Position numbers and translations under genes: made by a program. Shown piece by piece: positions 1-64,000 of a stretch of DNA of 64,000 bases. Within the stretch, counting starts at the first letter, position 1; every line of letters starts with the position of its first letter. The notes beneath the pieces are model-generated. The model worked only from the letters and a program-made list of their open reading frames with translations. It was not told where the DNA came from and made no database searches. This DNA is from Desulfovibrio sp. JC010 (lineage in GTDB: Bacteria > Desulfobacterota > Desulfovibrionia > Desulfovibrionales > Desulfovibrionaceae): positions 123,331 through 187,330 of the forward strand of contig NZ_VOIQ01000006.1 of NCBI RefSeq assembly GCF_010470675.1, written 5' to 3'.

Positions 1-1068
1 AAGGGTAAAAGGTTTTTCACACCAAATAGCCTTAACACCGCTCTCAACAGCAAGTTCGACCAAAGCAGCTTGGTTCTCAGGGGGAGTCGCTATTGATACA
101 ATATCCAGATTGCCCTGTTCAAACATCCCGGCAGCGTCCGGAGTGATTATTTCGATCTGCAATTGATCTGAAAATTTTTCCAATAAATGGGAGGTGCTCT
201 CTGAGACAGCATGCAGCTTGGTTGAACCATGCCGGAGATATGCCGCGACATGCGTATTCACGGAAAAAGTTTTTTTCTTTAACTGGCTATCCAGAAAACC
301 CACCCGGCCCAGTCCGACAACTCCGGCCCTGTATTTCTTTTTTGTAAAAACAGTCGCTTTCTTTTTCAGCTCAGGTGTGCGTTCCAGAAAAGCAAACACA
401 TCGTCTATGGAAAAGTCATTATTCTCGTGATATATGCCTGCAAAAACCTCTTGAGCCACTTCCAGTTCTTGGGGGGTATCAATAGACAATTTGACCGGAG
501 GATACGGTATTTCCCCTTTCGGAAGCATTTTTTCCGCATAATAATCATCCGGTCTGGTATATAAAGGTTCCGTCACATGCTCGCGAATCCAGGGGTCGGA
601 ATATTTTTTTTCCACATCAAATAATGACTCAGCTTTAAATACTTCTATATCGAATCCACTGGGAAAATAGTCCGGGTCAAGTATGGCATAGTCAGCTCCG
701 GTGCTCTCCCGAAAGGCAATGATTTCATCCACCAGCTCATGATCAACCATAGGGCAATCGCCGGTGACATGGACGACAATGTCAAGATCCGCCATCTTCA
801 CAGCCCCGCACACTCGTCCCAGAACATCGTCCGCATCTCCCCGGAAACACAAATGCCCTCTTTTTTTAGCAGTCTCCTGAATCTGATCATCAGAATCATC
901 CTGAGTAGTGGCCACTATAATTTTAGAGACCGAGCGGCACCGCTCCAGCCGTATCAGCAAATGCTCAAGACTGGGGATACCCAGAATATCCGCCATGGAT
1001 TTTCCCGGCAGACGGCTGGAATTCATACGCGCGACAACGACTATGCCTACCTTTGATAATTCAGTCAT
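1..1068 (-). CDS. CMP-sugar cytidylyltransferase fused to Gfo/Idh/MocA oxidoreductase (partial, C-terminus off window)
   Basis: I translated the minus strand from the ATG at 1068 and found it open to the window edge, so 356 residues are visible. Residues 1-235 or so form an SpsF/PseF-type cytidylyltransferase, with ARMNSSRLPGK near residues 13-23 and VTGDCPMVD near 101-109. These are the CTP-binding and metal-binding signatures, and the family activates nonulosonic acids as CMP-sugars. A Rossmann start, GVVGLGRVG (249-257), then opens a second domain. The EKP motif typical of Gfo/Idh/MocA oxidoreductases lies at 351-353. The ATG lies two bases past the pseB stop, so the two are co-transcribed. 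The fusion suggests one protein that reduces or oxidises a sugar and also activates one. The exact substrate is not visible. Confidence 0.8.
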   Translation of the reverse strand, partial: MTELSKVGIVVVARMNSSRLPGKSMADILGIPSLEHLLIRLERCRSVSKIIVATTQDDSDDQIQETAKKRGHLCFRGDADDVLGRVCGAVKMADLDIVVHVTGDCPMVDHELVDEIIAFRESTGADYAILDPDYFPSGFDIEVFKAESLFDVEKKYSDPWIREHVTEPLYTRPDDYYAEKMLPKGEIPYPPVKLSIDTPQELEVAQEVFAGIYHENNDFSIDDVFAFLERTPELKKKATVFTKKKYRAGVVGLGRVGFLDSQLKKKTFSVNTHVAAYLRHGSTKLHAVSESTSHLLEKFSDQLQIEIITPDAAGMFEQGNLDIVSIATPPENQAALVELAVESGVKAIWCEKPFTL

Positions 1069-1070
1069 TA

Positions 1071-2054
1071 TTATATCTGCTTAAGGGTTTCTTTCAGCTC
1101 CTCCCCAGTCAAAAACCATTCGTTGGAATCTGAGGAATACTGAAAACCATCGCGAACTTTTGTACAAACACTTCCCTCATACCTTTTATTACAACCCTCA
1201 AAAATAGGATTGATCACATAGTAGTCTGAAAATTCATAGGTATTGCGGGACTCATCTTCAGGAATCATCACTTCGTGGAGCTTCTCTCCGGGCCTTATGC
1301 CGATGATATCAATCTTGCATTCCGGACAAATCGCCTTGGCTAGATCAACAATGTAGGTGCTGGGAATTTTAGGTATGAAGATTTCACCGCCTTGCATATC
1401 CGCAAGTCTGTTCAGTACAAACCTGACGGCCTGATCCAGAGTAATCCAAAACCGTGTCATCCGGGTATCTGTAACAGGAAGACGACCTGACTTGCTGCGC
1501 TCCCGGAATAAAGGAACCACACTCCCCCTGCTTCCAAGTACGTTTCCATATCTGACAACTGAAAATTTTGTCTTGTCATGGCCTACGTAAGCATTGCCCG
1601 CAACAAACAGCTTGTCGGAACACAGCTTCGTTGCCCCATACAAATTCACGGGGTTAACGGCTTTATCTGTTGAAAGAGCAATAACCTTTTCAACTTTCGT
1701 ATCAATGGCGGCATCAATAAGATTTGATGCTCCATTGATATTGGTTTTTATTGTCTCAATAGGATTATACTCAGCAGCAGGAACCTGCTTCAAGGCAGCA
1801 GCATGAATAACAATATTCACACCGTCAAGAGCCCGGTAAAGCCTTTTGGAATCTCTGACATCTCCAAGAAAAAAACGTAACCGTTGTTTCTGCTCAGGAC
1901 TGTAGCTGTTAGCCATTTCCCATTGCTTCAATTCATCCCTGCTAAAAATAATTATTTTTTTTACATTGGATTCTAAAAGCAGGATATCGATTAACGCTCT
2001 ACCAAAAGATCCTGTGCCCCCAGTTATCAATATAGTTTTTCCATCCAGCTTCAT
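1071..2054 (-). CDS. pseB: UDP-GlcNAc 4,6-dehydratase (5-inverting), PseB
   Basis: This is the first enzyme of the pseudaminic acid pathway. It converts UDP-GlcNAc to the UDP-4-keto-6-deoxy-L-sugar in the cytoplasm. It is a short-chain dehydrogenase with the NAD loop TGGTGSFG (11-18), STDKA (catalytic Asp-Lys near 130) and YGATK (Tyr 139, Lys 143). Stretches such as KQVPAAEYNPIETIKTN and NVLGSRGSVVPLF closely resemble Campylobacter PseB as I remember it. I chose the second ATG (2054) because GGAG sits 7 bases before it, whereas it is 1 base from the first ATG (2060). The length of 327 residues is normal for the family. Confidence 0.93.
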   Translation of the reverse strand: MKLDGKTILITGGTGSFGRALIDILLLESNVKKIIIFSRDELKQWEMANSYSPEQKQRLRFFLGDVRDSKRLYRALDGVNIVIHAAALKQVPAAEYNPIETIKTNINGASNLIDAAIDTKVEKVIALSTDKAVNPVNLYGATKLCSDKLFVAGNAYVGHDKTKFSVVRYGNVLGSRGSVVPLFRERSKSGRLPVTDTRMTRFWITLDQAVRFVLNRLADMQGGEIFIPKIPSTYIVDLAKAICPECKIDIIGIRPGEKLHEVMIPEDESRNTYEFSDYYVINPIFEGCNKRYEGSVCTKVRDGFQYSSDSNEWFLTGEELKETLKQI

Positions 2055-2096
2055 TTCCATTCTCCGAAGGCTGCATCCGGCAGCATTTTTTCTGAA

Positions 2097-3233
2097 TTAA
2101 GGCTCAAGACGTTTTAACTCAAACTCGAGAAAGTCCTGATTCCCCATATCTCTTTTTACTTCTACATTTTCACCCAGATATTTGGCGTAATGAAGAGCCT
2201 CCCGGGCAATGGCTTTTACTGCGTATTTGCTGTACCGACTCAGGTCATACTCAGAATCAAACTTACAGTTACAAACCGAGCAAAGAGGACCGTTGGTTTC
2301 TATACCCTCATATCGACGATTTAAGTGAGCATTGCGAAAATTGCGCATTTTTTCGCAGTTCCAAATATCCACAAGGCTGGACTTGTTTACATCCCCTACG
2401 GGAGCAACAACATTTACGTCTACTGGACAGGCAGTAACCAGCCCGTCCCAGTTAACTGTTAAATTTTCCCAGGGTATGCGGCATACCGGCCAGTCTTCTT
2501 TGGATTCAGGAGCCAGTTCAGCAAGATCTATTTCAGAAGAAGTCCCGGCCGAACCGCAAAGATTCAGCATCGGATTTATAAAAATTTTATCAACAGGAAG
2601 CTTTGAAAAATACTCTTTATACTCCTCAACATGATCCCAGTTGCGTTCCTGATGCACCATGGACATGCAGACATGGGTCTTGTGTTCATGCAACTCATTG
2701 AGTTGCATGAATCGCAGGATATTGCGCAAAGTAGGGTTGAAATCCGAACGAATCCTTATGGATTCGTATACATCCTTGTCTGCAGCATCAAAAGAAAAAA
2801 CAATCCTGTCCAACTCCATCTCGATCAGGGATTTTGCTTTTTCAGCATTCAGTTTGGTGGCATTAGTTATTAATGAAGTATACATCCCCCTGCTTTTTGC
2901 CATTCTTACCATTTCGAGAATAGCAGGATGCAACAAAGGTTCACCCTGAGTATCAAGAGTGACCGAGCATCCCAAGGGAGCGATTTCATCAAGGATGGAT
3001 CTATAAAGATCCATATCCATTATGCCTTGCTTACGTTTATAGGAGGGCTTTCCATTTTCATTAAGATGGTGGTGGCAATGGACACAGCGCAAATTACAGA
3101 TATTAGTTGGTTCAATATGGATTAACCGGGGAAAAAAAGGACTCTCTGAATCCGGGGAAGCAGAGTAAACAGCCTGATTTAAAAATCGTTCAACAACTTT
3201 TTCGAAGCCAGCTACAAGACTTTTATCACTCAT
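2097..3233 (-). CDS. Radical SAM/SPASM protein of the nonulosonic acid locus
   Basis: The protein has 378 residues. The radical SAM cluster motif CNLRCVHC gives Cys 46, 50 and 53. A C-terminal cysteine-rich region (CRIPW, then TACPVD, then CSVCNC near 316-322) fits a SPASM or twitch domain that binds further Fe-S clusters. A strong site, AAAGGAG, lies 5 bases before the ATG. It sits between the pseF-like and pseB genes in one operon, so it probably alters the sugar or a glycan-carrier intermediate by radical chemistry, for example epimerisation, deoxygenation or C-C bond formation. No substrate can be read from the sequence. Confidence 0.85.
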   Translation of the reverse strand: MSDKSLVAGFEKVVERFLNQAVYSASPDSESPFFPRLIHIEPTNICNLRCVHCHHHLNENGKPSYKRKQGIMDMDLYRSILDEIAPLGCSVTLDTQGEPLLHPAILEMVRMAKSRGMYTSLITNATKLNAEKAKSLIEMELDRIVFSFDAADKDVYESIRIRSDFNPTLRNILRFMQLNELHEHKTHVCMSMVHQERNWDHVEEYKEYFSKLPVDKIFINPMLNLCGSAGTSSEIDLAELAPESKEDWPVCRIPWENLTVNWDGLVTACPVDVNVVAPVGDVNKSSLVDIWNCEKMRNFRNAHLNRRYEGIETNGPLCSVCNCKFDSEYDLSRYSKYAVKAIAREALHYAKYLGENVEVKRDMGNQDFLEFELKRLEP

Positions 3234-3243
3234 AAAAACTCCT

Positions 3244-4017
3244 TTAGGAAATCAGGCCGTCACGTTTTAGTTCATTTAAATATGATTCATTTCTAGTGTA
3301 CTTTGAATTCAGCTTCGCAACATCCGGATTGTTTTCCAGCAATAGAACTATATCAGAACAAGAAAAGTAAGGGTTGGATGGGAACAGGTGCTCCAGCACT
3401 TCCCGGATGACAGTGAAGTCCTCAGGGTAGTCCACTGTAATGCGCAAGTCGCCTGCAACAGTATCACTATCATTCTGGTATGTTTTCTGTCTAATTCTGT
3501 CTGGGTGCAGGCTCATATAAGTAGTCACATGCTCTCTTTCAGATTCCGTCCGGGCCTCTCTGCATGCAAGGTCCAGTGCGGACCTGGAAAAGATTTCACA
3601 ATCCAGCCCGTGGGGAAAGTCATCTGATGTTCTGCAATATTCTAAATTTTCCGCATAATAATACTCTGCGATGTCGTCACAAATTTTGGGGTCGACGAGA
3701 GGGCAGTCTCCTGTAATCCGCATAATATGTTCGGAACCAAAGTGTTTTGCAGTATCGCCATAACGAAGCAGTACGTCACTTTCACTTCCCCTGAAATATT
3801 TTATATCATTTTTGGCAGCCCAATCGGCGACAATTTTGTCCTGCTCATTCGTCGAGGTTGATAAAATACAATGCCTTACAGACCTGCACCCTTCTAACCG
3901 CTTAAAAACATACCAGATCATGGGTTTTCCCATAATCTGCTGCATTATTTTACCCGGCAGCCTGGTAGATCCCATTCGTGCCTGAACAATTATATCCATA
4001 TTTTTAGGATATTTCAT
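3244..4017 (-). CDS. pseF: SpsF/PseF-type cytidylyltransferase
   Basis: It probably makes the CMP-activated nonulosonic acid from CTP. The family motifs VQARMGSTRLPGK near the N-terminus and ITGDCPLVDP near residue 100 are clear. It is the second such domain in the operon, since the leftmost gene carries another. The frame is open upstream to a TTG at 4032. I prefer the ATG at 4017 (MKYPKNMD), which has GAGGG two bases upstream. That spacing is short, so the start is uncertain, and MDIIVQAR a few codons later is also possible. The pseF symbol rests on context, because SpsF-like enzymes for other sugars look similar. Confidence 0.75.
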   Translation of the reverse strand: MKYPKNMDIIVQARMGSTRLPGKIMQQIMGKPMIWYVFKRLEGCRSVRHCILSTSTNEQDKIVADWAAKNDIKYFRGSESDVLLRYGDTAKHFGSEHIMRITGDCPLVDPKICDDIAEYYYAENLEYCRTSDDFPHGLDCEIFSRSALDLACREARTESEREHVTTYMSLHPDRIRQKTYQNDSDTVAGDLRITVDYPEDFTVIREVLEHLFPSNPYFSCSDIVLLLENNPDVAKLNSKYTRNESYLNELKRDGLIS

Positions 4018-4059
4018 AACCCTCACTACCAATTTAAAATTATGTCCTGCACATACAAC

Positions 4060-4737
4060 TTACCGACATATTTTGTAAAGCAATTGGAATGCTTCCGCGG
4101 CATGGCATCCCGACTGAGTCCCTCTGCGCGCGGCAAGATTTTCGATCATCTCCACACTTCGCGGGGCAGGATACTCCTGCAACTCGGAAGTATAGCATTT
4201 CATCGCCCGTATCTTTTGGGCCATGAAATCTTTAACATCTACAAATAATTGAGGATGAAAAGAGTCTGAAATATTCTGGAAATTCCATTCTGTTGATGAA
4301 AGGACCTCATAGGACCAGACTTCTTTTACACTGCTTCCAGCAAAAGGCCTGGCGGCAGTAACGGTAGCTCTGGAAGTGATGGAGTGATCAACATTGAGGT
4401 CGCCCTGAAAATGGGTATAAATAACAGAGGGTGCAAACAGCTCTATCTGCTTTTCAATGACCTTAATAATCTCAAGCAAAGAAACAGTATCCATTGCATT
4501 GTCAGGAAAGTCATAATGCTCCAGCTCCTCAACTCCGAGAACTGCAGCGGCTTCTTTGCTCTGTTTTCGCAAAAGGCCCAATTGCTCACTGTCGATAGCT
4601 CCACGCGCTCTCAAACCTCCGCCAAGTATTACAATACGGCAGACATCGCCCTTTGCAACATGCCGGGCTATGGTCGCACCGCATCCCAGAACCTCATCAT
4701 CCGGGTGTGCTGCTACAATCAAAGCCTTTTCATTCAC
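4060..4737 (-). CDS. PIG-L/LmbE-family N-deacetylase
   Basis: The protein has 225 residues and the zinc-binding signature AHPDDE (10-15) of the PIG-L family, which removes N-acetyl groups from amino sugars. A second metal motif, HFQGDLNVDH, follows near residues 108-117. The start is GTG (4735-4737), supported by AGGAG 7 bases upstream. In this locus it could deacetylate a 5- or 7-acetamido group and so open an amine for the formyltransferase or GNAT enzyme upstream in the operon. That role is inferred from neighbours. Confidence 0.85.
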   Translation of the reverse strand: MNEKALIVAAHPDDEVLGCGATIARHVAKGDVCRIVILGGGLRARGAIDSEQLGLLRKQSKEAAAVLGVEELEHYDFPDNAMDTVSLLEIIKVIEKQIELFAPSVIYTHFQGDLNVDHSITSRATVTAARPFAGSSVKEVWSYEVLSSTEWNFQNISDSFHPQLFVDVKDFMAQKIRAMKCYTSELQEYPAPRSVEMIENLAARRGTQSGCHAAEAFQLLYKICR

Positions 4738-4757
4738 GATGCATCTCCTTTCGTTAT

Positions 4758-5660
4758 TTAAATCTCGGCAGGATAAAAAGTATCAAAGATGTGACCGCAA
4801 TGCTCTCTAATATATTTTTTTTGTTCCGCATTAAACACCTGTTTGAGTTTATTATCCTTGTCCTTTGTTATTTCAGACCCCACATAGTCAACTCTTGCCA
4901 CCGGTTCGAATATCGGTTCGAGAATATGCTGGGACAGGCCGAGGAATGAAAACATCTCATTTCCGGTCTCAACTAAATTGTTGATAATGTCCTCATAGTG
5001 AATAACTTTAACATTCGGTAAATCTTTTATCTTCAACAGTGTTTTATAGAATTTCAAATACGTATGTACTGCGTGTGGAAGATCATATTGAGGTATAGAG
5101 CGATTATATATTGACGCAATATTTGTGTAAGGATTACGCACTACCATAATTGTTTTTGCATTTGGGTAAGCTGCTAAGACCCAACGAGCACAATGCGTAT
5201 TAGAAGGCGTTTTCTCACCATAACAGGTAATTTCTTCTGACAATTCTCCAGCCATTTGCAGCCAAAGCTCATCCAGCAGATTACGTATGGTCAGCGGCTT
5301 TGTTTTAGCTTTTTGCAATATGGGATAAGGATCTACCCGTTCTCGATATGTTTTCAGCCATGAGCCGTAAACCCCATCCCGAAGAGGAAGATCATATTGT
5401 ATATCCAAAAGCCAAAACATGACCATGGAAACAATATATTTTGTTTGCTGATAACTAAGCGGGACGTTTACGTCAGGTTTTTTGGGGTCAAGAGAACATT
5501 TTCTGGCCAGCATTTCATATGCGCGTTTTGTTTTTTGATAAAGCATGCTGTCAACAAGTATGTGCAAGTTCACGTGCTGGGAAAGCAAGTTGGAAATCAA
5601 AGTTGTACCACTTCTGGCTGGTCCAAAAATAAACATCCGATTCTTTTGCATGGTTCGCAT
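4758..5660 (-). CDS. Sulfotransferase family protein
   Basis: The protein has 300 residues. The PAPS 5'-phosphosulfate loop GPARSGTTLISN lies at 13-24, and the 3'-phosphate motif VRNPYTNIASIYNRS lies near 175-190. Both are signatures of PAPS-dependent sulfotransferases. This suggests that the surface glycan, or a lipid carrier, is sulfated. The gene lies between pseI and the PIG-L gene in the same direction. The start is uncertain: ATG codons at 5660 and 5651 are both possible, and neither has an ideal ribosome site. Confidence 0.82.
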   Translation of the reverse strand: MRTMQKNRMFIFGPARSGTTLISNLLSQHVNLHILVDSMLYQKTKRAYEMLARKCSLDPKKPDVNVPLSYQQTKYIVSMVMFWLLDIQYDLPLRDGVYGSWLKTYRERVDPYPILQKAKTKPLTIRNLLDELWLQMAGELSEEITCYGEKTPSNTHCARWVLAAYPNAKTIMVVRNPYTNIASIYNRSIPQYDLPHAVHTYLKFYKTLLKIKDLPNVKVIHYEDIINNLVETGNEMFSFLGLSQHILEPIFEPVARVDYVGSEITKDKDNKLKQVFNAEQKKYIREHCGHIFDTFYPAEI

Positions 5661-5662
5661 AC

Positions 5663-6727
5663 CTATAGTTGTCCATTACGGAGGTCGTCAGCTAAAAAAT
5701 TCCATGACAGCTGCTCCCTTTCCTCAACATCCACCGACAATTTCCGGCCAACCAGTTTCTCCATTTCAACAGGATGAATGCCGGTGTGCGGACGCTGCAA
5801 ATGCAGATCATCTTCGGAAAGGACTGTCCCCGCCTTCAACGGCCTCGCAGCCACAATACTTCGCCTGAAATCAAGACGGGCTTTGCACTCTTCCTCTCCC
5901 GGCGCAAAGGCACCGTTTCCAAGCATATCAACAGCACGATCCAGCCGGACACGCAATTCTTTTAACTCATCGGGAGTACAAGAAAAAGAATGATCCGGAC
6001 CCGGAAGGGTCCTATCTAAAGTAAAATGCTTTTCCACACAAACGGCACCAAGGGCGACAGCCAGTTCCGCAGCCTCAATCCCCATAGTATGGTCAGAATA
6101 ACCCACAACTTTGCCGAATTTCTTCTTAAGCGACTTGATGCGTAAAAGATTCCCCTGGTTCAATGGTGTCGGATATAGGGATACGCAATGCAGCAGCATG
6201 ACATCGACAGCAGCAAGTTCATCAAGTGCTTTTTCGATTTCCCACTCCTCAGCCATTCCTGTTGATAGTATCACAGGCTGCCCCAGGGTAGCTATGTGTT
6301 TTAAAAGCGGGTAATTTATAAGATCTTCCGAGGCCAATTTTATAGCCGAGACTCCCATTTCCACAAGAAGGTTGGCCGAGGCTTTGTCCGCCGCTGAAGA
6401 AAGAAAATCAACCCCTTTTGACTCAGCATAATTTTTAAGATCCATGTGCCATTCAACCGGCAGTTCCAAACGCTTGAACATGTCATACATCGACTCACGC
6501 ACGACTACGCCGTTTTCTTCATAAGAATACAAAAGATCTTTATCTGACATGAATTCATCTGCTTTAAAACTCTGGAATTTTACAGCATCAGCACCGGCTC
6601 CAACTGCCGCATCTATTGTTTCCAGAGCTAACGCATAATCACCGCCATGGTTGATTCCTATCTCAGCGATAAGATATACGGGACCGCTTTTCCTATCTTC
6701 AATTTCGAAATGTAGTTTATTTTTCAT
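5663..6727 (-). CDS. pseI: Nonulosonic acid synthase (NeuB/PseI/LegI family)
   Basis: It condenses a 6-carbon amino sugar with phosphoenolpyruvate to make the 9-carbon acid. The N-terminal TIM-barrel part has AEIGINHGGD near residue 21, AVKFQSFKADEF, SDHTMGIEA and EKHFTLDR. The C-terminal 60 residues or so form an antifreeze-like SAF domain (VAARPLKAGTVLSEDDL). The length of 354 is typical. The GINHGG and GPDHSFS motifs look more like NeuB/LegI than classical PseI, although the neighbours pseB and pseG point to the pseudaminic route. The ATG overlaps the end of the WbqC-like gene by 11 bases. Confidence 0.87.
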   Translation of the reverse strand: MKNKLHFEIEDRKSGPVYLIAEIGINHGGDYALALETIDAAVGAGADAVKFQSFKADEFMSDKDLLYSYEENGVVVRESMYDMFKRLELPVEWHMDLKNYAESKGVDFLSSAADKASANLLVEMGVSAIKLASEDLINYPLLKHIATLGQPVILSTGMAEEWEIEKALDELAAVDVMLLHCVSLYPTPLNQGNLLRIKSLKKKFGKVVGYSDHTMGIEAAELAVALGAVCVEKHFTLDRTLPGPDHSFSCTPDELKELRVRLDRAVDMLGNGAFAPGEEECKARLDFRRSIVAARPLKAGTVLSEDDLHLQRPHTGIHPVEMEKLVGRKLSVDVEEREQLSWNFLADDLRNGQL

Positions 6728-7508
6728 GATCTGACCTGCGGGTATAAACTATTGGTGTTTCGGATTTATTGACGGCGTCTAACAATTCACTTCTGGTAAC
6801 ATTGTCTGACCGGAGAATCTCTAAACTGTTTTTTCCTGCATTCATCAGCACATCAAGTGTTGAAAGATTGCTTTCGAATTCACCGAACAGTTGATCATAG
6901 CGCGGATGGACATAATCCTGAAAGTGGAGGCTGATCCCTTTTCTGAAAAAAGAGTCGCAATCAATATAATCCTTTCCATGCATGCCCAAAACACAGATGT
7001 TCCCGTTCAGCTTCAGGCAATGATCCAGAACAAGGTCGGACTTCACTCCCTGGAAACCAAATTCGCTCGCTATGACAAGTTCGGTTTCCAGTCCCAGATA
7101 TCCCAGCATATATTTAAGAATTTCATAATTTAACTCATGCAGCCATTCCCATTTTTTATTCAGGAAAAGATTTTCAATAAACTCTGCGTGCTCGGAGTAA
7201 AAAGGAGCCCTTGCATAACATGAGCGGATGGAAAGATAGTGTTTTTTTTGCCAGTGACTTGATGCTTCTATGTCACCTTCTGATTGAATTTTTATGTCAC
7301 GGATTATTTTGCTTTTTGATTTTTTTAAACTTACGGGAACAGTCAGCCGCACCGGACCATGCCCGCCCTTAATGTAATTGCGATTATTCCAGTCCTGCTG
7401 CAGATATTGAACATCATCCATAACCACAAATATATCCGCCAGCGCCACTTTATGAAAAAAACCGAGCCAGGGCATGTATACCGGTTGGTGGCCTGAAATA
7501 ATTTTCAT
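6717..7508 (-). CDS. WbqC-like family protein
   Basis: The protein has 263 residues. Its start, MKIISGHQPVYMPWLGFF, followed by DDVQYLQQDWNNRNYIKG, is the signature of the WbqC-like family found in O-antigen and glycan loci, some of whose members are thought to modify glycan sugars. The ATG at 7508 overlaps the amidohydrolase stop as ATGA, a usual sign of translational coupling, so I preferred it to the ATG three codons upstream. Its biochemical role is not established in the family as I know it. Here it may transfer an acyl or amino-acyl group to the sugar. Confidence 0.8.
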   Translation of the reverse strand: MKIISGHQPVYMPWLGFFHKVALADIFVVMDDVQYLQQDWNNRNYIKGGHGPVRLTVPVSLKKSKSKIIRDIKIQSEGDIEASSHWQKKHYLSIRSCYARAPFYSEHAEFIENLFLNKKWEWLHELNYEILKYMLGYLGLETELVIASEFGFQGVKSDLVLDHCLKLNGNICVLGMHGKDYIDCDSFFRKGISLHFQDYVHPRYDQLFGEFESNLSTLDVLMNAGKNSLEILRSDNVTRSELLDAVNKSETPIVYTRRSDHEK

Positions 7509-8356
7509 ATCTCCCATCCCAGAAAACGCATAAGGTTACCGTAAAAAAATTTTTCGCGTGTATCTGTATCCATTGGGAGATCTTTGCAATCATTTACCAC
7601 AGAGAACATGTCATTCTCCATATTAAATGGAAAATCCGTTGCAAAAGAAACAGCGTCCGCTCCGATACTTTGCTGGGCAAAGGAAATCATTTGCGGCGTA
7701 GCAGACACAGAGCCCAGAAAAAGAAGATTTTTCAATGCCGGTTTTATGGGGGCGTGGAGGGCATATAAACACAAAAGACCGCCTAAATGCGGGCAGAATA
7801 TTTTCAATTCGGGGTGGCGTCTGGCAACTTCAAGCAAGGAATATGCGGTATCGGAGTCCTGCGGATTTAAAAAAAGATGGTCAGTATGAGACATCAAAAC
7901 CAAACCTTCCTTTTCCATCAGGGCTAAAGCCGGCTCTAAAATAGATGAGTCCAGTCTATAGCCATGCCATGAAGGGATAACCTTTATTCCCGTAAAACCG
8001 TAAGTTTCTTTAAGCCGGAGTACCGCATGCTCGGGAACTTCTGATTCAGGGGGGGGGAGTATACCCAGTCCCTTGAATTTTTTACTGTTCCGGGCACAAA
8101 CCTGCGCAACATACTCATTATTCCGTTCACAACGTTGAGCACTTTTCCAAGGCAGTCCCATAATCACGGCTCCGTCCACGCCGACCCGCTCCATTTCAGC
8201 CAATAATCCTTCCTCATGGGCTCCGGCAAGAGCCTTGTCCCTCTGGGGGTGTTCATACATTGCCGGAAGGATTATATTTTCAGTGCTTTCAGGCGCATAG
8301 GCATCCGTGCACCACTCAGGAGGGAGCGTATGCACTTCAGCATCGAGTATTCTCAT
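7505..8356 (-). CDS. Amidohydrolase-family (TIM-barrel) metal-dependent hydrolase
   Basis: The protein has 283 residues of the amidohydrolase-2 type. It shows MSHTDH, IFCPHLGG and ATDFPFN in the order expected for metal-binding His and Asp residues of this fold. The usual N-terminal HxH is reduced (DAEVHTLPP), so the metal site may be unusual. I chose the ATG at 8356 because GGAG lies about 7 bases upstream and TAATG overlaps the pseG stop. It may remove an acyl or amide group from a nonulosonic acid precursor. That is inference from the operon. Confidence 0.75.
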   Translation of the reverse strand: MRILDAEVHTLPPEWCTDAYAPESTENIILPAMYEHPQRDKALAGAHEEGLLAEMERVGVDGAVIMGLPWKSAQRCERNNEYVAQVCARNSKKFKGLGILPPPESEVPEHAVLRLKETYGFTGIKVIPSWHGYRLDSSILEPALALMEKEGLVLMSHTDHLFLNPQDSDTAYSLLEVARRHPELKIFCPHLGGLLCLYALHAPIKPALKNLLFLGSVSATPQMISFAQQSIGADAVSFATDFPFNMENDMFSVVNDCKDLPMDTDTREKFFYGNLMRFLGWEI

Positions 8357-9354
8357 TACAGACTCCAATTTGTAAACTCTCGTAAAACTATATCGGCTAA
8401 TCGGGCGGGACCTTTACCGTCTACAAAACTGGCAGCCCTTTCCCCCATCTCAATGAGCCGGGCTGGATCATTCATCAAATCAAAAATTTCACTGCGAATC
8501 TTCTCTCCTGAGATATTCGCAAAATATCCCAAATGCTTTGCCGCATGACGATCGTGTAATGTCACTGCGCTATCGAGTTGATCTTTACCCAATGATATTA
8601 AGGCCATGGGTTTACCCAGACAGGCAAGTTCCAGAGAAGTTCCTCCTGCAGCTGACAGGGCAAGAGTACAGGCGGCCATCATTTCCGGAAAATTAACGGG
8701 ATTTCTATAAAAGGAAATGTTGCCGGAACCTGCAAACTCTTCGGCCTTTCCCTTGTATCCGGGACCAAGCACTACTGACAGCGGATAATTTCCTGCCGAA
8801 AGAGCTTCAACGCATGTGGCAGTAACATCACCAGGGTCACTGCCGCCCATGGTTATCAGGATAGTGCCATTGCCAGTATCGATGTTCCCGGCTTCGCGCA
8901 GGGAAAGAATATCTTTTCTGATAGATGCGTACTCATGACCGATGCAGCGGACACAACCTTCCGGAGTTGTATAACGTCCGGCCTTCTCTCCCGGCATGCC
9001 GCACACAAGCACTTCGCAAGGGTTAACTCCCCTGATTCCTGCATCGTCATAGGCTATCCTGAAGATGTTGCGCTCTCCAAGCGTTGTCAAAAGTTTAGCC
9101 CCTTTATCATAACCATCAACAATAACGAGACTTCCCGGAGGAATGGTTTCCCATTCGCGCTTATCATCGGTAAGAATTATTTTGTCACAATATTCGGAAA
9201 TAGAGCTCAGATCGCTCCCAGCAGATGAGCAGTAAACTATGTCCGCGTTATTTTTTAACTTTAAATTATGGGCGAGAGACGCAGTACGCATTAAATGTCC
9301 ATAACCGATTGAACTGCCCGCTTCCGCAATGACATGAATAGTCGAGAAACTCAT
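8356..9354 (-). CDS. pseG: UDP-sugar hydrolase PseG
   Basis: PseG cleaves UDP from the 2,4-diacetamido-trideoxy sugar before the synthase step. The N-terminus (AEAGSSIGYGHLMRT) has the GxGH loop of the PseG/MurG-like GT-B fold. The C-terminal half has TMGGSDPGDVT, ALSAAGGTSLELACLGKP and a nucleotide-binding GGTS loop. The length of 332 is normal. Its ATG overlaps the stop of the methyltransferase gene as ATGA. The gene lies between the methyltransferase and amidohydrolase genes and reads toward pseI and pseB. Confidence 0.87.
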   Translation of the reverse strand: MSFSTIHVIAEAGSSIGYGHLMRTASLAHNLKLKNNADIVYCSSAGSDLSSISEYCDKIILTDDKREWETIPPGSLVIVDGYDKGAKLLTTLGERNIFRIAYDDAGIRGVNPCEVLVCGMPGEKAGRYTTPEGCVRCIGHEYASIRKDILSLREAGNIDTGNGTILITMGGSDPGDVTATCVEALSAGNYPLSVVLGPGYKGKAEEFAGSGNISFYRNPVNFPEMMAACTLALSAAGGTSLELACLGKPMALISLGKDQLDSAVTLHDRHAAKHLGYFANISGEKIRSEIFDLMNDPARLIEMGERAASFVDGKGPARLADIVLREFTNWSL

Positions 9355-10025
9355 TTTAATTCCACTAGAAAATAAACCGTATGCGAATCCTCCGGGGAGA
9401 CAAATTTTCGTTCAACAGGAAGAAGCCCGCCTTCATGCAGAATTGAAAAACCAGCTTCATCCAATCCGTCCCTAAGGTCAGGCATAGAAAACCATGAATG
9501 ACCTCTTTCCGGCTCAAGCCGCCCGGAAGTAAATTCAACCCAGCCTATGTGCTTGGTTGTGAAAAAGAAACGGCCCCCCGGATTCATTTTTTGAGCAACG
9601 GACTTAAAAGCATCTACAGGTTTTATAGCGCACTGCTGCAGCACACCGATCATGGAAACAAAATCAAATTTCACAGGACCTGGAGACAACTCCAGGTCTT
9701 CTTCAGAGAATTCAATATTACCGGACAGTCTTTTAGATTTGGCGACCTTGATCATTTCAGATGAGATATCGACCCCTTTGAGAAAATCAAACTCGTATCC
9801 GGCCTGCAAAGCCTGCTCAAAAAGAGTTCCCGGTCCACATCCGATATCAAGCCAACGATTTACGCCGGAAAGGTCTATAAGATCGAAAAGAGTGTGGAAG
9901 CGTCCGGTCATACTTGCGCGGCTCCCCCATTTGCCTCTCTCATGATCACAATTGAACTCTTTTGCAGACGCATTATATTCTGCTCTGATTTCAGATTTGG
10001 AAATTTTTTTGTAATTTGTCCTCAA
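9351..10025 (-). CDS. SAM-dependent class I methyltransferase
   Basis: The protein has 224 residues. Motif I, WLDIGCGPGTLFEQ, lies near residues 58-71. It is followed by GVDISSEMIKVAKSK and a motif VSMIGVLQQC, as expected for a Rossmann methyltransferase of the Methyltransf_11 kind. The start is TTG (10023-10025), supported by AGGA 7 bases upstream. It lies directly upstream of pseG and overlaps it by 4 bases, so it probably methylates a hydroxyl or amino group of the nonulosonic acid or glycan. The target is unknown. Confidence 0.83.
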   Translation of the reverse strand: MRTNYKKISKSEIRAEYNASAKEFNCDHERGKWGSRASMTGRFHTLFDLIDLSGVNRWLDIGCGPGTLFEQALQAGYEFDFLKGVDISSEMIKVAKSKRLSGNIEFSEEDLELSPGPVKFDFVSMIGVLQQCAIKPVDAFKSVAQKMNPGGRFFFTTKHIGWVEFTSGRLEPERGHSWFSMPDLRDGLDEAGFSILHEGGLLPVERKFVSPEDSHTVYFLVELK

Positions 10026-10051
10026 ATGTTATTCCTGCCAAACTCAAAGGT

Positions 10052-10585
10052 TTAATAAGGTGAAAAACAGGACATATACACACTGTCCCGAAACGCCCCA
10101 TCCCGATATATTTCCTCTTTCAAAACGGCTTCCTGACTGAATCCGGCCTTTTCAAAAGCCCTGATGGCACCCACGTTTTCAAATTCTGTTCTCAAAAAAA
10201 TCTTATGCAGATTAAAACGTGCGAAACCGTGACCGCAGATCAGTTTGCAGGCTTCACTGCCTATACCTTTTCCCCAAAAATCTTTTTCTCCCAGAACAAT
10301 CCCCAATTCTGCCCTGCGATAAAGATGATCTATGCGGTGAAGACCCAGATTTCCCACATGTGCTCCGCTGGCAATATCAATGATAGCTAAAACCAGATGG
10401 GCAGAATTGTCCACACAGGTTGATTGGTAAAATTTTATCAATCCTTCCCGGGTGTTCGGATAACTTCCGTTATACATATATTTTGTAATCTCAGGGTTGT
10501 TAAACCACGAAAACCAGTTGCCATCTACATCGTCCAGCGATAAACCGCGTAATCCGACCTTAGTGCCTGTTATAAAATAACTCAT
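10052..10585 (-). CDS. GNAT N-acetyltransferase, PseH candidate
   Basis: The protein has 177 residues of the RimJ/RimL-like GNAT type. GLHRIDHLYRRAELGIVL leads into the acetyl-CoA loop GKGIGSEA and then ENVGAIRAFEKAGF. In the pseudaminic pathway PseH acetylates the 4-amino sugar, and this is the only such candidate in the locus. I moved the start to the ATG at 10585 because GGGGA lies 6 bases upstream and the family domain begins there. The longer reading to 10639 adds residues with no ribosome site. Confidence 0.75.
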   Translation of the reverse strand: MSYFITGTKVGLRGLSLDDVDGNWFSWFNNPEITKYMYNGSYPNTREGLIKFYQSTCVDNSAHLVLAIIDIASGAHVGNLGLHRIDHLYRRAELGIVLGEKDFWGKGIGSEACKLICGHGFARFNLHKIFLRTEFENVGAIRAFEKAGFSQEAVLKEEIYRDGAFRDSVYMSCFSPY

Positions 10586-10645
10586 TGCAATTCCCCATGG
10601 TCTGTCCAATACGAAGAACGTCTTACATACCGAAAACAATCCAAA

Positions 10646-11341
10646 TCAATCCGCCACCAGTTCGATTAACCCGCTCTTAACACCATAGGCATTGTCTTCG
10701 GGTTCGAGTCTCAGAAAAAATTTTCTTCCACGAATATATACAAAGGCAGGAGCTTTTTCGGGAAGAGCCCTTACATGGTCTAAAATTCGAAGTGTGTTGT
10801 CATCAACAAAAACTTCAGAATCAGCAGGGGTACGTCTATCCCACCACGAAAAGGGATTTTTATCCTGTTTTTGAGCTTTTATTTTTCCCGACAGAATATC
10901 TGAAATTTTATTTTTAAGTAAAAAAACGGTCAAAGCATCATCTATGTCACGTACTTCGCTTTCTGTCTCATTGCCGCTCAACGGATAGCGGGCTTTGGCA
11001 ATAATATCACCTGAATCAATTTCTTCTTCCGCAAACAACAAAGTCTGGGTCAAAGGCAGCCCTCTTGCGATGGTGTTATATATGGGGGCCCAGCCTCTCC
11101 CCTCCGGAAGGTCGCTTGAATGAAACAGTATTGTTCCCCTTGATGGCTGCTTTATCTGTGCCTTAGGAACTATCCGGTCATAACCAAGAAGAATGACTAA
11201 GTCGCTCTCCGCAGGTAATGTTTCATGATGATTAAACATTAGACACTCAGCTCCGGATTGCCGCAAGATTTCTTTTATGGGCTCCCAGCCGTGGCGATTT
11301 AAGCCCTGTCCAAGCAGATTAACTTTGTATTTTTTTTGCAA
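10646..11341 (-). CDS. Formyltransferase-family protein with altered active site
   Basis: The protein has 231 residues. FHSSDLPEGRGWAP and EEEIDSGDIIAK match the core of N10-formyltetrahydrofolate-dependent formyltransferases (methionyl-tRNA and sugar formyltransferases), including the His and Asp catalytic positions. The Asn of the usual N-x-H triad is Leu here (LFH), which is odd. It opens the operon: an in-frame TAG lies just upstream, and TTG (11339-11341) is the only reasonable start, with a weak ribosome site. A role in N-formylating the amino sugar exposed by the PIG-L enzyme is likely but unproven. Confidence 0.75.
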   Translation of the reverse strand: MQKKYKVNLLGQGLNRHGWEPIKEILRQSGAECLMFNHHETLPAESDLVILLGYDRIVPKAQIKQPSRGTILFHSSDLPEGRGWAPIYNTIARGLPLTQTLLFAEEEIDSGDIIAKARYPLSGNETESEVRDIDDALTVFLLKNKISDILSGKIKAQKQDKNPFSWWDRRTPADSEVFVDDNTLRILDHVRALPEKAPAFVYIRGRKFFLRLEPEDNAYGVKSGLIELVAD

Positions 11342-11557
11342 AATTACTAATTCCCGCTACATTCCCTAAGCAGCAACAGATGACAAAATCATTTCGAGAC
11401 CTCCGACACTTTCATCTATTGTTCATATTCCAAAACCAGATAAATCGGCAAGTTCAAAAAAAACCCGCCATACATTCTGCACAGCGGGTTTTTCGCATTT
11501 TTTTATTTCTTTTTTATTTAGAAATTCTTCGTCTAAAAGATCACATCACCGCTAAAG
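11342..11557. other. Intergenic region upstream of the nonulosonic operon
   Basis: These 216 bases separate the minus-strand glycan gene ending at 11558 from the formyltransferase gene. They hold a strong terminator (listed separately). The promoter of the nonulosonic operon should lie between that terminator and 11342, but I see no clear sigma-70 or sigma-54 match. Confidence 0.5.
11459..11493 (-). terminator. Rho-independent terminator
   Basis: A 10-base stem (AAAAACCCGC at 11459-11468 with GCGGGTTTTT at 11484-11493) encloses a 15-base loop. On the minus strand the stem is followed by a run of T. It ends transcription of the gene at 11558-12889. T-rich sequence on the other side may make it work in both directions. 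Confidence 0.85.
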
Positions 11558-12889
11558 CTATTCAGCCGAAAAAAGAAAAACCCTCGGCCTGATCTCTTCA
11601 ACCCGGCATTGCACTGGGATATCAAAACATTTGATCATTCGATCAGCCATTTCCTGCACATCCCCAAGGGAAACCATCGGAAATTTATAGTTTGACACTC
11701 CGTAGGATAAATCCAGAGCATTACAGTCAAGCCTCTCTTCATTACTAAAGCCGCGCTCAACATAAAGTTTTTCAATGTGTTCCATCATCGTGACGGAAGA
11801 CAATTTATCAGGAGAGAACTCAGTGAACTTTTCCCTGATGGCTGCGGTAGTTTTAATATGGGAGGTAAACCATTCAGTTTCTCCCGCAAGAGTCTTAAAA
11901 TATGCATCCACAACCGCACCCCGGCTTTCCGCAATAGGACAAACAACGTTTGCTATGTGTCGGTCCGAGTAATCGGCAACGGAAGGAGGTATATAACTAA
12001 TAGTTGGATGGTCCATCATGACTGACATTAAGGAAGTAGTACAACCGGAACTTAGAGAAAGGGTTGATGCCTGCAACCATGGTTCGGGAGGGCCGTAGAA
12101 AATAGTTTTGACATTATCGTATTGTGAAACAAAGCGGGCTAACTCCTGACCGTTGTCAGCTGGGTGGGGACGGATAATGACAGTAACCTCAGGGTGATTC
12201 TCACCGAAATAGCTTACCACGTTAAGCAGTTCACGTAAGACAAGGCTGGCCCGGGTGAACAAATTCTCCAAAAATTTTATCTCTTCAGGATTATGCATGT
12301 CAACGACCTTTGTAGCCACAACAGCCTTGGTCGCATACTCATTTCCGCCGAGATGCTCCACATGGGTATTCAGATTTACCAGCAAAAAATCGCCAAAAAT
12401 TTTCTTTAAGGCCTCGGCATGAGGTCTATAAAATTCACATCCCTGCGGAGTCAAAAGATCTATTCTGGGGGACCCGGCTTTTATATATTTATACTTATAT
12501 TGAGGCCTCTCTTTCATCATCTTCAATAGTTGATGATCTCCCCATGTAAATACTGCTGTAGCCGCTTCAAGACTTTCAGGATAGGCTCTTCGATGCATGA
12601 AAGGTGTTTTGAAACTGTTCAACTGTTCTTCGTCAATACCGGTAACAATAAAACCGCGTTCGCTGGCTGGTTTTATGATCAGGTCATAATGATCGGCAGT
12701 AAAACATTTTTCAAACAGGACGCCGGGGGGAAGTTTTTCAATATTTCGGTAAAAAAAATGGTCTTCCCCGACAACAGAAGTATATCCATTTCGTAAGGCC
12801 TGCAGGGCAAGCAGTATCTTTGAATCGAACTCCCTTGCACTGACTTCAGTTGAAAGATATAAATATTTAATAGTATCCATAACGCTCAT
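11558..12889 (-). CDS. Surface carbohydrate biosynthesis protein, GT-B-like
   Basis: The protein has 443 residues. The N-terminal half (YLYLSTEVSAREFDSK, GIDEEQLNSF) and the C-terminal half (VTVIIRPHPADNG, LSLSSGCTTSLMSVMMDHP) resemble the surface polysaccharide biosynthesis family related to CDP-glycerol transferases and GT-B glycosyltransferases. The RPHP and SSGCTTSL patterns mark the likely nucleotide-sugar site. It probably acts on a surface glycan in the cytoplasm. The start is uncertain between ATG 12889 and the ATG three codons on. A terminator follows, so it is not part of the pse operon transcript. Confidence 0.68.
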   Translation of the reverse strand: MSVMDTIKYLYLSTEVSAREFDSKILLALQALRNGYTSVVGEDHFFYRNIEKLPPGVLFEKCFTADHYDLIIKPASERGFIVTGIDEEQLNSFKTPFMHRRAYPESLEAATAVFTWGDHQLLKMMKERPQYKYKYIKAGSPRIDLLTPQGCEFYRPHAEALKKIFGDFLLVNLNTHVEHLGGNEYATKAVVATKVVDMHNPEEIKFLENLFTRASLVLRELLNVVSYFGENHPEVTVIIRPHPADNGQELARFVSQYDNVKTIFYGPPEPWLQASTLSLSSGCTTSLMSVMMDHPTISYIPPSVADYSDRHIANVVCPIAESRGAVVDAYFKTLAGETEWFTSHIKTTAAIREKFTEFSPDKLSSVTMMEHIEKLYVERGFSNEERLDCNALDLSYGVSNYKFPMVSLGDVQEMADRMIKCFDIPVQCRVEEIRPRVFLFSAE

Positions 12890-12927
12890 ACTATATGGCC
12901 CCCCTCAGAAGTCAAGTTCGGCCTGAT

Positions 12928-14328
12928 TTAGTACTTCTTGTCTTTCCTGAGATATTCTTCCTGAGCTGCCAGCAGTGGCGGCTCATATTTATCTACCAAT
13001 TGCAGGAATTCATATTCAGGCAATTTACCCAGATACGGGTTGCCCTGTTCATTGCGCTTTTTCCACCAGTCTTCTATATGTCCCCCCCCTTTTGTATCCT
13101 GCCAATACGTAGAAAAAGCCAACTCATCCAAACATCCCCAGTTGAAATTTAGAGGATCAAAATCGGGACCAACAAAAGAGTCCCAGTATTTGCTCCCGGG
13201 AAATGGAGTCAGAATGGATGTTGAAAAAGCCCCTACTTTTCCATCCTGAACGTTTTTACTGGCAAATTCATAGCTTGCAATAAGATCCTGCCGATCTTCG
13301 TACGGAGTGCCGATAATCAGGTTGCCACCGATCTCCATTCCTAGAGAGTGACACACATCAATGGCTTTCTGATTTTGTTCGGTTGTGACTCGACCTGATT
13401 TTAAGATTTTCAAAATACGTTCAGAAGCACTTTCAAAACCGCAAAGAGCTTTCACAACGCCAAACTCCTGAAGCAACATAACAAATTCAGGATCCTGCAT
13501 AACATTTACATGAGAGTAAATAACCTTCGGTATCTCAATCACCTGAGGAGCATACTTCATTGCATGTGAAACGACTCTTTTCAGGTATTCTGTAGTCAGG
13601 AAAAGAATATCATCACGAAAAACAATTACCCGTATATCTTCAACATGCTCCATTAAATGGCAAATCTCATCGACAACCCGTTTGGGTTGGGGTCTTCTTA
13701 CAGATCTGGTCCACATTATCCTGTTTGTGCAGAATTCACAGTCATAGGGGCAGCCTCTGGAAGTAATTAGACTTGGTACGGCTCTATATTTATTGAATAT
13801 ATCCCTAATGGGAAAGGGAATATCATCAAGATTGGAAATATATTTTCGTTTGGGCCCCATGCTCAAAGACCCATCTTCATTCCTGCCTGCAATCCCCGGA
13901 ATAGATAAAATTTCACTGCGGGAAAGCCCTCTGTCTTCCGCATCAACCAAATCTGAAAAACTAATTTCCCCCTCACCCAAGACAGCAGTATCAAATGCCA
14001 GATCCAAAGATTCCGGTATTGCAGTAATATGCGCTCCGCCTATGTTGATCACAATAGACGGCTTGGCCTCTTTCAGCTTCTTTGCAATATCAATTGCCAC
14101 GCCGTAGAGCTGCGTAACAGATGACAGACCTACAAAATCATAGGATTCAACATTTGCCAGAACAACATTATACGCATCAGTAGAATCAAAAATATCAATA
14201 GAAAAACGCCCTGGCCACCTGTGTTCAATGTATGCTTTCAGGTATCCAGTCCCAAGACCGATTTCAGGGCGTGCTACAAAAGGGCGGGTAACTTGAATCA
14301 GAGCAATGCGTTTAATCTTATTGGTCAT
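12928..14328 (-). CDS. B12-binding-type radical SAM protein
   Basis: The protein has 466 residues. Residues 20-150 or so form a cobalamin-binding-like Rossmann domain (GLSSVTQLYGVAIDIAKKL, NIGGAHITAIPESLD, AVLGEGEISF). The radical SAM motif CPYDCEFC lies near residue 195, after TSRG. Such proteins often methylate unactivated carbons or do C-C chemistry on secondary metabolites and lipids. The gene is the first of a two-gene minus-strand unit with the GT-B-like gene (38-base gap), so a role in making a surface glycan or its lipid is likely. The substrate is unknown. Confidence 0.83.
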   Translation of the reverse strand: MTNKIKRIALIQVTRPFVARPEIGLGTGYLKAYIEHRWPGRFSIDIFDSTDAYNVVLANVESYDFVGLSSVTQLYGVAIDIAKKLKEAKPSIVINIGGAHITAIPESLDLAFDTAVLGEGEISFSDLVDAEDRGLSRSEILSIPGIAGRNEDGSLSMGPKRKYISNLDDIPFPIRDIFNKYRAVPSLITSRGCPYDCEFCTNRIMWTRSVRRPQPKRVVDEICHLMEHVEDIRVIVFRDDILFLTTEYLKRVVSHAMKYAPQVIEIPKVIYSHVNVMQDPEFVMLLQEFGVVKALCGFESASERILKILKSGRVTTEQNQKAIDVCHSLGMEIGGNLIIGTPYEDRQDLIASYEFASKNVQDGKVGAFSTSILTPFPGSKYWDSFVGPDFDPLNFNWGCLDELAFSTYWQDTKGGGHIEDWWKKRNEQGNPYLGKLPEYEFLQLVDKYEPPLLAAQEEYLRKDKKY

Positions 14329-14608
14329 GAAAAATCTCTTCTTATATATTTTGAAAGGCCTATATTCTTTCTATCATTCCGAACCCTTCATAGAACTGTA
14401 TGATCTATTTAACGAAAGATAAGGGAAAATTCAAGGAGCCCCCCTACTTACAAAAATAACGAAACATAACAGAAATGCAAAACCTTGCTGCAAGGCTGAG
14501 ATTAAAGCATAAACAGAACTTTTCCCCTTGCCCCATCAGCAATAAAAAAAGACCTGCCTCGCTAACGAAGCAGGTCTTGATTGTTAATAAATACCTTTGG
14601 CAGTTAAG
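14329..14608. other. Intergenic region, 280 bases
   Basis: This lies between the small membrane protein gene and the B12 radical SAM gene, both on the minus strand. It holds the terminator at 14549-14578 and, presumably, the promoter of the radical SAM gene. I see no gene in it. Confidence 0.5.
14549..14578 (-). terminator. Rho-independent terminator
   Basis: The stem AAGACCTGC (14549-14557) pairs with GCAGGTCTT (14570-14578), with a 12-base loop. A run of seven T follows on the minus strand. It ends the two-gene unit of small proteins at 14609-15021. Confidence 0.85.
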
Positions 14609-14770
14609 CTACTTGCGGCCTTTACCTCCACCGCCGCCTTTACCGCCGGAGCGGACAAGGGCCGGGCTGCCGTGGCGATGACGGTGGCGATGCCTGCGTT
14701 TGACAACCAGCGGCAGGAAAAGAAGTGTGCCGATGGCCCCGAAGAGTGCGATTCTTGCTAATGTACTCAT
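14609..14770 (-). CDS. Small basic membrane protein with His/Arg run and Gly-rich tail (53 residues)
   Basis: I read this by eye. The ATG at 14770 overlaps the stop of the upstream gene as ATGA, and the gene ends with TAG at 14609-14611. A hydrophobic helix (IALFGAIGTLLFLPLVV) comes first, then KRRHRHRHRHRHGSP, then a tail of SGGKGGGGGKGRK. The overlap, the terminator right after it and the sensible composition make it a real gene. The alternating His/Arg run could bind metal or phosphate groups. I do not recognise a family. Confidence 0.68.
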   Translation of the reverse strand: MSTLARIALFGAIGTLLFLPLVVKRRHRHRHRHGSPALVRSGGKGGGGGKGRK

Positions 14771-15021
14771 GCACTTTCCTCCGCGGTCTCTTTGCTTTCA
14801 TTGGAAACAAGGGCACTGCCCTTTTCCTTGGCCTGCTCAGCCAGAGACTTCACATCTTCCTTGATGATTTCGTACTGTTTTACAGACCAGTCCTTAACCT
14901 TAAGCCCGGCTTTTACAGTGGACACTGCTGCGGGACGGACTTTTTCAGATTTCAGAGCATAACCAGCCAGAACGCCGGCTGTAGCACCGGCTGCAAAAAC
15001 AACTATTCTTCCAAGAGCCAT
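14767..15021 (-). CDS. Small membrane-anchored protein, YtxH/DUF5132-like
   Basis: The protein has 84 residues. An N-terminal glycine-rich helix (IVVFAAGATAGVLAGYAL) is followed by a charged, helical tail ending ESKETAEESA. It looks like small inner-membrane proteins with one helix and a soluble coiled tail. I chose the ATG at 15021 because AGGAGG stands 5 bases before it. The longer reading from 15093 has no such site. It is coupled by ATGA to the 53-residue gene, so the two products may act together. No function is known to me. Confidence 0.72.
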   Translation of the reverse strand: MALGRIVVFAAGATAGVLAGYALKSEKVRPAAVSTVKAGLKVKDWSVKQYEIIKEDVKSLAEQAKEKGSALVSNESKETAEESA

Positions 15022-15138
15022 AGTGACCTCCTTTGGTTTGCATGTGAGATCAAAATACACCCCTGAAATAAACCGCGCAAAGCCTGAATACAAATCTCAG
15101 TCTCATGATTAACACTTGAATTCAAACTTCACTTCCAT

Positions 15139-16476
15139 CTATTTGATGGCGCAAACATTAATGCTGCTCCAATGTCTGGCCGAACCGTTAAATCCGGTAA
15201 AAAGAGCAACATTTTCAACAGGCTGTACATTTGTAAAATCTGCCTGTTCAAGGCAATGCTTAAGACAGCTGAAATTGAATAGCATTCTGTGGGTATTGTA
15301 AGCTGTCTCCATGCCGCCGAAGATTGGGCCGATGGGGTCGATAAACGGAGTATCCTCAATATCCCAATAATTATCTTTATAGTTCATCATAACAGCGAAC
15401 AGTTTTTCCCAATCCGGGACAGAAATATAAACCATCCCCCCCGGAACCAGCTTAGAATGCCAGACACGTAGAATTTCGATAGCTTTTGTTACCCGCTGAC
15501 TTGCCCGCCCGCTATAGTCGAAATGCTCCAACACATGGCTTGCGATTATCCTTTCGCAGGATTCGTCTGGAATTTTTGAGAGCTCTTGAGCGTCATCCAC
15601 AATATCCGGTTCTCCTTCAAGACTCACAGAAGTATACCCAATGGACTTCATTGAAGTATTCAGCCCCAGACTTAACTTCATGGAAGGAGCAATTCCCGAA
15701 GACTGCACATTGCAACCGCAGTCAGAATCATCTTTAAGAGCCTCTGAATCCGAACATAATTTATGGTATTTAAATTTTGCTTTATATCTCTGGGCAACTT
15801 TCCCGTCAGTGAAAAATGTATTCAGCGGGATATCCCCCAGCAGCGATGCAACAATGGAAAACGAAGAAAACTTAGAGACCATCCATATTTCACTGCATAG
15901 AGTAAGAGCAAAAAAATCTTTATACTCCTCGGGAACATCCGCAGCACAGACAGGATCAATGACAGTTATTGACTCATGCAGGTGATCTATAAAAAAATTA
16001 CGCAGGGCTGGAGACTCGGAAGCAATAAAAACATATTCCGGTCTGCTCTCATTCAGCAGGGAAACCGTATTAAGCATATACAAAAGAAGTTCATTATAAC
16101 TTCTCATAAAATGCGGATGCTCAGTTTCATCGTTTATTCTGTCAGTACCGCGAATATGAATTCCCACAGGAGAAACTTCTGTAGCAAAGGATATGTCGAA
16201 ATTAGGTATGATTTTTCGGGCAGCCTTCAGATACTCTGAACGGGTACCGACAACCTTGGGAAGAGAATCCTGTACAGGATATGTCGGTTCCTGCTCCGCA
16301 ACAAGGTGCACATTATCGGCTCTGAACAGAAAATCATACGACCTGAATGCCTGACGATTCACCCAGATATATTCACACTGTGAATTGGTCTGTTCACAAA
16401 GACACTCAAGCTTGAAAATTTCTTCCAGTCTGTTGCCGATACCATCAGGACGTCCTATATAACTGAACTTTTCCAT
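15139..16476 (-). CDS. NodZ/O-fucosyltransferase-like domain fused to a methyltransferase-like domain
   Basis: The protein has 445 residues. The N-terminal part (1-220 or so) begins MEKFSYIGRPDGIGNRLEE and contains VGIHIRGTDR, the sugar-nucleotide motif of NodZ and protein O-fucosyltransferase relatives. After a linker with several Cys comes a C-terminal part with DDAQELSKIPDESCERII, SHVLEHFD and LVPGGMVYISVPDWEKL. This looks like a methyltransferase or a related SAM-fold domain whose motif I is weak. The start at 16476 has AAGGA 7 bases upstream. It probably glycosylates and modifies a surface or flagellar glycan. The acceptor is unknown. Confidence 0.68.
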   Translation of the reverse strand: MEKFSYIGRPDGIGNRLEEIFKLECLCEQTNSQCEYIWVNRQAFRSYDFLFRADNVHLVAEQEPTYPVQDSLPKVVGTRSEYLKAARKIIPNFDISFATEVSPVGIHIRGTDRINDETEHPHFMRSYNELLLYMLNTVSLLNESRPEYVFIASESPALRNFFIDHLHESITVIDPVCAADVPEEYKDFFALTLCSEIWMVSKFSSFSIVASLLGDIPLNTFFTDGKVAQRYKAKFKYHKLCSDSEALKDDSDCGCNVQSSGIAPSMKLSLGLNTSMKSIGYTSVSLEGEPDIVDDAQELSKIPDESCERIIASHVLEHFDYSGRASQRVTKAIEILRVWHSKLVPGGMVYISVPDWEKLFAVMMNYKDNYWDIEDTPFIDPIGPIFGGMETAYNTHRMLFNFSCLKHCLEQADFTNVQPVENVALFTGFNGSARHWSSINVCAIK

Positions 16477-16558
16477 TCGCATTTCCTTAAATGTACTCAT
16501 GCTTACCATAAAACTGCGTATAAACTTCCGGTCACCTCTTTGCAAGGACACTATGGAT

Positions 16559-17449
16559 TCAACTCAAACGTGGAACAAGCGCACGCGCAGTGTCAATCAA
16601 GTTCCCTATGGCCGGAAAGTCTGACGATTTCATGTAGACCAGATGCAGTTCAATAGCCGGAAATTTTCCGGTCAACCTTTTGAAAACCACCCCATGCGGT
16701 TTTCGGCGGGCCATGCTCTCAGGCACAATACCGATGCCGATCCGGGCAGCCACAAGGGCTACGGTGGCACTTTTCCTAGCCGCCTGCTGCACCACATCCG
16801 GCACGAATCCGGCATCTGCGAACACCCTCATCCATTCATCATAAAGCCGGGGCTGACTTTCGCGCGGAAAAAAAATAAAAGGCTCCCCGGCCAGCTCGGA
16901 TATATCCACACTCTTCTTCCCACACAACCGATGCCCGGCAGGGACAGCCAGTGCGTAAGATTCCCGGTAAAAAAGCTCGCACTCAAGATCTGCGACATCA
17001 TGACGGAAAAGACGCATCACGCCGACATCAATTTCCCCGCTGCGCAGAGCGGCAAGCTGCTCGTTGGTGAACATTTCCGTCAATCCTAATTTTACACCGG
17101 GGAACTCTTCCTTAAATTTTCGCACAATATCAGCCAGAAGCTCAAGGGACGGGCCTATGTATCCAAGCCTGAGTCGGCCTCCCTGTCCGGATGCGGCGTC
17201 CTGCAGATTCGCTTCTGCCCGTTCAATGGAACGCAGGATGGGCCGCACATCCCCAAGCAATGATTCCCCGGCTGCGGTCAGGGACACAGAACGTTTGTTG
17301 CGCTTGAAAAGTTTCACTCCCAGCTCATCCTCAAATTTCATTATCTGCTGACTGAGTGGGGGTTGTGAGATATGAAGCCGTTTGGCGGCACGCCCGAAGT
17401 GCAATTCCTCAGCCACGGCCAAAAAATATTTAAGCTGTCTTGTTTCCAT
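16559..17449 (-). CDS. LysR-family transcriptional regulator
   Basis: The protein has 296 residues. The winged helix-turn-helix is at 1-60 (METRQLKYFLAVAEELHFG, RAAKRLHISQPPLSQQI). The remaining part is the inducer-binding domain, with LRLGYIGPSLELLADIV and GEIDVGVMRLF. It resembles the CatM/BenM branch. It is transcribed away from the aldo/keto reductase gene, with the operator-like palindrome between them, so it most likely controls that gene and itself. The inducer is unknown. Confidence 0.92.
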   Translation of the reverse strand: METRQLKYFLAVAEELHFGRAAKRLHISQPPLSQQIMKFEDELGVKLFKRNKRSVSLTAAGESLLGDVRPILRSIERAEANLQDAASGQGGRLRLGYIGPSLELLADIVRKFKEEFPGVKLGLTEMFTNEQLAALRSGEIDVGVMRLFRHDVADLECELFYRESYALAVPAGHRLCGKKSVDISELAGEPFIFFPRESQPRLYDEWMRVFADAGFVPDVVQQAARKSATVALVAARIGIGIVPESMARRKPHGVVFKRLTGKFPAIELHLVYMKSSDFPAIGNLIDTARALVPRLS

Positions 17450-17450
17450 C

Positions 17451-17473
17451 AGTAATATCTACCAGATATTACT
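17451..17473. promoter_or_regulatory. LysR operator candidate
   Basis: This is a perfect inverted repeat, AGTAATATCT (17451-17460) and AGATATTACT (17464-17473), with a 3-base spacer. The inner part has the T-N11-A form (TATC...GATA) of LysR boxes. It begins 2 bases upstream of the LysR start codon, so binding would block the regulator's own translation start region and could act on the divergent promoter. Confidence 0.75.
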
Positions 17474-17555
17474 CTGATCAAAAAGATATATTCGACATAT
17501 TTATTTCCCGGAAATATTAATACGCTCATCCAGCAACACCAAACCGGAGATAGAT

Positions 17556-18548
17556 ATGTCTGCAAAAATAGCTTTAAAAGAACTCGGCAACAGCGAAATC
17601 AAAATTTCATCCATCGGCCTTGGCTGCATGGGCTTGAGTGAATTTTACGGCGAACCGACCTCGGAAAAGCAAGGCTGCGAACTCATCCATCACGCCCTTG
17701 ATCAGGGGGTTAATTTCTTTGATACTGCTGATATGTACGGCGACGGCCACAACGAAAATTTGCTGGCAAAAGCCCTGCACGGTCGCAGGGATGAAGCGGT
17801 AATCGCCACCAAATTCGGCATTGTGCGTGAAAACGGAGAGTATGCCCGGACCATCAGCGGAAAGCCGGAATATATCCGCAAAGCCTGCCATGAGAGCTTG
17901 CGCAGGCTGGGAACCGACTACATTGACCTTTACTACATCCACCGGGTGGATACTGACACGCCCATTGAAGAAACCGTCGGTGAAATGTCCAAGCTGGTGG
18001 AAGAGGGTAAAATCAGGGCCATCGGTATTTCCGAAGCTTCAGCGGAAACCCTGCGCAAGGCCCATGCAGTACACCCTCTTTCGGCCCTGCAATCGGAATA
18101 TTCCATGCTCACCCGCGACCCGGAACAGGAAATACTCGGCCTGACCCGTGAACTGGGAATCAGCTTTGTGCCTTACAGCCCCATCTGCCGGGGGTTGCTC
18201 AGCAACTGGAAACCCTCGGAAGATAAAACCGACTTCCGGAATCTGCTGCCCCGTTTTCAGGGCAAAGCATACGACAGCAATAAAGCAATTGCTGAGGCAC
18301 TAAGCCCGATTGCTAAGAGCAAGGGCTGCACACTGGCCCAACTATCGCTGGCATGGGTCTGCGCACAGGGCGAGAACATCATCCCTATTCCCGGAACAAC
18401 TAAAATAAAGAACCTTGATTCAAACATCGGTGCTGTTCAGGTTGAACTGAGCAGTGATGACCTCACCGCCATTGAAGGAATACTTGCAACACATAAAGTG
18501 CAGGGCAACCGCTATACGGATGAGGGCATGAAGGGTGTGAATTTGTAA
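17556..18548 (+). CDS. Aldo/keto reductase
   Basis: The protein has 330 residues and reduces aldehydes or ketones with NADPH. The (beta/alpha)8 barrel shows FFDTADMYGDGHNE (catalytic Asp and Tyr), VIATKFG (Lys) and YYIHRVD (His), the full catalytic tetrad. The C-terminal IPIPGTTKIKNLDSNIG is the coenzyme-binding end. It resembles the AKR13/YajO-like group. Divergent from a LysR gene, it probably responds to reactive carbonyls or an aromatic compound. It ends in a bidirectional terminator. Confidence 0.92.
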   Translation: MSAKIALKELGNSEIKISSIGLGCMGLSEFYGEPTSEKQGCELIHHALDQGVNFFDTADMYGDGHNENLLAKALHGRRDEAVIATKFGIVRENGEYARTISGKPEYIRKACHESLRRLGTDYIDLYYIHRVDTDTPIEETVGEMSKLVEEGKIRAIGISEASAETLRKAHAVHPLSALQSEYSMLTRDPEQEILGLTRELGISFVPYSPICRGLLSNWKPSEDKTDFRNLLPRFQGKAYDSNKAIAEALSPIAKSKGCTLAQLSLAWVCAQGENIIPIPGTTKIKNLDSNIGAVQVELSSDDLTAIEGILATHKVQGNRYTDEGMKGVNL

Positions 18549-18552
18549 TGAA

Positions 18553-18584
18553 AAGGCCCCTTCCGCAATCGCGCAAGGGGCCTT
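18553..18584. terminator. Bidirectional terminator between convergent genes
   Basis: AAGGCCCCTT (18553-18562) pairs with AAGGGGCCTT (18575-18584), with a 12-base loop. It lies between the ends of the aldo/keto reductase and cupin genes. The T tracts are short on both sides. Confidence 0.78.
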
Positions 18585-18606
18585 AATTCTTTCCGAAACT
18601 TTAATT

Positions 18607-18969
18607 CTACTGCTTAATCAAAGTCAGCAGCATCTTGAACCGCTCGCGGGCCTCAAGGCCGTGGGGAATATTCGCGGGCATGACGATTGATTCACCTGCG
18701 CCAACGTTGAAGACATCATCGCCGATGGTCACTTCGGCCACACCGTCCAACACCTGCACCATGGCATCGCCCGGCGCGCTGTGGGTGCTGATCCCCTCCC
18801 CGGCATCAAAAGCAAACAGGGTCAGGGAAATCTGCTTGACCTGTGAAAGGGTCCTGCTGACCACCTGCCCTTCTTGGTAGACAACCAGATCGGTCAGGTT
18901 CAGTACCTTGTTATGGTCAATATTCTTTATGGTTACGTTAGTAAGATCCTTAAGTTCGAAGTCAGCCAT
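18607..18969 (-). CDS. Small cupin-domain protein
   Basis: The protein has 120 residues, a single cupin barrel. HSAPGDAMVQVLDG and PANIPHGLEA carry the two short histidine motifs of the metal-binding site, though the first is reduced from the usual HxHxxxE. Members of this group bind small ligands or act as simple dioxygenases or sensors. The start at 18969 is preceded by GGAGG at 5 bases. It stands alone between terminator-bounded units, and its substrate is not evident. Confidence 0.82.
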   Translation of the reverse strand: MADFELKDLTNVTIKNIDHNKVLNLTDLVVYQEGQVVSRTLSQVKQISLTLFAFDAGEGISTHSAPGDAMVQVLDGVAEVTIGDDVFNVGAGESIVMPANIPHGLEARERFKMLLTLIKQ

Positions 18970-19080
18970 ATGAACCTCCATGTAAATGGGTCGTTTTATA
19001 TTCAGGTTGATTTTCTCAACCCCTACGGCTTATATTTCACACAAAGAGAGTAGGAATTATATGATGTAAGTCAACTTCGT

Positions 19081-22000
19081 TTATTTTTCCCTCTCAAAAA
19101 CATAATACCCCACCGGAATAACCAGCAGCGTAAACAGGGTGGAGGCAAAAAGCCCGAAGATGAGTGCCCATGCCAGACCGGAAAAGATCGGGTCGAGGGT
19201 AATGGGCCATGCGCCGAGGGCGGTGGTTGCCGCAGTGAGCGCGATGGGCCGCAGCCGCACTGAACCGGATTTGATAATTGCAGCCTTGAGGTCCATGCCC
19301 TCGGCAACGGACTTGCGGATGAAGTCGATGAGCACCAGCGAGTTGCGAATAACGATACCGCCCAGCGCGATCATGCCGATCATGCCGGTGGCGGTGAAAA
19401 ATACCGGATCGGCAAAAGCTTCACCGACCACGCCCTGTACGGTCCCGGCACTGACCGCATTAAGCAGCCAGAATCCGGGCATGATGCCCAGCAGGGTCAA
19501 CGGAATGGCGCACATGATCAAAAGCGGCATGCCGAATGATCCGGTTTCCACAATGAGCAGAATATAGATGCCCAGCAGGGCCGCGCCAAAGGCAAGTCCG
19601 AGGTCACGGAAGACATCAAGCGTGATCTGCCACTCGCCCTCTCCGGCCCAGTCGGACCAGATAAACGGGGGCAGCGGGTCCTGCTTAAACCGGGATTGCA
19701 TGTCGATGATGGCCTCACCCGGAGCGCGCCCGGCCATTTCCGCAAACACGTAGACCACGCGCTTGAGATTCTTGTGGTAAACGGGCTGTTCGCGGCTGAT
19801 TTCAACCAGAGTCCCCAATTCGGCCAGCGGAACTGAATTGCCGTCCATGGTCCGAACCTTTAGCTGTTCAAGAGAGGACACATCCGCCCGGCGTAAGAGC
19901 GGCAGGATGAGCCGCACCGGAAGGGGATTGCGCTCGCCCTGCTCGTGCACCGTAGCCGGAACCATGCCCGAAAGGGCCATCTGCAAGGTATTGACCACGT
20001 CACGGGCACTGACCCCGTGCAGGGCCGCCTTTTCCTTATCGAGCACAAAATCGACCATGGTCTGGCCGGCCTCGGTGGAAGTGTCGATGTCCACCACGCC
20101 GGGTTCCTGTTTCATGGCCTGCGCAATCTGCTCTGCCCCTTCAATGAGTGCGGAATAGGGACGGTCCTCGGCCCCGTAAACCTCGGTGGTAATGGTTGAA
20201 ATCACCGGAGGTCCGGGTGGGGATTCCACGATTTTGATATTGGCTTTATTACGGGAAGCCACCTGCTCCAATTCATTACGCAAACGGAGCACAATGGCGT
20301 GGCTCTGCTCTTCACGCAGGGACTTGTCCGCAAGGTTAACCCGGATATCGGCCATATGGCCGCCCTCGCGCCAATAGTAATGACGGACCAGCCCGTTAAA
20401 ATCCATGGGCGAGGGTTCTCCGGCATAAGTCACGTAATTGGTCACCTCAGGCACGGTTTTGAGGACCTGCTCCAGCTCACGGACCACCCGGTCGGTCTGT
20501 TCAAGGGGTGTACCTTCATCCATGTCGATGACGATCTGGAATTCATTCTTGTTGTCAAAGGGCAGCATCTTGAGCGGCACCAGCCGCAGTCCGGCCAGAG
20601 CCATGGAAAAAACCAGCCCGATTACAATCACCCCCATCAGCATCCAGCGACGTGCGCGGGATTCCAGAAACGGGGTGATTACCTTGGTATACATGGACTC
20701 AATACGGCCCGTCCCGGATGCGGCAGCCAGATCTCCGGGCTGCAGATTCCTGAGCAGCCGAAAAGCCAGCCACGGTACAATGGTCAGGGCGCAGACAGTG
20801 GAAAAAGTCACCGTCAGCGGCACATTGGCGGCCATGGGCGCCATGTACGGTCCCATCATCCCGGTGATGAAAAATAGCGGCACAAACGAGACAATGATTG
20901 CCAGTGTGGACATGATAACCGGGGGCAGGACCTCGGAAACCGCATCAAGGGTTGCCTCGGACGGTTTCTTCTTTTTCATGAGGATATGCCGCTGGATGTT
21001 GTCCACATTGGTTATGGGATCATCCACCACCAGACCGAGGGAAAGGATGAGCGCGAACAGGGTGACCCGGTTGATGGTGTAGCCGAGCAGGTAGTTGACG
21101 AACAGGGCCAGCGAAAAACTGATCGGCACGGCAAGGGCCACAACTGCGGCCTCGCGCCAGCCGAGAGTCAGGGCCAGCAGGACGACCACCGTAATCACGG
21201 CAAATCCCAGCGAACCGAGCAGTTCGTCCACCTTGGCGTCTGCGGTCTTGCCGTAATCGCGGGTGACTTCCACTTCGATTCCGGCAGGCAGGATAGCCGT
21301 TTTCAGTTGCTCCATGCGTTCAAGCACGGCCTCGGCCACCTTGACCGCGTTGGTCCCTTTTTTCTTGGAAAAGGCAATGGTCACCGCTGGTCGGGCCCCC
21401 TGTTCCGGGTCCTGTCCGGTTTGCGTCAGGTACATGCGAGAAAAACCGATCCGCGAATATGAATCCGCTTCCTGCGGGCCATCGATGACTTCAGCCACAT
21501 CACGCAGATAGACCGGGCGGGAATTGAACACCCCGACCACCAGATTACGCACATCAGCCGCATCTTCGAGAAAAGAATTGGCGGAGACGATGATCTCACG
21601 GTTGCCCGAAAGCACTGATCCGGCCACTGCGGACTGGTCCGCACCTTGGAGAGCCGCTCCGATTTCCAGCGGGGAAATATTGAATCCGGCCATGCGCTCA
21701 GGCAGCAGTTCCACCCGCACCTCACGGGAACGCCCGGAGACAAGGGAAACCCGGGAAAGGTCTTCCACCTCGGCCAGCCGGGAAACCAGTTCTTCAGCCA
21801 CCCGGCGCAATTCAAAATCAGAAATATCAGCCCGGCCATCAGCCGGATAAAGGGTCAGGGCCACAATGGGTACATCGTCAATTTCAACAGGCTTGATCAC
21901 CCAGTTTGAGACAATCCCCGGGGCCATGTCTGTGTTTTTTGCAATGGCGTTGTGCAGTTTGATCAGGGATTCCTCGCGGTCCTCGCCCACATAAAACCGG

Positions 22001-22317
22001 ACTGTAACCATGGAAGAATCGCGCCGGGAAACGGAGTAAACATACTCCACCCCGTCAATCTGCCAGAGAATCCTTTCCAGCGGAGTGGTGATCAGCTTCT
22101 CAATCTCCTCCACTCCGGCGCCGGGAGCCTGCACCATGATATCGGCCATGGGGACTACAATCTGAGGCTCCTCCTCACGCGGGGTCAGCTGCACAGCAGC
22201 CACGCCCAGCAAAAGCGCAGCGATAACCAGCACCACAGTCAGCTTGGAATGCAGAAAAAAACGGACCGCCGATGCGATCAACCCCTGTGCCTGTTCAGGA
22301 TTTGCTGGAGCAGACAT
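19081..22317 (-). CDS. RND-family efflux permease
   Basis: The protein has 1078 residues and is an inner-membrane proton-driven exporter. The N-terminal helix (SKLTVVLVIAALLLGVAAV) is followed by a porter loop with TPREEEPQIVVPM and TTPLERILWQIDGVE. The proton-relay pair lies in LGLVVDDPITNVDN. A second repeat starts near residue 540, and the C-terminus has four or five further helices. The gene starts inside the stop of the adaptor gene (TAATG). No outer-membrane factor is encoded nearby, so a TolC-like partner from elsewhere is needed. The substrates are unknown. Confidence 0.92.
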   Translation of the reverse strand: MSAPANPEQAQGLIASAVRFFLHSKLTVVLVIAALLLGVAAVQLTPREEEPQIVVPMADIMVQAPGAGVEEIEKLITTPLERILWQIDGVEYVYSVSRRDSSMVTVRFYVGEDREESLIKLHNAIAKNTDMAPGIVSNWVIKPVEIDDVPIVALTLYPADGRADISDFELRRVAEELVSRLAEVEDLSRVSLVSGRSREVRVELLPERMAGFNISPLEIGAALQGADQSAVAGSVLSGNREIIVSANSFLEDAADVRNLVVGVFNSRPVYLRDVAEVIDGPQEADSYSRIGFSRMYLTQTGQDPEQGARPAVTIAFSKKKGTNAVKVAEAVLERMEQLKTAILPAGIEVEVTRDYGKTADAKVDELLGSLGFAVITVVVLLALTLGWREAAVVALAVPISFSLALFVNYLLGYTINRVTLFALILSLGLVVDDPITNVDNIQRHILMKKKKPSEATLDAVSEVLPPVIMSTLAIIVSFVPLFFITGMMGPYMAPMAANVPLTVTFSTVCALTIVPWLAFRLLRNLQPGDLAAASGTGRIESMYTKVITPFLESRARRWMLMGVIVIGLVFSMALAGLRLVPLKMLPFDNKNEFQIVIDMDEGTPLEQTDRVVRELEQVLKTVPEVTNYVTYAGEPSPMDFNGLVRHYYWREGGHMADIRVNLADKSLREEQSHAIVLRLRNELEQVASRNKANIKIVESPPGPPVISTITTEVYGAEDRPYSALIEGAEQIAQAMKQEPGVVDIDTSTEAGQTMVDFVLDKEKAALHGVSARDVVNTLQMALSGMVPATVHEQGERNPLPVRLILPLLRRADVSSLEQLKVRTMDGNSVPLAELGTLVEISREQPVYHKNLKRVVYVFAEMAGRAPGEAIIDMQSRFKQDPLPPFIWSDWAGEGEWQITLDVFRDLGLAFGAALLGIYILLIVETGSFGMPLLIMCAIPLTLLGIMPGFWLLNAVSAGTVQGVVGEAFADPVFFTATGMIGMIALGGIVIRNSLVLIDFIRKSVAEGMDLKAAIIKSGSVRLRPIALTAATTALGAWPITLDPIFSGLAWALIFGLFASTLFTLLVIPVGYYVFEREK

Positions 22318-23474
22318 TATTGCTGCCCTCCGGCTGCGGAAAGTCCAAAGCCCACGGTTTCATTGCCGCTAAGCCCGGATAGGATTTCCAGCTTGCTGCC
22401 GTGCCCAGCACCGCTGCGCACATAAACCGGCTCCCAGTTTTCGCCGCTCTGCACCAGTACGGTTTCAAGCTGCCCCACACGGGAAACAGCTTTGGCCGGA
22501 ACCAGCACAACTTCCTTCTCGCTTACGGGAATGAGCAGCCGCCCGAACATACCGGGATAAAGTCCGGGCAGAGGATCAAGCCCGGCTTTGACCAGAAAGG
22601 TGCGGGTCAGTGGATCAGCAGAAGGAACTACCTCCTCCACCACTGCTTCGGCCCGCTCGCCGAGAGCCTGAATGTCCACCCCAAGCTTCTGTCCGATGCG
22701 CACCTGCCCGATAACGCCCTCACGAACAAGGGCCTCCAGACGCAGGGCACCCCCGGTCTGAATGAGCATGAGCGGTTTGCCGGGAAAAGCCAGATCACCG
22801 GGTTCGACCATGCGCTTGGCCACCTCGCCGTCTGCCTGAGCGGTTATGGCGGTGTAGCCGAGGTTGATCCGCGCACCTTCCACACCCTTACGGGCCTGCC
22901 TGACTCCGGCAGAAGCAGCATCCAGACCGTCCCCGGCCTGAGCCAGTGCAGCCTTGGCCTTAAGGTAATTTGCCTCCACGCGGTCAAGTTCGTCCTGCGT
23001 GGCGACCTTGTCGGCAAAAAGTTTTTTCATCCGCTTCCACGTTGCCGTGGCCGTATCCGACTCAGCCTTGGCCGCATTAATGGCCTCACGGGCCTGACGT
23101 TCGGCAGCCTGCGCAGACTGAAGACCCTGCTGTGCGCTTTCAAGACGGGTCTTGAATTCCCTGTTGTCCAGCACGATAAGCTTGTCGCCCTTACGCACCT
23201 TCTGCCCGGAGCGGACCAGCACCTTGAGCACCTTTCCGGTAACCTGCGCTTCAATGGAAGCTTCAGTCTCAGGACGGACAGTCCCAACTGCTTCGTAAAC
23301 AACCGGAACAGAGACCAGCTCGGCAACAGCCCTACGCGCGGGAGCATCCCCGCTGCGGGCTGAGACGATACGTCCCTGTTCAATCACCCCGGACTTGAAT
23401 GAACCACTCATCCAGAGCACCAGAAGCATTATAACTGCACCCAACATAGCAACAAGAATACATTTTTTAGTCAT
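22317..23474 (-). CDS. RND periplasmic adaptor (membrane fusion protein)
   Basis: The protein has 385 residues. An N-terminal membrane anchor (ILVAMLGAVIMLLVLWMSG) precedes a lipoyl half (EASIEAQVTGKVLKVLV), a long alpha-hairpin (about 110-215, rich in Ala, Gln, Lys and Glu), the second lipoyl half (AQADGEVAKRMVEPGDL) and the beta-barrel. This is the AcrA-type layout. GGAGC lies 5 bases before the ATG. It bridges the permease encoded downstream to an outer-membrane channel. Confidence 0.92.
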   Translation of the reverse strand: MTKKCILVAMLGAVIMLLVLWMSGSFKSGVIEQGRIVSARSGDAPARRAVAELVSVPVVYEAVGTVRPETEASIEAQVTGKVLKVLVRSGQKVRKGDKLIVLDNREFKTRLESAQQGLQSAQAAERQAREAINAAKAESDTATATWKRMKKLFADKVATQDELDRVEANYLKAKAALAQAGDGLDAASAGVRQARKGVEGARINLGYTAITAQADGEVAKRMVEPGDLAFPGKPLMLIQTGGALRLEALVREGVIGQVRIGQKLGVDIQALGERAEAVVEEVVPSADPLTRTFLVKAGLDPLPGLYPGMFGRLLIPVSEKEVVLVPAKAVSRVGQLETVLVQSGENWEPVYVRSGAGHGSKLEILSGLSGNETVGFGLSAAGGQQ

Positions 23475-23734
23475 AACCAGCTCCGGAACGATCTGTATAA
23501 TAAACAGACGATATAAATATCAGACAACAATCCAATTTTTCCCTTATTAAATCACCTATACAATCCTTAACCTGCTGTTTCAATTACAATCATTTGGCAT
23601 AACAAAAACAATGCATTTCCAATTGGACACCTATTAAGAAAAAAAAGCGACAACTAATTCACAATACATGCTTTTTTTTGTATCGTGCCAATGTTTCCCA
23701 TTAGCTTGAGTGTAAATATCTTTTCGGAGAACAG
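23475..23734. other. Divergent intergenic region between adaptor and sensor kinase
   Basis: These 260 bases should hold the promoters of the RND operon (minus) and the kinase (plus). A weak inverted pair, TCTGT and ACAGA, around 23490-23506 could be an operator. A_n-GC and GC-T_n tracts at 23639-23648 and 23670-23679 could pair across a 21-base loop. Neither is convincing alone. Confidence 0.35.
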
Positions 23735-26050
23735 ATGAAAGATCAGGAAATAAAAAATACACCCAAAGAGCTGGAGTACAGCGAAGAACGATATCGCAGG
23801 CTTGCGGATGCGACATTCGAGTCAATTTTCATTTCAGACAAAGGGATCTGTCTTGAGCAAAACAGTACAGCCCAGCGTATGTTCGGCTATACTGACGATG
23901 AAGCAGTCGGCCGGGCCGGGACCGAGTGGATTGTCCCCGAAGACCGGGAAACGGTTATACAAAATATCCTGAACAACTATGAAGAACCGTATGAGGTCAC
24001 GGCCCTGCGCAAGGACGGAACAACCTTTCACTGCGAAATACAGGGCCGCACTATTCATGAAGGGGAGAAGACTCTTCGCGTAACAGCATTGCGGGATATA
24101 AGCGCACGTAAAAGAGCCGAAGAGCAGATGCGCGACAGTGAGCACCGCCACCGCCTCATTTTTGAACACTCTCCGCACGGAATGATCCGTTTTGACAAAA
24201 CCGGAACCATCATTGACTGCAACCGAAAATTTATCGAACTCATGGGGGCAGACAAAGAAAAGCTGATCGGTTTCAATTCCATCAGGCACAGCAACCCCAA
24301 GATGAGTGCCGCCGTAAAAAAAGCAACGCAAGGCCAAACATCAGAATACGAAGATTTTTATACCTCTGTAACCGGAAACAAAACCAGCTATATCCGGGCA
24401 GTATTCAACCCGGTGGAAAAGGGGGCAAATCCCACTGAAGTAATCGCCTCACTGGAAGACATCACCGCCCGCAGACAAATGGAAAAAAATCTGGCCAAAA
24501 CCGAGTCCCGCTTCAAGACCATCGCTGAAAATTCCAAAGACCTCATCTACCGCTTTTCAGTACCGAACAAAAAATTTGAATACGTCAGCCCTTCCTGTCT
24601 GGACATAACCGGTTTTCCGCCCGGAACTTTTTATGAAAATTCCCAATTTTTCTTTGACCTGATCCATCCCGATTTTCAGGATTTCATGCACCAGCAATGG
24701 CTTGATATGGCCTACGGAAAGATGGAACCCCTTGTGGAATACCGTATCATTGACCGCTACGGTAAAACAAAATGGCTGCAGCAAAGCAACGTCCCCCTTT
24801 ATGACAAAAAGGGCAATCCTGTCAGAGTGGAAGGCATTGTCCGCGATGTGACAGAACTCAAAAACGCTCTTGAACGGGTTGAGCAGGAGCGGGCAAGAGC
24901 AGAAGCAGCCAGCAATACTAAATCTGAATTTCTGGCTAACATGAGCCATGAGATCCGCACCCCGCTGAACGGGATCATGGGCATGCTGCAACTCATGGAC
25001 GCAGATGAGCCTCCGGCACAGCAGGGCGAATACATCAACGCGGCAATGCAGGCTTCCAGAAGATTGAACAACGTTCTTTCGGACATTCTTGATCTGGCCC
25101 GGGTGGAAGCGGGCAAACTTTCCCTCTGCTACAGGGAATTCAATCCGGCAGAAGAGCTGAAGCATGTCTTCGAGCTTTTCGAAGTCACCTCGCGCCATTC
25201 CGGGGTCAAACTGGAGCTGAGACTGGCCGCGGACCTTCCCCGCACCGTAATCGGTGATTCAGCACGACTACAGCAGATTCTTACCAATATTGTCGGCAAT
25301 GCCCTGAAATTCACCCATGATGGACATGTTGTGATTGATGCGATCCTACTGCCCCATTTTTCCGACGGGAAGAGCCATCTGCTGTTCTCGGTGGAAGACA
25401 CCGGAGTGGGCATCCCCGAAAACAAAATGGATGTGCTTTTTCAATCCTTCACTCAAGTAAATCAGGGATACACCCGCCAGTATCAGGGGGCCGGACTGGG
25501 ACTTTCCATCTGCAAGAGGCTGGTAGAACTGATGGACGGGAGCATCTCCATTGAAAGCACTGCCGGCGAGGGCACTACTTTCCATGTTTCCATTCCTTTT
25601 GCCCTGCCGGAAAGCGAAAAACTTTTCCCCGAAGAAAGAGACGCCGAACCGAAAATTATCTCTTCTTTCGAGCAATACCGGATTCTTGTGGCAGAAGACG
25701 AGAAGATTAACAGGCTTTACACCAAACGGTATCTGGAACAGCTCGGGTTCACAGTGGAAACAGTCACTGACGGACAACAGGTTGTGGATAAATTATTCTA
25801 CGAAGATTTCAATCTGGTACTCATGGATGTGCAGATGCCGGTAAGGAACGGCCTTGAAGCAACAGAAGCCATCCGTATGGGGGAGGCGGGGGCGCACAAC
25901 AAACGAATCCCCATAATCGCCATTACCGCCTACGCCATGCAGGGTGACCGAGACCAGTTTATTGAAAAAGGGATGGACGATTACATTGCCAAGCCGGTGG
26001 AAGAAGAGGAGCTGCGCAAGGTAATCCTTAAAATATTGCAACTCAGCTGA
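23735..26050 (+). CDS. Hybrid sensor histidine kinase with three PAS domains
   Basis: The protein has 771 residues and no membrane segments, so it is a cytoplasmic sensor. PAS domains start near 16, 138 and 258. A HisKA domain follows with FLANMSHEIRTPLNG (His 405), then the HATPase (NIVGNALKFT, GVGIPENK, GAGLGLSI). A C-terminal receiver has ILVAEDEKINR and LMDVQMP (Asp 698). Its output would go to a separate phosphotransfer or response protein, since no effector domain is attached. GGAG lies 5 bases before the ATG. The GGDEF gene follows in the same direction. Confidence 0.92.
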   Translation: MKDQEIKNTPKELEYSEERYRRLADATFESIFISDKGICLEQNSTAQRMFGYTDDEAVGRAGTEWIVPEDRETVIQNILNNYEEPYEVTALRKDGTTFHCEIQGRTIHEGEKTLRVTALRDISARKRAEEQMRDSEHRHRLIFEHSPHGMIRFDKTGTIIDCNRKFIELMGADKEKLIGFNSIRHSNPKMSAAVKKATQGQTSEYEDFYTSVTGNKTSYIRAVFNPVEKGANPTEVIASLEDITARRQMEKNLAKTESRFKTIAENSKDLIYRFSVPNKKFEYVSPSCLDITGFPPGTFYENSQFFFDLIHPDFQDFMHQQWLDMAYGKMEPLVEYRIIDRYGKTKWLQQSNVPLYDKKGNPVRVEGIVRDVTELKNALERVEQERARAEAASNTKSEFLANMSHEIRTPLNGIMGMLQLMDADEPPAQQGEYINAAMQASRRLNNVLSDILDLARVEAGKLSLCYREFNPAEELKHVFELFEVTSRHSGVKLELRLAADLPRTVIGDSARLQQILTNIVGNALKFTHDGHVVIDAILLPHFSDGKSHLLFSVEDTGVGIPENKMDVLFQSFTQVNQGYTRQYQGAGLGLSICKRLVELMDGSISIESTAGEGTTFHVSIPFALPESEKLFPEERDAEPKIISSFEQYRILVAEDEKINRLYTKRYLEQLGFTVETVTDGQQVVDKLFYEDFNLVLMDVQMPVRNGLEATEAIRMGEAGAHNKRIPIIAITAYAMQGDRDQFIEKGMDDYIAKPVEEEELRKVILKILQLS

Positions 26051-26112
26051 GATCATATCCGGCAATTGCGTAGACCAGACTAACAAGCAACCTGACTGAA
26101 TTACGGATTTTT

Positions 26113-27597
26113 ATGGGTATAAATACAGGCAATTTTTCAAACATCGGCACCTCTTATGAAGAGGGGTCCAATTCCGCAGTTCTTTCGGCAATTGCCCGCA
26201 GTGCTGAAGAACTGACTGCGGGCAAGGGCTGGCCGGACGGAGTAAACGATCTTCTTGAGGCCCTTGGCCGGGCAACCGGTGTCAGCAGGGTCTGGATTTT
26301 CCAGACCATCGAAATCACCGATACGCACATCACCCAGAACTACACATTCGAATGGGCTGCCGCGCCGCGCTACAAACAACTGGATATGCCCATGTTCAGT
26401 ATGTTCACCAACAAGATAGACCGCCCGGAATACCGGGAGACCATCCAAAGCAGGCTGCGCGGTGAATGGCAGAAGATGATCACTGAACAGCTTGAACCGG
26501 GCTGGCTGAGAGACAGTCAGGAAATTCAGAAAATTAAATCCATGCTGACCATCCCGGTCATGGTTGAAGATCAATGGTGGGGTACCCTCGGGTTTGACGA
26601 TTGCGAAAGGGCTTATGACTGGTCGGATGTGGAAATTGCCCTGCTTAAAACCGCCGGATACCTTATTTCAAATGCCGTGCTGCGTGACCGGCTCAGCGCA
26701 AAACGCAGGCAGTTCAGCATTCTTAAACAACTGACCGACAGCAGCGTCTGGGAATTCGACTTCAAGACCGGACAGATCTGGTGCTCACCGGAACTGCTGC
26801 ACTCAGTACCGGTGCCCACGGATAACATCCGGTTTTCCCTGAATAAAGCCCTGCACATGATCCATCCGCAGGACCGCCGTCCCCTGCTCGCTTCAGCCCG
26901 CAGTTATTTGGGCGGAGACCGCAAGGGTGTTTTCCGCTTTGATCTGCGCTTATTTACTGACTGCGGAGACCTGCGCTGGGTAGAACTTATCGGTAACCTG
27001 CGCAGCAGCGAGGACGGCAAACCCGAACAGCTGGCCGGGATTCTAATAGACATACGCAAACGCAAACGGGAAGAACAGCGATTGCGGAAGGAAGCGGTTA
27101 CCGACCCGCTGACCGGGGTGACCAACCGTCGCCTTTTCGAACACCGCTTGCAGGAATTTATTGATTATTCCGTAAGCGTAGGATCTCCTTTTTCTTTGTT
27201 TTTTCTTGATATAGATCACTTCAAGAAGCTCAACGACACATACGGGCACACCGCCGGAGACAAAGGACTCTGCCACCTGACAGAAGTCATTGAAGGACAG
27301 TTGCGCATCAAAGATCTGCTGGCCCGGCTGGGAGGTGATGAATTCGCCCTGATCCTTCCTGAAACAAATCACGAAACAGCCACCGCCATCGGGGAAAGAC
27401 TGATCCGCACGGTGGAATCTACACCATTTGAGCATGACGGGGAAACACACTGGCTGACCATCAGCATCGGTCTTGCGGTCAGCAGCGGGCAGCTGACAAC
27501 CCCGGCCCGGATGGTTGAAACAGCAGACGCCGCCCTCTACGAAGCCAAACAAAAGGGACGCAACCGACTGGCAGTACTCACCGGCTGCGCCTTATAA
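26113..27597 (+). CDS. GAF/PAS/GGDEF diguanylate cyclase
   Basis: The protein has 494 residues. A GAF-like domain (about 25-195, LTIPVMVEDQWWGTLGFDD) is followed by a PAS-like domain (FSILKQLTDSSVWEFDF) and a GGDEF domain with DPLTGVTNRR and LARLGGDEFALI, where the GGDEF begins at residue 407. RIKD five residues before GGDEF is an intact inhibitory site, so product feedback is expected. It makes cyclic di-GMP, which could link the upstream kinase signal to attachment or motility. That link is inferred. Confidence 0.9.
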   Translation: MGINTGNFSNIGTSYEEGSNSAVLSAIARSAEELTAGKGWPDGVNDLLEALGRATGVSRVWIFQTIEITDTHITQNYTFEWAAAPRYKQLDMPMFSMFTNKIDRPEYRETIQSRLRGEWQKMITEQLEPGWLRDSQEIQKIKSMLTIPVMVEDQWWGTLGFDDCERAYDWSDVEIALLKTAGYLISNAVLRDRLSAKRRQFSILKQLTDSSVWEFDFKTGQIWCSPELLHSVPVPTDNIRFSLNKALHMIHPQDRRPLLASARSYLGGDRKGVFRFDLRLFTDCGDLRWVELIGNLRSSEDGKPEQLAGILIDIRKRKREEQRLRKEAVTDPLTGVTNRRLFEHRLQEFIDYSVSVGSPFSLFFLDIDHFKKLNDTYGHTAGDKGLCHLTEVIEGQLRIKDLLARLGGDEFALILPETNHETATAIGERLIRTVESTPFEHDGETHWLTISIGLAVSSGQLTTPARMVETADAALYEAKQKGRNRLAVLTGCAL

Positions 27598-27604
27598 TCC
27601 AGAA

Positions 27605-27634
27605 TTGACATTTTTTAAAAGACCGGATTAGTTA
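27605..27634 (+). promoter_or_regulatory. Possible sigma-70 promoter
   Basis: TTGACA (27605-27610) is a perfect -35 box. About 17 bases on, the -10 region (TTAGTTA) is poor. It would serve the small lipoprotein gene. This is only a suggestion. Confidence 0.3.
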
Positions 27635-27664
27635 GTGACAACATAAAAACATGCTGGAGGAAAT

Positions 27665-27838
27665 ATGGTCACCAGAATCGCAGCTGCACTGATCATTGCA
27701 GCACTTATGGTTTCTTCCCTTGGCTGTGCAAAAATCGGCAAGGCCACAGGTCAGGCTGTCAAGGAAGTCAAGGAAATGCCCGGCGAATTCCATGAAGGCT
27801 ACAAAGAAGGCCGGAATTCCAAAGACGACAACATGTAA
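27665..27838 (+). CDS. Small lipoprotein (57 residues)
   Basis: I read this gene directly. GGAGG stands 4 bases before the ATG. A short signal (RIAAALIIAALMVSS) leads to the lipobox SLGC, with the mature Cys at residue 21. The mature part is about 37 residues, highly charged (KEVKEMPGEFHEGYKEG) and probably helical. It is a membrane-anchored small protein of unknown role, in a place typical for envelope-stress or entericidin-like proteins, though it matches no family I know. A strong terminator follows. Confidence 0.78.
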   Translation: MVTRIAAALIIAALMVSSLGCAKIGKATGQAVKEVKEMPGEFHEGYKEGRNSKDDNM

Positions 27839-27861
27839 TTTTAACACATAATTTCGCAGAC

Positions 27862-27884
27862 AAGGGGCCCTGAGCCCCTTTTTG
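27862..27884 (+). terminator. Rho-independent terminator
   Basis: AAGGGGC (27862-27868) pairs with GCCCCTT (27874-27880), with a 5-base loop, and TTT follows. It separates the small lipoprotein gene from the lipid/polyene operon. Confidence 0.87.
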
Positions 27885-27910
27885 CTTTAAACGACTTTCC
27901 CGGACAAAAT

Positions 27911-28633
27911 ATGTCACAAATTGCTTTAATCACCGGGGCCAGCAAAGGCATCGGCGCAGCCATAGCCCTGCAACTGGCTGAAGACGGCTACGATATCTGG
28001 CTCAATTACCGCAGCGATGACGAGGGCGCGGAAAAAACAGCCGCAGCCATCAATGAGATGGGCCGCACCTGCACCCTGCTCAAGTTTGACGTTACAGATG
28101 AAGATGCAGTGGAAGCTGCTCTTTCCCCTCTCCTGCAGGAGGAGGTTCCCTACATCGTGGTTAACAACGCCGGATTCGCCCGCGATTCCATCATGATGAT
28201 GATGTCTTCCGATGACTGGAACAAGGTGCTGCAGGTCCACCTGAGCGGATTCTTTAATGTAACCAAGCCTGTTGTTTCACGCATGCTGCGTAAACGGACC
28301 GGAAGGATCATCAACATCGCATCCACTTCCGGTGAAACAGGTGTGGCCGGACAGACAAACTATTCCGCCGCCAAAGCCGGACTCATCGGAGCCACCCGCT
28401 CTCTGGCCGTGGAAGTTGCCAAGCGCAACATTCTGGTCAACGCGGTTACCCCCGGCTTCATTGAAACAGACATGGTGGCCGAACTGCCCGTAGACCAGAT
28501 CAAAGGCCAGATCCCCCTGAAACGGCTGGGCACCCCGGAAGAAGTAGCCGGAGTGGTTTCATTTCTCTGCTCCGACAAAGCATCTTATATCACCGGGCAG
28601 ACCATCGCTGTAAACGGCGGAATTCATACCTAA
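27911..28633 (+). CDS. 3-oxoacyl-ACP reductase, FabG/ApeQ-like
   Basis: The protein has 240 residues and reduces the beta-keto group of the growing acyl chain with NADPH. TGASKGIG (7-14) is the cofactor loop, NNAGFARD follows, and the catalytic Ser-Tyr-Lys lies in IASTSGETGVAGQTNYSAAK. The C-terminal TGQTIAVNGGIHT is typical of FabG. As the first gene of a 21-gene operon with ketosynthases and dehydratases, it matches the ketoreductase ApeQ of aryl polyene clusters. Confidence 0.9.
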   Translation: MSQIALITGASKGIGAAIALQLAEDGYDIWLNYRSDDEGAEKTAAAINEMGRTCTLLKFDVTDEDAVEAALSPLLQEEVPYIVVNNAGFARDSIMMMMSSDDWNKVLQVHLSGFFNVTKPVVSRMLRKRTGRIINIASTSGETGVAGQTNYSAAKAGLIGATRSLAVEVAKRNILVNAVTPGFIETDMVAELPVDQIKGQIPLKRLGTPEEVAGVVSFLCSDKASYITGQTIAVNGGIHT

Positions 28634-28651
28634 TCCGACGGAGTACTTTCC

Positions 28652-29878
28652 TTGTACAAAGTGGCTATCACAGGAATCGGAGCCGTATCGGTTCTGGGTT
28701 CGGATCTTGAAACCATTGCCGAAGCACTCAAACACAAACGTTCCGGCATTGCTGTTGATGAAGAACGGATCAGGCTCGGCTTTGAAAGCCCGCTGACCGG
28801 GGTCATCAAGGATTTCAATGCCAAAAAATGGCTGGGCCGCAAGCAGCGCAAAACCATGCCCGACTTCGCGGTACAGGCTTACGCGGCCGCAAAACAGGCC
28901 CTTAACCAATCCGGCCTTGGCGAAGATGATCTGCACAATGATGAAAGCGGACTGATTTTCGGCTGCGATTCAAGCTGCATTGCCGCCCTTGATCAGGTGG
29001 AGCTGCTCAAAGAACGGGGCGAAACCTCGCTCATCGGCAGCGGCGCGGTTTTCCGTTCCATGACCTCCTGTGTGACCATGAACCTGAACACCCTTTTCAA
29101 GACCCGCGGCGCAGCGTGGACCATCAGTTCGGCCTGTTCCAGCGGCGGACATGCCGTGGGTCAGGCCATGGGACTCATTGCCATGGGCCAGCAGGAGCGG
29201 ATCATCTGCGGCGGGGCGCAGGAAGTGAACTGGCAGTCCATGTGCAGCTTTGACGGACTTGGGGCTTTCTCCACCCGAATCGACAACCCGGAGCAGGCCA
29301 GCCGCCCTTTTGATAAAGACCGCGACGGGCTGGTACCCAGCGGCGGGGCCGCTGCCATCATGCTTGAACGCTACGATCTGGCCGAAAAACGCGGAGCGGA
29401 AATCCTGGGCACGGTCAGCGGATACGGGTTTTCATCGGACGGCGAACATATTTCAGTTCCCGGACGTGAAGGTCTGGCACGGGCCGGGGCCAAAGCACTT
29501 CAGCAAGCCGAATTATCCCCGGCAGATATCGATTATATCTGCGCCCACGCCACCGCCACCCCGGCAGGGGACGGAGCGGAAGCCGCCAACATCAAGACCC
29601 TTTTCGGCCCGGACCTGCACAAAAACAGTCCGCGCATATCCTCCACAAAATCCATGACCGGACACGAACTGTGGATGTCCGGGGCCAGTCAGGTGGTCTA
29701 CACCACGCTCATGAACCGCTACGGATTCACTGCAGCGAACATTAATTTCAGCGGGGGCGATGACGATACGGCAGGGCTGAACATCCTCACTGAAACCGAC
29801 TTTCGCCCACCGCAAAAGGCACTGCTCAACTCCGCAGGTTTCGGCGGCACAAACTCCTGCCTTGTGCTTGAATTCTGA
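28652..29878 (+). CDS. Beta-ketoacyl-ACP synthase, FabF-like (first)
   Basis: The protein has 408 residues. The thiolase-fold condensing enzyme keeps its triad: Cys 162 in SSACSSGG, His in CAHATAT, and Lys/His in STKSMTGHE. It elongates an acyl-ACP chain with malonyl-ACP. It starts at TTG (28652), with GGAG 8 bases upstream. Its stop overlaps the ATG of the FAD enzyme gene. Next to the ketoreductase it resembles ApeR/ApeO in the aryl polyene scheme, but which step it serves cannot be told. Confidence 0.87.
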   Translation: MYKVAITGIGAVSVLGSDLETIAEALKHKRSGIAVDEERIRLGFESPLTGVIKDFNAKKWLGRKQRKTMPDFAVQAYAAAKQALNQSGLGEDDLHNDESGLIFGCDSSCIAALDQVELLKERGETSLIGSGAVFRSMTSCVTMNLNTLFKTRGAAWTISSACSSGGHAVGQAMGLIAMGQQERIICGGAQEVNWQSMCSFDGLGAFSTRIDNPEQASRPFDKDRDGLVPSGGAAAIMLERYDLAEKRGAEILGTVSGYGFSSDGEHISVPGREGLARAGAKALQQAELSPADIDYICAHATATPAGDGAEAANIKTLFGPDLHKNSPRISSTKSMTGHELWMSGASQVVYTTLMNRYGFTAANINFSGGDDDTAGLNILTETDFRPPQKALLNSAGFGGTNSCLVLEF

Positions 29879-31374
29879 TGACTGCATACGATCACATAGT
29901 TGTGGGTGCCGGGATTTCCGGCATGACCTCGGCCCTGCTGCTGGCCAAGCAGGGATACAAAGTAGCACTGCTGGAAGCTTTTCCCCTGCCCGGTCCCACG
30001 GTGCGCGGGTTCAACAGGAAAGGCGTCCATTTTGAAACCGGAGTCCATCTCATCGGCGGACTTGGTGACAAAGATCCGCTGGATACATATTTCAAACATC
30101 TGGGTATCAGCGATGATCTGATCAAAATACCTTTCGATAAAGACGGCTGCGACTGCTTCCATTTTGAAAAGCAAAAAAAACGAATCTGCCTGCCCCACGG
30201 CTATGAACGGGTCCGCCGGACACTGCACCGTGAATTTCCGGCTGAAACAGAAGCCATCGACAAATATCTTGATCAAATCAGAACCATCTTTGAATCATCG
30301 TCCTTCCTGAATTTCAAGCTGGATTTCAATCTGGAATCCGCCGCCCATGACGACAACGGATCGCTGAAAGATTACCTTGATTCCATCACTGACAATCAGG
30401 AATTAAAAGATCTGCTCTGCTGCCACACCCTGCTCTACGGCACCCCGCCCCGGCAGGCCATGCTGACCACCCACGCCCTTGTGGCCGGATCATATTTCCG
30501 TTCTTCACATACTGTTGAAAGCGGCGGCAAAACACTTGTTGATGCCTACCAGAAGCAGCTGAAAAAACACGGGGTGGATGTTTTCTGCGAAAAGAAAGCA
30601 GTGCGCATCAACCATGATGAAGATAAAAATTTCAAATCCCTGCTGCTGGATAACGGAACGGAGTTAAAAGGCAGAATCTGCATCTGGTCCGCCCATCCTG
30701 CGGCCATGCTCCGCTGTGTGGAAGACGGAGCTTTCCGTCCGGTATACAAACGCAGAATCAACGAACTGCAGGAAACAGTCTCCGCGCTGATCCTTTTCGG
30801 CATTGCCGAAAATCCGGTTGAAGAACTGCAGGGGCGCAACATCTACCTCTGGCCGGAATCAGATTACGAAAAGGTCTTATCCGGAGAAACCGCAATGGCC
30901 GAAAACGCAATATTCCTTTCCGCCGGACAGACTCTCGACAGTGACGGGAAACAGAGCGTAACCGCCATCATGCCCTACAGTTTTACAGAATTCAGCAAGT
31001 GGAAGGATTCAAGCCTGAAGAACAGACCGCAGGATTATCTGGATTTTAAAGCTGCAGTCATGGCTGAATTTGAAAAACAGGTATTTAAACGCTGCCCGGA
31101 ACTGCTCGGAAAAGTAGAATTTATTGACGCAGCCACCCCGCTGACCCTGCGCGATTACTGCCAGTCCCCATTCGGCAGCATGTACGGGGCCGCGCACACT
31201 GTTTCGCAATACAATCCCCTTCCGGCCACCAAGATCAAAGGGCTGCTGCTGGCCGGGCAATCCATCATCGCACCGGGGGTAATGGGCGCGGTGGTATCAG
31301 CTTATCTGACCTGCGGCTTCATCTGCGGACACGAAAAAATCCACGAGGAACTTCAATGCATTTACAACGCGTAG
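29878..31374 (+). CDS. FAD-dependent phytoene desaturase/carotenoid isomerase-like oxidoreductase
   Basis: The protein has 498 residues. The dinucleotide-binding start DHIVVGAGISGMTSALLLA is followed by GVHFETGVHLIGG, and the C-terminal GLLLAGQSIIAPGVMGAVV closes the FAD site. This is the CrtI/CrtISO layout, used to desaturate or isomerise polyenes. Standard aryl polyene clusters do not need such an enzyme. Proposed ladderane clusters include one. It starts within the preceding stop (TGATG) and overlaps the next ketosynthase by 19 bases, so it is a genuine part of the operon. Confidence 0.85.
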   Translation: MTAYDHIVVGAGISGMTSALLLAKQGYKVALLEAFPLPGPTVRGFNRKGVHFETGVHLIGGLGDKDPLDTYFKHLGISDDLIKIPFDKDGCDCFHFEKQKKRICLPHGYERVRRTLHREFPAETEAIDKYLDQIRTIFESSSFLNFKLDFNLESAAHDDNGSLKDYLDSITDNQELKDLLCCHTLLYGTPPRQAMLTTHALVAGSYFRSSHTVESGGKTLVDAYQKQLKKHGVDVFCEKKAVRINHDEDKNFKSLLLDNGTELKGRICIWSAHPAAMLRCVEDGAFRPVYKRRINELQETVSALILFGIAENPVEELQGRNIYLWPESDYEKVLSGETAMAENAIFLSAGQTLDSDGKQSVTAIMPYSFTEFSKWKDSSLKNRPQDYLDFKAAVMAEFEKQVFKRCPELLGKVEFIDAATPLTLRDYCQSPFGSMYGAAHTVSQYNPLPATKIKGLLLAGQSIIAPGVMGAVVSAYLTCGFICGHEKIHEELQCIYNA

Positions 31375-32582
31375 TCATTACCGGAATGGGGGCAATTTCC
31401 CCGCTGGGCAGCGGAGTGAAAAAACTCTGGAACGGACTTGTTGCCGGACGTTCAGGCATCAGCCGCATGGAAGAACTGGACGCGGTGAAAGGTCTACGTC
31501 CGCGTATTGCCGGGAGGGTCCCGGAAGTGAACGCCAAGGCCATCCCCCGCAAGGCCCGGCGGACCATGTCCAATCTTTCCATTTTCGCAGCTTTGGCCGC
31601 TCTGGAAGCCATTGAACAATCCGGGATTGATGAAGCTACGCTTAGCGGAGGGCGGACCGGGCTGTCCGTGGGCTCCACCACCGGTAGTTCGCAGGCTCTG
31701 GAACAATTCTTCAAGCTCTATCTGCCTGAGAATTCCCTTGAAGCCATCAAAAGCACCGAATTTTTCAAAATCATGAACCACAGCGCCGCCGCCAACCTCT
31801 CCCAGTTTTTAAACATCAGCGGGCGGGTAATCGCAGCCTCGGCGGCCTGTTCCACCGGATGCCAGAACATCGGACTGGCTGCGGAAGCCGTTGCCGCAGG
31901 AAAGCAGGATGTCATGCTCTGCGGGGGCACTGATGAACTGCACCCGCTGACCGTGGGTACTTTCGACATTATCGAAGCGGCCTCCACTTCCGGGGAAGAT
32001 GATCCTGCAACCGCATCGCGGCCTTTTGACGCCGAAAGGGACGGCATTGTCTGCTCCGAAGGGGCCGGAATATTACTGCTGGAAAGCTATGAGCATGCCA
32101 CAGCGCGCGGAGCTGAAATTCTGGCGGAGATCAGCGGTTTCTCCTCCCTGTGCGACAGCAGCAACATGGCTTCCCCCAGTGCGGATGCCATTGCCCTCAG
32201 CATGTCCGAAGCATTAAAAGATGCCGGAATATCAGGCACAGACATCGACTACGTCAACGCCCATGCCACCGGGACTTTGCAGGGCGATGCATCCGAAGCA
32301 CAGGCCGTAGCCGATCTGCTGGGAGGCAAGCCCCCAGTAAGCAGTTTAAAAGGACATCTGGGCCACACCATGGCCGCCAGCGGCGCAATCGAGACCATTG
32401 CGACAATACGTATGATGCAGGAAAGTACAATTATTCCCACGGCTAACCTGCGCAACCCAGCTGAAGAATGTTCTGTTTTAAACAACGCCTTGCATTTGCA
32501 GAAAAGACCAATTACATATGCGCTGAAAAATAACTTCGCCCTTGGCGGTATCAATACATCGCTTGTATTGAGGAGAGCATAA
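31356..32582 (+). CDS. Beta-ketoacyl-ACP synthase, FabF-like (second)
   Basis: The protein has 408 residues. The active-site Cys 165 is in SAACSTGCQNIG, one His is in NAHATGT and the other in LKGHLGHTMAASG, so it should be catalytically complete. It differs clearly from the first ketosynthase (TGMGAISPLGSG start, different loops), which suggests a separate chain-length or initiation job. It overlaps the FAD gene by 19 bases at the start and the carrier protein gene by one base at the end. Confidence 0.88.
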   Translation: MHLQRVVITGMGAISPLGSGVKKLWNGLVAGRSGISRMEELDAVKGLRPRIAGRVPEVNAKAIPRKARRTMSNLSIFAALAALEAIEQSGIDEATLSGGRTGLSVGSTTGSSQALEQFFKLYLPENSLEAIKSTEFFKIMNHSAAANLSQFLNISGRVIAASAACSTGCQNIGLAAEAVAAGKQDVMLCGGTDELHPLTVGTFDIIEAASTSGEDDPATASRPFDAERDGIVCSEGAGILLLESYEHATARGAEILAEISGFSSLCDSSNMASPSADAIALSMSEALKDAGISGTDIDYVNAHATGTLQGDASEAQAVADLLGGKPPVSSLKGHLGHTMAASGAIETIATIRMMQESTIIPTANLRNPAEECSVLNNALHLQKRPITYALKNNFALGGINTSLVLRRA

Positions 32583-32836
32583 TGACAGATGAAGAAATAA
32601 TTAAACGCATCAACTCCGCTCTGGCCGATGAATTCGAGCTGGAGATGGATGAGCTGGTTCCCGAAGCAGCCTTCAAGGACGACCTTGACCTCGACAGCCT
32701 CGACGCTGTGGACATGGTTATCGTTCTGGAGCAGGAATTCGGGATCAAAATCAAGAAGGATGAAGCTTTTAAATCCATCCGCACCCTCGGTGACCTGCAC
32801 ACTTTCATTCTCGCAAAAAAAGACGAAGCCGCTTAA
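32582..32836 (+). CDS. Acyl carrier protein (first)
   Basis: The protein has 84 residues. The four-helix carrier has DLDLDSLDAVDMV, where Ser 39 or so receives the phosphopantetheine arm. It carries the growing chain between the ketosynthases, ketoreductase and dehydratases of this operon. A second carrier is encoded about 11 kb downstream, as in aryl polyene clusters, which use two carriers (ApeE and ApeF). Its ATG overlaps the preceding stop. Confidence 0.92.
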   Translation: MTDEEIIKRINSALADEFELEMDELVPEAAFKDDLDLDSLDAVDMVIVLEQEFGIKIKKDEAFKSIRTLGDLHTFILAKKDEAA

Positions 32837-32871
32837 TTCAAGCGGCTTTGCCTTCTCCCCCAATCTCACCC

Positions 32872-33624
32872 ATGCCCACGTTTGTAAAACTCATCTGGAT
32901 CAACGCCGGAATATACCTGAGCATAATTCTCTGGACCCTGACCGGGGTAGTAATATCGCCGCTCTGTTACCTGTTTTTCACCCGTGTTTTGAAATGGGAC
33001 AAACCGGAAACCCTGCGCAGGATGATCTGGTACTACGGCTGGACCAGTTCAAAACTGCTATCCCTGTTTGCAGACATCAAATGGCCGGAGCAGCGGGAGC
33101 TGCCTTCGCCGTGCATCATTGTCGCCAACCACGAATCATTTTTCGATCCCTACCTTGTTTCATTCCAGCCGCAGCAGAACATCTGCATGGCCGTGCGCAA
33201 CTGGCCGTTCAGGATTCCATTTTACGGATTCTACATGAAACTTGCGGGCTACATAAACGTGGAAACAGACGATCTGGATAATATTGTCAAGCAGGCACGA
33301 CAAGCAGTGGACCAAAAGGCCACGCTCATGTTCTTTCCCGAAGGGACCCGCAGCAAAAACGGCAGATTGGGACGATTCCATTCCGGCCCCTTCCACCTTG
33401 CCATGCAGACCGGACTTCCGGTGGTACCGCTTTGCATAACAGGAACCTACCGCATGCTGCCGCGCGGCGGGATGCTGATCCGCCCGACAAAAGTCCGCAG
33501 CAAAATTCTTGAACCCATTCATCCGGAACATTTCCGAAATAAGCATAACGCACATATTGAATTGCGTCGTGCGGTTAAAAGCACTATGATTTCCTGCATT
33601 CGCGAAATGAATCAGGAAGCGTAA
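32872..33624 (+). CDS. 1-acyl-glycerol-phosphate acyltransferase-like (PlsC family)
   Basis: The protein has about 250 residues. After a membrane helix (GIYLSIILWTLTGVVISPL) come NHESFFD, the HX4D catalytic motif, and FFPEGTRSKNGRLG, the phosphate-binding motif of PlsC acyltransferases. It would attach the finished acyl/polyene chain to a glycerol-phosphate or glycolipid, like ApeK. I used the ATG at 32872. A TTG 8 codons upstream (32848) is also open, and neither has a clear ribosome site. Confidence 0.85.
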   Translation: MPTFVKLIWINAGIYLSIILWTLTGVVISPLCYLFFTRVLKWDKPETLRRMIWYYGWTSSKLLSLFADIKWPEQRELPSPCIIVANHESFFDPYLVSFQPQQNICMAVRNWPFRIPFYGFYMKLAGYINVETDDLDNIVKQARQAVDQKATLMFFPEGTRSKNGRLGRFHSGPFHLAMQTGLPVVPLCITGTYRMLPRGGMLIRPTKVRSKILEPIHPEHFRNKHNAHIELRRAVKSTMISCIREMNQEA

Positions 33625-33668
33625 CAGCGATTTTCACAAATTTAACTATGAAGACGAGGAAGTTACAG

Positions 33669-34067
33669 ATGAGAAATCTCCGTATTGTTGCTTTTGTACT
33701 GGTTGCCTGCGCACTTTTTCTCGGCGGATGCAGAACCGCCCCCATCCAGAACATTGAACTGGCCCCCATCGCAACCCCCAACGAAACACATCTCACCATG
33801 AAACAGGTAAAAAATGCCATCATCAGAGGTGGGTATGACCGTGGCTGGCAGATGAGCGACGTTGCTCCCGGACACCTTGTCGCCACCCTGAACATCCGTT
33901 CACATCAGGCCATTGTGGATATTACCTACACCCCGGAAAATTACAGCATCAATTACAAAGACAGTACCAACCTGAAACACAAGGGCAATGTTATCCACAG
34001 CAACTATAATGCCTGGATTAAAAATCTTGCCAACTCCATCAACCTCGAACTCAGTCGTCTGAACTAA
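33669..34067 (+). CDS. Putative lipoprotein of the lipid/polyene operon
   Basis: The protein has 132 residues. The signal (LRIVAFVLVACALF) ends in the lipobox LGGC. The mature part is small and soluble (TMKQVKNAIIRGGYDRGWQM, DITYTPENYSINYKDS), with no family I can name. I preferred the ATG at 33669 because GAGGAAG stands 6 bases upstream. It lies between the acyltransferase and radical SAM genes and probably helps move or anchor the product in the envelope. Confidence 0.75.
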   Translation: MRNLRIVAFVLVACALFLGGCRTAPIQNIELAPIATPNETHLTMKQVKNAIIRGGYDRGWQMSDVAPGHLVATLNIRSHQAIVDITYTPENYSINYKDSTNLKHKGNVIHSNYNAWIKNLANSINLELSRLN

Positions 34068-34083
34068 ACCGGATTAACGAAAA

Positions 34084-35115
34084 ATGAATTCCAACCGCTG
34101 CTGGGGCAGCCCCTTCACCGGGGCTGAAATTGAATCCGCATTGCAAAACAAACAGCTGCTCACCGCAGAACTGGAACTCAGCCGGGTCTGTGATCTGCGC
34201 TGTATTTACTGCTATGCCGCATCCGGTGAAAAGCTCAAAAACGAGCTGGACTTTGATGAGATTACCGACGCTGTAAACCAGTGCCGGGACCTCGGCGCGC
34301 GTAAAATCATCATCCTTGGCGGGGGGGAGCCTATGCTCTACCCCCGCATTATGGATGTCATCCGCTACATCCACGGACTCGGTCTGGAAATGGAACTTTT
34401 CAGCAACGGCACCCGCATCACCCCGGAGATCGCAACTGAATTATATAAACTCGGCGTGCAGCCGGTGGTAAAATTCAACAGCCTTGATCCGAATACACAG
34501 GACCTGCTGGCCGGAAAAAAAAATTCCCACAAAGCAATCCGCGAGGGACTAAACAACCTGCTGGAAGCCGGGTACGCCGCAGGAAATATTCCCATAGGCG
34601 CACAGACCATCATCTGCCGCCAGAATTTCACGGAAATTCCGGAGATGTGGCGTTGGCTGCGCAGCCGCAATATTATCCCCTATTTTGAAACCATCACTGA
34701 TCAGGGACGGGCCAAAGACCATGTGGAGCTGGCCTTAAGCCCGGAAAAAATCGGGGGACTCTTTGACGAACTATCACGCATTGACCGTGAGGAATTCGGC
34801 ATAGACTGGGAACCGAAACCGCCCGTGGCCGCATTTTCCTGTAAACGGCATTTTTATTCCTGCACCATCACCACCACCGGGGATGTGATTCCCTGTCCGG
34901 GAGTGGATATTTCCGCAGGCAACCTGCGCACCGACCCGCTGCATAAAATCATCGACCAGAGTGATGTGTTTAACAATCTGCGTAACATCCGCCAGACCAT
35001 TACCGGACCGTGTAAAAGCTGCGATTTAAATACTGAATGCTACGGCTGCCGTGGCATGGCCCATCACCTGAACGGCGACTATCTTTCATCCGACCCGCTC
35101 TGCTGGCGCAACTAA
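34084..35115 (+). CDS. Radical SAM/SPASM protein in the lipid/polyene operon
   Basis: The protein has 343 residues. Radical SAM Cys lie in CDLRCIYC near residues 34-41, and the SAM site includes GGGEPMLYP. The C-terminal region has CKRHFYSC, CPGVDISAG and CKSCDLNTECYGCRG, which gives a SPASM domain with one or two extra Fe-S clusters. SPASM enzymes mostly act on peptides, sugars or small metabolites. Its presence inside a type II fatty acid/polyketide operon suggests radical chemistry on the chain or starter. That is inference. Confidence 0.87.
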   Translation: MNSNRCWGSPFTGAEIESALQNKQLLTAELELSRVCDLRCIYCYAASGEKLKNELDFDEITDAVNQCRDLGARKIIILGGGEPMLYPRIMDVIRYIHGLGLEMELFSNGTRITPEIATELYKLGVQPVVKFNSLDPNTQDLLAGKKNSHKAIREGLNNLLEAGYAAGNIPIGAQTIICRQNFTEIPEMWRWLRSRNIIPYFETITDQGRAKDHVELALSPEKIGGLFDELSRIDREEFGIDWEPKPPVAAFSCKRHFYSCTITTTGDVIPCPGVDISAGNLRTDPLHKIIDQSDVFNNLRNIRQTITGPCKSCDLNTECYGCRGMAHHLNGDYLSSDPLCWRN

Positions 35116-35130
35116 TTTCCGGAGTCATCA

Positions 35131-35628
35131 ATGCAACTTCCCATGCAGGCTGAAAAGCTGCTCCCCCACCGCGGGCAAATGTTACTTATCGACAGTATCC
35201 TCACTGCCGATCAGGAAAGCGGAACAGCACTGGCCGACCTTTCCACAGAATCACTTGCCCTTGGGCCGGACGGCAAGGTGCTGGAACCGTTTTACATTGA
35301 ACTGGTGGCGCAGACTTACGCGGCTGTTTGCGGATACCATCTGCAAACACTGGGGCAGCCCGTACCGGAAGGCTATCTGGTGGGAGTACAAAAGTTTCAA
35401 ATCATCCCCCAACCAAGATATGTCAGATGGCAGAGCAGTGAACTGCTGATCAGCGTACATACTGTGGGTGATTTTGACGGGTTCGCCGTTGTGGAAGGCA
35501 GTGTCAGCCGGGAAGGCAACGTTCTTGCCGAGGGAAAAATCAAGCTCTTCGTGCCGCAGGATGAATCCATGGCCGAACTGGCAGCGCAATTAAAATCCGG
35601 GGAAACCGTATCCTCATGGCAGCTTTAA
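35131..35628 (+). CDS. 3-hydroxyacyl-ACP dehydratase-like hot-dog protein (ApeP-like)
   Basis: The protein has 165 residues. LLPHRGQMLLID holds the catalytic His of FabZ/FabA-type dehydratases, and FYIELVAQTYAA supplies the acidic residue and central helix. It would remove water from the 3-hydroxyacyl chain to give the double bond. It resembles ApeP of aryl polyene clusters. It overlaps the LolA-like gene by 13 bases. A second dehydratase with another motif set lies at 39160. Confidence 0.8.
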   Translation: MQLPMQAEKLLPHRGQMLLIDSILTADQESGTALADLSTESLALGPDGKVLEPFYIELVAQTYAAVCGYHLQTLGQPVPEGYLVGVQKFQIIPQPRYVRWQSSELLISVHTVGDFDGFAVVEGSVSREGNVLAEGKIKLFVPQDESMAELAAQLKSGETVSSWQL

Positions 35629-36248
35629 AACAATCAATTCTGCTGGCATTCCTGCTGCTGATTCTCTCGGCGGGTAATGTTTTTGCTGACAAGCAAGCTG
35701 ATTTTCTGAAAAAGCTGCAAGCCCAATCACAATCAATAACCACCATCAGCAGCGACTTCACCCAGCAAAGCCATATTAAACTTTTTGCCGATGTAATGGA
35801 ATCCAAGGGCAGATTCTTCTTTGCGCGCCCGGAAAACCTGCGCTGGGAATATACTACCCCTTTTGTTTCCGGATTCCTGCTCAAAGGACAAACGGGCCTC
35901 AAATGGGACGGGACAGACAAGAAAGCAAGCCTGTTCAACACGGAAACTTCCCCGGAAATGGCAATTATATCTGAGCAGATTATGGCCTGGACGACCATGA
36001 ACATCCCATGGCTGCAATCCCTTTACTCCATTAAAGTCACAAAATATTCCCCGGCAGTGATGGAACTGACCCCGAAATCCGGCAAGACCAGACAATTTTT
36101 AAACCTGATCCGCATCTATTTTGCCCCAGAAGCCAGCCACCTCAAGTCCATTGAACTGCACGAACCGGGCGGAGATTACACAAAAATCATCTTTTCCAAC
36201 GTGCACTTGAACCAAAATTTAGCGCAGGAAATCTTCTTAAAAGAGTAA
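35616..36248 (+). CDS. LolA-like outer-membrane carrier protein
   Basis: The protein has 210 residues. The signal peptide (SILLAFLLLILSAGNVFA) is followed by the LolA fold pattern: SQSITTISSDFTQQSHIKLF, GRFFFARPENLRWEYTTPF, KWDGTDKKAS. LolA relatives carry hydrophobic cargo through the periplasm. In aryl polyene clusters a LolA-like protein next to an MMPL exporter is thought to move the pigment lipid to the outer membrane, and the same pairing is seen here, with the exporter gene 3 bases downstream. Confidence 0.86.
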   Translation: MAALKQSILLAFLLLILSAGNVFADKQADFLKKLQAQSQSITTISSDFTQQSHIKLFADVMESKGRFFFARPENLRWEYTTPFVSGFLLKGQTGLKWDGTDKKASLFNTETSPEMAIISEQIMAWTTMNIPWLQSLYSIKVTKYSPAVMELTPKSGKTRQFLNLIRIYFAPEASHLKSIELHEPGGDYTKIIFSNVHLNQNLAQEIFLKE

Positions 36249-36251
36249 AAA

Positions 36252-38642
36252 ATGATTTCCCACACCCCACTTAGTCGCACATCAGAGTTCAGAAAAACTT
36301 CCATTAAAAGCGCACTTATTCTTCTAATTTTCCTGTTGCTCTGCTCTGTCCCACTGCTCTCGGTTTCTTTTTCCGAAGACATTTCAGCCATGCTTCCCAG
36401 TGGAGAAAATGGTGAAATCAAACGCGATTTTGAACTACTTCAAAAGGCACCGCTGGCCGGGAAAGTACTCATTTCCATATCCAGTAAAAGGATTGAAGAA
36501 CAAAAACTCACTGAAATTGCCGGAGATTTCGCCCGCAGAATGAACACCCCACTGCTTTCAGTGCAAGACAATTCCGAAATTGATCCACGCGCGGTCATTA
36601 ATTTTCTACTGCAACAGGCACCAAGCCTGACAACGCAAGCGGACCTGAAAAAACTGCATGAATTAACCACTACAGAAGCAATAAAAAACAATTTAAACGA
36701 GACAAAAAAACAGCTGATATCCCCGGCCGGAATGGGCATGCGCAAAACACTCGCTGCTGACCCGCTTAACCTGCGCTCAATATACCTGCAAAAAATCAGT
36801 TCGTTACAGAATCTGCCCCGCCTGAGAATAAGCTCCGGGCAATATTTTATTGCCGGAAAAAATGCACTGCTCATCGTAGCCGACTCAAACATTCCCATGA
36901 CCGATTCCAAAAACAGTCCCAAGCTTCTGGACCGTTTTCAACAAATAAAGACGAGCGTTTTAGCAAAAAGCAAACTCAGTGAAACTGACATCCGTATGGA
37001 AATGATCAGTGGGCACAGCTACACCGCAGCCAACAGCTCGGTCATTAAACGGGACATTTTTACGGTCTCAATTATTTCTCTTTGCGCGCTGTCCCTGCTC
37101 TTTTTTCTGGCCCTGCGCAACCGGGGGGCATTGTCAATCTTCCTTGCGCCCGGAGTGGCCATCATGGCCGGACTGGGCTGCTGCGCGTTCATTTATAAAG
37201 ATATGTCGGCAATCGTCATCGGTTTCGGGGCAGTGCTCATGGGCATTTCCATTGACTTTGCGGTGCACACCTATTTTGCGCTGGCAGAAAAGCCGCAGAA
37301 TAAGCCCGCAGCCCTGCGCAAGGTCGGCAAACCTGTACTTTTCGGGGCCGCAACATCCTGCGTATCCTTTACCGCCCTGTATATTTCCGGCATTCCGGGC
37401 ATACGCCAGCTTTCTTTATTTTCCGTAGCCGGGATAGTCGCGGCCGGCGTTTATGCCCTGATCTTTGTGCCCCGCTTCTGCAATTCATTTCCCGACCAGC
37501 AAAAAAATCAGCCTGCATTCCAAAAAACAGGCCATAAAAAACTCCTCCTCGCGACTGCTTTTATTATTCTTGTTGTCTCAATTGCAGCCGCATTCAGCAA
37601 TAATTTTGACACTGAACTTAAAAATCTGGGCTACATTTCCAGTGATCTATCCCGCACCGAAGAACATTTTCAGGACAAATGGGGCCGTATGCGCTCCAGC
37701 TCCATGCTCTTTGCTTACGGAAAAACAATGGACGAAGCCCTGCATAACAATGAAAAAGCATGGGCTGACATAAGTAATAACCTCAGTGACATGAAGGCGG
37801 TCAGCATCGCACCCGTGCTTCCTTCTGCCATAACGGCCCAGAAAAACAGATTGCGCTGGGACGAATTCTGGGATGGCAGAAAATCAATAATTGAACACGA
37901 TCTTACTCAGCAATCAAAAAAAATCGGCTTTACAGCCCATGCATTCACCCCGGCAATTAATCGCATTTATAGTCCTGCACCAAACCTGAATGCCAAAATT
38001 TTCCGCTCCGGTCCGCTGACTTCACTGGCTAAAATGTTTCTCCCTGTCAGCGATAATAGTGCTGAAGAACAAATCATCACCCTGCTCCCGGACAATGAAC
38101 AGGTGCTTGATTACTACACCCCGCAAAAAGAAAAAGAACTGGGCGTGCGTCTCGTTTCCCAATCCCGCTTCAAATCAGCACTGGAACATGAAATGAAACG
38201 GGACATCATCAAGTTCATCAGCTGTTCCGGGATTATGGTCACCCTGCTTATTTTCAGCCTGTTCCGCAATTTTCGCCGTGCAGCATTAGCCCTTTTCCCG
38301 GCAGTTTTCGGGGTGGCGGTGACCTTCGGGTTGCTGGGAATATTGCAGATCCCGCTCAATATTTTTCACATTGTGGCATTACCGCTTGTCATCGGCCTCG
38401 GAGCGGATTACGGAATCTTCATGGTTTTTCAGGAAATAAGAACACCCTCCGTATGGACCGTCAAAGCGGTCAAAATATCGGGCCTGACCACTCTGGCAGG
38501 CTTCGGGGTTCTGGTATTTGCCAAGCATCCCTCCCTGCATTCGCTGGGAGCAACGGTGGCAATCGGGATCAGCGCAGCCCTGTGCTGCGCGGTTTTCGTG
38601 CTGCCGCAATTGCTTAGACTGAAGGGGGAAGGACGTGTGTAA
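36252..38642 (+). CDS. MMPL/RND-family lipid exporter
   Basis: The protein has 796 residues. One N-terminal helix (SALILLIFLLLCSVPLLSV) is followed by a large periplasmic loop and a helix bundle with GFGAVLMGISIDFAVHTYF. The layout repeats after residue 430 or so and ends with LVIGLGADYGIFMVFQEI, where Asp residues lie in both bundles. This is the MMPL family of lipid exporters, smaller than drug-type RND pumps. It lies between the LolA-like and lipoprotein genes, forming an envelope export module for the operon product. Confidence 0.88.
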   Translation: MISHTPLSRTSEFRKTSIKSALILLIFLLLCSVPLLSVSFSEDISAMLPSGENGEIKRDFELLQKAPLAGKVLISISSKRIEEQKLTEIAGDFARRMNTPLLSVQDNSEIDPRAVINFLLQQAPSLTTQADLKKLHELTTTEAIKNNLNETKKQLISPAGMGMRKTLAADPLNLRSIYLQKISSLQNLPRLRISSGQYFIAGKNALLIVADSNIPMTDSKNSPKLLDRFQQIKTSVLAKSKLSETDIRMEMISGHSYTAANSSVIKRDIFTVSIISLCALSLLFFLALRNRGALSIFLAPGVAIMAGLGCCAFIYKDMSAIVIGFGAVLMGISIDFAVHTYFALAEKPQNKPAALRKVGKPVLFGAATSCVSFTALYISGIPGIRQLSLFSVAGIVAAGVYALIFVPRFCNSFPDQQKNQPAFQKTGHKKLLLATAFIILVVSIAAAFSNNFDTELKNLGYISSDLSRTEEHFQDKWGRMRSSSMLFAYGKTMDEALHNNEKAWADISNNLSDMKAVSIAPVLPSAITAQKNRLRWDEFWDGRKSIIEHDLTQQSKKIGFTAHAFTPAINRIYSPAPNLNAKIFRSGPLTSLAKMFLPVSDNSAEEQIITLLPDNEQVLDYYTPQKEKELGVRLVSQSRFKSALEHEMKRDIIKFISCSGIMVTLLIFSLFRNFRRAALALFPAVFGVAVTFGLLGILQIPLNIFHIVALPLVIGLGADYGIFMVFQEIRTPSVWTVKAVKISGLTTLAGFGVLVFAKHPSLHSLGATVAIGISAALCCAVFVLPQLLRLKGEGRV

Positions 38643-39156
38643 GCTCAAACTTCTGCTGCTCCTGCTGGTCTTTATAATTATGACCGGATGCGCATCACGC
38701 AGCACAACCGTCCCTGCTAAAACCGAAAATTCATCCACTTATCTGCTGAAACACTCCGGGGTACTCTCCATTGCGGATAAACGGCTGCCCCTGCGCGGCA
38801 TGCTGCAACTCAAACCAGAGCAGAAAACAGCACGGGTGGTCATGATGAACGATATGGGCATGAAACTGCTGGTGGCTGAAATAATTGCTGACGGGGCGAG
38901 CGGTTTTAAATCAAGAAAGCTTTTCAGCTCCCCCTTCCTGCGCATGATTCCACCTTTTTACGATGAATCCATGCGCTGCATTTATGCGATGTATCTCGCC
39001 CCGCAATCCGCTGCTTCCTCCAGATCAAACATTGTAACCGAGGGCAGTAAAATTATCGGCAACCGCGAATTTGCCGCCCATACCGTCATCAGCGATCCGC
39101 AGGGCAACTACACCCTTGAGCTTTTTCTCAACTCCGGAACGCAAAAGGATTCCTGA
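38635..39156 (+). CDS. DUF3261-like lipoprotein
   Basis: The protein has 173 residues and starts at GTG (38635), overlapping the exporter gene by 8 bases. The signal LLLLLLVFIIM ends in the lipobox TGC. The mature part (YLLKHSGVLSIADKRL, RVVMMNDMGMKLLVAEI) resembles the DUF3261 lipoproteins that accompany LolA and MMPL genes in aryl polyene clusters. It probably acts at the outer membrane to receive or insert the lipid product, in a LolB-like way. Confidence 0.78.
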   Translation: MCKLKLLLLLLVFIIMTGCASRSTTVPAKTENSSTYLLKHSGVLSIADKRLPLRGMLQLKPEQKTARVVMMNDMGMKLLVAEIIADGASGFKSRKLFSSPFLRMIPPFYDESMRCIYAMYLAPQSAASSRSNIVTEGSKIIGNREFAAHTVISDPQGNYTLELFLNSGTQKDS

Positions 39157-39159
39157 CCC

Positions 39160-39546
39160 ATGGAACTCACCGAACATATTTCCAAGAGCTGCAGCGATCT
39201 TGAAAAATCCGATGCAGGATACACGCGGACATACATTTTCAAGGAATCATTCCCCGGTTTTGACGGACATTTCCCCGGCAATCCCATCCTGCCCGGAGTG
39301 ATCCAGACCATGCTCGGCCAGACCTCTTCCATGGAAGCCCTTAAGCGCGAGTTCCCGGCTGAAAAACTCAGCCTGCAATCCATAACCCGCTGCAAATTCC
39401 TGCGTCCGATACGCCCTATGGAAAAACTTGAACTGAAATTATCCATCAAAACCAAAGGGCTGAACCATATTTCCATCTGCTCACTTGCCGTGAAAGGTGA
39501 TACCGCCGCCACCTACCAGCTTATCTTCGCACCGGAGGGACTCTAA
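39160..39546 (+). CDS. ApeI-like hot-dog dehydratase
   Basis: The protein has 128 residues. FDGHFPGNPILPGVIQTML is the FabA/FabZ catalytic stretch with His in GHFPG. It is shorter than FabZ but has the full motif. In aryl polyene clusters the pair ApeI/ApeP performs the dehydrations, and the same pair is present here. It ends within the start of the thioesterase gene. Confidence 0.83.
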   Translation: MELTEHISKSCSDLEKSDAGYTRTYIFKESFPGFDGHFPGNPILPGVIQTMLGQTSSMEALKREFPAEKLSLQSITRCKFLRPIRPMEKLELKLSIKTKGLNHISICSLAVKGDTAATYQLIFAPEGL

Positions 39547-40022
39547 TGGCCCGCAAATCATATTTTCCAAAAATCCAAGGAGCTCCGGAACCGCTGCGCC
39601 ATGTGGTTAAGCGCAAAGTCCGTTTCGAGGAAGTGGACCCCATGAATATTGTCTGGCACGGTCGCTACCCCAGTTATTTCGAAGACGGACGTACCGCGCT
39701 GGGCGACCTCTACGGCATCGGTTACATGGATCTCTACCGCTATCAGGTGGCCGCGCCCATCAAAAAAATGCAGGTGGATTACATCAAACCCCTCCGTTTC
39801 GGGGATTCTTTCAGCATTGAAACCCTGCTTCATTGGACCGAAGCCGCGCGCATGAACTACGAATTCATCATCCGCGATGCTGCCGGGGAAAAAGCCACCA
39901 CCGGATGCACGGTACAGCTCTTTGTTAAAGACGATGAACTGATGATGTACCAGCCTGATTTCTTTGCTGAACTCTGTGAAAAGTGGCAAAACGGCAACCT
40001 GCAGACCCTGCACGGCAAGTAG
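39546..40022 (+). CDS. 4-hydroxybenzoyl-CoA-thioesterase-fold acyl thioesterase
   Basis: The protein has 158 residues. VRFEEVDPMNIVWHGRYPSYFEDGR is the family signature (shown here in outline, with Asp in EVDPMN as the likely catalytic residue). YbgC-like enzymes release acyl chains from CoA or carrier protein. It could edit or release the chain. It overlaps the ApeI-like gene by one base. Confidence 0.83.
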   Translation: MARKSYFPKIQGAPEPLRHVVKRKVRFEEVDPMNIVWHGRYPSYFEDGRTALGDLYGIGYMDLYRYQVAAPIKKMQVDYIKPLRFGDSFSIETLLHWTEAARMNYEFIIRDAAGEKATTGCTVQLFVKDDELMMYQPDFFAELCEKWQNGNLQTLHGK

Positions 40023-40036
40023 GTCCGGACATACTG

Positions 40037-41431
40037 ATGGCCAAAATTTTCCTTATTTCCGCAAATACCAATGTCGAGCCGTATCCGGTCTATCCCATCG
40101 GCATGTCGGTCATTGCCGGAGCTTTGGAGGACGCCGGGCATGAAGTCATCCAGTACGATATGCTGGCCAGCGGAAACTCCCTTGAACATCTGCGTTCCTC
40201 ATTGACCGGAGCCGCACCGCATTACGCGGGAATCTCCATCCGCAATGTGGATAATGTGGATTCTTTCACCTCGCACAGCAACAAATACATCCACAAGGCC
40301 AAGCTCATTGTGGATGTGCTGAAAGAGGCCGGAATCCCGGTCATTGCCGGGGGGGCCGGATTCTCCCTGCTGCCGGAAGAAATACTTGAGTTCACCGGGG
40401 CTGATTACGGCATTGTGGGCGAAGGAGAACGGAAGATGGTCGAGCTTATCGGACGTCTGGAAGCAGGCAGGGCTGCAGAGCAGATTTACGGCAGGGAACA
40501 GGGCATCCCCGGAAACGAAATCCCTGTTCCACGCTGGGAACCGCAGCTGCTGCGCTACTACATTGCCCAGAGCGGGGTCATCAATGTACAGACCAAGCGA
40601 GGATGCGAACACTGTTGCGCATACTGCACCTACCCCTATCTGGAAGGACGCAAAATGCGGGTCCGCCCGGTAAGCGAGGTGGCAGACGAACTGGAAATGC
40701 TCCGCAACTACGGGGCTGACAACATATTTTTCACCGACTCCGTACTCAATGACCGCGCAGGTCATTACCTGCTGCTGGCTGAAGAAATAGTACGCCGGGA
40801 AATTGAAATCAGCTGGTGCGGATTTTTCCAGCCCGGCCCCATTGAAGATGACGAGCTTGCCCTGCTCAAACGTTCCGGGTTGCAGGCCATGGAAGTGGGT
40901 ACCGATGCCACCAGCGACACCACCCTCAAAGGGCTGCACAAGAGCTTTAATTTCGGCGAAGTAATAGAATTCAATGAAAAATGTGTGACCCAACGCATTC
41001 CCTGCGCCCATTTTGTGATTTTCGGCGGCCCCGGCGAAACAATGGATACGGTCCGTGAGGGAATCAAGAACATGAATTCCCTGCAAAGCTGCGTGGTTTT
41101 CCCCTTTTCCGGTATCCGGCTGCACGAGGGGACTCCGCTCTTTACAAGAGCAGTTAAAGAGGGTTTAATCCGGGCCGGTCAATCGCTGCTTGAACCTTTC
41201 TACTATTTCTCACCCCGGCTCGATAAAGACGAAATGAACGCGGCCCTGATGCAGGGATTCAAGAAACGCCGAGACAGGCTCTTCCCTCCGGATGAAGGAC
41301 AGCAACGCATTAACATTATGAAAAAATTCGGATTCCGGGGAATTCTCTGGGATCAATTGATAAAATTTGATGACCAGCCCGCAAATAAAATATCTTCTCA
41401 ACCAACCGCAGGTTCCGCTCATGCAGGTTAA
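40037..41431 (+). CDS. B12-binding radical SAM protein, lipid-biosynthesis (ladderane-associated) type
   Basis: The protein has 464 residues from the ATG at 40037. The N-terminal cobalamin-binding domain has YPVYPIGMSVIAGALEDAG, GISIRNVDNVD, AGGAGFSLLP and YGIVGEGERKM. The cluster motif CEHCCAYC (CxxxCxxC) comes after QTKRG near 193-204. I recall a protein family of this kind named for ladderane clusters in anammox bacteria and for relatives in sulfate reducers. B12 radical SAM enzymes form C-C bonds or methylate unreactive carbons. Here it may cyclise or methylate the acyl chain. Confidence 0.83.
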   Translation: MAKIFLISANTNVEPYPVYPIGMSVIAGALEDAGHEVIQYDMLASGNSLEHLRSSLTGAAPHYAGISIRNVDNVDSFTSHSNKYIHKAKLIVDVLKEAGIPVIAGGAGFSLLPEEILEFTGADYGIVGEGERKMVELIGRLEAGRAAEQIYGREQGIPGNEIPVPRWEPQLLRYYIAQSGVINVQTKRGCEHCCAYCTYPYLEGRKMRVRPVSEVADELEMLRNYGADNIFFTDSVLNDRAGHYLLLAEEIVRREIEISWCGFFQPGPIEDDELALLKRSGLQAMEVGTDATSDTTLKGLHKSFNFGEVIEFNEKCVTQRIPCAHFVIFGGPGETMDTVREGIKNMNSLQSCVVFPFSGIRLHEGTPLFTRAVKEGLIRAGQSLLEPFYYFSPRLDKDEMNAALMQGFKKRRDRLFPPDEGQQRINIMKKFGFRGILWDQLIKFDDQPANKISSQPTAGSAHAG

Positions 41432-42578
41432 ACCGCTGATCGTTATCCCGGTCTACAACCACGGCGCAACCCTGCGAGATGTGGCCCGGCGGGCCATGAA
41501 TTACGGCGAAGTGCTCATCGTGGATGACGGCAGCACCGATGGCGGTCCGGCAGAAGTCGGCGACCTTGACCTGACCCTGATCAGCCATGATGAGAATCTC
41601 GGCAAGGGTCAGGCCATCCTCACCGCTGCGGAAAAAGCACGCGCTCTGGGCAAAACCCACATCATCACCATTGATGCCGACGGGCAGCATTTCCCGGAAG
41701 AGATACCGACTTTTATCGAAGCCATACAGCAGTCTCCCGAAACAATTTTCGTGGGCAGCAGAAATTTTCAGGGCCAAAATGTGCCCGGTGCTTCAAAGTT
41801 CGGGCGCAGCTTTTCCAATTTCTGGCTGCGGGTCCAGACCGGAATCAAACTCAGTGATGTGCAAAGCGGATTCCGGGCCTACCCGCTGGAAATTTTCGAA
41901 GTGGCCAAAACCTCAGAGACCCGCTACGCCTTTGAGGTAGAGATTCTGGTCAAATCAGCATGGGCCGGATACGATCTCAAAGACCTGCCCATTGAAGTTC
42001 ACTATCCCGACCCGCAGGAACGGGTTTCCCACTTTGACGCCATAAAGGATAATGTGCGCATCTCCATGCTGAACACCCGGCTGACCATGCGCTCTTTTGT
42101 TCCGGTGCCCCACCGCCAGTACGATAAGGATGATGAAGGCAAAATCACCCCCATCCACCCCCTGCGTTCGCTGCGCATCCTGCTCTCCAAGGATGAAACC
42201 CCGCTCAATCTGGCCATCGCCGGGGCCATGGGAATGCTGCTGGGCACCCTGCCGCTCATTGCCATGCATTCCATTGCCATCATCCTTTTCTGCGGATTCT
42301 TCCGGCTGAGCAAAATCACCGGGCTGGCGGTCAGCCAGTTGTGCATTCCGCCGCTGGTTCCGGCCCTGTGCATCGAGACAGGACACTACCTGCGCTATGA
42401 CCGCTTCCTGACCGAAATTTCACTGCAGACGCTGGGCTACGAGGCTTTGGACCGTTTTTACGAGTGGGTGCTGGGTTCGCTGGTGCTGGGGCCGTTATTC
42501 GCCATAATTATAGGAATTGCGATTTACATTATGGCGTTTACCATTAAACGTTTTTTAGATATGAAACCGCAGCAGTAA
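41421..42578 (+). CDS. Glycosyltransferase family 2 with C-terminal DUF2062 membrane domain
   Basis: The protein has 385 residues. A GT-A domain starts with PLIVIPVYNHGATLRDV, has VDDGSTDGG and IDADGQHFPEE (the DxD metal site), and extends to about 245. The C-terminal DUF2062 part has helices (GMLLGTLPLIAMHSIAIIL and later GSLVLGPLFAIIIGIAIYI). It probably adds a sugar to the lipid/polyene head. I chose the ATG at 41421, which has AGG 8 bases upstream and overlaps the radical SAM gene by 11 bases. Confidence 0.85.
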   Translation: MQVKPLIVIPVYNHGATLRDVARRAMNYGEVLIVDDGSTDGGPAEVGDLDLTLISHDENLGKGQAILTAAEKARALGKTHIITIDADGQHFPEEIPTFIEAIQQSPETIFVGSRNFQGQNVPGASKFGRSFSNFWLRVQTGIKLSDVQSGFRAYPLEIFEVAKTSETRYAFEVEILVKSAWAGYDLKDLPIEVHYPDPQERVSHFDAIKDNVRISMLNTRLTMRSFVPVPHRQYDKDDEGKITPIHPLRSLRILLSKDETPLNLAIAGAMGMLLGTLPLIAMHSIAIILFCGFFRLSKITGLAVSQLCIPPLVPALCIETGHYLRYDRFLTEISLQTLGYEALDRFYEWVLGSLVLGPLFAIIIGIAIYIMAFTIKRFLDMKPQQ

Positions 42579-42593
42579 TTCGGGGCATCCGGC

Positions 42594-43490
42594 ATGGAAA
42601 AGAAAAAGAAATGGTCCAGCAGAAGTCTGGCACCCGCATTTTTCCATAATATTTTTTACGGGATAATCCGCATTCTGGGCAGACATGGAGCTTACGGGCT
42701 GCTCTTTTTTGTGGTCGGATTTTACAGTTTGCTGCCCGGTGTCAGCAAAAGGCCCGCCGAATATATCCGCCGCAGATTCGGGCCGCAGGCATGGCTGGGC
42801 GAAAAACAGCACACTTTTCTGCTCTACTGGAACTTCGGCAAAATGCTGGTGGACCGGGCGGTACTGCGCATACTGGGTGATTTCAAAGCCATCGGCTCTG
42901 CTGAAGACAAGAACTGCCTGCAGGAGCTATACGCCGAGCACAAACGGCTGATCCTGCTCACCGGGCATGTGGGCTGCTGGCAGATGGGTTTTTCCTACCT
43001 CGATTTTCTGGACGCCCCAAAGGCCGTGGTCATGCTCATGGAGCGCGGAAACGTGGACAAACATTCCTTTAAATGGAAGGAAATCACGGTCATCAATCCG
43101 GCTGCGCCCATGGGCGGAACACTTGAGATGCTCACCGCCCTGCGGGAGAATTCGGTGCTCTGCATCAACGGGGACCGGACCATGGGCGAGAGCAGGCACA
43201 ATGTTCAGGTGGATTTTCTGGGTGGAAAAATCGAACTGCCCATCACCCCGTTCAAAATCGCGGCAACAACAGAAACACCTGTTGCCGTGGTTTTTTCCAC
43301 TCGTAATAAAGCAGGGGAAGGAATTTTCCGGGTCGCAAAAATAATTCACTTACCCGCAGATACAGGCAAAGGGGAAGTGCGCGGGGCTGAAGCATTTGTC
43401 CCCTATGCCCAGAAATTTTCCGCTGAACTGGAAAGGTATTGTCAGGAAAACCCTTACCAGTTCTACAATTTCTACAACATGTGGAATTAA
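42594..43490 (+). CDS. LpxL/HtrB-like acyltransferase with altered catalytic motif
   Basis: The protein has 298 residues. A membrane helix (YGLLFFVVGFYSLLPG) precedes LTGHVGCWQMG, which matches the HX4(D/E) motif of lipid A late acyltransferases but has Gln in the acidic place. CINGDRTMGE matches the second block. It may transfer an acyl chain to a glycolipid. If Gln is real, catalysis may differ or be lost. It belongs to the same operon and precedes the second carrier protein gene. Confidence 0.78.
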   Translation: MEKKKKWSSRSLAPAFFHNIFYGIIRILGRHGAYGLLFFVVGFYSLLPGVSKRPAEYIRRRFGPQAWLGEKQHTFLLYWNFGKMLVDRAVLRILGDFKAIGSAEDKNCLQELYAEHKRLILLTGHVGCWQMGFSYLDFLDAPKAVVMLMERGNVDKHSFKWKEITVINPAAPMGGTLEMLTALRENSVLCINGDRTMGESRHNVQVDFLGGKIELPITPFKIAATTETPVAVVFSTRNKAGEGIFRVAKIIHLPADTGKGEVRGAEAFVPYAQKFSAELERYCQENPYQFYNFYNMWN

Positions 43491-43513
43491 CAATTCTTTA
43501 TACCGAGGTAAAT

Positions 43514-43759
43514 TTGCACACCAAACTTAAAGAGCTGCTCATCGAAGAGCTCAACCTTGTAGACGTCAGCGTAGACGAAATCGAAGATGACGCCCCCCTT
43601 TTCGGGGAAGGCCTCGGCCTTGATTCGCTGGACGCGGTGGAAATCGTGGTGCTGGTCCAGAAAAATTTCAATGTGGAAATCAAGAACATGGAAGAAGGCA
43701 AGGCTGCTTTTCAATCCGTGAACAGCCTTGTGGACTTCATCAAGGAAAGACAGGCTTAG
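43514..43759 (+). CDS. Acyl carrier protein (second)
   Basis: The protein has 81 residues. LGLDSLDAVEIVV carries the Ser for the phosphopantetheine arm. I chose the TTG at 43514 because GAGG stands 5-6 bases upstream. The longer open frame to 43439 would overlap the acyltransferase gene and adds a non-carrier segment. It pairs with the upstream ligase-type and ketosynthase genes as ApeE/ApeF-like carriers do. Confidence 0.87.
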   Translation: MHTKLKELLIEELNLVDVSVDEIEDDAPLFGEGLGLDSLDAVEIVVLVQKNFNVEIKNMEEGKAAFQSVNSLVDFIKERQA

Positions 43760-43763
43760 AAGA

Positions 43764-44954
43764 ATGGACCGTCCCGTCAGCATCTGCGGCCATGGCTGTA
43801 TCTGCGCCGCCGGAAAGGATACCCGTGCATGTTTTGAAACCATGCTGCATGGGGATGTCCAGCCTGTTTTTGCGCCCGGTTTTTCATACGACCAGACCAT
43901 GCAATCCCCTGTTTTCGCTGTGCCGCAGGAATGGATCAAAAGACAGGAACAAAATCCCCCGCTGACCGAAACCATGCAACTGCTTTTCCCGGTTGTGGAT
44001 GAAGCACTGGCCCGGGCCGGACTGACTGCGGACAAGCTGGACAATCTGAAAATAGGCACCTGCATCGGCTCTTCCACCGGGGCTTCGCTCAACTTCAAAT
44101 CCTTTTACCAGAAATGGCGCGAAGGCAATGAACCGGACCTTGAGGTCATTGAAAGCTACCTGCACTGCAACCCTGCTGCGGCAGTGGCAGAGAAATATGG
44201 ATTCAACGGCCCGGTACAGACCGTAACCAACGCCTGCTCTTCCGGTACTGATGCCATCGGTATTGCGGCTTCATGGATCAGGCTGGGACTCTGCGATCTG
44301 GTTATTGCCGGGGGCGCGGACGCGCTGAGCGGAATTTCCTACACCGGATTCTCACGGCTGATGATCACCAGCCCGCAACGTTGCCGTCCCTTTGATAAGG
44401 ACAGGCAGGGTCTCAATCTCGGCGAGGGCGCGGCAGTACTCATCCTTGCAAGCGAAAGTACAATGCAGGAACTTGAACTGAATTCCATAGCTCAGGTCAT
44501 GGGCTACGGGACCAGTTGCGATGCCCACCACCTCACCGCCCCGCATCCCGAAGGCAGCGGACTGAAACAGGCCGTAAGAGATGCCCTTGAACGCAGCGGA
44601 ATTTCCGCATCCGAAATCGGCTTCATCAATGTCCACGGCACCGGAACCGAAAACAATGACCGCATTGAAGGGCAGGTCATCAACGAACTTTTCCCAACAA
44701 CCCCGTTCACCGGAACCAAAGGCTTCACCGGACACACTCTCGGTGCAGCCGGGGCGGTGGAAGCGGTGATGACGGTTATGTCCCTGCAAAACGGATTGCT
44801 TCCCCCCACCAGTGGCTTCCATGAAGCAGCCGAAGGGGCTAAAGCAATCCCAGTCAGCAAAAAAACCGCCATTGACGCAAAGTACGCACTCAGCGATTCA
44901 CTGGCTTTCGGCGGAAATAATTCCGCTCTTGTTTTCAAAAAGGGGGCAGCATGA
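43764..44954 (+). CDS. Beta-ketoacyl synthase (third), ApeO-like
   Basis: The protein has 396 residues. Cys 158 lies in TNACSSGTDAIG, with His in NVHGTGT and in TKGFTGHTLGAAG, the complete condensing triad. It is followed directly by a shorter ketosynthase-like protein with no such triad. That arrangement matches the ApeO (ketosynthase) and ApeC (chain-length factor) pair of aryl polyene synthesis. It begins 4 bases after the carrier gene, and its stop overlaps the next start (ATGA). Confidence 0.88.
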   Translation: MDRPVSICGHGCICAAGKDTRACFETMLHGDVQPVFAPGFSYDQTMQSPVFAVPQEWIKRQEQNPPLTETMQLLFPVVDEALARAGLTADKLDNLKIGTCIGSSTGASLNFKSFYQKWREGNEPDLEVIESYLHCNPAAAVAEKYGFNGPVQTVTNACSSGTDAIGIAASWIRLGLCDLVIAGGADALSGISYTGFSRLMITSPQRCRPFDKDRQGLNLGEGAAVLILASESTMQELELNSIAQVMGYGTSCDAHHLTAPHPEGSGLKQAVRDALERSGISASEIGFINVHGTGTENNDRIEGQVINELFPTTPFTGTKGFTGHTLGAAGAVEAVMTVMSLQNGLLPPTSGFHEAAEGAKAIPVSKKTAIDAKYALSDSLAFGGNNSALVFKKGAA

Positions 44955-45850
44955 TGAGACTGGCCCTGCACGGAATCGGCACAGCCCTGCCTGACCACAC
45001 GCTGGCAGACGCCGGAAACTCCGTCGATACCTCCGACCTGAACACCTATTTCGCGGCCCGCCGTCTGCGCCGGGTGGACCATTTTACCCGCATGACCATG
45101 CTGGCCGGATGCCGCGCCCTGCACGACACAGCAGGAACAGTACAGGAAGACCTGAAAACACCGCTACCCCTGCCGGAAGACATGGGGATTGTCATCAGCA
45201 CCGGGTACGGCCCCTCGCAGACCATCTTCGAATTTCTGGATTCCATCATCGACCATGGGGCGGGTTGCGCCTCCCCGCTGGCATTTTCCCATTCAGTACA
45301 CAATATCCCGGCTGCGACCATGTCCGTGTTCCTAAATAATCCCAAGCCTTACACAACGATCTGCCAGCTGCACGGACCGCTTATGGCCGGACTGCAAACT
45401 GCCGGATGCTGGCTGGCTGAAGGACGGGTAAAAAAGGTACTCCTCGGACTGGTGGATGAAAAAACTCCCCTGCTGGAAACCAATACCCGCCGCCTGCTGG
45501 TGAGAAAAGGACATACGGGAGAGTTTGTCCCGGTGGGTGAAGGGGCTTGTTTTTTCCTGCTCGGCCCGGCTGAAGATACAGATGGATCTGCATACGGCAC
45601 TCTGGAATTCACAACTCTTTCCGCACGTGAACTGCAAAAAGAAGAACTGCCCGAAGCGGTCATGACCCCTGCCAAATCACTGGACAGACTGGCAAAACTG
45701 AATATTTCAGCTGAAGCAACGCAGCAGTCCGACATGCCATGTGCAGCAGGAGCGGAACTGGTCGCAGCAACCATGCAGAAAAAGCAAAGCTGCTGTATCG
45801 AACAAACCGGTAACAACTTCGGGCTGATTTCCCTGACCCCGCAAAGCTGA
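44951..45850 (+). CDS. Chain-length-factor-like ketosynthase relative without active triad
   Basis: The protein has 299 residues, about 100 shorter than a ketosynthase. The N-terminal thiolase-like half is visible (FAARRLRRVDHFTRMTMLA, GPSQTIFEFLDSIIDHG, PLAFSHSVHNIPAA). Where the ketosynthase has ACSSG it reads TICQLHG, and the later His motifs HGTGT and GHTLG are absent. It should pair with the ketosynthase encoded just upstream and set chain length, like ApeC. Its start overlaps that gene by 4 bases. Confidence 0.77.
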   Translation: MMRLALHGIGTALPDHTLADAGNSVDTSDLNTYFAARRLRRVDHFTRMTMLAGCRALHDTAGTVQEDLKTPLPLPEDMGIVISTGYGPSQTIFEFLDSIIDHGAGCASPLAFSHSVHNIPAATMSVFLNNPKPYTTICQLHGPLMAGLQTAGCWLAEGRVKKVLLGLVDEKTPLLETNTRRLLVRKGHTGEFVPVGEGACFFLLGPAEDTDGSAYGTLEFTTLSARELQKEELPEAVMTPAKSLDRLAKLNISAEATQQSDMPCAAGAELVAATMQKKQSCCIEQTGNNFGLISLTPQS

Positions 45851-45853
45851 TCC

Positions 45854-47014
45854 ATGTCTGCAACACTTACACTTACCACACAGGACATAGGGGAAATGAT
45901 CTCCTCCGCCCTGCTGGCGGAAATGGATTACAGCCGGAAACTTGAACTCTGCCAAGGCCAGTCCCTTGCTGACGGCTTCATCCCCGGTGACGGTATATTC
46001 CAGAATCCGGAAGCAATTCTTGAACGGATCGCCACCCAATTCGGTGTTGATCCGGCACAGCTCTACGGGAATTCCATCGCCCGAATGGCTGAGAGAGTTT
46101 TCAAGCAGACAAATGGAAGGCCGCACAGCCTGACTTTTTTCACCTCCGGCAGCACCGGAACTCCTGTGCCTGCCAAATCCGATTTCGCGGACCTTGAACA
46201 GGAAATCCACTCCCTTGCCAAACTATTTGCTGACCGCAAACAGATCGTCAGCTTTGTGCCCCGGCACCACATTTACGGCTTTCTCTTTTCCATCCTGCTG
46301 CCCAAAGCCCTCGATATCCCGGTTGAATACTGGCCACCGCTGCCCGGTGCGGAACAGATCAAAAAAATGCGCAGCGGAGATCTGATCATTGCCTTTCCCC
46401 TGCTCTGGAACAAGCTGCAAAAGCTGGACTGCCGCTTCCCGGAAAATGTTTTCGGGGTCACTTCCACCGGCCCTTGCCCGGCGCAGACCATCACCGGCCT
46501 GCAAGCGCAGGGACTGGCCCGCATGACCGAAGTCTACGGTTCATCGGAAACCGGAGGCGTGGGCTATCGCCATGATCCGGCGCAAATGTACAGTCTGCTG
46601 GACCATTGGGAAAATACCGGGGATTCGACAATCGTACGAACTTCTATGGACGGGACCAGACGTTCCCATAAACTGCAGGACAATCTGCAGTGGCAGGGCA
46701 AGCGGTTCAGCCCCCTGAAACGCACAGACAAGGCAGTACAAGTGGGCGGGATCAATGTTTATCCTGCCCGGGTGGAAAAAATATTCCGGGAATTGCCGAA
46801 GGTAAAAGAATGCTCCGTACGGCTCATGCGCCCGGAAGAAGGCGAGCGGCTGAAAATTTTCATAGTTCCAGCATCTGAAACAGAAAACGCAGCCCTTGAA
46901 AAAGAACTGCGCAATCTGGTGATTGATAAACTTTCCCGTTTCGAGATGCCCGGAAAATATGATTTCGGCCCGGCACTGCCCGTTTCAGACATGGGCAAAC
47001 TTTGTGATTGGTGA
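45854..47014 (+). CDS. AMP-dependent acyl-ACP ligase, ApeH-like
   Basis: The protein has 386 residues. TFFTSGSTGTPVPAK is the phosphate-binding loop, TEVYGSSETGG the adenylate core, and MGKLCDW ends with the Lys that completes acyl-adenylate formation. It is shorter than full acyl-CoA synthetases, like the acyl-ACP ligase ApeH. It would load a starter acid onto a carrier protein. Nothing in the operon obviously makes an aromatic starter, so it may load a free fatty acid or other acid. Confidence 0.85.
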   Translation: MSATLTLTTQDIGEMISSALLAEMDYSRKLELCQGQSLADGFIPGDGIFQNPEAILERIATQFGVDPAQLYGNSIARMAERVFKQTNGRPHSLTFFTSGSTGTPVPAKSDFADLEQEIHSLAKLFADRKQIVSFVPRHHIYGFLFSILLPKALDIPVEYWPPLPGAEQIKKMRSGDLIIAFPLLWNKLQKLDCRFPENVFGVTSTGPCPAQTITGLQAQGLARMTEVYGSSETGGVGYRHDPAQMYSLLDHWENTGDSTIVRTSMDGTRRSHKLQDNLQWQGKRFSPLKRTDKAVQVGGINVYPARVEKIFRELPKVKECSVRLMRPEEGERLKIFIVPASETENAALEKELRNLVIDKLSRFEMPGKYDFGPALPVSDMGKLCDW

Positions 47015-47021
47015 ATAACGG

Positions 47022-47819
47022 CTACTTGGGGTCCAGCAAATTTTTAGACTCAATCTGCTGGAAGTACCTGAGTGTCTTAACCTTTAGCTCCATTGTAGCC
47101 TCATCATCACAGACCAGAATACCTTTACGGTGCAATTGCAGGACAGAAACAGTCCACAAATGATTAACCGCCCCCTCCACTGCATAAGAAACCGCCAGAG
47201 CCTTATTCAGTCCCGAAGCAAGCACCAAAAGCTCTTCGGAATCAAGTAGAGTCCCCACTCCCACGGTCAGGGCATAGCGAGGAACAGCTTCGAAATCATT
47301 CCCAAAAAACCTTGAATTGGCCTTGCGGGTCTCAATGGTCAAGGTCTTGATTCTGGTGCGGGAACTTAGCGATGACCCCGGCTCGTTAAAGGCAATATGG
47401 CCGTCTATCCCCACTCCGCCCACAAAAAGATTAACCCCGCCATAGCTGCGCATTTTCTCTTCATAAGCGGCGCACTCATCCTCAAGGGATGCCGCATTGC
47501 CATCAAGCAGGTTGATACTTTCCTCCGGGATATCCACCTGCTTGAAAAAATTCTCGTACATGTAATGCCGATAGCTCTGCTCACAACCTTCCGGCAGCCC
47601 CACGTATTCATCCATATTAAAGGTGACCACATTCCTAAAGCTTACTTCACCGGACTGATACAGCCGGACCAGTTCCCGGTACATGCCCAGCGGTGTCCCG
47701 CCTGTGGGCAGACCAAGCACAAACGGCTTTCCCGTTTCAGACGAAAAACTATTGATTTTGCGGGCAATATAATGGGCCGCCCACCAGCCGGGATTTTCCT
47801 GAACCGGAATCAATCTCAT
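47022..47819 (-). CDS. nagB: Glucosamine-6-phosphate deaminase NagB
   Basis: The protein has 265 residues and converts glucosamine-6-phosphate to fructose-6-phosphate and ammonia. [28 protein letters not shown] and [18 protein letters not shown] are the family motifs, with catalytic Asp, His and Glu in DEY and [10 protein letters not shown] chose the second ATG (47819, MRLIP) with GGGAG 6 bases upstream. Its 3' end lies only 7 bases from the end of the convergent ligase gene, with no room for a terminator. Confidence 0.96.
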
Positions 47820-47924
47820 CATGCGCTCCCTGAGTTATCCGAACAAAATATGAACAGATTAACGGAGAGAACGCTTGCGGACAAGGGATGAAATTACCCG
47901 GCGACAAGAAATCTTTCACCCGCA

Positions 47925-48791
47925 TCAGACCGAACAGATTAAACCTTTGGACAAATTATCCAGCTGCGGCAGGTACGGCGCAGTGCTGATTTCATACTCC
48001 GCAAAATCCACGTAGGATGGCTCCGCATCAGGGGTCACGCTGATTTCCATGCCCTGATCATCAAAAAGCATGCGCATGGGGACCATTTCCTGCTCGCTTT
48101 CCGAACACAGGGACTCCCGAGATTCAGGTACAAAAATAAATTCCGCCCCGGAATAATGACGCGCGCTGACCATGCTTAAACTGGTGCAAAGTGATGCCAC
48201 CTGCCCTTCATTATCAAAGACCAGTGAATTCAGATCGCCGTTGATGCCCACAGCATCGGAATCAAAGGCGGTGATTTTGCCGATGCGGGTTTTAAGCGGG
48301 GTCGGCTGGGCAGGCTCAAGGGAACGGATGCGGCCTCCCGGACTGAAGCTGATGCCCACGCGGGTCTTGATGGCACCAACCGGGGTCTGCACGGTGATGT
48401 TTTCGTCCGGCCAGAGGGTCAGGGAACGCAATTTTCCGTCCTCATAAAAACAAAGGCTGATAACCCTGGCTGTAAGCGGACCTGCGGGGGTATCGATGGT
48501 TAACGGATCAACCAGCTTCCCTTCATCTTCCTGTGTCCAGTAGCCGGAAAGCTTTCCGTTGAGCGGAAAGACCCGTTTCAATTTCCCGGACTTATAGAAT
48601 GTAACCAGCTCAGCTTCAACGATTCCCAAGGGGGTGAAGACAGGGGTGCGCTCTTCCAGCGGCAGGGACTTAACTGTGCCGTTGGCATAGGTCTGTACCG
48701 GCTGCAGGGTTTTGCGGCGCAGATCGTCGGTAGTGTGCTGGGCTACAAGTTCCCCGGCTTCAGTCAGATATGTGCGTCTCATGGTGTTCAT
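47925..48791 (-). CDS. Unknown protein with internal beta-rich repeats, coupled to nifV
   Basis: The protein has 288 residues of no recognised family. At least four units of about 35-40 residues share the pattern TP-x-G-x(2)-A-x-(7)-F/L-y-x-(D/S)G-K-L-x-S-L: TPVFTPLGIVEAELVTFYKS, TIDTPAGPLTARVIS, VQTPVGAIKTRVGIS, and a weaker fourth near 170-205. This resembles MORN-type repeats. No signal peptide is seen. Its start overlaps the nifV stop by 4 bases (ATGA), so it is co-translated with nifV and probably has a nitrogen-fixation role. Confidence 0.72.
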   Translation of the reverse strand: MNTMRRTYLTEAGELVAQHTTDDLRRKTLQPVQTYANGTVKSLPLEERTPVFTPLGIVEAELVTFYKSGKLKRVFPLNGKLSGYWTQEDEGKLVDPLTIDTPAGPLTARVISLCFYEDGKLRSLTLWPDENITVQTPVGAIKTRVGISFSPGGRIRSLEPAQPTPLKTRIGKITAFDSDAVGINGDLNSLVFDNEGQVASLCTSLSMVSARHYSGAEFIFVPESRESLCSESEQEMVPMRMLFDDQGMEISVTPDAEPSYVDFAEYEISTAPYLPQLDNLSKGLICSV

Positions 48792-49894
48792 GAGTAAACC
48801 TCCTCGTCATTGAGCTTGATGAATTCACTGCGGGTCAGAGGCCGCTCAAGGCGCAGGGAAAGCTGACGCACAGCCTCGGTGAGGGTGGAAAGTGAGTCTG
48901 TGCCGCAATCAATGCCGTATTCATCAAGGGCATTGCGCACTGCGGCCCGTCCGCTCTTGCCGCCCACAGCCATTTTGCGGGCAGTGCCCACGGAATCAGG
49001 ATCGTAAGGCTCGAAAAGCTCCGGTGATTTACTCAGGGCATGGGTATGCAGCCCGGATTCACAGGCAAAGATGTCGGTACCCACCACAGCCTTGGTGCGC
49101 GGAATGGCAACCTTGGACGCCGCTCCCACCAGCATGCAGGCTTCCTTGAGCACAGTTGTGGAATAACGGGAGTTGCCCTCACGCAGGGCCAGCCGGGCCA
49201 CCAGTTCTTCGGTAGCGGCAATGCCGGAACGCTCGCCGATGCCGATGACTGAGCAGTCAGCGTAGTCAGCACCCGCTTCAAGTGCTGTGAAAGAGTTGGC
49301 CGTAGCCATACCGAAATCATCGTGGCAGTGCACGGCAATATCAATATTCAGCTTCGCTTTAAATTTCCTGACCAGTTTTTCCATGGCAAGGGGAGTGAGT
49401 TGCCCCAGCGAATCCGCCAGCCGGACCCGCGAAGTCCCGCAGACCTCGGCATGCAAAGCCATGGAAAGGGCAAAGTCGCCATCCGCACGGGAAATATCCT
49501 CAAGGCCCACGGAAATATATTCAAATCCGCACTCCTTGGCCCTGCGCACAGCCGCAGCCAGCTTGCGCAAAATCTCCTGCCGGTCGGAATCCAAACGCTT
49601 CTCAATGTGCAGATCCGAAACCGGAACTCCAATATTGATGCGCTTGAGGCCAAGCTCCGCCGCAGTCTCAATGTCCCTTTCCCGGCAGGGGGACCAGACG
49701 CTTAATTCGGTATCCCCGCCCAAAGTAAGGGCATGGGCCGCGAAAGGAGCAAGATCATCTTGCCCGACCCAGCCCAGCTCGATCTCATCAACGCCCATGG
49801 AAATGAGTGAGGATGCGATGCGCTTGCGGGTTTCCAGATTGAAATAAGCCCCGAATAACTGTGCGCCTTCACGCAGGGTGGTATCGATCAACAT
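48788..49894 (-). CDS. nifV: Homocitrate synthase NifV
   Basis: The protein has 368 residues and condenses acetyl-CoA with 2-oxoglutarate to make homocitrate, a ligand of the iron-molybdenum cofactor. MLIDTTLREGAQLFGAYF, the metal-binding HCHDDFGMA and GIGERSGIAATEELVAR are typical. I preferred the ATG at 49894, with GGAGC 6-7 bases upstream, over the ATG at 49933. A sigma-54 promoter on the minus strand lies about 43 bases upstream. The downstream repeat protein is coupled to it. Confidence 0.93.
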   Translation of the reverse strand: MLIDTTLREGAQLFGAYFNLETRKRIASSLISMGVDEIELGWVGQDDLAPFAAHALTLGGDTELSVWSPCRERDIETAAELGLKRINIGVPVSDLHIEKRLDSDRQEILRKLAAAVRRAKECGFEYISVGLEDISRADGDFALSMALHAEVCGTSRVRLADSLGQLTPLAMEKLVRKFKAKLNIDIAVHCHDDFGMATANSFTALEAGADYADCSVIGIGERSGIAATEELVARLALREGNSRYSTTVLKEACMLVGAASKVAIPRTKAVVGTDIFACESGLHTHALSKSPELFEPYDPDSVGTARKMAVGGKSGRAAVRNALDEYGIDCGTDSLSTLTEAVRQLSLRLERPLTRSEFIKLNDEEVYS

Positions 49895-49936
49895 AATAAT
49901 GCTCCAATATGGATTTAAATGTTCAAAATCCATTAA

Positions 49937-49951
49937 GCATGAACAATGCCA
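49937..49951 (-). promoter_or_regulatory. Sigma-54 promoter for nifV
   Basis: On the minus strand it reads TGGCAT-N5-ATGC, with the -24 GG and -12 GC at the correct distance. Two positions differ from TGGCAC-N5-TTGC. The -12 element is about 43 bases from the nifV start codon, a reasonable distance. Confidence 0.65.
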
Positions 49952-50019
49952 AAATCACACATCCTTCTATCTACCTTAATTTATATAACATCCCTGCCCA
50001 TCGCCCTCTCCTTACGCAA

Positions 50020-50085
50020 CCTACGAAAATGTATCTTCCTACAATTTTGTACATACATTGAGCTGTAATCTACATTTTTCGCAGG
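50020..50085. promoter_or_regulatory. Candidate upstream activator sites (three repeats)
   Basis: CCTACGAAAATGTA (50020-50033) and CCTACAATTTTGTA (50038-50051) read forward, and TACATTTTTCGCAGG (50071-50085) is the inverse. They lie 80-145 bases upstream of the nifH -12 box and 83-148 bases upstream of the nifV -12 box, the normal distance for enhancer sites of a sigma-54 activator such as NifA. The usual NifA pattern TGT-N10-ACA is absent. Confidence 0.5.
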
Positions 50086-50153
50086 TCTTAACTTTTCTTT
50101 ATTCTCCATATTTTAAGCCACTATTTCAAACACTTAAGACGTAAAAACACGTT

Positions 50154-50168
50154 TGGCACACGGATTGC
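50154..50168 (+). promoter_or_regulatory. Sigma-54 promoter for nifH
   Basis: TGGCAC at 50154-50159 and TTGC at 50165-50168 are separated by 5 bases, a perfect match to TGGCAC-N5-TTGC. It stands 53 bases before the nifH ATG and so drives the nif operon. Activation should depend on NifA. Confidence 0.93.
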
Positions 50169-50173
50169 CTTAG

Positions 50174-51049
<876 letters not shown>

Positions 51050-51080
51050 AAAATTAAAATACCCCCGAAAATTACAAGCC

Positions 51081-51164
51081 AAAGCGGCAAAGCCCAATAA
51101 AAGGTTTTGGGATTCTTAAACCCTTTTGCAAAAGGGTTTAAGCCCCCGGAGGGCCGCCGGAGGC
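51081..51164 (+). repeat. Intergenic palindromic repeat, copy 1
   Basis: It lies between nifH and nifI1. It reads AAAGCGGCAAAGCCC, then GGTTTTGGGATTC, then a perfect 28-base palindrome (51115-51142, arms CTTAAACCCTTTTG and its complement), then GCCGCCGGAGGC. Four more copies occur in this operon. The hairpin could end or slow transcription past nifH or protect its message. Confidence 0.88.
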
Positions 51165-51187
51165 ATCTTAGATAAGGAGAACAAATC

Positions 51188-51532
51188 ATGATCATGGTGA
51201 GAGCAATTGTAAGACCGGAAAAAGCGGACGACGTACTGGCCGCGCTCATGGACAACGGCTACCCCGCAGTAACCAAATATTCCGTTGCAGGCCGCGGTAA
51301 ACAGCGCGGCATCAAAATCGGCGAAGTAACCTACGACGAAATCCCCAAAACCATGCTCATGAGCGTGGTCAAGGCTGAAGATAAAGACTTCGTAATCAAC
51401 ACCGTAATGGACGCGGCAAGATCCGGCGCAAAAGGCGCGTTCGGTGACGGTAAAATTTTCGTAACCGAAGTTGAAGACGTCTACACAATCAGTTCCGGTG
51501 TAAACGAAGCGGCCCCGGCAGAGGAGGCTTAG
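51188..51532 (+). CDS. nifI1: PII-like regulator NifI1
   Basis: The protein has 114 residues of the PII family (MIMVRAIVRPEKADDVLAAL, VTKYSVAGRGKQRGI, GAKGAFGDGKIFVTEVEDV). NifI1 and NifI2 of methanogens, Firmicutes and sulfate reducers bind nitrogenase and block it when ammonium is present, sensing 2-oxoglutarate and ATP. The gene position between nifH and nifD is the usual one. The stop is one base before the nifI2 start. Confidence 0.95.
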   Translation: MIMVRAIVRPEKADDVLAALMDNGYPAVTKYSVAGRGKQRGIKIGEVTYDEIPKTMLMSVVKAEDKDFVINTVMDAARSGAKGAFGDGKIFVTEVEDVYTISSGVNEAAPAEEA

Positions 51533-51533
51533 C

Positions 51534-51908
51534 ATGAAAGAGGTCATCGCAGTTGTGCGGATGAACATGATGAACCGCACCAAAAACGCCCTCACCGAAG
51601 CGGGCATAGATGCTTTCTTCGCCCACGAGGCACAGGGCCGCGGAAAAGGTTTTGTAAACGCTGCAGTACTTGAGGGCGCGGAAGAAGGCTACGAAGAAGC
51701 CGCCGCAGTCCTCGGTGAAAAAGGCAAGCTCTACCCCAAACGCATTCTGACAGCTGTTGTTCCCGAAGAATCAGTCAGCGCAGTGGTGGAAGAAATCATC
51801 AAGGTCAACAAAACCGGAAAACCCGGTGACGGCAAGATATTTGTCTGCCCCGTAGGCGACTCTGTCAGGGTCAGAACCGGAGAAACAGGCGCGAAGTCCA
51901 TCGCCTAA
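51534..51908 (+). CDS. nifI2: PII-like regulator NifI2
   Basis: The protein has 124 residues. MKEVIAVVRMNMMNRTKNAL and TAVVPEESVSAVVEEIIKVN, with the loop around FAHEAQGRGKGFVNAAVLEG, mark the second PII-like partner. It forms a complex with NifI1 that turns nitrogenase off after ammonium addition. It overlaps no gene but is spaced tightly, with nifD starting 18 bases on after AGGAG. Confidence 0.95.
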   Translation: MKEVIAVVRMNMMNRTKNALTEAGIDAFFAHEAQGRGKGFVNAAVLEGAEEGYEEAAAVLGEKGKLYPKRILTAVVPEESVSAVVEEIIKVNKTGKPGDGKIFVCPVGDSVRVRTGETGAKSIA

Positions 51909-51926
51909 CCACTCAGGAGAATTATT

Positions 51927-53564
51927 ATGAGTAGCAAGACCAAAGTGGTGCAGTGGGACCCGGCGGACATCAAGGATGAACTTCTGAAGAAGTATCCGCC
52001 GAAAGTTGCCCGCAAGCGCGCCAAACAGATTATGATCAACGAAGCGACCGAAAGCGAAGCACCGCCTGAAATAGTCGCCAACGTCAGAACCATTCCCGGT
52101 ATCATCACCATGCGCGGCTGCACCTATGCAGGCTGTAAGGGCGTTATCATGGGCCCCACCCGCGACATCGTGAATATCACCCACGGTCCCATCGGCTGCG
52201 GATTCTATTCCTGGCTGACCCGCCGCAACCAGACCTCTGCCGGCCCTGACGGCGAGAACTACATGCCCTACTGCTTTTCCACGGACATGCAGGATCAGGA
52301 CATTATCTTCGGCGGTGAAAAGAAGCTCGAAGCAGCCATTCAGGAAGCTTACGACCTCTTCCATCCCAAGGGCATCTGTATCTTCTCCACCTGCCCGGTA
52401 GGGCTGATCGGTGACGATGTTCACGCCGTTGCCAAGAAGATGAGAGAAAAATTCGGCGACTGTAATGTCTTTGCCTTCTCCTGTGAAGGTTACAAGGGTG
52501 TTTCCCAGTCTGCCGGTCACCATATCGCAAACAACGAAGTTTTCACCCATCTGGTGGGAACCAATGAAGAACCGCGCAAAGAAGAATACAAGATCAACCT
52601 GCTCGGTGAATACAACATCGGCGGCGACGGTTTCGAGATCGACCGTGTCCTTAAGAAATGCGGCATCACCAACATCGCAACCTTCTCCGGCAACTCGACC
52701 TATGACCAGTTCGCCTCGGCCCAGCACGCGGACCTCAGCTGTGTAATGTGTCACCGCTCCATCAACTACGTGGCCGACATGCTGGAAACCAAATACGGCA
52801 TCCCGTGGATCAAGGTTAACTTCATCGGCGCGGAAGCAACTGCCAAGTCCCTGCGTAAAATCGGCGAATACTTCGGCGACAAAAAACTCATCGACAAGAT
52901 CGAAGCAGTGATTGCCGAGGAACTCCCCGAAGTCGAAGCCATTGCCAAGGACGTGCGTTCCCGCACTGAAGGCAAAACCGCCATGCTCTTTGTCGGTGGC
53001 TCCCGTGCACACCACTATCAGGAACTGTTCAATGAAATGGGCATGAAGACCCTTTCCGCAGGTTACGAATTCGGACACCGCGATGACTATGAAGGCCGCC
53101 GTGTAATCCCGGACATCAAAGTGGACGCGGACTCCCGTAACATTGAAGAGCTCGATGTTGAAGCTGATGAAAAATACTACAAGCCGCGCAAAACTCCTGA
53201 AGAGATCAAAGCACTTGAGGATGCAGGCTACGAATTCAAGCACTACGACGGGCTGAACCCGGACATGGATAAAGGCTCAATCATTATTGACGACCTGAAC
53301 CAGTACGAAGCTGAAAAACTGGTGGAACTGCTCAAACCTGACCTTTTCTGCGCGGGCATCAAGGAAAAGTACTCCATCCAGAAGCTGGGCGTACCCATGA
53401 AACAGCTGCACAGCTACGATTCCGGCGGACCATACGCAGGATTCAAGGGCGCGATCAACTTTTACAAGGAAATCGACCGCCTCGTAGGCAGCAAGGTCTG
53501 GAGCTACATGAAGGCCCCGTGGCAGGAAAACCCCGAGCTCACCGCCACTTTCGTGTGGGAATAA
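51927..53564 (+). CDS. nifD: Nitrogenase molybdenum-iron protein alpha chain NifD
   Basis: The protein has 545 residues. It binds the iron-molybdenum cofactor and shares the P-cluster with NifK. TMRGCTYAGCKGVIMGPTRD, HGPIGCGFYSW and FSTCPVGLIGDD carry P-cluster Cys, and QLHSYDSGGPYAGFKG near the C-terminus holds the cofactor-binding His. It is longer than the proteobacterial type by about 50 residues, with the extra segment in the 350-430 region, as in clostridial and methanogen forms. Confidence 0.97.
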   Translation: MSSKTKVVQWDPADIKDELLKKYPPKVARKRAKQIMINEATESEAPPEIVANVRTIPGIITMRGCTYAGCKGVIMGPTRDIVNITHGPIGCGFYSWLTRRNQTSAGPDGENYMPYCFSTDMQDQDIIFGGEKKLEAAIQEAYDLFHPKGICIFSTCPVGLIGDDVHAVAKKMREKFGDCNVFAFSCEGYKGVSQSAGHHIANNEVFTHLVGTNEEPRKEEYKINLLGEYNIGGDGFEIDRVLKKCGITNIATFSGNSTYDQFASAQHADLSCVMCHRSINYVADMLETKYGIPWIKVNFIGAEATAKSLRKIGEYFGDKKLIDKIEAVIAEELPEVEAIAKDVRSRTEGKTAMLFVGGSRAHHYQELFNEMGMKTLSAGYEFGHRDDYEGRRVIPDIKVDADSRNIEELDVEADEKYYKPRKTPEEIKALEDAGYEFKHYDGLNPDMDKGSIIIDDLNQYEAEKLVELLKPDLFCAGIKEKYSIQKLGVPMKQLHSYDSGGPYAGFKGAINFYKEIDRLVGSKVWSYMKAPWQENPELTATFVWE

Positions 53565-53576
53565 GGAGATTTAGAC

Positions 53577-54950
53577 ATGTTACTCAGACACACACCCACA
53601 GAAATCAAAGAACGCAAGTCACTGGTCGTCAACCCGGCCAAGACCTGTCAGCCCATCGGCGCAATGTATGCCGCGCTGGGAATCAAAGGCTGCCTGCCTC
53701 ATTCCCACGGTTCACAGGGCTGCTGTGCCTACCACAGGTCCATGCTGACCAGACACTATAAAGAACCCGTTTCCGCAGCGACCAGCTCCTTTACCGAAGG
53801 GGCATCTGTCTTCGGCGGACAGGCCAACCTTATTCAGGCCATCAACAACATCTTCACGGTTTACGAACCGGAAGTGATCGCAGTGCATACCACCTGCCTT
53901 TCCGAAACCATCGGTGATGACCTTAAACAGATCGTCACCAAGGCCACCAAGGACGGCAAGATCCCCGAAGGTAAAACCGTATTCGGCGCACCGACTCCCA
54001 GTTACGTGGGATCGCACGTCACCGGTTTCTCCAACATGGTTAAAGCCATGGCCCAGCTGGCTGAGCCTTCTTCAGAGAAGAACGGCAAAGTCAACATCAT
54101 CCCCGGCTGGGTGGAACCCTGCGACATGGAAGAGATCAAACGTCTCTGCTCCATGATCGGCGTGGACACCACCATGTTCCCGGATACCTCCGGTGTGCTC
54201 AACGGTCCCCTTAGCGGTGAATACAAGATGTTCCCCGATGGCGGCGTGACCATCAAGGAGCTCAAAGAATCCGGACAGGCTACCGGAACCATCGCCCTCG
54301 GTGAATGGTGCAGCGCAGACGCGGCCCGCTGGCTGGATTCCAAGCACAAGGTTCCCTGTACCGTGCTGGATATGCCCTTCGGCCTGAAAGCAACCGACCG
54401 TTTTATCGATGTACTGCGCACTGTGGCCGGAGTTTCCATCCCCGATTCCATCTCCTACGAGCGTGGACAGCTGGTGGACCTCATCTCCGACATGCACCAG
54501 TACTTCTACGGCAAAAAGGTCGCCATCTTCGGTGATCCCGACCAGCTCATTTCCATGGTGGAATTCCTCCGTTCCATCGATATGTGCCCGGTCTACGTCG
54601 TTACCGGTACCCCCGGCAAGAAGTTCGAAAAACGGATCAAGGAACTCACTGCCGACATGCCTTACGAATGCAAGGTCAAAGCAAAGGGCGACATGTTCCT
54701 CATGCACCAGTGGATCAAGAACGAGCCTGTGGACCTGCTCATGGGTAACTCCTACGGCAAATACATTGCCCGCGACGAAGACATACCGTTCCTGCGCTGG
54801 GGATTCCCCATCACTGACCGTCAGGGGCATCAGTACTTCCCCACCGTGGGTTACAAGGGCGGCCTGAGACTGCTGGAAAAAATTCTCGGACTGCTGCTGG
54901 ATCGCAAAGACCGCGATTCCCCCGAAGAAACATTCGAACTCGTACTTTAA
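53577..54950 (+). CDS. nifK: Nitrogenase molybdenum-iron protein beta chain NifK
   Basis: The protein has 457 residues. NPAKTCQPIGAMYAALG, HGSQGCCAYHRSMLTRH and HTTCLSETIGDD carry P-cluster Cys, and GTPTPSYVGSH-like segments are conserved. The N-terminal extension of the long proteobacterial type is absent, as in anaerobes. A repeat element follows the stop directly. Confidence 0.97.
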   Translation: MLLRHTPTEIKERKSLVVNPAKTCQPIGAMYAALGIKGCLPHSHGSQGCCAYHRSMLTRHYKEPVSAATSSFTEGASVFGGQANLIQAINNIFTVYEPEVIAVHTTCLSETIGDDLKQIVTKATKDGKIPEGKTVFGAPTPSYVGSHVTGFSNMVKAMAQLAEPSSEKNGKVNIIPGWVEPCDMEEIKRLCSMIGVDTTMFPDTSGVLNGPLSGEYKMFPDGGVTIKELKESGQATGTIALGEWCSADAARWLDSKHKVPCTVLDMPFGLKATDRFIDVLRTVAGVSIPDSISYERGQLVDLISDMHQYFYGKKVAIFGDPDQLISMVEFLRSIDMCPVYVVTGTPGKKFEKRIKELTADMPYECKVKAKGDMFLMHQWIKNEPVDLLMGNSYGKYIARDEDIPFLRWGFPITDRQGHQYFPTVGYKGGLRLLEKILGLLLDRKDRDSPEETFELVL

Positions 54951-54960
54951 TTACCAGTAG

Positions 54961-55050
54961 GCCTCCGGCGGCCCTGCCGGGGGCCTCAAACCCTTTTGGA
55001 AAAAGGGTTTAAGAATCCCAAAACTTTTTAATAGGGCTTCGCCGCTTTTT
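54961..55050 (-). repeat. Intergenic palindromic repeat, copy 2 (inverted)
   Basis: It lies between nifK and the NifB-like gene. The order is reversed relative to copy 1: GCCTCCGGCGGC first, then the hairpin AAACCCTTTT (54988-54997) and AAAAAGGGTTT, then AAGAATCCCAAAAC and GGGCTTCGCCGC. The ribosome site AAGGAG of the next gene overlaps its end. Confidence 0.87.
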
Positions 55051-55062
55051 AAGGAGAAACCG

Positions 55063-56202
55063 ATGACTACCTCATCCTCACACCCCTGTTTCGGACCTTC
55101 CGCCCGCGCTTCCGTAGCCCGTGTTCACCTTCCGGTTGCTCCCAGAACTTTTTGCAGAACCAATTTTGCGCCCATGACTAAACAGCCTGCGGCAATTATG
55201 CCCGAAGATGCGCTGAATATGCTTGATGAGCTGATCGAATCCGGCAAAAAAATCAAAGTTGTGGGCATCACCGGTCCCGGCGATCCGCTGGCTAATTTCG
55301 AAGCCACTTACAAGACCCTGAAACTGGTCCGCGACAAGTACCCGCGCATGTCCCTCTGCCTGACTACTCTGGGTATAAACGGCGAAAAGTACGCTGAAAA
55401 ACTGGCAGAACTTAATATTTCCCACATCACTGTTCTGGTGGACGCGGCGGATTCAGCTACCGCCGAAAAAATCTATGCATGGATTCGCCCGTCAACCAAG
55501 AATGTCCCCCTGCCCGAAGCCTGCAAGCTGCTCATGAAAGAACAGGCCGCAGCTATCAGGGCATTCAAGGAAGCAGGACTGACCGTGAAGGTCAACACAA
55601 CAATTTACAACGAAAACATAGACCAGATTGAACACATTGCCATTGCAGCAAAAACACTGGACGCGGATATCATGGGCCTGATTCCTTTCATCCCGTCCAC
55701 TGAATCCGAAGATAACGAATTTTCCGCAGTGAGTGACGAGCAGATTGCAGAAGCCCGTAAACTCGCCGCAAAACATATTGCACTGATGGAGCCGTGGCCC
55801 AGATGTGGAGCATCCATTGAACTGGAAAAACCGAAATCAAGTACCATGCCCAGCCCTAGCAAAAGCCGCCCCAATGTAGCGGTGGCAAGTTCCAGCGGTA
55901 TGGATATCGATATGCATCTGGGTCACGCCCATAAACTCATGATTTTCGGCCCCCGTGCAGACGGTCTGGCCTGCCTGCTTGAAACAAGAGAGACCCCGGA
56001 ACCGGGCGGCGGGGAATCCCGCTGGGAAAAGCTGGCTGAACTGCTGGATGACTGCTTCGTGCTGCTCTGCGCCTCGGCTGGCAAGAATCCCAGAAAAGTA
56101 CTTTCCGCCAACGGCATCAGGATAATCCTGACTGATGAAAACGTAGAAGGCACTGTCGACGTCCTCTACGGCGGCGGCAAAAAAGGCAAGTGCAAGAAGT
56201 AA
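55063..56202 (+). CDS. NifB-like/NifX-like fusion protein lacking radical SAM cysteines
   Basis: The protein has 379 residues, an intact frame with AAGGAG upstream. It aligns by eye to NifB encoded at 60272: HPCF, RVHLPVAP, GITGPGDPLANFEATYKTL, CLTTLG, SHITVLVDAAD, KIYAWIRP, IPFIPSTE. The NifB motif CNIQCNYC is replaced by TFCRTNFA, so all three cluster ligands are lost. One Cys of the later CxxC pair is also missing (PWPRC). The C-terminal 110 residues or so are a NifX/NafY-like cofactor-binding domain (NVAVASSSGMDIDMHLGHA). It likely binds or hands on cofactor precursors without radical chemistry. Confidence 0.85.
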   Translation: MTTSSSHPCFGPSARASVARVHLPVAPRTFCRTNFAPMTKQPAAIMPEDALNMLDELIESGKKIKVVGITGPGDPLANFEATYKTLKLVRDKYPRMSLCLTTLGINGEKYAEKLAELNISHITVLVDAADSATAEKIYAWIRPSTKNVPLPEACKLLMKEQAAAIRAFKEAGLTVKVNTTIYNENIDQIEHIAIAAKTLDADIMGLIPFIPSTESEDNEFSAVSDEQIAEARKLAAKHIALMEPWPRCGASIELEKPKSSTMPSPSKSRPNVAVASSSGMDIDMHLGHAHKLMIFGPRADGLACLLETRETPEPGGGESRWEKLAELLDDCFVLLCASAGKNPRKVLSANGIRIILTDENVEGTVDVLYGGGKKGKCKK

Positions 56203-56219
56203 GCAGAGTCGTCACAAAC

Positions 56220-56304
56220 AAAGCGGCGAAGCCAAACTAAAAAAGTTTGGGATTCTTAAACCCTTTTCAAAGGGTTTAAGGCCCCCGGCAGGGTCGCCGA
56301 AGGC
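56220..56304 (+). repeat. Intergenic palindromic repeat, copy 3
   Basis: It has the same order as copy 1: AAAGCGGCGAAGCC, GTTTGGGATTC, hairpin arms CTTAAACCCTTT (56255-56266) and AAAGGGTTTAAG (56269-56280), then GGCCCCCGGCAGGGTCGCC. It lies between the NifB-like and 2Fe-2S genes. Confidence 0.87.
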
Positions 56305-56316
56305 AAATTTTTCAAG

Positions 56317-56338
56317 AAAAAGCGCGAAGCGCATCAAA
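56317..56338 (-). repeat. Short repeat, copy A
   Basis: A 22-base unit, read on the minus strand, starts TTTGATGCGC and ends CGCGCTTTTT. It folds into a small GCGC hairpin followed by T5. Copies B and C lie after nifE and nifN. Confidence 0.78.
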
Positions 56339-56358
56339 TAATCTGAGGAGATAAAAAT

Positions 56359-56661
56359 ATGGCTACCCCCGAAAGAATGATCATCTGTTGTCAGAGTTTC
56401 CGCGCTGCGGGCGACCCCAAAGGCATCTGCCACAAGCAGACCGATGGATTCCTGCAATACATCGAAGAAGAAACCATCGACCGAGGTCTCGACGCTCTGG
56501 TGGTGGCCACTAGCTGTCTGAAGCAGTGTGACAACGGTCCCATCCTCGTGATCCAGCCGGAAAACTGGTGGTTCAAGGGTGTGGACTCAGAGGAAAAGAT
56601 CGACGAAATCCTCGACGGCCTTGAAGACGGAGAACCCTGCGCAGATTACCTGCTGGATTAA
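56359..56661 (+). CDS. Thioredoxin-like [2Fe-2S] ferredoxin-family protein
   Basis: The protein has 100 residues. IICCQSFRAAGDPKGIC and SCLKQC give the Cys pattern (two early, two in CxxxC) of the thioredoxin-like 2Fe-2S ferredoxins, such as those associated with nif genes. It probably gives electrons to nitrogenase or takes part in cofactor assembly. GAGGAG lies upstream of the ATG. It follows the NifB-like gene and repeat copy 3. Confidence 0.86.
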   Translation: MATPERMIICCQSFRAAGDPKGICHKQTDGFLQYIEEETIDRGLDALVVATSCLKQCDNGPILVIQPENWWFKGVDSEEKIDEILDGLEDGEPCADYLLD

Positions 56662-56682
56662 TTAACTTAATACTTCAAATTT

Positions 56683-56706
56683 CAAAATTCACGCTTCTGA
56701 ATTTTG
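56683..56706. other. Hairpin between 2Fe-2S and GNAT genes
   Basis: CAAAATTCA (56683-56691) and TGAATTTTG (56698-56706) can form a 9-base stem with a 6-base loop. No T tract follows, so it is not a clear terminator. It may be a message processing or stability site. Confidence 0.5.
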
Positions 56707-56725
56707 GAAAACATAGAGGGAGCAT

Positions 56726-57193
56726 ATGCCGGCCACAGTTCATATCCGTAACGCCAACTCCGCTGATCTGGTTCCGATGACCGATCTGCTGAAATCTCTT
56801 TTCTCCGTCGAGAAGGACTTTTTAGTGGATGGAAGCAGACAGATGCAGGGTTTAAGGATGCTGCTGGGCAATCCCCGGGCACGCATCCTTGTTGCAGAAG
56901 ATATGGACAAAAATATGGGTGAAGTGGTCGGCATGTGCACCGGTCAGATTGTAATCTCAACTGCTGAAGGCGGCCCGTCCATCCTAGTGGAGGATGTGGT
57001 TGTGCGCAGCGATCATCGGGGAAAGGGGATCGGCACCATGCTTATGGAAGCCATTCTCGGATTCGCAGAAGAACAAAGAGCAACACGGCTGCAACTACTG
57101 GCAGACTGCGAAAACACCTCGGCCCTGAAATTCTACGAAAAGATCGGCTGGTCTGAAACCAACCTGATCTGTCTTCGCAAGATGAACGCATAG
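56726..57193 (+). CDS. GNAT-family N-acetyltransferase inside the nif operon
   Basis: The protein has 155 residues. VEDVVVRSDHRGKGIGTML is the acetyl-CoA loop of GNAT enzymes, followed by LQLLADCENTSALKFYEKIGW. GAGGGAG stands a few bases before the ATG. Genes of this kind are not core nif genes. Its fixed place between the 2Fe-2S gene and nifE suggests acetylation of a nif protein, a small molecule or an antibiotic-like compound. The substrate is not evident. Confidence 0.85.
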   Translation: MPATVHIRNANSADLVPMTDLLKSLFSVEKDFLVDGSRQMQGLRMLLGNPRARILVAEDMDKNMGEVVGMCTGQIVISTAEGGPSILVEDVVVRSDHRGKGIGTMLMEAILGFAEEQRATRLQLLADCENTSALKFYEKIGWSETNLICLRKMNA

Positions 57194-57208
57194 CAACGGA
57201 GCAAAGCA

Positions 57209-58570
57209 ATGAATGAATATACAATTTTAGAAGAACGCAAAGACCAGATCCACCGCACGGGCGAGGGAGCACTGGACATGGCCTGCAACCGGGAATCACT
57301 CGCCGGGGCAGTAAGCCAGAGAGCCTGTGTTTTCTGCGGTTCGCGGGTGGTGCTATACCCCATCGCAGACGCCCTGCATCTGGTCCACGGTCCTATCGGC
57401 TGTGCAGTTTATACCTGGGATATCCGCGGCGCGCTCTCCAGCGGCCCGGAACTGCACCGCCTCTCATTCTCCACCGACCTGCAGGAAACCGACGTAATCT
57501 TCGGCGGAGAGAAAAAGCTTGAAGCGGCCCTTGATGAACTCATCGACCGCCACAGTCCCAAGGCCGCATTCGTTTACTCCACCTGCATTGTGGGCATCAT
57601 CGGCGATGACCTTGAAGCGGTCTGTAGAAAGATGAGCGAGAAGAAAGGAATTCCCGTACTTCCGGTCATGTCCGAAGGTTTCAAGGGCAGCAAGCGCGAG
57701 GGCTACCTCGCCGCCTGCAAAGCCATGTTCAAACTGGTGGGCACCGAAGAAACGTCCGACATTTCCCCTCTTTCCGTAAACATCTTGGGCGACTTCAACC
57801 TTGCCGGGGAAATCTGGATCATCCGCGAATATTTCAGAAAGATGGGGGTGGAAGTCGTTGCCAACATTACCGGTGACGGACGTGTGAAGGATATCGGGCG
57901 CAGCCACGGGGCGGCCCTGAATCTTGTACAGTGTTCGGGTGCGACATTGGACTTGGCAAAAATGATGAAAGAGGAATACGGCACGCCCTTTATGCGCGTA
58001 TCCTACCTCGGCATCGAAGACATGGCCGATTCCCTCTATCAGGTTGCTGATTTCTTCAAGGATGTCGACCCGGACATTGTCAAACGCACGGAAGATCTCG
58101 TCCGCGACGAACTCTCCAAGCTCATGCCCGAACTGGCCCGCATGCGCAAAGATCTCGAAGGCAAGAAAGTCGCCATGTACGTGGGCGGTTCCTTCAAGGC
58201 TTTCTCCCTGCTCAAGGCTTTCCGCCACTTGGGCATGAAAGTAGTCATGGTCGGTTCCCAGACCGGAACCAAGGAAGATTACGCTGAACTGGAACGCATC
58301 TCCGATCCCGGCACCATCTTAGTTGATGACGCCAACCCGCTGGAATTGTCCGCATTCATTAAAGAAAAGGACGTGGACATATTCGTCGGCGGCGTAAAAG
58401 AACGGCCCATCGCCTTCAAGATGGGAGTCGGATTCTGCGATCACAACCACGAGCGCAAGGAAGCCCTGGAAGGTTTCGTAGGCATGCTCAATTTCGCCCG
58501 CGAAATTCACGCTTCAGCAATGAGCCCGGTCTGGAACTTTGTTCCTCGAAGAGCGAAGAAACAGATTTGA
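57209..58570 (+). CDS. nifE: Nitrogenase cofactor scaffold protein NifE
   Basis: The protein has 453 residues and is homologous to NifD. With NifN it forms the scaffold on which the NifB product matures. RACVFCGSRVVLYPIADALH, HGPIGCAVYTWDIRG and YSTCIVGIIGDDLEAVCR show the conserved Cys, and VGGVKERPIAFKMGVGFCDHN is typical of NifE. A short T-rich hairpin repeat begins in its stop codon. Confidence 0.96.
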   Translation: MNEYTILEERKDQIHRTGEGALDMACNRESLAGAVSQRACVFCGSRVVLYPIADALHLVHGPIGCAVYTWDIRGALSSGPELHRLSFSTDLQETDVIFGGEKKLEAALDELIDRHSPKAAFVYSTCIVGIIGDDLEAVCRKMSEKKGIPVLPVMSEGFKGSKREGYLAACKAMFKLVGTEETSDISPLSVNILGDFNLAGEIWIIREYFRKMGVEVVANITGDGRVKDIGRSHGAALNLVQCSGATLDLAKMMKEEYGTPFMRVSYLGIEDMADSLYQVADFFKDVDPDIVKRTEDLVRDELSKLMPELARMRKDLEGKKVAMYVGGSFKAFSLLKAFRHLGMKVVMVGSQTGTKEDYAELERISDPGTILVDDANPLELSAFIKEKDVDIFVGGVKERPIAFKMGVGFCDHNHERKEALEGFVGMLNFAREIHASAMSPVWNFVPRRAKKQI

Positions 58571-58587
58571 TGCGCTTCGCGCTTTTT
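58566..58587 (+). repeat. Short repeat, copy B
   Basis: TTTGATGCGCTTCGCGC, followed by T5, overlaps the nifE stop codon. It is the plus-strand version of copy A. Confidence 0.78.
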
Positions 58588-58599
58588 GATGATCGCATT

Positions 58600-58650
58600 T
58601 CGCCTCCGGCGGCCAAAGGGGATAATCCCCTTTGGAAACCCTAAGGGTTT
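58600..58650. repeat. Double hairpin after nifE
   Basis: CGCCTCCGGCGGCC opens this stretch, like the outer part of the palindromic repeat. It continues with CCAAAGGGGAT (58613-58623), whose arm is mirrored through 58635, and a short palindrome AAACCCTAAGGGTTT (58636-58650). It looks like a diverged copy of the repeat family, in tandem with copy 4. Confidence 0.65.
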
Positions 58651-58681
58651 AAATTAATTTCACGCACAAACTCACGAACGC

Positions 58682-58754
58682 CGCTGGCGAAGCCAAACTA
58701 AAAGGTTTTGGGATTCTTAAACCCTTTTGCAAAAGGGTTTAAGCCGCCGGAGGC
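58682..58754 (+). repeat. Intergenic palindromic repeat, copy 4
   Basis: It is the same unit as copy 1, including a perfect 28-base palindrome (58716-58743). It starts CGCTGGCGAAGCCAAAC and ends GCCGCCGGAGGC, next to the nifN ribosome site. Confidence 0.88.
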
Positions 58755-58768
58755 ACAGGAGTTCAAAT

Positions 58769-60127
58769 ATGACTACCAAAAGCAAAAATTATACATCGAC
58801 CACTAATGCCTGCAAACTCTGCACACCTCTCGGCGCATCACTGGCCTTTCGAGGTGTGGAAGGCTCCGTTCCCTTCCTGCACGGCTCACAGGGCTGCGCC
58901 ACTTACATGCGCCGCTATGTGATCAGCCATTTCCGTGAACCTGTGGATATCGCTTCTTCCGCACTGGGTGAAAAGCACGCTGTATACGGCGGCGGCCCGA
59001 ATCTTAAAAAGGGCATCCTGAACGTAATGAAGAAGTACGAGCCGAAGATCGTGGGTGTGGCGACCACCTGCCTCACCGAAACCATCGGTGATGACGTCCC
59101 CATGTATCTCAATGAATTCCACAAAGAATTCGGAGATCTTGATCTACCGGACATAGTGCAGGTTTCAACCCCCAGTTACAACGGCACCCATATGGACGGC
59201 TGGCACGGCGCGGTGCGTTCCATGGTCGAACAGCTCTGCACTGAAAAGGCGGAAAACGACGGACATGTGAACATCCTGCCAAATCTAGTTTCCTGTGAAG
59301 ATGTGCGCCACCTATTTGATATCTGCGAGGACTTCGGCCTGAAGGCGACCATCCTGCCTGATATTTCCGAAACCCTCGATGGTCCGGCACTGGAAGATTA
59401 CATGAAGATTCCGGTGGGCGGAACTCCGGTGGAAGAAATCAAGAAAATGTCCGGCGCGGCTGCCACCATCGAGCTGGGCCGCTGTGTACCTACCAAGAGC
59501 GGCGGAACCAGCCTTGAAGAGCGGTTCGGGGTGACCAACCACCGTATCGGTTTGCCCATGGGTATCCGCGAATGCGACAAACTCTTCGAAACCCTTGAAA
59601 CTATTTCCGGCAAAGAGATGCCCGCCCGTTACCAGCGCGAACGGGGTAGGCTCATCGATGCCTACGTGGACGGACACAAATACATCTTCGGCAAGCGGGC
59701 TGTTGTTTACGGCGAGGAAGACCTCGTAACCGGGCTGTGCGCATTTCTGGCTGAGATCGGCGTGGATGTGATCCTTGCCGGGTCCGGGGCCAAGAAAAAA
59801 GGTATGGCTGAAGCCATCACAGCCGTAACTGAAGGCGTGGGCCGCACCACCCCGGAGATCCACGAAGGCGTTGATTTCCACGACATCGCCGAACGGGCCG
59901 GGGGACTCAAACCCGACCTGCTCATCGGCCATTCCAAAGGCTACCGCTACGCTAAAGCATGGAACATCCCGCTCATCCGGGTAGGCTTCCCGGTCCATGA
60001 CCGCTTCGGCGGACAGCGTATCCCCACTCTCGGCTACAAGGGCACGCAGTACCTTTTCGACCTCATCGTCAACGCCATGCTCGAAAAGAAACAGGCCGAT
60101 AACCCGGTCGGTTACGGCTACATGTGA
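58769..60127 (+). CDS. nifN: Nitrogenase cofactor scaffold protein NifN
   Basis: The protein has 452 residues and is related to NifK. With NifE it forms the cofactor maturation scaffold. NACKLCTPLGASLAFRGVEG, HGSQGCATYMRRYV and TTCLTETIGDD are typical. I chose the ATG at 58769 (MTTKSKNY), with CAGGAG 7 bases upstream. The longer open frame to 58727 runs into repeat copy 4 and is unlikely. Confidence 0.95.
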   Translation: MTTKSKNYTSTTNACKLCTPLGASLAFRGVEGSVPFLHGSQGCATYMRRYVISHFREPVDIASSALGEKHAVYGGGPNLKKGILNVMKKYEPKIVGVATTCLTETIGDDVPMYLNEFHKEFGDLDLPDIVQVSTPSYNGTHMDGWHGAVRSMVEQLCTEKAENDGHVNILPNLVSCEDVRHLFDICEDFGLKATILPDISETLDGPALEDYMKIPVGGTPVEEIKKMSGAAATIELGRCVPTKSGGTSLEERFGVTNHRIGLPMGIRECDKLFETLETISGKEMPARYQRERGRLIDAYVDGHKYIFGKRAVVYGEEDLVTGLCAFLAEIGVDVILAGSGAKKKGMAEAITAVTEGVGRTTPEIHEGVDFHDIAERAGGLKPDLLIGHSKGYRYAKAWNIPLIRVGFPVHDRFGGQRIPTLGYKGTQYLFDLIVNAMLEKKQADNPVGYGYM

Positions 60128-60149
60128 TTTGATGCGCTACGCGCTTTTT
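60128..60149 (+). repeat. Short repeat, copy C
   Basis: TTTGATGCGCTACGCGC, followed by T5, starts directly after the nifN stop codon. It matches copies A and B with one difference. Confidence 0.78.
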
Positions 60150-60160
60150 ATGAAAGAGTA

Positions 60161-60234
60161 TGCCTCCGGCGGCTTAAACCCTTTTCCAAAAGGGTTTAAG
60201 AATCCCAAAACGTTTTAGTTGGGCTTCATCGCTG
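60161..60234 (-). repeat. Intergenic palindromic repeat, copy 5 (inverted)
   Basis: It lies between nifN and nifB. The order is reversed: GCCTCCGGCGGC, hairpin arms CTTAAACCCTTTT (60173-60185) and AAAAGGGTTTAAG (60188-60200), AATCCCAAAAC, GGGCTTCATCGC. Confidence 0.87.
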
Positions 60235-60271
60235 GATATTAGATAAGTTGTTCTTTTAAAGGAGATATACC

Positions 60272-61537
60272 ATGAAAGATACCACCAAACATCCGTGCTT
60301 TAACAAAGAAACCGCAGGCTCCTGTGGACGTGTACATCTCCCGGTAGCCCCCAAGTGCAACATTCAGTGCAACTACTGCAACCGCAAATATGATTGCGTG
60401 AACGAATCTCGTCCCGGCGTGACCAGCGGTGTGCTCAAACCTTTTCAGGCTGCGGAATATATGGACGCAGTGCTGGAAAAAGAACCGCGCATCACCGTGG
60501 CCGGTATCGCAGGTCCCGGCGACCCCTTTGCCAACGCGGAGGAAACTCTGGAAACCATGCGACTGCTCAATAAAAAACACCCGCAGCTGATCTTCTGTCT
60601 GTCATCCAATGGCATGGGCATCCTGCCATATCTGGATGACCTGAAGGAGCTTGGCGTATCCCACGTGACCATCACCATCAGCGCGGTAGACCCGACCATC
60701 GGTGCGAAAATTTATTCATGGGTCAAGGACGGCAAGGTAGTCTACCGCGGCGAAAAAGGCGCGAAAGTGCTGCTGGAACGCCAGCTTGCAGCTATCAAAG
60801 GGCTGAAGGAACGGGGCATTACCGTGAAGGTCAATTCCATTGTCATCCCCGGCATCAACGATCATCACATAGCTGAAGTAGCCCGCGTGGCGGCGGAACT
60901 GGGCGCGGACATCCAGAACATGATCCCGCTCAAACCTACAGCTGAGACTCCTTTCGCTGAACTTGAAGAACCGGGAAAGAAGCTTGTGAACTCCCTGCGC
61001 AAGGAAGCGGGCGCAGTCATTGAACAGATGACCCACTGCCGCCGCTGCCGTGCTGACGCTGTCGGTTTGCTGGGCGACGATAAATCCGTGGCTCTCTGCG
61101 GCACCCTGAAATCATGCTCCGAACTGAAACCCATTGATGTGAAAGGTCCGCGCCCGTATGTGGCGGTTGCTTCCCGCGAAGGCATGCTGGTCAACCAGCA
61201 TCTTGGCGAAGCAAGGGAATTCCACATCTGGGCCGAAGATGGAGAAGGTTTCAAGCTCGTTGAGAAACGTCCCGCCCCTAAAGCCGGATGCGGTCCGCAG
61301 CGTTGGACCGACCTTGCAGCAACGCTCAGTGACTGTCGCGCAGTGCTTGCGGCTGCCATCGGGGAAACCCCGCAGGTAAAGCTGGCTGAAAACGGCGTGC
61401 AGCCGCATGTAATCGGAGGGTTCATTGAGGACGCGCTGACGACTATTTACAGCGGCGGAAACATGGATATCCATAAGGGACGGCGCGGCTCTATCGCTGA
61501 CGCCTGCTGTACCGGAACGGGAACCAAGTGTGGGTAG
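60272..61537 (+). CDS. nifB: Nitrogenase cofactor biosynthesis protein NifB with NifX-like domain
   Basis: The protein has 421 residues. This radical SAM enzyme makes the iron-sulfur precursor (NifB-co) of the nitrogenase cofactor. CNIQCNYC binds the SAM cluster. HPCFN, CVNESRPG, CLSSNGMG and HCRRCRADAVG supply ligands for the extra clusters. The C-terminal part (VAVASREGMLVNQHLGEA, from about 290) is a NifX/NafY-type domain. AAGGAG lies before the ATG. It is the last gene of the operon and precedes two hairpins. Confidence 0.97.
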   Translation: MKDTTKHPCFNKETAGSCGRVHLPVAPKCNIQCNYCNRKYDCVNESRPGVTSGVLKPFQAAEYMDAVLEKEPRITVAGIAGPGDPFANAEETLETMRLLNKKHPQLIFCLSSNGMGILPYLDDLKELGVSHVTITISAVDPTIGAKIYSWVKDGKVVYRGEKGAKVLLERQLAAIKGLKERGITVKVNSIVIPGINDHHIAEVARVAAELGADIQNMIPLKPTAETPFAELEEPGKKLVNSLRKEAGAVIEQMTHCRRCRADAVGLLGDDKSVALCGTLKSCSELKPIDVKGPRPYVAVASREGMLVNQHLGEAREFHIWAEDGEGFKLVEKRPAPKAGCGPQRWTDLAATLSDCRAVLAAAIGETPQVKLAENGVQPHVIGGFIEDALTTIYSGGNMDIHKGRRGSIADACCTGTGTKCG

Positions 61538-61755
61538 GATAAATTTACGCAGCAGATCGCTGCTTATGGACAAAATAAAATTTTATAGAAATGCTCCGTT
61601 TCTATAAATTACACTGCGAAGCCCCGGCAAAGTTGCTCTTGCCGGGGCTTCACCTTTGATAAACGCGAACAAAGTTCTCCTGACTTAGACTTCATTCTCT
61701 GGCAAAATTTTGCAAAACCGATTATGTTTGTTGAAAATAAAATTGGAGCACTCAA
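61538..61755. other. Intergenic region after nifB
   Basis: These 218 bases hold an A/T-rich hairpin (arms TTTATAGAAA at 61582-61591 and TTTCTATAAA at 61599-61608) and the strong GC-rich terminator listed below. The promoter of the exported protein gene should lie after the terminator. Confidence 0.55.
61618..61651 (+). terminator. Terminator of the nif operon
   Basis: GAAGCCCCGGCAA (61618-61630) pairs with TTGCCGGGGCTTC (61639-61651), with an 8-base loop. The 13-base stem is strong, and only a short T-poor tail follows. Confidence 0.78.
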
Positions 61756-62619
61756 ATGAAAGCAGCTGCGAAGACCATACTTCTGTTTTTTACATTCACC
61801 CTTCTCAGTATCGCACCGGCCACAGCCGAGGACGTATCCAAAGGCATAAACTGCCCGCCCGGCTGGAGCGACAATCAGGCCGCACGCGGGGATAACCGAG
61901 TGAAGCAGTGCATCTCCCCTTCACTGGATGCCAGTGTTGAACTTTACGTCACCCCCGGAAATAAAATTCCGCTGAAAAATCTGCTGGATAACTGGACAAC
62001 CGCCCTGAAACAGCAGGGTTTTCCGCTGCATAAAAAAGTGACAGAAACCAAGGGCCATGTTTCCGGCGGCCCGGCAATTTTCCGTGAATATGAAGGTAAG
62101 GCCAACGGCAAAACAGTTGAATCCCTGCTGGCTGCCAGCCGCCATAACGGAATCAATTACATTTTTCAGGGCAGTTATCCCGATGATGACCGTGAAGCCG
62201 AACAACTGGTTCGCCATTCACTGAAAACATGGAATTTCCCCGAAGACAGCAGCAAAGAAGACACCCCTTACGATTCCCCAAAAAACAAGGGAACCAGCGG
62301 TACTTTCAGAAATATCGGCGGCTGCTGGGCCTGGGGATTATGGAAGGCTCCTTCCGGTGCTTCAGTGGTAATCCTGCCTGACGGACGGGCCATTTTCGAC
62401 GGCCAGCAGCTGAAACACTGGCGGCCCACCGACGAGGAAGACACCATCATTATGGAAATCCCCGGAAAATGGGGCGGCGGAAGTGCCATGTGGACCCATC
62501 CCGCCGGACGGCATGATGTGGTAATTCAGGAAGAATTCCCCGAAGCACGCCAGATTCTTTTCCGCGAGTCATGGGAATACAATTACAAAGGAAAAGCATT
62601 CAAAGCCTGCCATCACTAA
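61756..62619 (+). CDS. Exported protein of unknown function
   Basis: The protein has 287 residues. A signal peptide (TILLFFTFTLLSIAPATA) is followed by a mature part with four or so Cys (INCPPGW, KQCISPS, GGCWAW, KACHH) that could form disulfides. The second half (FRNIGGCWAWGLWKAPSGASV, RAIFDGQQLKHW) looks beta-rich. No family is recognised. It lies between the nif terminator and nifA, so a nif role is only positional. A 125-base palindrome follows. Confidence 0.72.
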   Translation: MKAAAKTILLFFTFTLLSIAPATAEDVSKGINCPPGWSDNQAARGDNRVKQCISPSLDASVELYVTPGNKIPLKNLLDNWTTALKQQGFPLHKKVTETKGHVSGGPAIFREYEGKANGKTVESLLAASRHNGINYIFQGSYPDDDREAEQLVRHSLKTWNFPEDSSKEDTPYDSPKNKGTSGTFRNIGGCWAWGLWKAPSGASVVILPDGRAIFDGQQLKHWRPTDEEDTIIMEIPGKWGGGSAMWTHPAGRHDVVIQEEFPEARQILFRESWEYNYKGKAFKACHH

Positions 62620-62627
62620 AAATTATT

Positions 62628-62752
62628 CAGACGTCTTAGAAGGTACCAGATGCAAGGCGCAAGAAAAAAGCTGAAACGAAGCGTATATAGACATACGTGA
62701 GTTTCAGCTTTTTTTGCAGCAACGCCGCAGATGGTGCTTTATAAGACGTCTG
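62628..62752. repeat. 125-base imperfect palindrome
   Basis: CAGACGTCTTA at 62628-62638 is mirrored by TAAGACGTCTG at 62742-62752, and the inner halves pair again (AAAAAAGCTGAAAC with GTTTCAGCTTTTTT, CGTAT with ATACG, GGCG with CGCC). It could extrude as a long stem. It resembles small non-autonomous mobile elements or dispersed palindromic repeats. It carries no gene. Confidence 0.85.
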
Positions 62753-62756
62753 AAAA

Positions 62757-62791
62757 AAACGGTCTTTCCACCCGATGCAGAAAGACCGTTT
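62757..62791. terminator. Bidirectional terminator
   Basis: AAACGGTCTTTC (62757-62768) pairs with GAAAGACCGTTT (62780-62791), with an 11-base loop. A and T runs flank it on the two sides. It serves the convergent exported protein and nifA genes. Confidence 0.85.
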
Positions 62792-62843
62792 CTCTTTTCC
62801 GTTGTAATCCCTATGATCACAACATAGCCAGTCAGGAAATTTG

Positions 62844-64000
62844 TTAAGCCCTTTTCATGCGCCGCAAACGCGCCCGTCCTTCGGCAATCATGGACTCAAG
62901 ACTGTAACGCTTGACCCGGTAGCCCATCTGCCGGGCGGAAAGCCCGAGGGTTTCGGCGGCCTTGTACTGAATCCAGCCGCTGCGCTCCAAGGCGGCAACC
63001 ACTTCATTGCGCTCCACTTCCTTGAGCGAGGAGCAGTGAGGAAGCGCGTCGTTTGCTGCAGGAGCACTGACTTCGCTGCCGGAACTTCCGGGCACTGAAC
63101 GCTGCCCCGGTGCGAGGTAGGACTTGAGAAACTCAAGGGTGATGTATTCGGAATCGGACATGATCACCAGCCGTTCCAGCAGGTTCTGCATTTCGCGCAC
63201 ATTGCCCGGCCAGTCGTAAATCATTAGCGAATCAAGGGCCGCCGGGGTGAAGAACATCTTGCGCCCGTAATCATCAGCCATTTTCTGGATAAAATGATTG
63301 AGCAGCCCGGTGATATCCTCTTTGCGGTCCCTAAGCGGAGGAACGGTGATGGGAAAGATATTCAAGCGGTAATAGAGATCCAGCCGGAATTCGTTGCGCT
63401 CCACCAGCACTCCGAGATCACGGTTGGTGGCGGCGAGGATACGCACATCGATATTGCGGGTCTTGTTTGATCCGATACGCTCCAGTTCTTTTTCCTGCAG
63501 CACGCGCAGGAGTTTGGCCTGCAAAGCCATGGGAAATTCGCCGATTTCATCAAGAAAAATTGTCCCGCCGTCAGCCTCTTCAAAGCGGCCCGGACGGGTG
63601 GAGACCGCCCCGGTAAAAGAACCTTTTTCATGACCGAATAGTTCCGATTCAAGCAGATTTTCCGGGATGGAGGCACAGTTGACCTTGATGAAAGGATGCT
63701 TTGCGCGATCGGAAAGCTCATGGATAATCTTAGCTATGAGCGTCTTACCTACCCCGGACTCACCGAGCAGCAGCACTGTGGCCTTGGTGGGGGCGACCTT
63801 TTCCAACTGCCGCTGCACCTCGACCATGGCCGAACTCTGCCCGACAATGTAAAGGCCCTTGGATTTTTTTGAAATCTGGTATTTAAGGGAAGTGTTCTCG
63901 CGCTTGAGGGCAGCTTCGCGCTCAATAATTTTTTCGTTGAGACTGATGAACTGTCCGATGAGGGTGGCCACAATTTTCAGAAAATCAACATCCTCTTCCG
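62844..64000 (-). CDS. nifA: Sigma-54-dependent activator NifA (N-terminus off window)
   Basis: 385 residues are visible. The frame is open to the window edge, where [10 protein letters not shown] fits the end of the GAF domain of NifA. The AAA+ domain has GESGVGKT (Walker A), GSFTGA (sigma-54 contact) and [11 protein letters not shown] (Walker B). The C-terminal helix-turn-helix is in [20 protein letters not shown], the classic NifA end. It activates the sigma-54 promoters found at nifH and nifV. The GTG at 63969-63971 is an internal codon, not the start. Confidence 0.93.

Follow-up and report, generated by a model that had tools for sequence, protein, structure and literature searches.

We analysed a window of 64,000 nucleotides, meaning the whole stretch of DNA studied here, from what is probably a sulfate reducer. 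The window contains a nif operon in the order nifH-nifI1-nifI2-nifD-nifK-[gene 55063-56202]-ferredoxin-GNAT-nifE-nifN-nifBX, with the following genes:

50222-51049, + strand: nifH (match to the annotated D. vulgaris gene)
51188-51908, + strand: nifI1 and nifI2, P-II type regulators (match to annotated D. vulgaris genes)
51927-53564, + strand: nifD (match to the annotated D. vulgaris gene)
53577-54950, + strand: nifK, next to the paralogue on its upstream side in each of the 79 loci
55063-56202, + strand: NifB-derived protein without a radical-SAM motif, 379 amino acids, the finding described here
56359-56661, + strand: [2Fe-2S] ferredoxin-like protein, downstream neighbour in 79 of 79 loci (NCBIfam matches below cut-off and D. 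vulgaris annotation)
56726-57193, + strand: GNAT-type acetyltransferase, a frequent but not constant member of the cluster
57209-58570, + strand: nifE
58727-60127, + strand: nifN, start codon uncertain (324.5 bits, just under the cut-off of 326.8)
60272-61537, + strand: canonical NifB-NifX fusion, all ligands present

The GNAT-type acetyltransferase gene (56726-57193) lies inside the operon and recurs in many, though not all, related clusters. Inverted copies of an intergenic repeat flank the paralogue (54961-55048 and 56220-56304), with arms of 36 and 48 nucleotides that are 90-92% complementary. The repeat core occurs five times in the window, always in nif intergenic gaps, and at least 40 good copies are found genome-wide.

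The open reading frame at 55063-56202 encodes a NifB-NifX-type protein with zero internal stops that is 33% identical to the operon's own NifB. Alignment to this canonical fusion (60272-61537) placed T29, T33 and A36 at the three radical-SAM cysteine positions, and showed the deletion of a loop that holds ExRP and one more conserved cysteine. The later CxxC reads W245/C248, with one cysteine left. The original prediction of an intact gene that has lost CxxxCxxC and one cysteine of the later CxxC, in a nif operon with a canonical NifB-NifX fusion, was therefore confirmed. No Cx3Cx2C motif is present at this site or elsewhere in the sequence. Among the motifs listed for NifB (PMC5715403), ExRP and Cx2CRxDAxG are absent and the second Thr of TxTxN is replaced by L125; the operon's own NifB reads TITIS here, and the last position is thus not strict. 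The altered site is:

55147-55170, + strand: former CxxxCxxC site, residues 29-36, now T/T/A, with the ExRP/Cys loop after the site deleted (alignment)

Judged from these changes, the protein has no normal means of binding a radical-SAM cluster, and very probably cannot make NifB-co.

The NCBIfam nifB model (TIGR01290) matched the protein with an E value of 7e-49 and 166.7 bits, below the family cut-off of 343.65; the canonical neighbour scored 398.5. The Radical SAM model PF04055 gave 43 bits (cut-off 29.5) despite the lost cluster motif, and PF02579 (Nitro_FeMo-Co) gave 41.7 bits (cut-off 26.3) over residues 280-362. The NifX model TIGR02663 (cut-off 112) did not list the protein; in a search of its own genome this model matched the canonical NifB alone, with 30.2 bits.

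Over the whole genome (C6:46746-48935 and other places), PF02579 gave nine matches, eight of them above cut-off, and three lie close together outside the nif region. A 284-residue NifB-like radical SAM protein is encoded on another contig (L150, 6729-7583); it has both CxxxCxxC and CxxC and ends before any NifX-like domain. Its gene neighbours, named by eye, are a probable periplasmic binding protein and a polyferredoxin-like membrane protein. Searching the genome with NifD turned up NifE, NifN and NifK but no further NifD-type protein, and we therefore rejected the idea that the paralogue serves an alternative nitrogenase.

We then modelled the protein with AlphaFold2 from a 45-sequence alignment (mean pLDDT 88.8, pTM 0.72). 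The model matched the NifB crystal structures 6y1x, 7bi7, 7jmb and 7jma with Z scores of 28.8-29.9 over 211-246 residues, in a comparison that barely touched the NifX-like domain. The protein is thus predicted to keep the NifB barrel fold. The C-terminal part of the model matched NifEN-bound NifX (9ian_F) with a TM-score of 0.61 by target (Foldseek). Residues 248-250 and 255-260 were modelled with low confidence, and a flexible linker thus probably tethers the NifX-like domain. In the alignment with NifX (9ian_E), His285 falls on chain position 35. These features are:

55081-55803, + strand: NifB-type barrel domain, residues 7-247 (fold predicted to match NifB crystal structures)
55867-56178, + strand: NifX-like domain (PF02579), residues 269-372
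55915-55917, + strand: His285, aligned to NifX His35, which coordinates NifB-co; kept in 79 of 79 (alignment; PMC13128457)

In MthNifB, the fused [8Fe-8S] cluster is reported to be held by bridging Cys18, Cys115, His31, Cys260 and Cys263 (PMC9692996). Trp245 occupies the position of Cys260 in the paralogue, and the other four of these five ligands are kept (alignment to 7bi7; roles from PMC9692996):

55087-55089, + strand: Cys9, equivalent to MthNifB Cys18 (MaNifB Cys30), bridging K-cluster ligand, kept
55126-55128, + strand: His22, equivalent to MthNifB His31 (MaNifB His43), K-cluster ligand, kept
55357-55359, + strand: Cys99, equivalent to MthNifB Cys115 (MaNifB Cys129), K-cluster ligand, kept
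55804-55806, + strand: Cys248, equivalent to MthNifB Cys263, second Cys of the late CxxC, kept

Orthologues were collected in two steps. Searches of 199 genomes of the window's family, its own included, and of GTDB contigs yielded 66 distinct proteins from the slot between nifK and the ferredoxin gene after removal of identical cores; the rows examined were free of internal stops among the matches listed. Fifty-eight of these slot proteins came from at least 58 of the 199 genomes, and eight from GTDB contigs with names, which belong to Desulfobulbaceae, to Desulfocapsaceae or to bins that carry the label Deltaproteobacteria or Proteobacteria. In the window's genus, all 13 genomes with any match, its own included, have the paralogue, and three more listed genomes gave no match. 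A search of 395 genomes of the phylum, with flanks fetched, enlarged the set to 79 slot proteins, all distinct, alongside 75 canonical NifBs, excluding duplicates identical over residues 21-300, the window genome's own short loci (L001-L003) and other short loci (L102-L129). Sequence alone picked out 72 of the 79, and position helped with the remaining seven (L056, L057, L060, L061, L064, L097 and L101). The 79 were taken from open frames, a procedure that broken copies would escape; five NifB-type matches with internal stops were seen among the phylum matches listed.

The order nifK, slot gene, ferredoxin gene on one strand was found in all 79 loci, and nifE or nifN lay on the fetched stretch in 65 of them, four loci being too short to tell. 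The radical-SAM motif is missing from 75 of the 79 proteins, and no CxxxCxxC occurs anywhere in those 75. Homologues with the same loss and the same nif context, which the original prediction had suggested looking for, are thus common, and a loss shared by 75 of 79 distinct orthologues excludes a sequencing error at this locus. The possibility that the cysteines are merely shifted failed for these 75 proteins, but four sister proteins in the same slot do keep CxxxCxxC at the canonical position. Retention of the three SAM-cluster cysteines among the 75 was 0.00/0.04/0.03, that of the loop cysteine 0.00, of the E, R and P of ExRP 0.00/0.01/0.04, and of the second TxTxN Thr 0.00. With the motif, the loop and a TxTxN Thr gone throughout, radical chemistry is very unlikely in these proteins.

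The gene is absent from some nif clusters. On a D. vulgaris L2 plasmid, nifK is followed directly by the ferredoxin gene, and nine loci of the family (L083, L084, L086, L089, L091, L094, L095, L098 and L099) are likewise without the paralogue. These ten clusters indicate that the gene is accessory or dispensable. L098 and L099 belong to genus g21, where other genomes have the paralogue, so that it was probably lost in these two. The nine came from a set of 20 loci, of which three have the gene (L097, L100 and L101) and eight show nifENB only on the stretch that was fetched. D. vulgaris DP4 and RCH1 gave one match each. All nif-cluster genes with data are reported to matter for growth on N2 in D. 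vulgaris Tn-seq (PMC10102598); we rejected this as evidence for the paralogue since the nif cluster on the D. vulgaris plasmid is without it, and we infer the same for the Hildenborough strain.

A careful tree of 58 proteins separated 28 NifBs from 30 slot proteins by a branch with a support of 100/100. Within the slot proteins, the four that keep CxxxCxxC (L056, L057, L060 and L064) formed one clade (100/100) and the 26 motif-less proteins the other (97/84). Two quick trees, with 87 and 99 rows, agreed and gave the motif-less clade an SH-aLRT of 88. The slot clade nested among the family's NifBs in the quick 99-row tree; in the careful tree it was unresolved near the root, with a foreign NifB (L143) as weak sister (90/91). 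The L143 protein, which we counted as a NifB, is encoded in a nif cluster at 3371-7388 in which an apparent NifE-NifN fusion is followed by a canonical NifB directly before a ferredoxin gene. Slot proteins from other families nested inside the clade in both trees, several as long branches, and in the quick 99-row tree the NifBs of those families did not group with the NifBs of the window's family. The NifB of the D. vulgaris plasmid grouped within the latter, by which the window's family is very probably Desulfovibrionaceae. Our claim on the origin of the duplication goes no further than the slot clade being a single one.

The losses in the two clades are opposite. The four motif-keeping proteins have all three SAM-cluster cysteines and the loop cysteine, and all four have lost the equivalents of MaNifB Cys30 and Cys129; two of them are also without His43 and the late CxxC. 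Given the ligand roles described in PMC7145814, PMC6053413 and PMC9692996, either loss, that of the SAM cluster or that of the K-cluster ligands, should end NifB-co synthesis. The four proteins (L060, L064, L056 and L057) might still cleave SAM.

Conservation differed sharply between the two domains. In the barrel, 5.7% of columns were at least 95% conserved among 66 slot proteins versus 31.3% among 60 NifBs, while the share in the NifX-like domain was 23.1% in both. For 41 loci with both genes, mean pairwise identity was 0.433 (barrel) and 0.568 (NifX-like domain) in the slot protein, and 0.681 and 0.604, respectively, in NifB. Constraint has therefore largely gone from the barrel and is about unchanged in the NifX-like domain. 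Among positions with at least 97% conservation in NifB, the 72 in the barrel showed a median retention of 0.54 in the 75 motif-less proteins, and the 22 in the NifX-like domain a median of 0.99 (mean 0.71). The statement that the protein keeps many shared blocks holds for the window's protein, which has HPCF, RVHLPVAP and GPGDP as canonical NifB-NifX does, but a large share of the orthologues have lost HPCF and many other residues of the barrel.

Within-genus comparisons gave dN/dS values for the paralogue of 0.090-0.223 in the barrel (19 of 21 pairs computable) and 0.034-0.214 in the NifX-like domain (21 of 21 pairs). For NifB the values were 0.026-0.081 and 0.049-0.103, respectively (8 of 15 pairs computable each); all were obtained by the Nei-Gojobori method, and dS was close to saturation in several cases. 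Purifying selection thus acts on both domains of the paralogue, though less strongly than on NifB. The earlier view that the gene is selected rather than decayed held up, with dN/dS of about 0.03-0.22 over both domains and a slot conserved across the window's family and found in other families. A decaying pseudogene or an artefact would fit the absence of the gene from some nif clusters and the lower conservation of the barrel, but dN/dS well below 1, the fixed slot and the lack of internal stops among the matches listed (in a set built from open frames) make this explanation extremely improbable. Sequencing error, frameshift and pseudogene were rejected on the low dN/dS and on the sharing of the loss by 75 of 79 proteins. 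We also compared 40 canonical NifBs from genomes with the paralogue and 18 from genomes taken to lack it, although for eight of the latter the genome may still have it. The comparison showed a single marginal column and an NifX-like domain that was not relaxed, and we rejected the idea that canonical NifB is altered according to the presence of the paralogue.

The NifX-type His is present in 79 of 79 slot proteins, and in 75 of 75 NifBs as well. In Azotobacter NifX, this residue is reported to bind the apical Fe of NifB-co, as seen in the NifEN-NifX complex; NifY and NafX are described as having kept the NifX fold and lost the histidine, so that retention of the His is not automatic (PMC13128457). 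The residues beside the His are N (75 of 75) and E (70 of 75) in NifB. In the slot proteins they are D in 72 of 79, with N kept in seven, and H or Q in 76 of 79; Azotobacter NifX has D and S at these positions. The last eight residues carry a net charge of +2 to +6 in 73 of 79 slot proteins, compared to -1 to +1 in all 75 NifBs.

Taken together, these results make it fairly probable that the protein descends from a duplicated NifB-NifX fusion, is catalytically dead and now acts as a carrier of a cofactor precursor of the NifX/NafY kind. The near-total loss of catalytic parts in 75 motif-less orthologues, the invariant His in a NifX-like domain as conserved as in NifB, the dN/dS values and the unbroken gene order all argue for a carrier. 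So do the shift of the residues beside the His away from the NifB type and the basic tail, which recalls the positively charged pocket reported for NifX (PMC13128457). The suggestion that the protein is a carrier or scaffold for cofactor precursors is therefore supported, and sharpened by the constraint on the NifX-like domain and its NifB-co-binding His. In such a scheme, the true NifB next door would make NifB-co, the 8Fe precursor, which the paralogue's NifX-like domain would take over through His285 and hand on, most likely to NifEN and less likely, as the finished cofactor, to NifDK. The dead barrel may serve as a docking module for partners and could perhaps park the cluster; in the ligand-keeping subset its four K-cluster ligands, taken over from NifB, might form a second site. 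These last two roles are weaker inferences; the cargo, the partners and the direction of transfer are proposals too.

NifEN as the receiver is suggested by the precedent of NifX, and by the lack of a stand-alone NifX above the curated cut-off of TIGR02663 in 37 genomes of the family (20 with the paralogue, nine shown to lack it and eight not settled), although none of 14 control genomes passed either, which makes this a weak test of absence. This model gave relatives of the paralogue scores below cut-off only. As no stand-alone NifX passed in these 37 genomes, we rejected the idea that one replaces the paralogue where it is missing; the open reading frames in the ferredoxin-nifE gaps of L089 and L091 included nothing recognisable as NifX. 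Several observations count against a carrier. The gene is not required in the nine family nif clusters and the D. vulgaris plasmid that lack it, and TIGR02663 does not list the window's protein. As all 75 NifBs share the His, it points to cluster handling in general. NifB, moreover, already has a NifX-like domain, whose deletion in Klebsiella reportedly did no harm (PMC5715403).

The tie of the paralogue to nifDK points to NifDK as the receiver, and leads to another branch of the carrier idea that overlaps with it. Here the protein would be a NafY-like insertase or stabiliser that holds open apo-NifDK and delivers finished FeMo-co, serving NifDK and not NifEN. Every one of the 79 loci links it to nifK. 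Of 75 informative loci, moreover, 10 have the slot gene with nifHDK and no nifE or nifN in at least 7 kb downstream, and no slot gene was found among the 79 loci with nifEN and away from nifK. The 99-row tree, with other-family members inside the clade and their NifBs apart, suggests that the nifHDK module moved with the gene. NafY itself is described as joining a targeting domain to a tethered cofactor domain (PMC13128457). The paralogue has no NafY-type N-terminal domain, however, seven of the 79 were picked with help of position, and the position of a gene can be historical; we consider this branch possible but rather unlikely.

A protein that carries no cluster at all would also account for part of the data. 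As a regulatory or structural partner of NifB, it would be a pseudoenzyme within a NifB complex or a competitor that tunes NifB-co flux; a regulator of NifB had been raised in the original prediction. Such a role agrees with the predicted NifB fold, with the 12 of 75 proteins that have none of the four barrel ligands, and with the proposal that NifX-fold proteins without the His are placeholders or antagonists (PMC13128457). Since it gives no reason for an invariant NifX-type His or for an equally conserved NifX-like domain, we regard it as unlikely.

Counts of the K-cluster ligands bear on what the barrel may contribute to a carrier. All four are kept in 33 of the 75 motif-less proteins (the window's included), three in 6, two in 17, one in 7 and none in 12. 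The figure of 33 compares with 12.1 expected under independence, a weak test as the 33 are related by descent. Singly, the four ligands are retained at 0.73/0.63/0.57/0.61, and the other 62 conserved barrel positions at a median of 0.55 (quartiles 0.09-0.84). We therefore rejected a special protection of the ligands across the whole family. They may matter in the four-ligand subset, but cannot be what the whole slot family shares.

An active enzyme with a different chemistry, or a scaffold that feeds [4Fe-4S] K-clusters to NifB, could be read from the 33 four-ligand proteins and the four sisters that keep CxxxCxxC. The SAM motif, the loop and the TxTxN Thr are gone in 75 proteins, though, and ligand retention is patchy and no higher than that of other barrel residues, so that we find this improbable. 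The more elaborate form of the carrier is a two-site relay in which, within the ligand-keeping subset, the former active site (Cys9, His22, Cys99 and Cys248) would grip the 8Fe cluster from NifB and the His285 domain would pass it to NifEN or NifDK. This is doubtful, being weakened by the retention of the ligands at about the rate of other conserved barrel residues, and the 12 proteins with no ligand count against a barrel site. If the relay were true, the sister clades would have destroyed opposite halves of the NifB active site and kept only the shared carrier function.

Nitrogenase assembly still has an open question in the passage of the fragile 8Fe precursor between NifB, NifEN and NifDK. 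The slot proteins provide a natural separation of function, in which NifB chemistry has been removed and what may hold or pass the cluster is left, and a NifB barrel that is inert towards SAM could help to trap the cluster. They also carry a warning for annotation, as counts of nifB genes here include a protein very probably unable to make NifB-co.

For this group, we found no report in the open-licence PMC literature of a NifB paralogue that lacks the motif. Arragain et al. (2017) are described as having excluded 28% of 390 putative NifBs, most for lacking Cx3Cx2C, each with a NifX domain and judged to be misannotated NifX (PMC5715403). Like the slot family, these are annotated as NifB, lack the motif and have a NifX domain, and slot-family members may be among them; the account of the excluded proteins in PMC5715403 names no species. 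'Misannotated NifX' would be half right for the slot family, whose best-kept part is NifX-like, yet which has the whole predicted NifB fold and a single origin. The nif clusters of Pseudodesulfovibrio, a sulfate reducer, similarly have two nifB genes, nifB_1 and nifB_2, in one cluster with ferredoxin and P-II genes (PMC11505543). Unlike here, they are annotated as two NifBs, and the description of the clusters makes no mention of motif loss; one of them is presumably the slot gene. The slot family consists of real, conserved and selected NifB pseudoenzymes, probably already in print as 'nifB' copies, and is new as a variant.

Compared to NifB (TIGR01290), the 55063-56202 protein has the same predicted fold and domain order, 33% identity and four of the five fused-K-cluster ligands, but lacks CxxxCxxC, the ExRP loop and the second TxTxN Thr, has one Cys of Cx2CRxDAxG, and scores below the family cut-off. 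It resembles NifX (TIGR02663) in a NifX-like domain where the His that binds NifB-co is preceded, two positions earlier, by a D. NifX is small, however, whereas this domain is tethered to a dead NifB barrel and is not listed by the NifX model. As in NafY, the FeMo-co chaperone for apo-NifDK, a C-terminal cofactor-binding NifX-like domain follows another domain, and the gene lies beside nifDK; the N-terminal module, however, is a modelled NifB barrel and not the sterile-alpha-motif domain of NafY.
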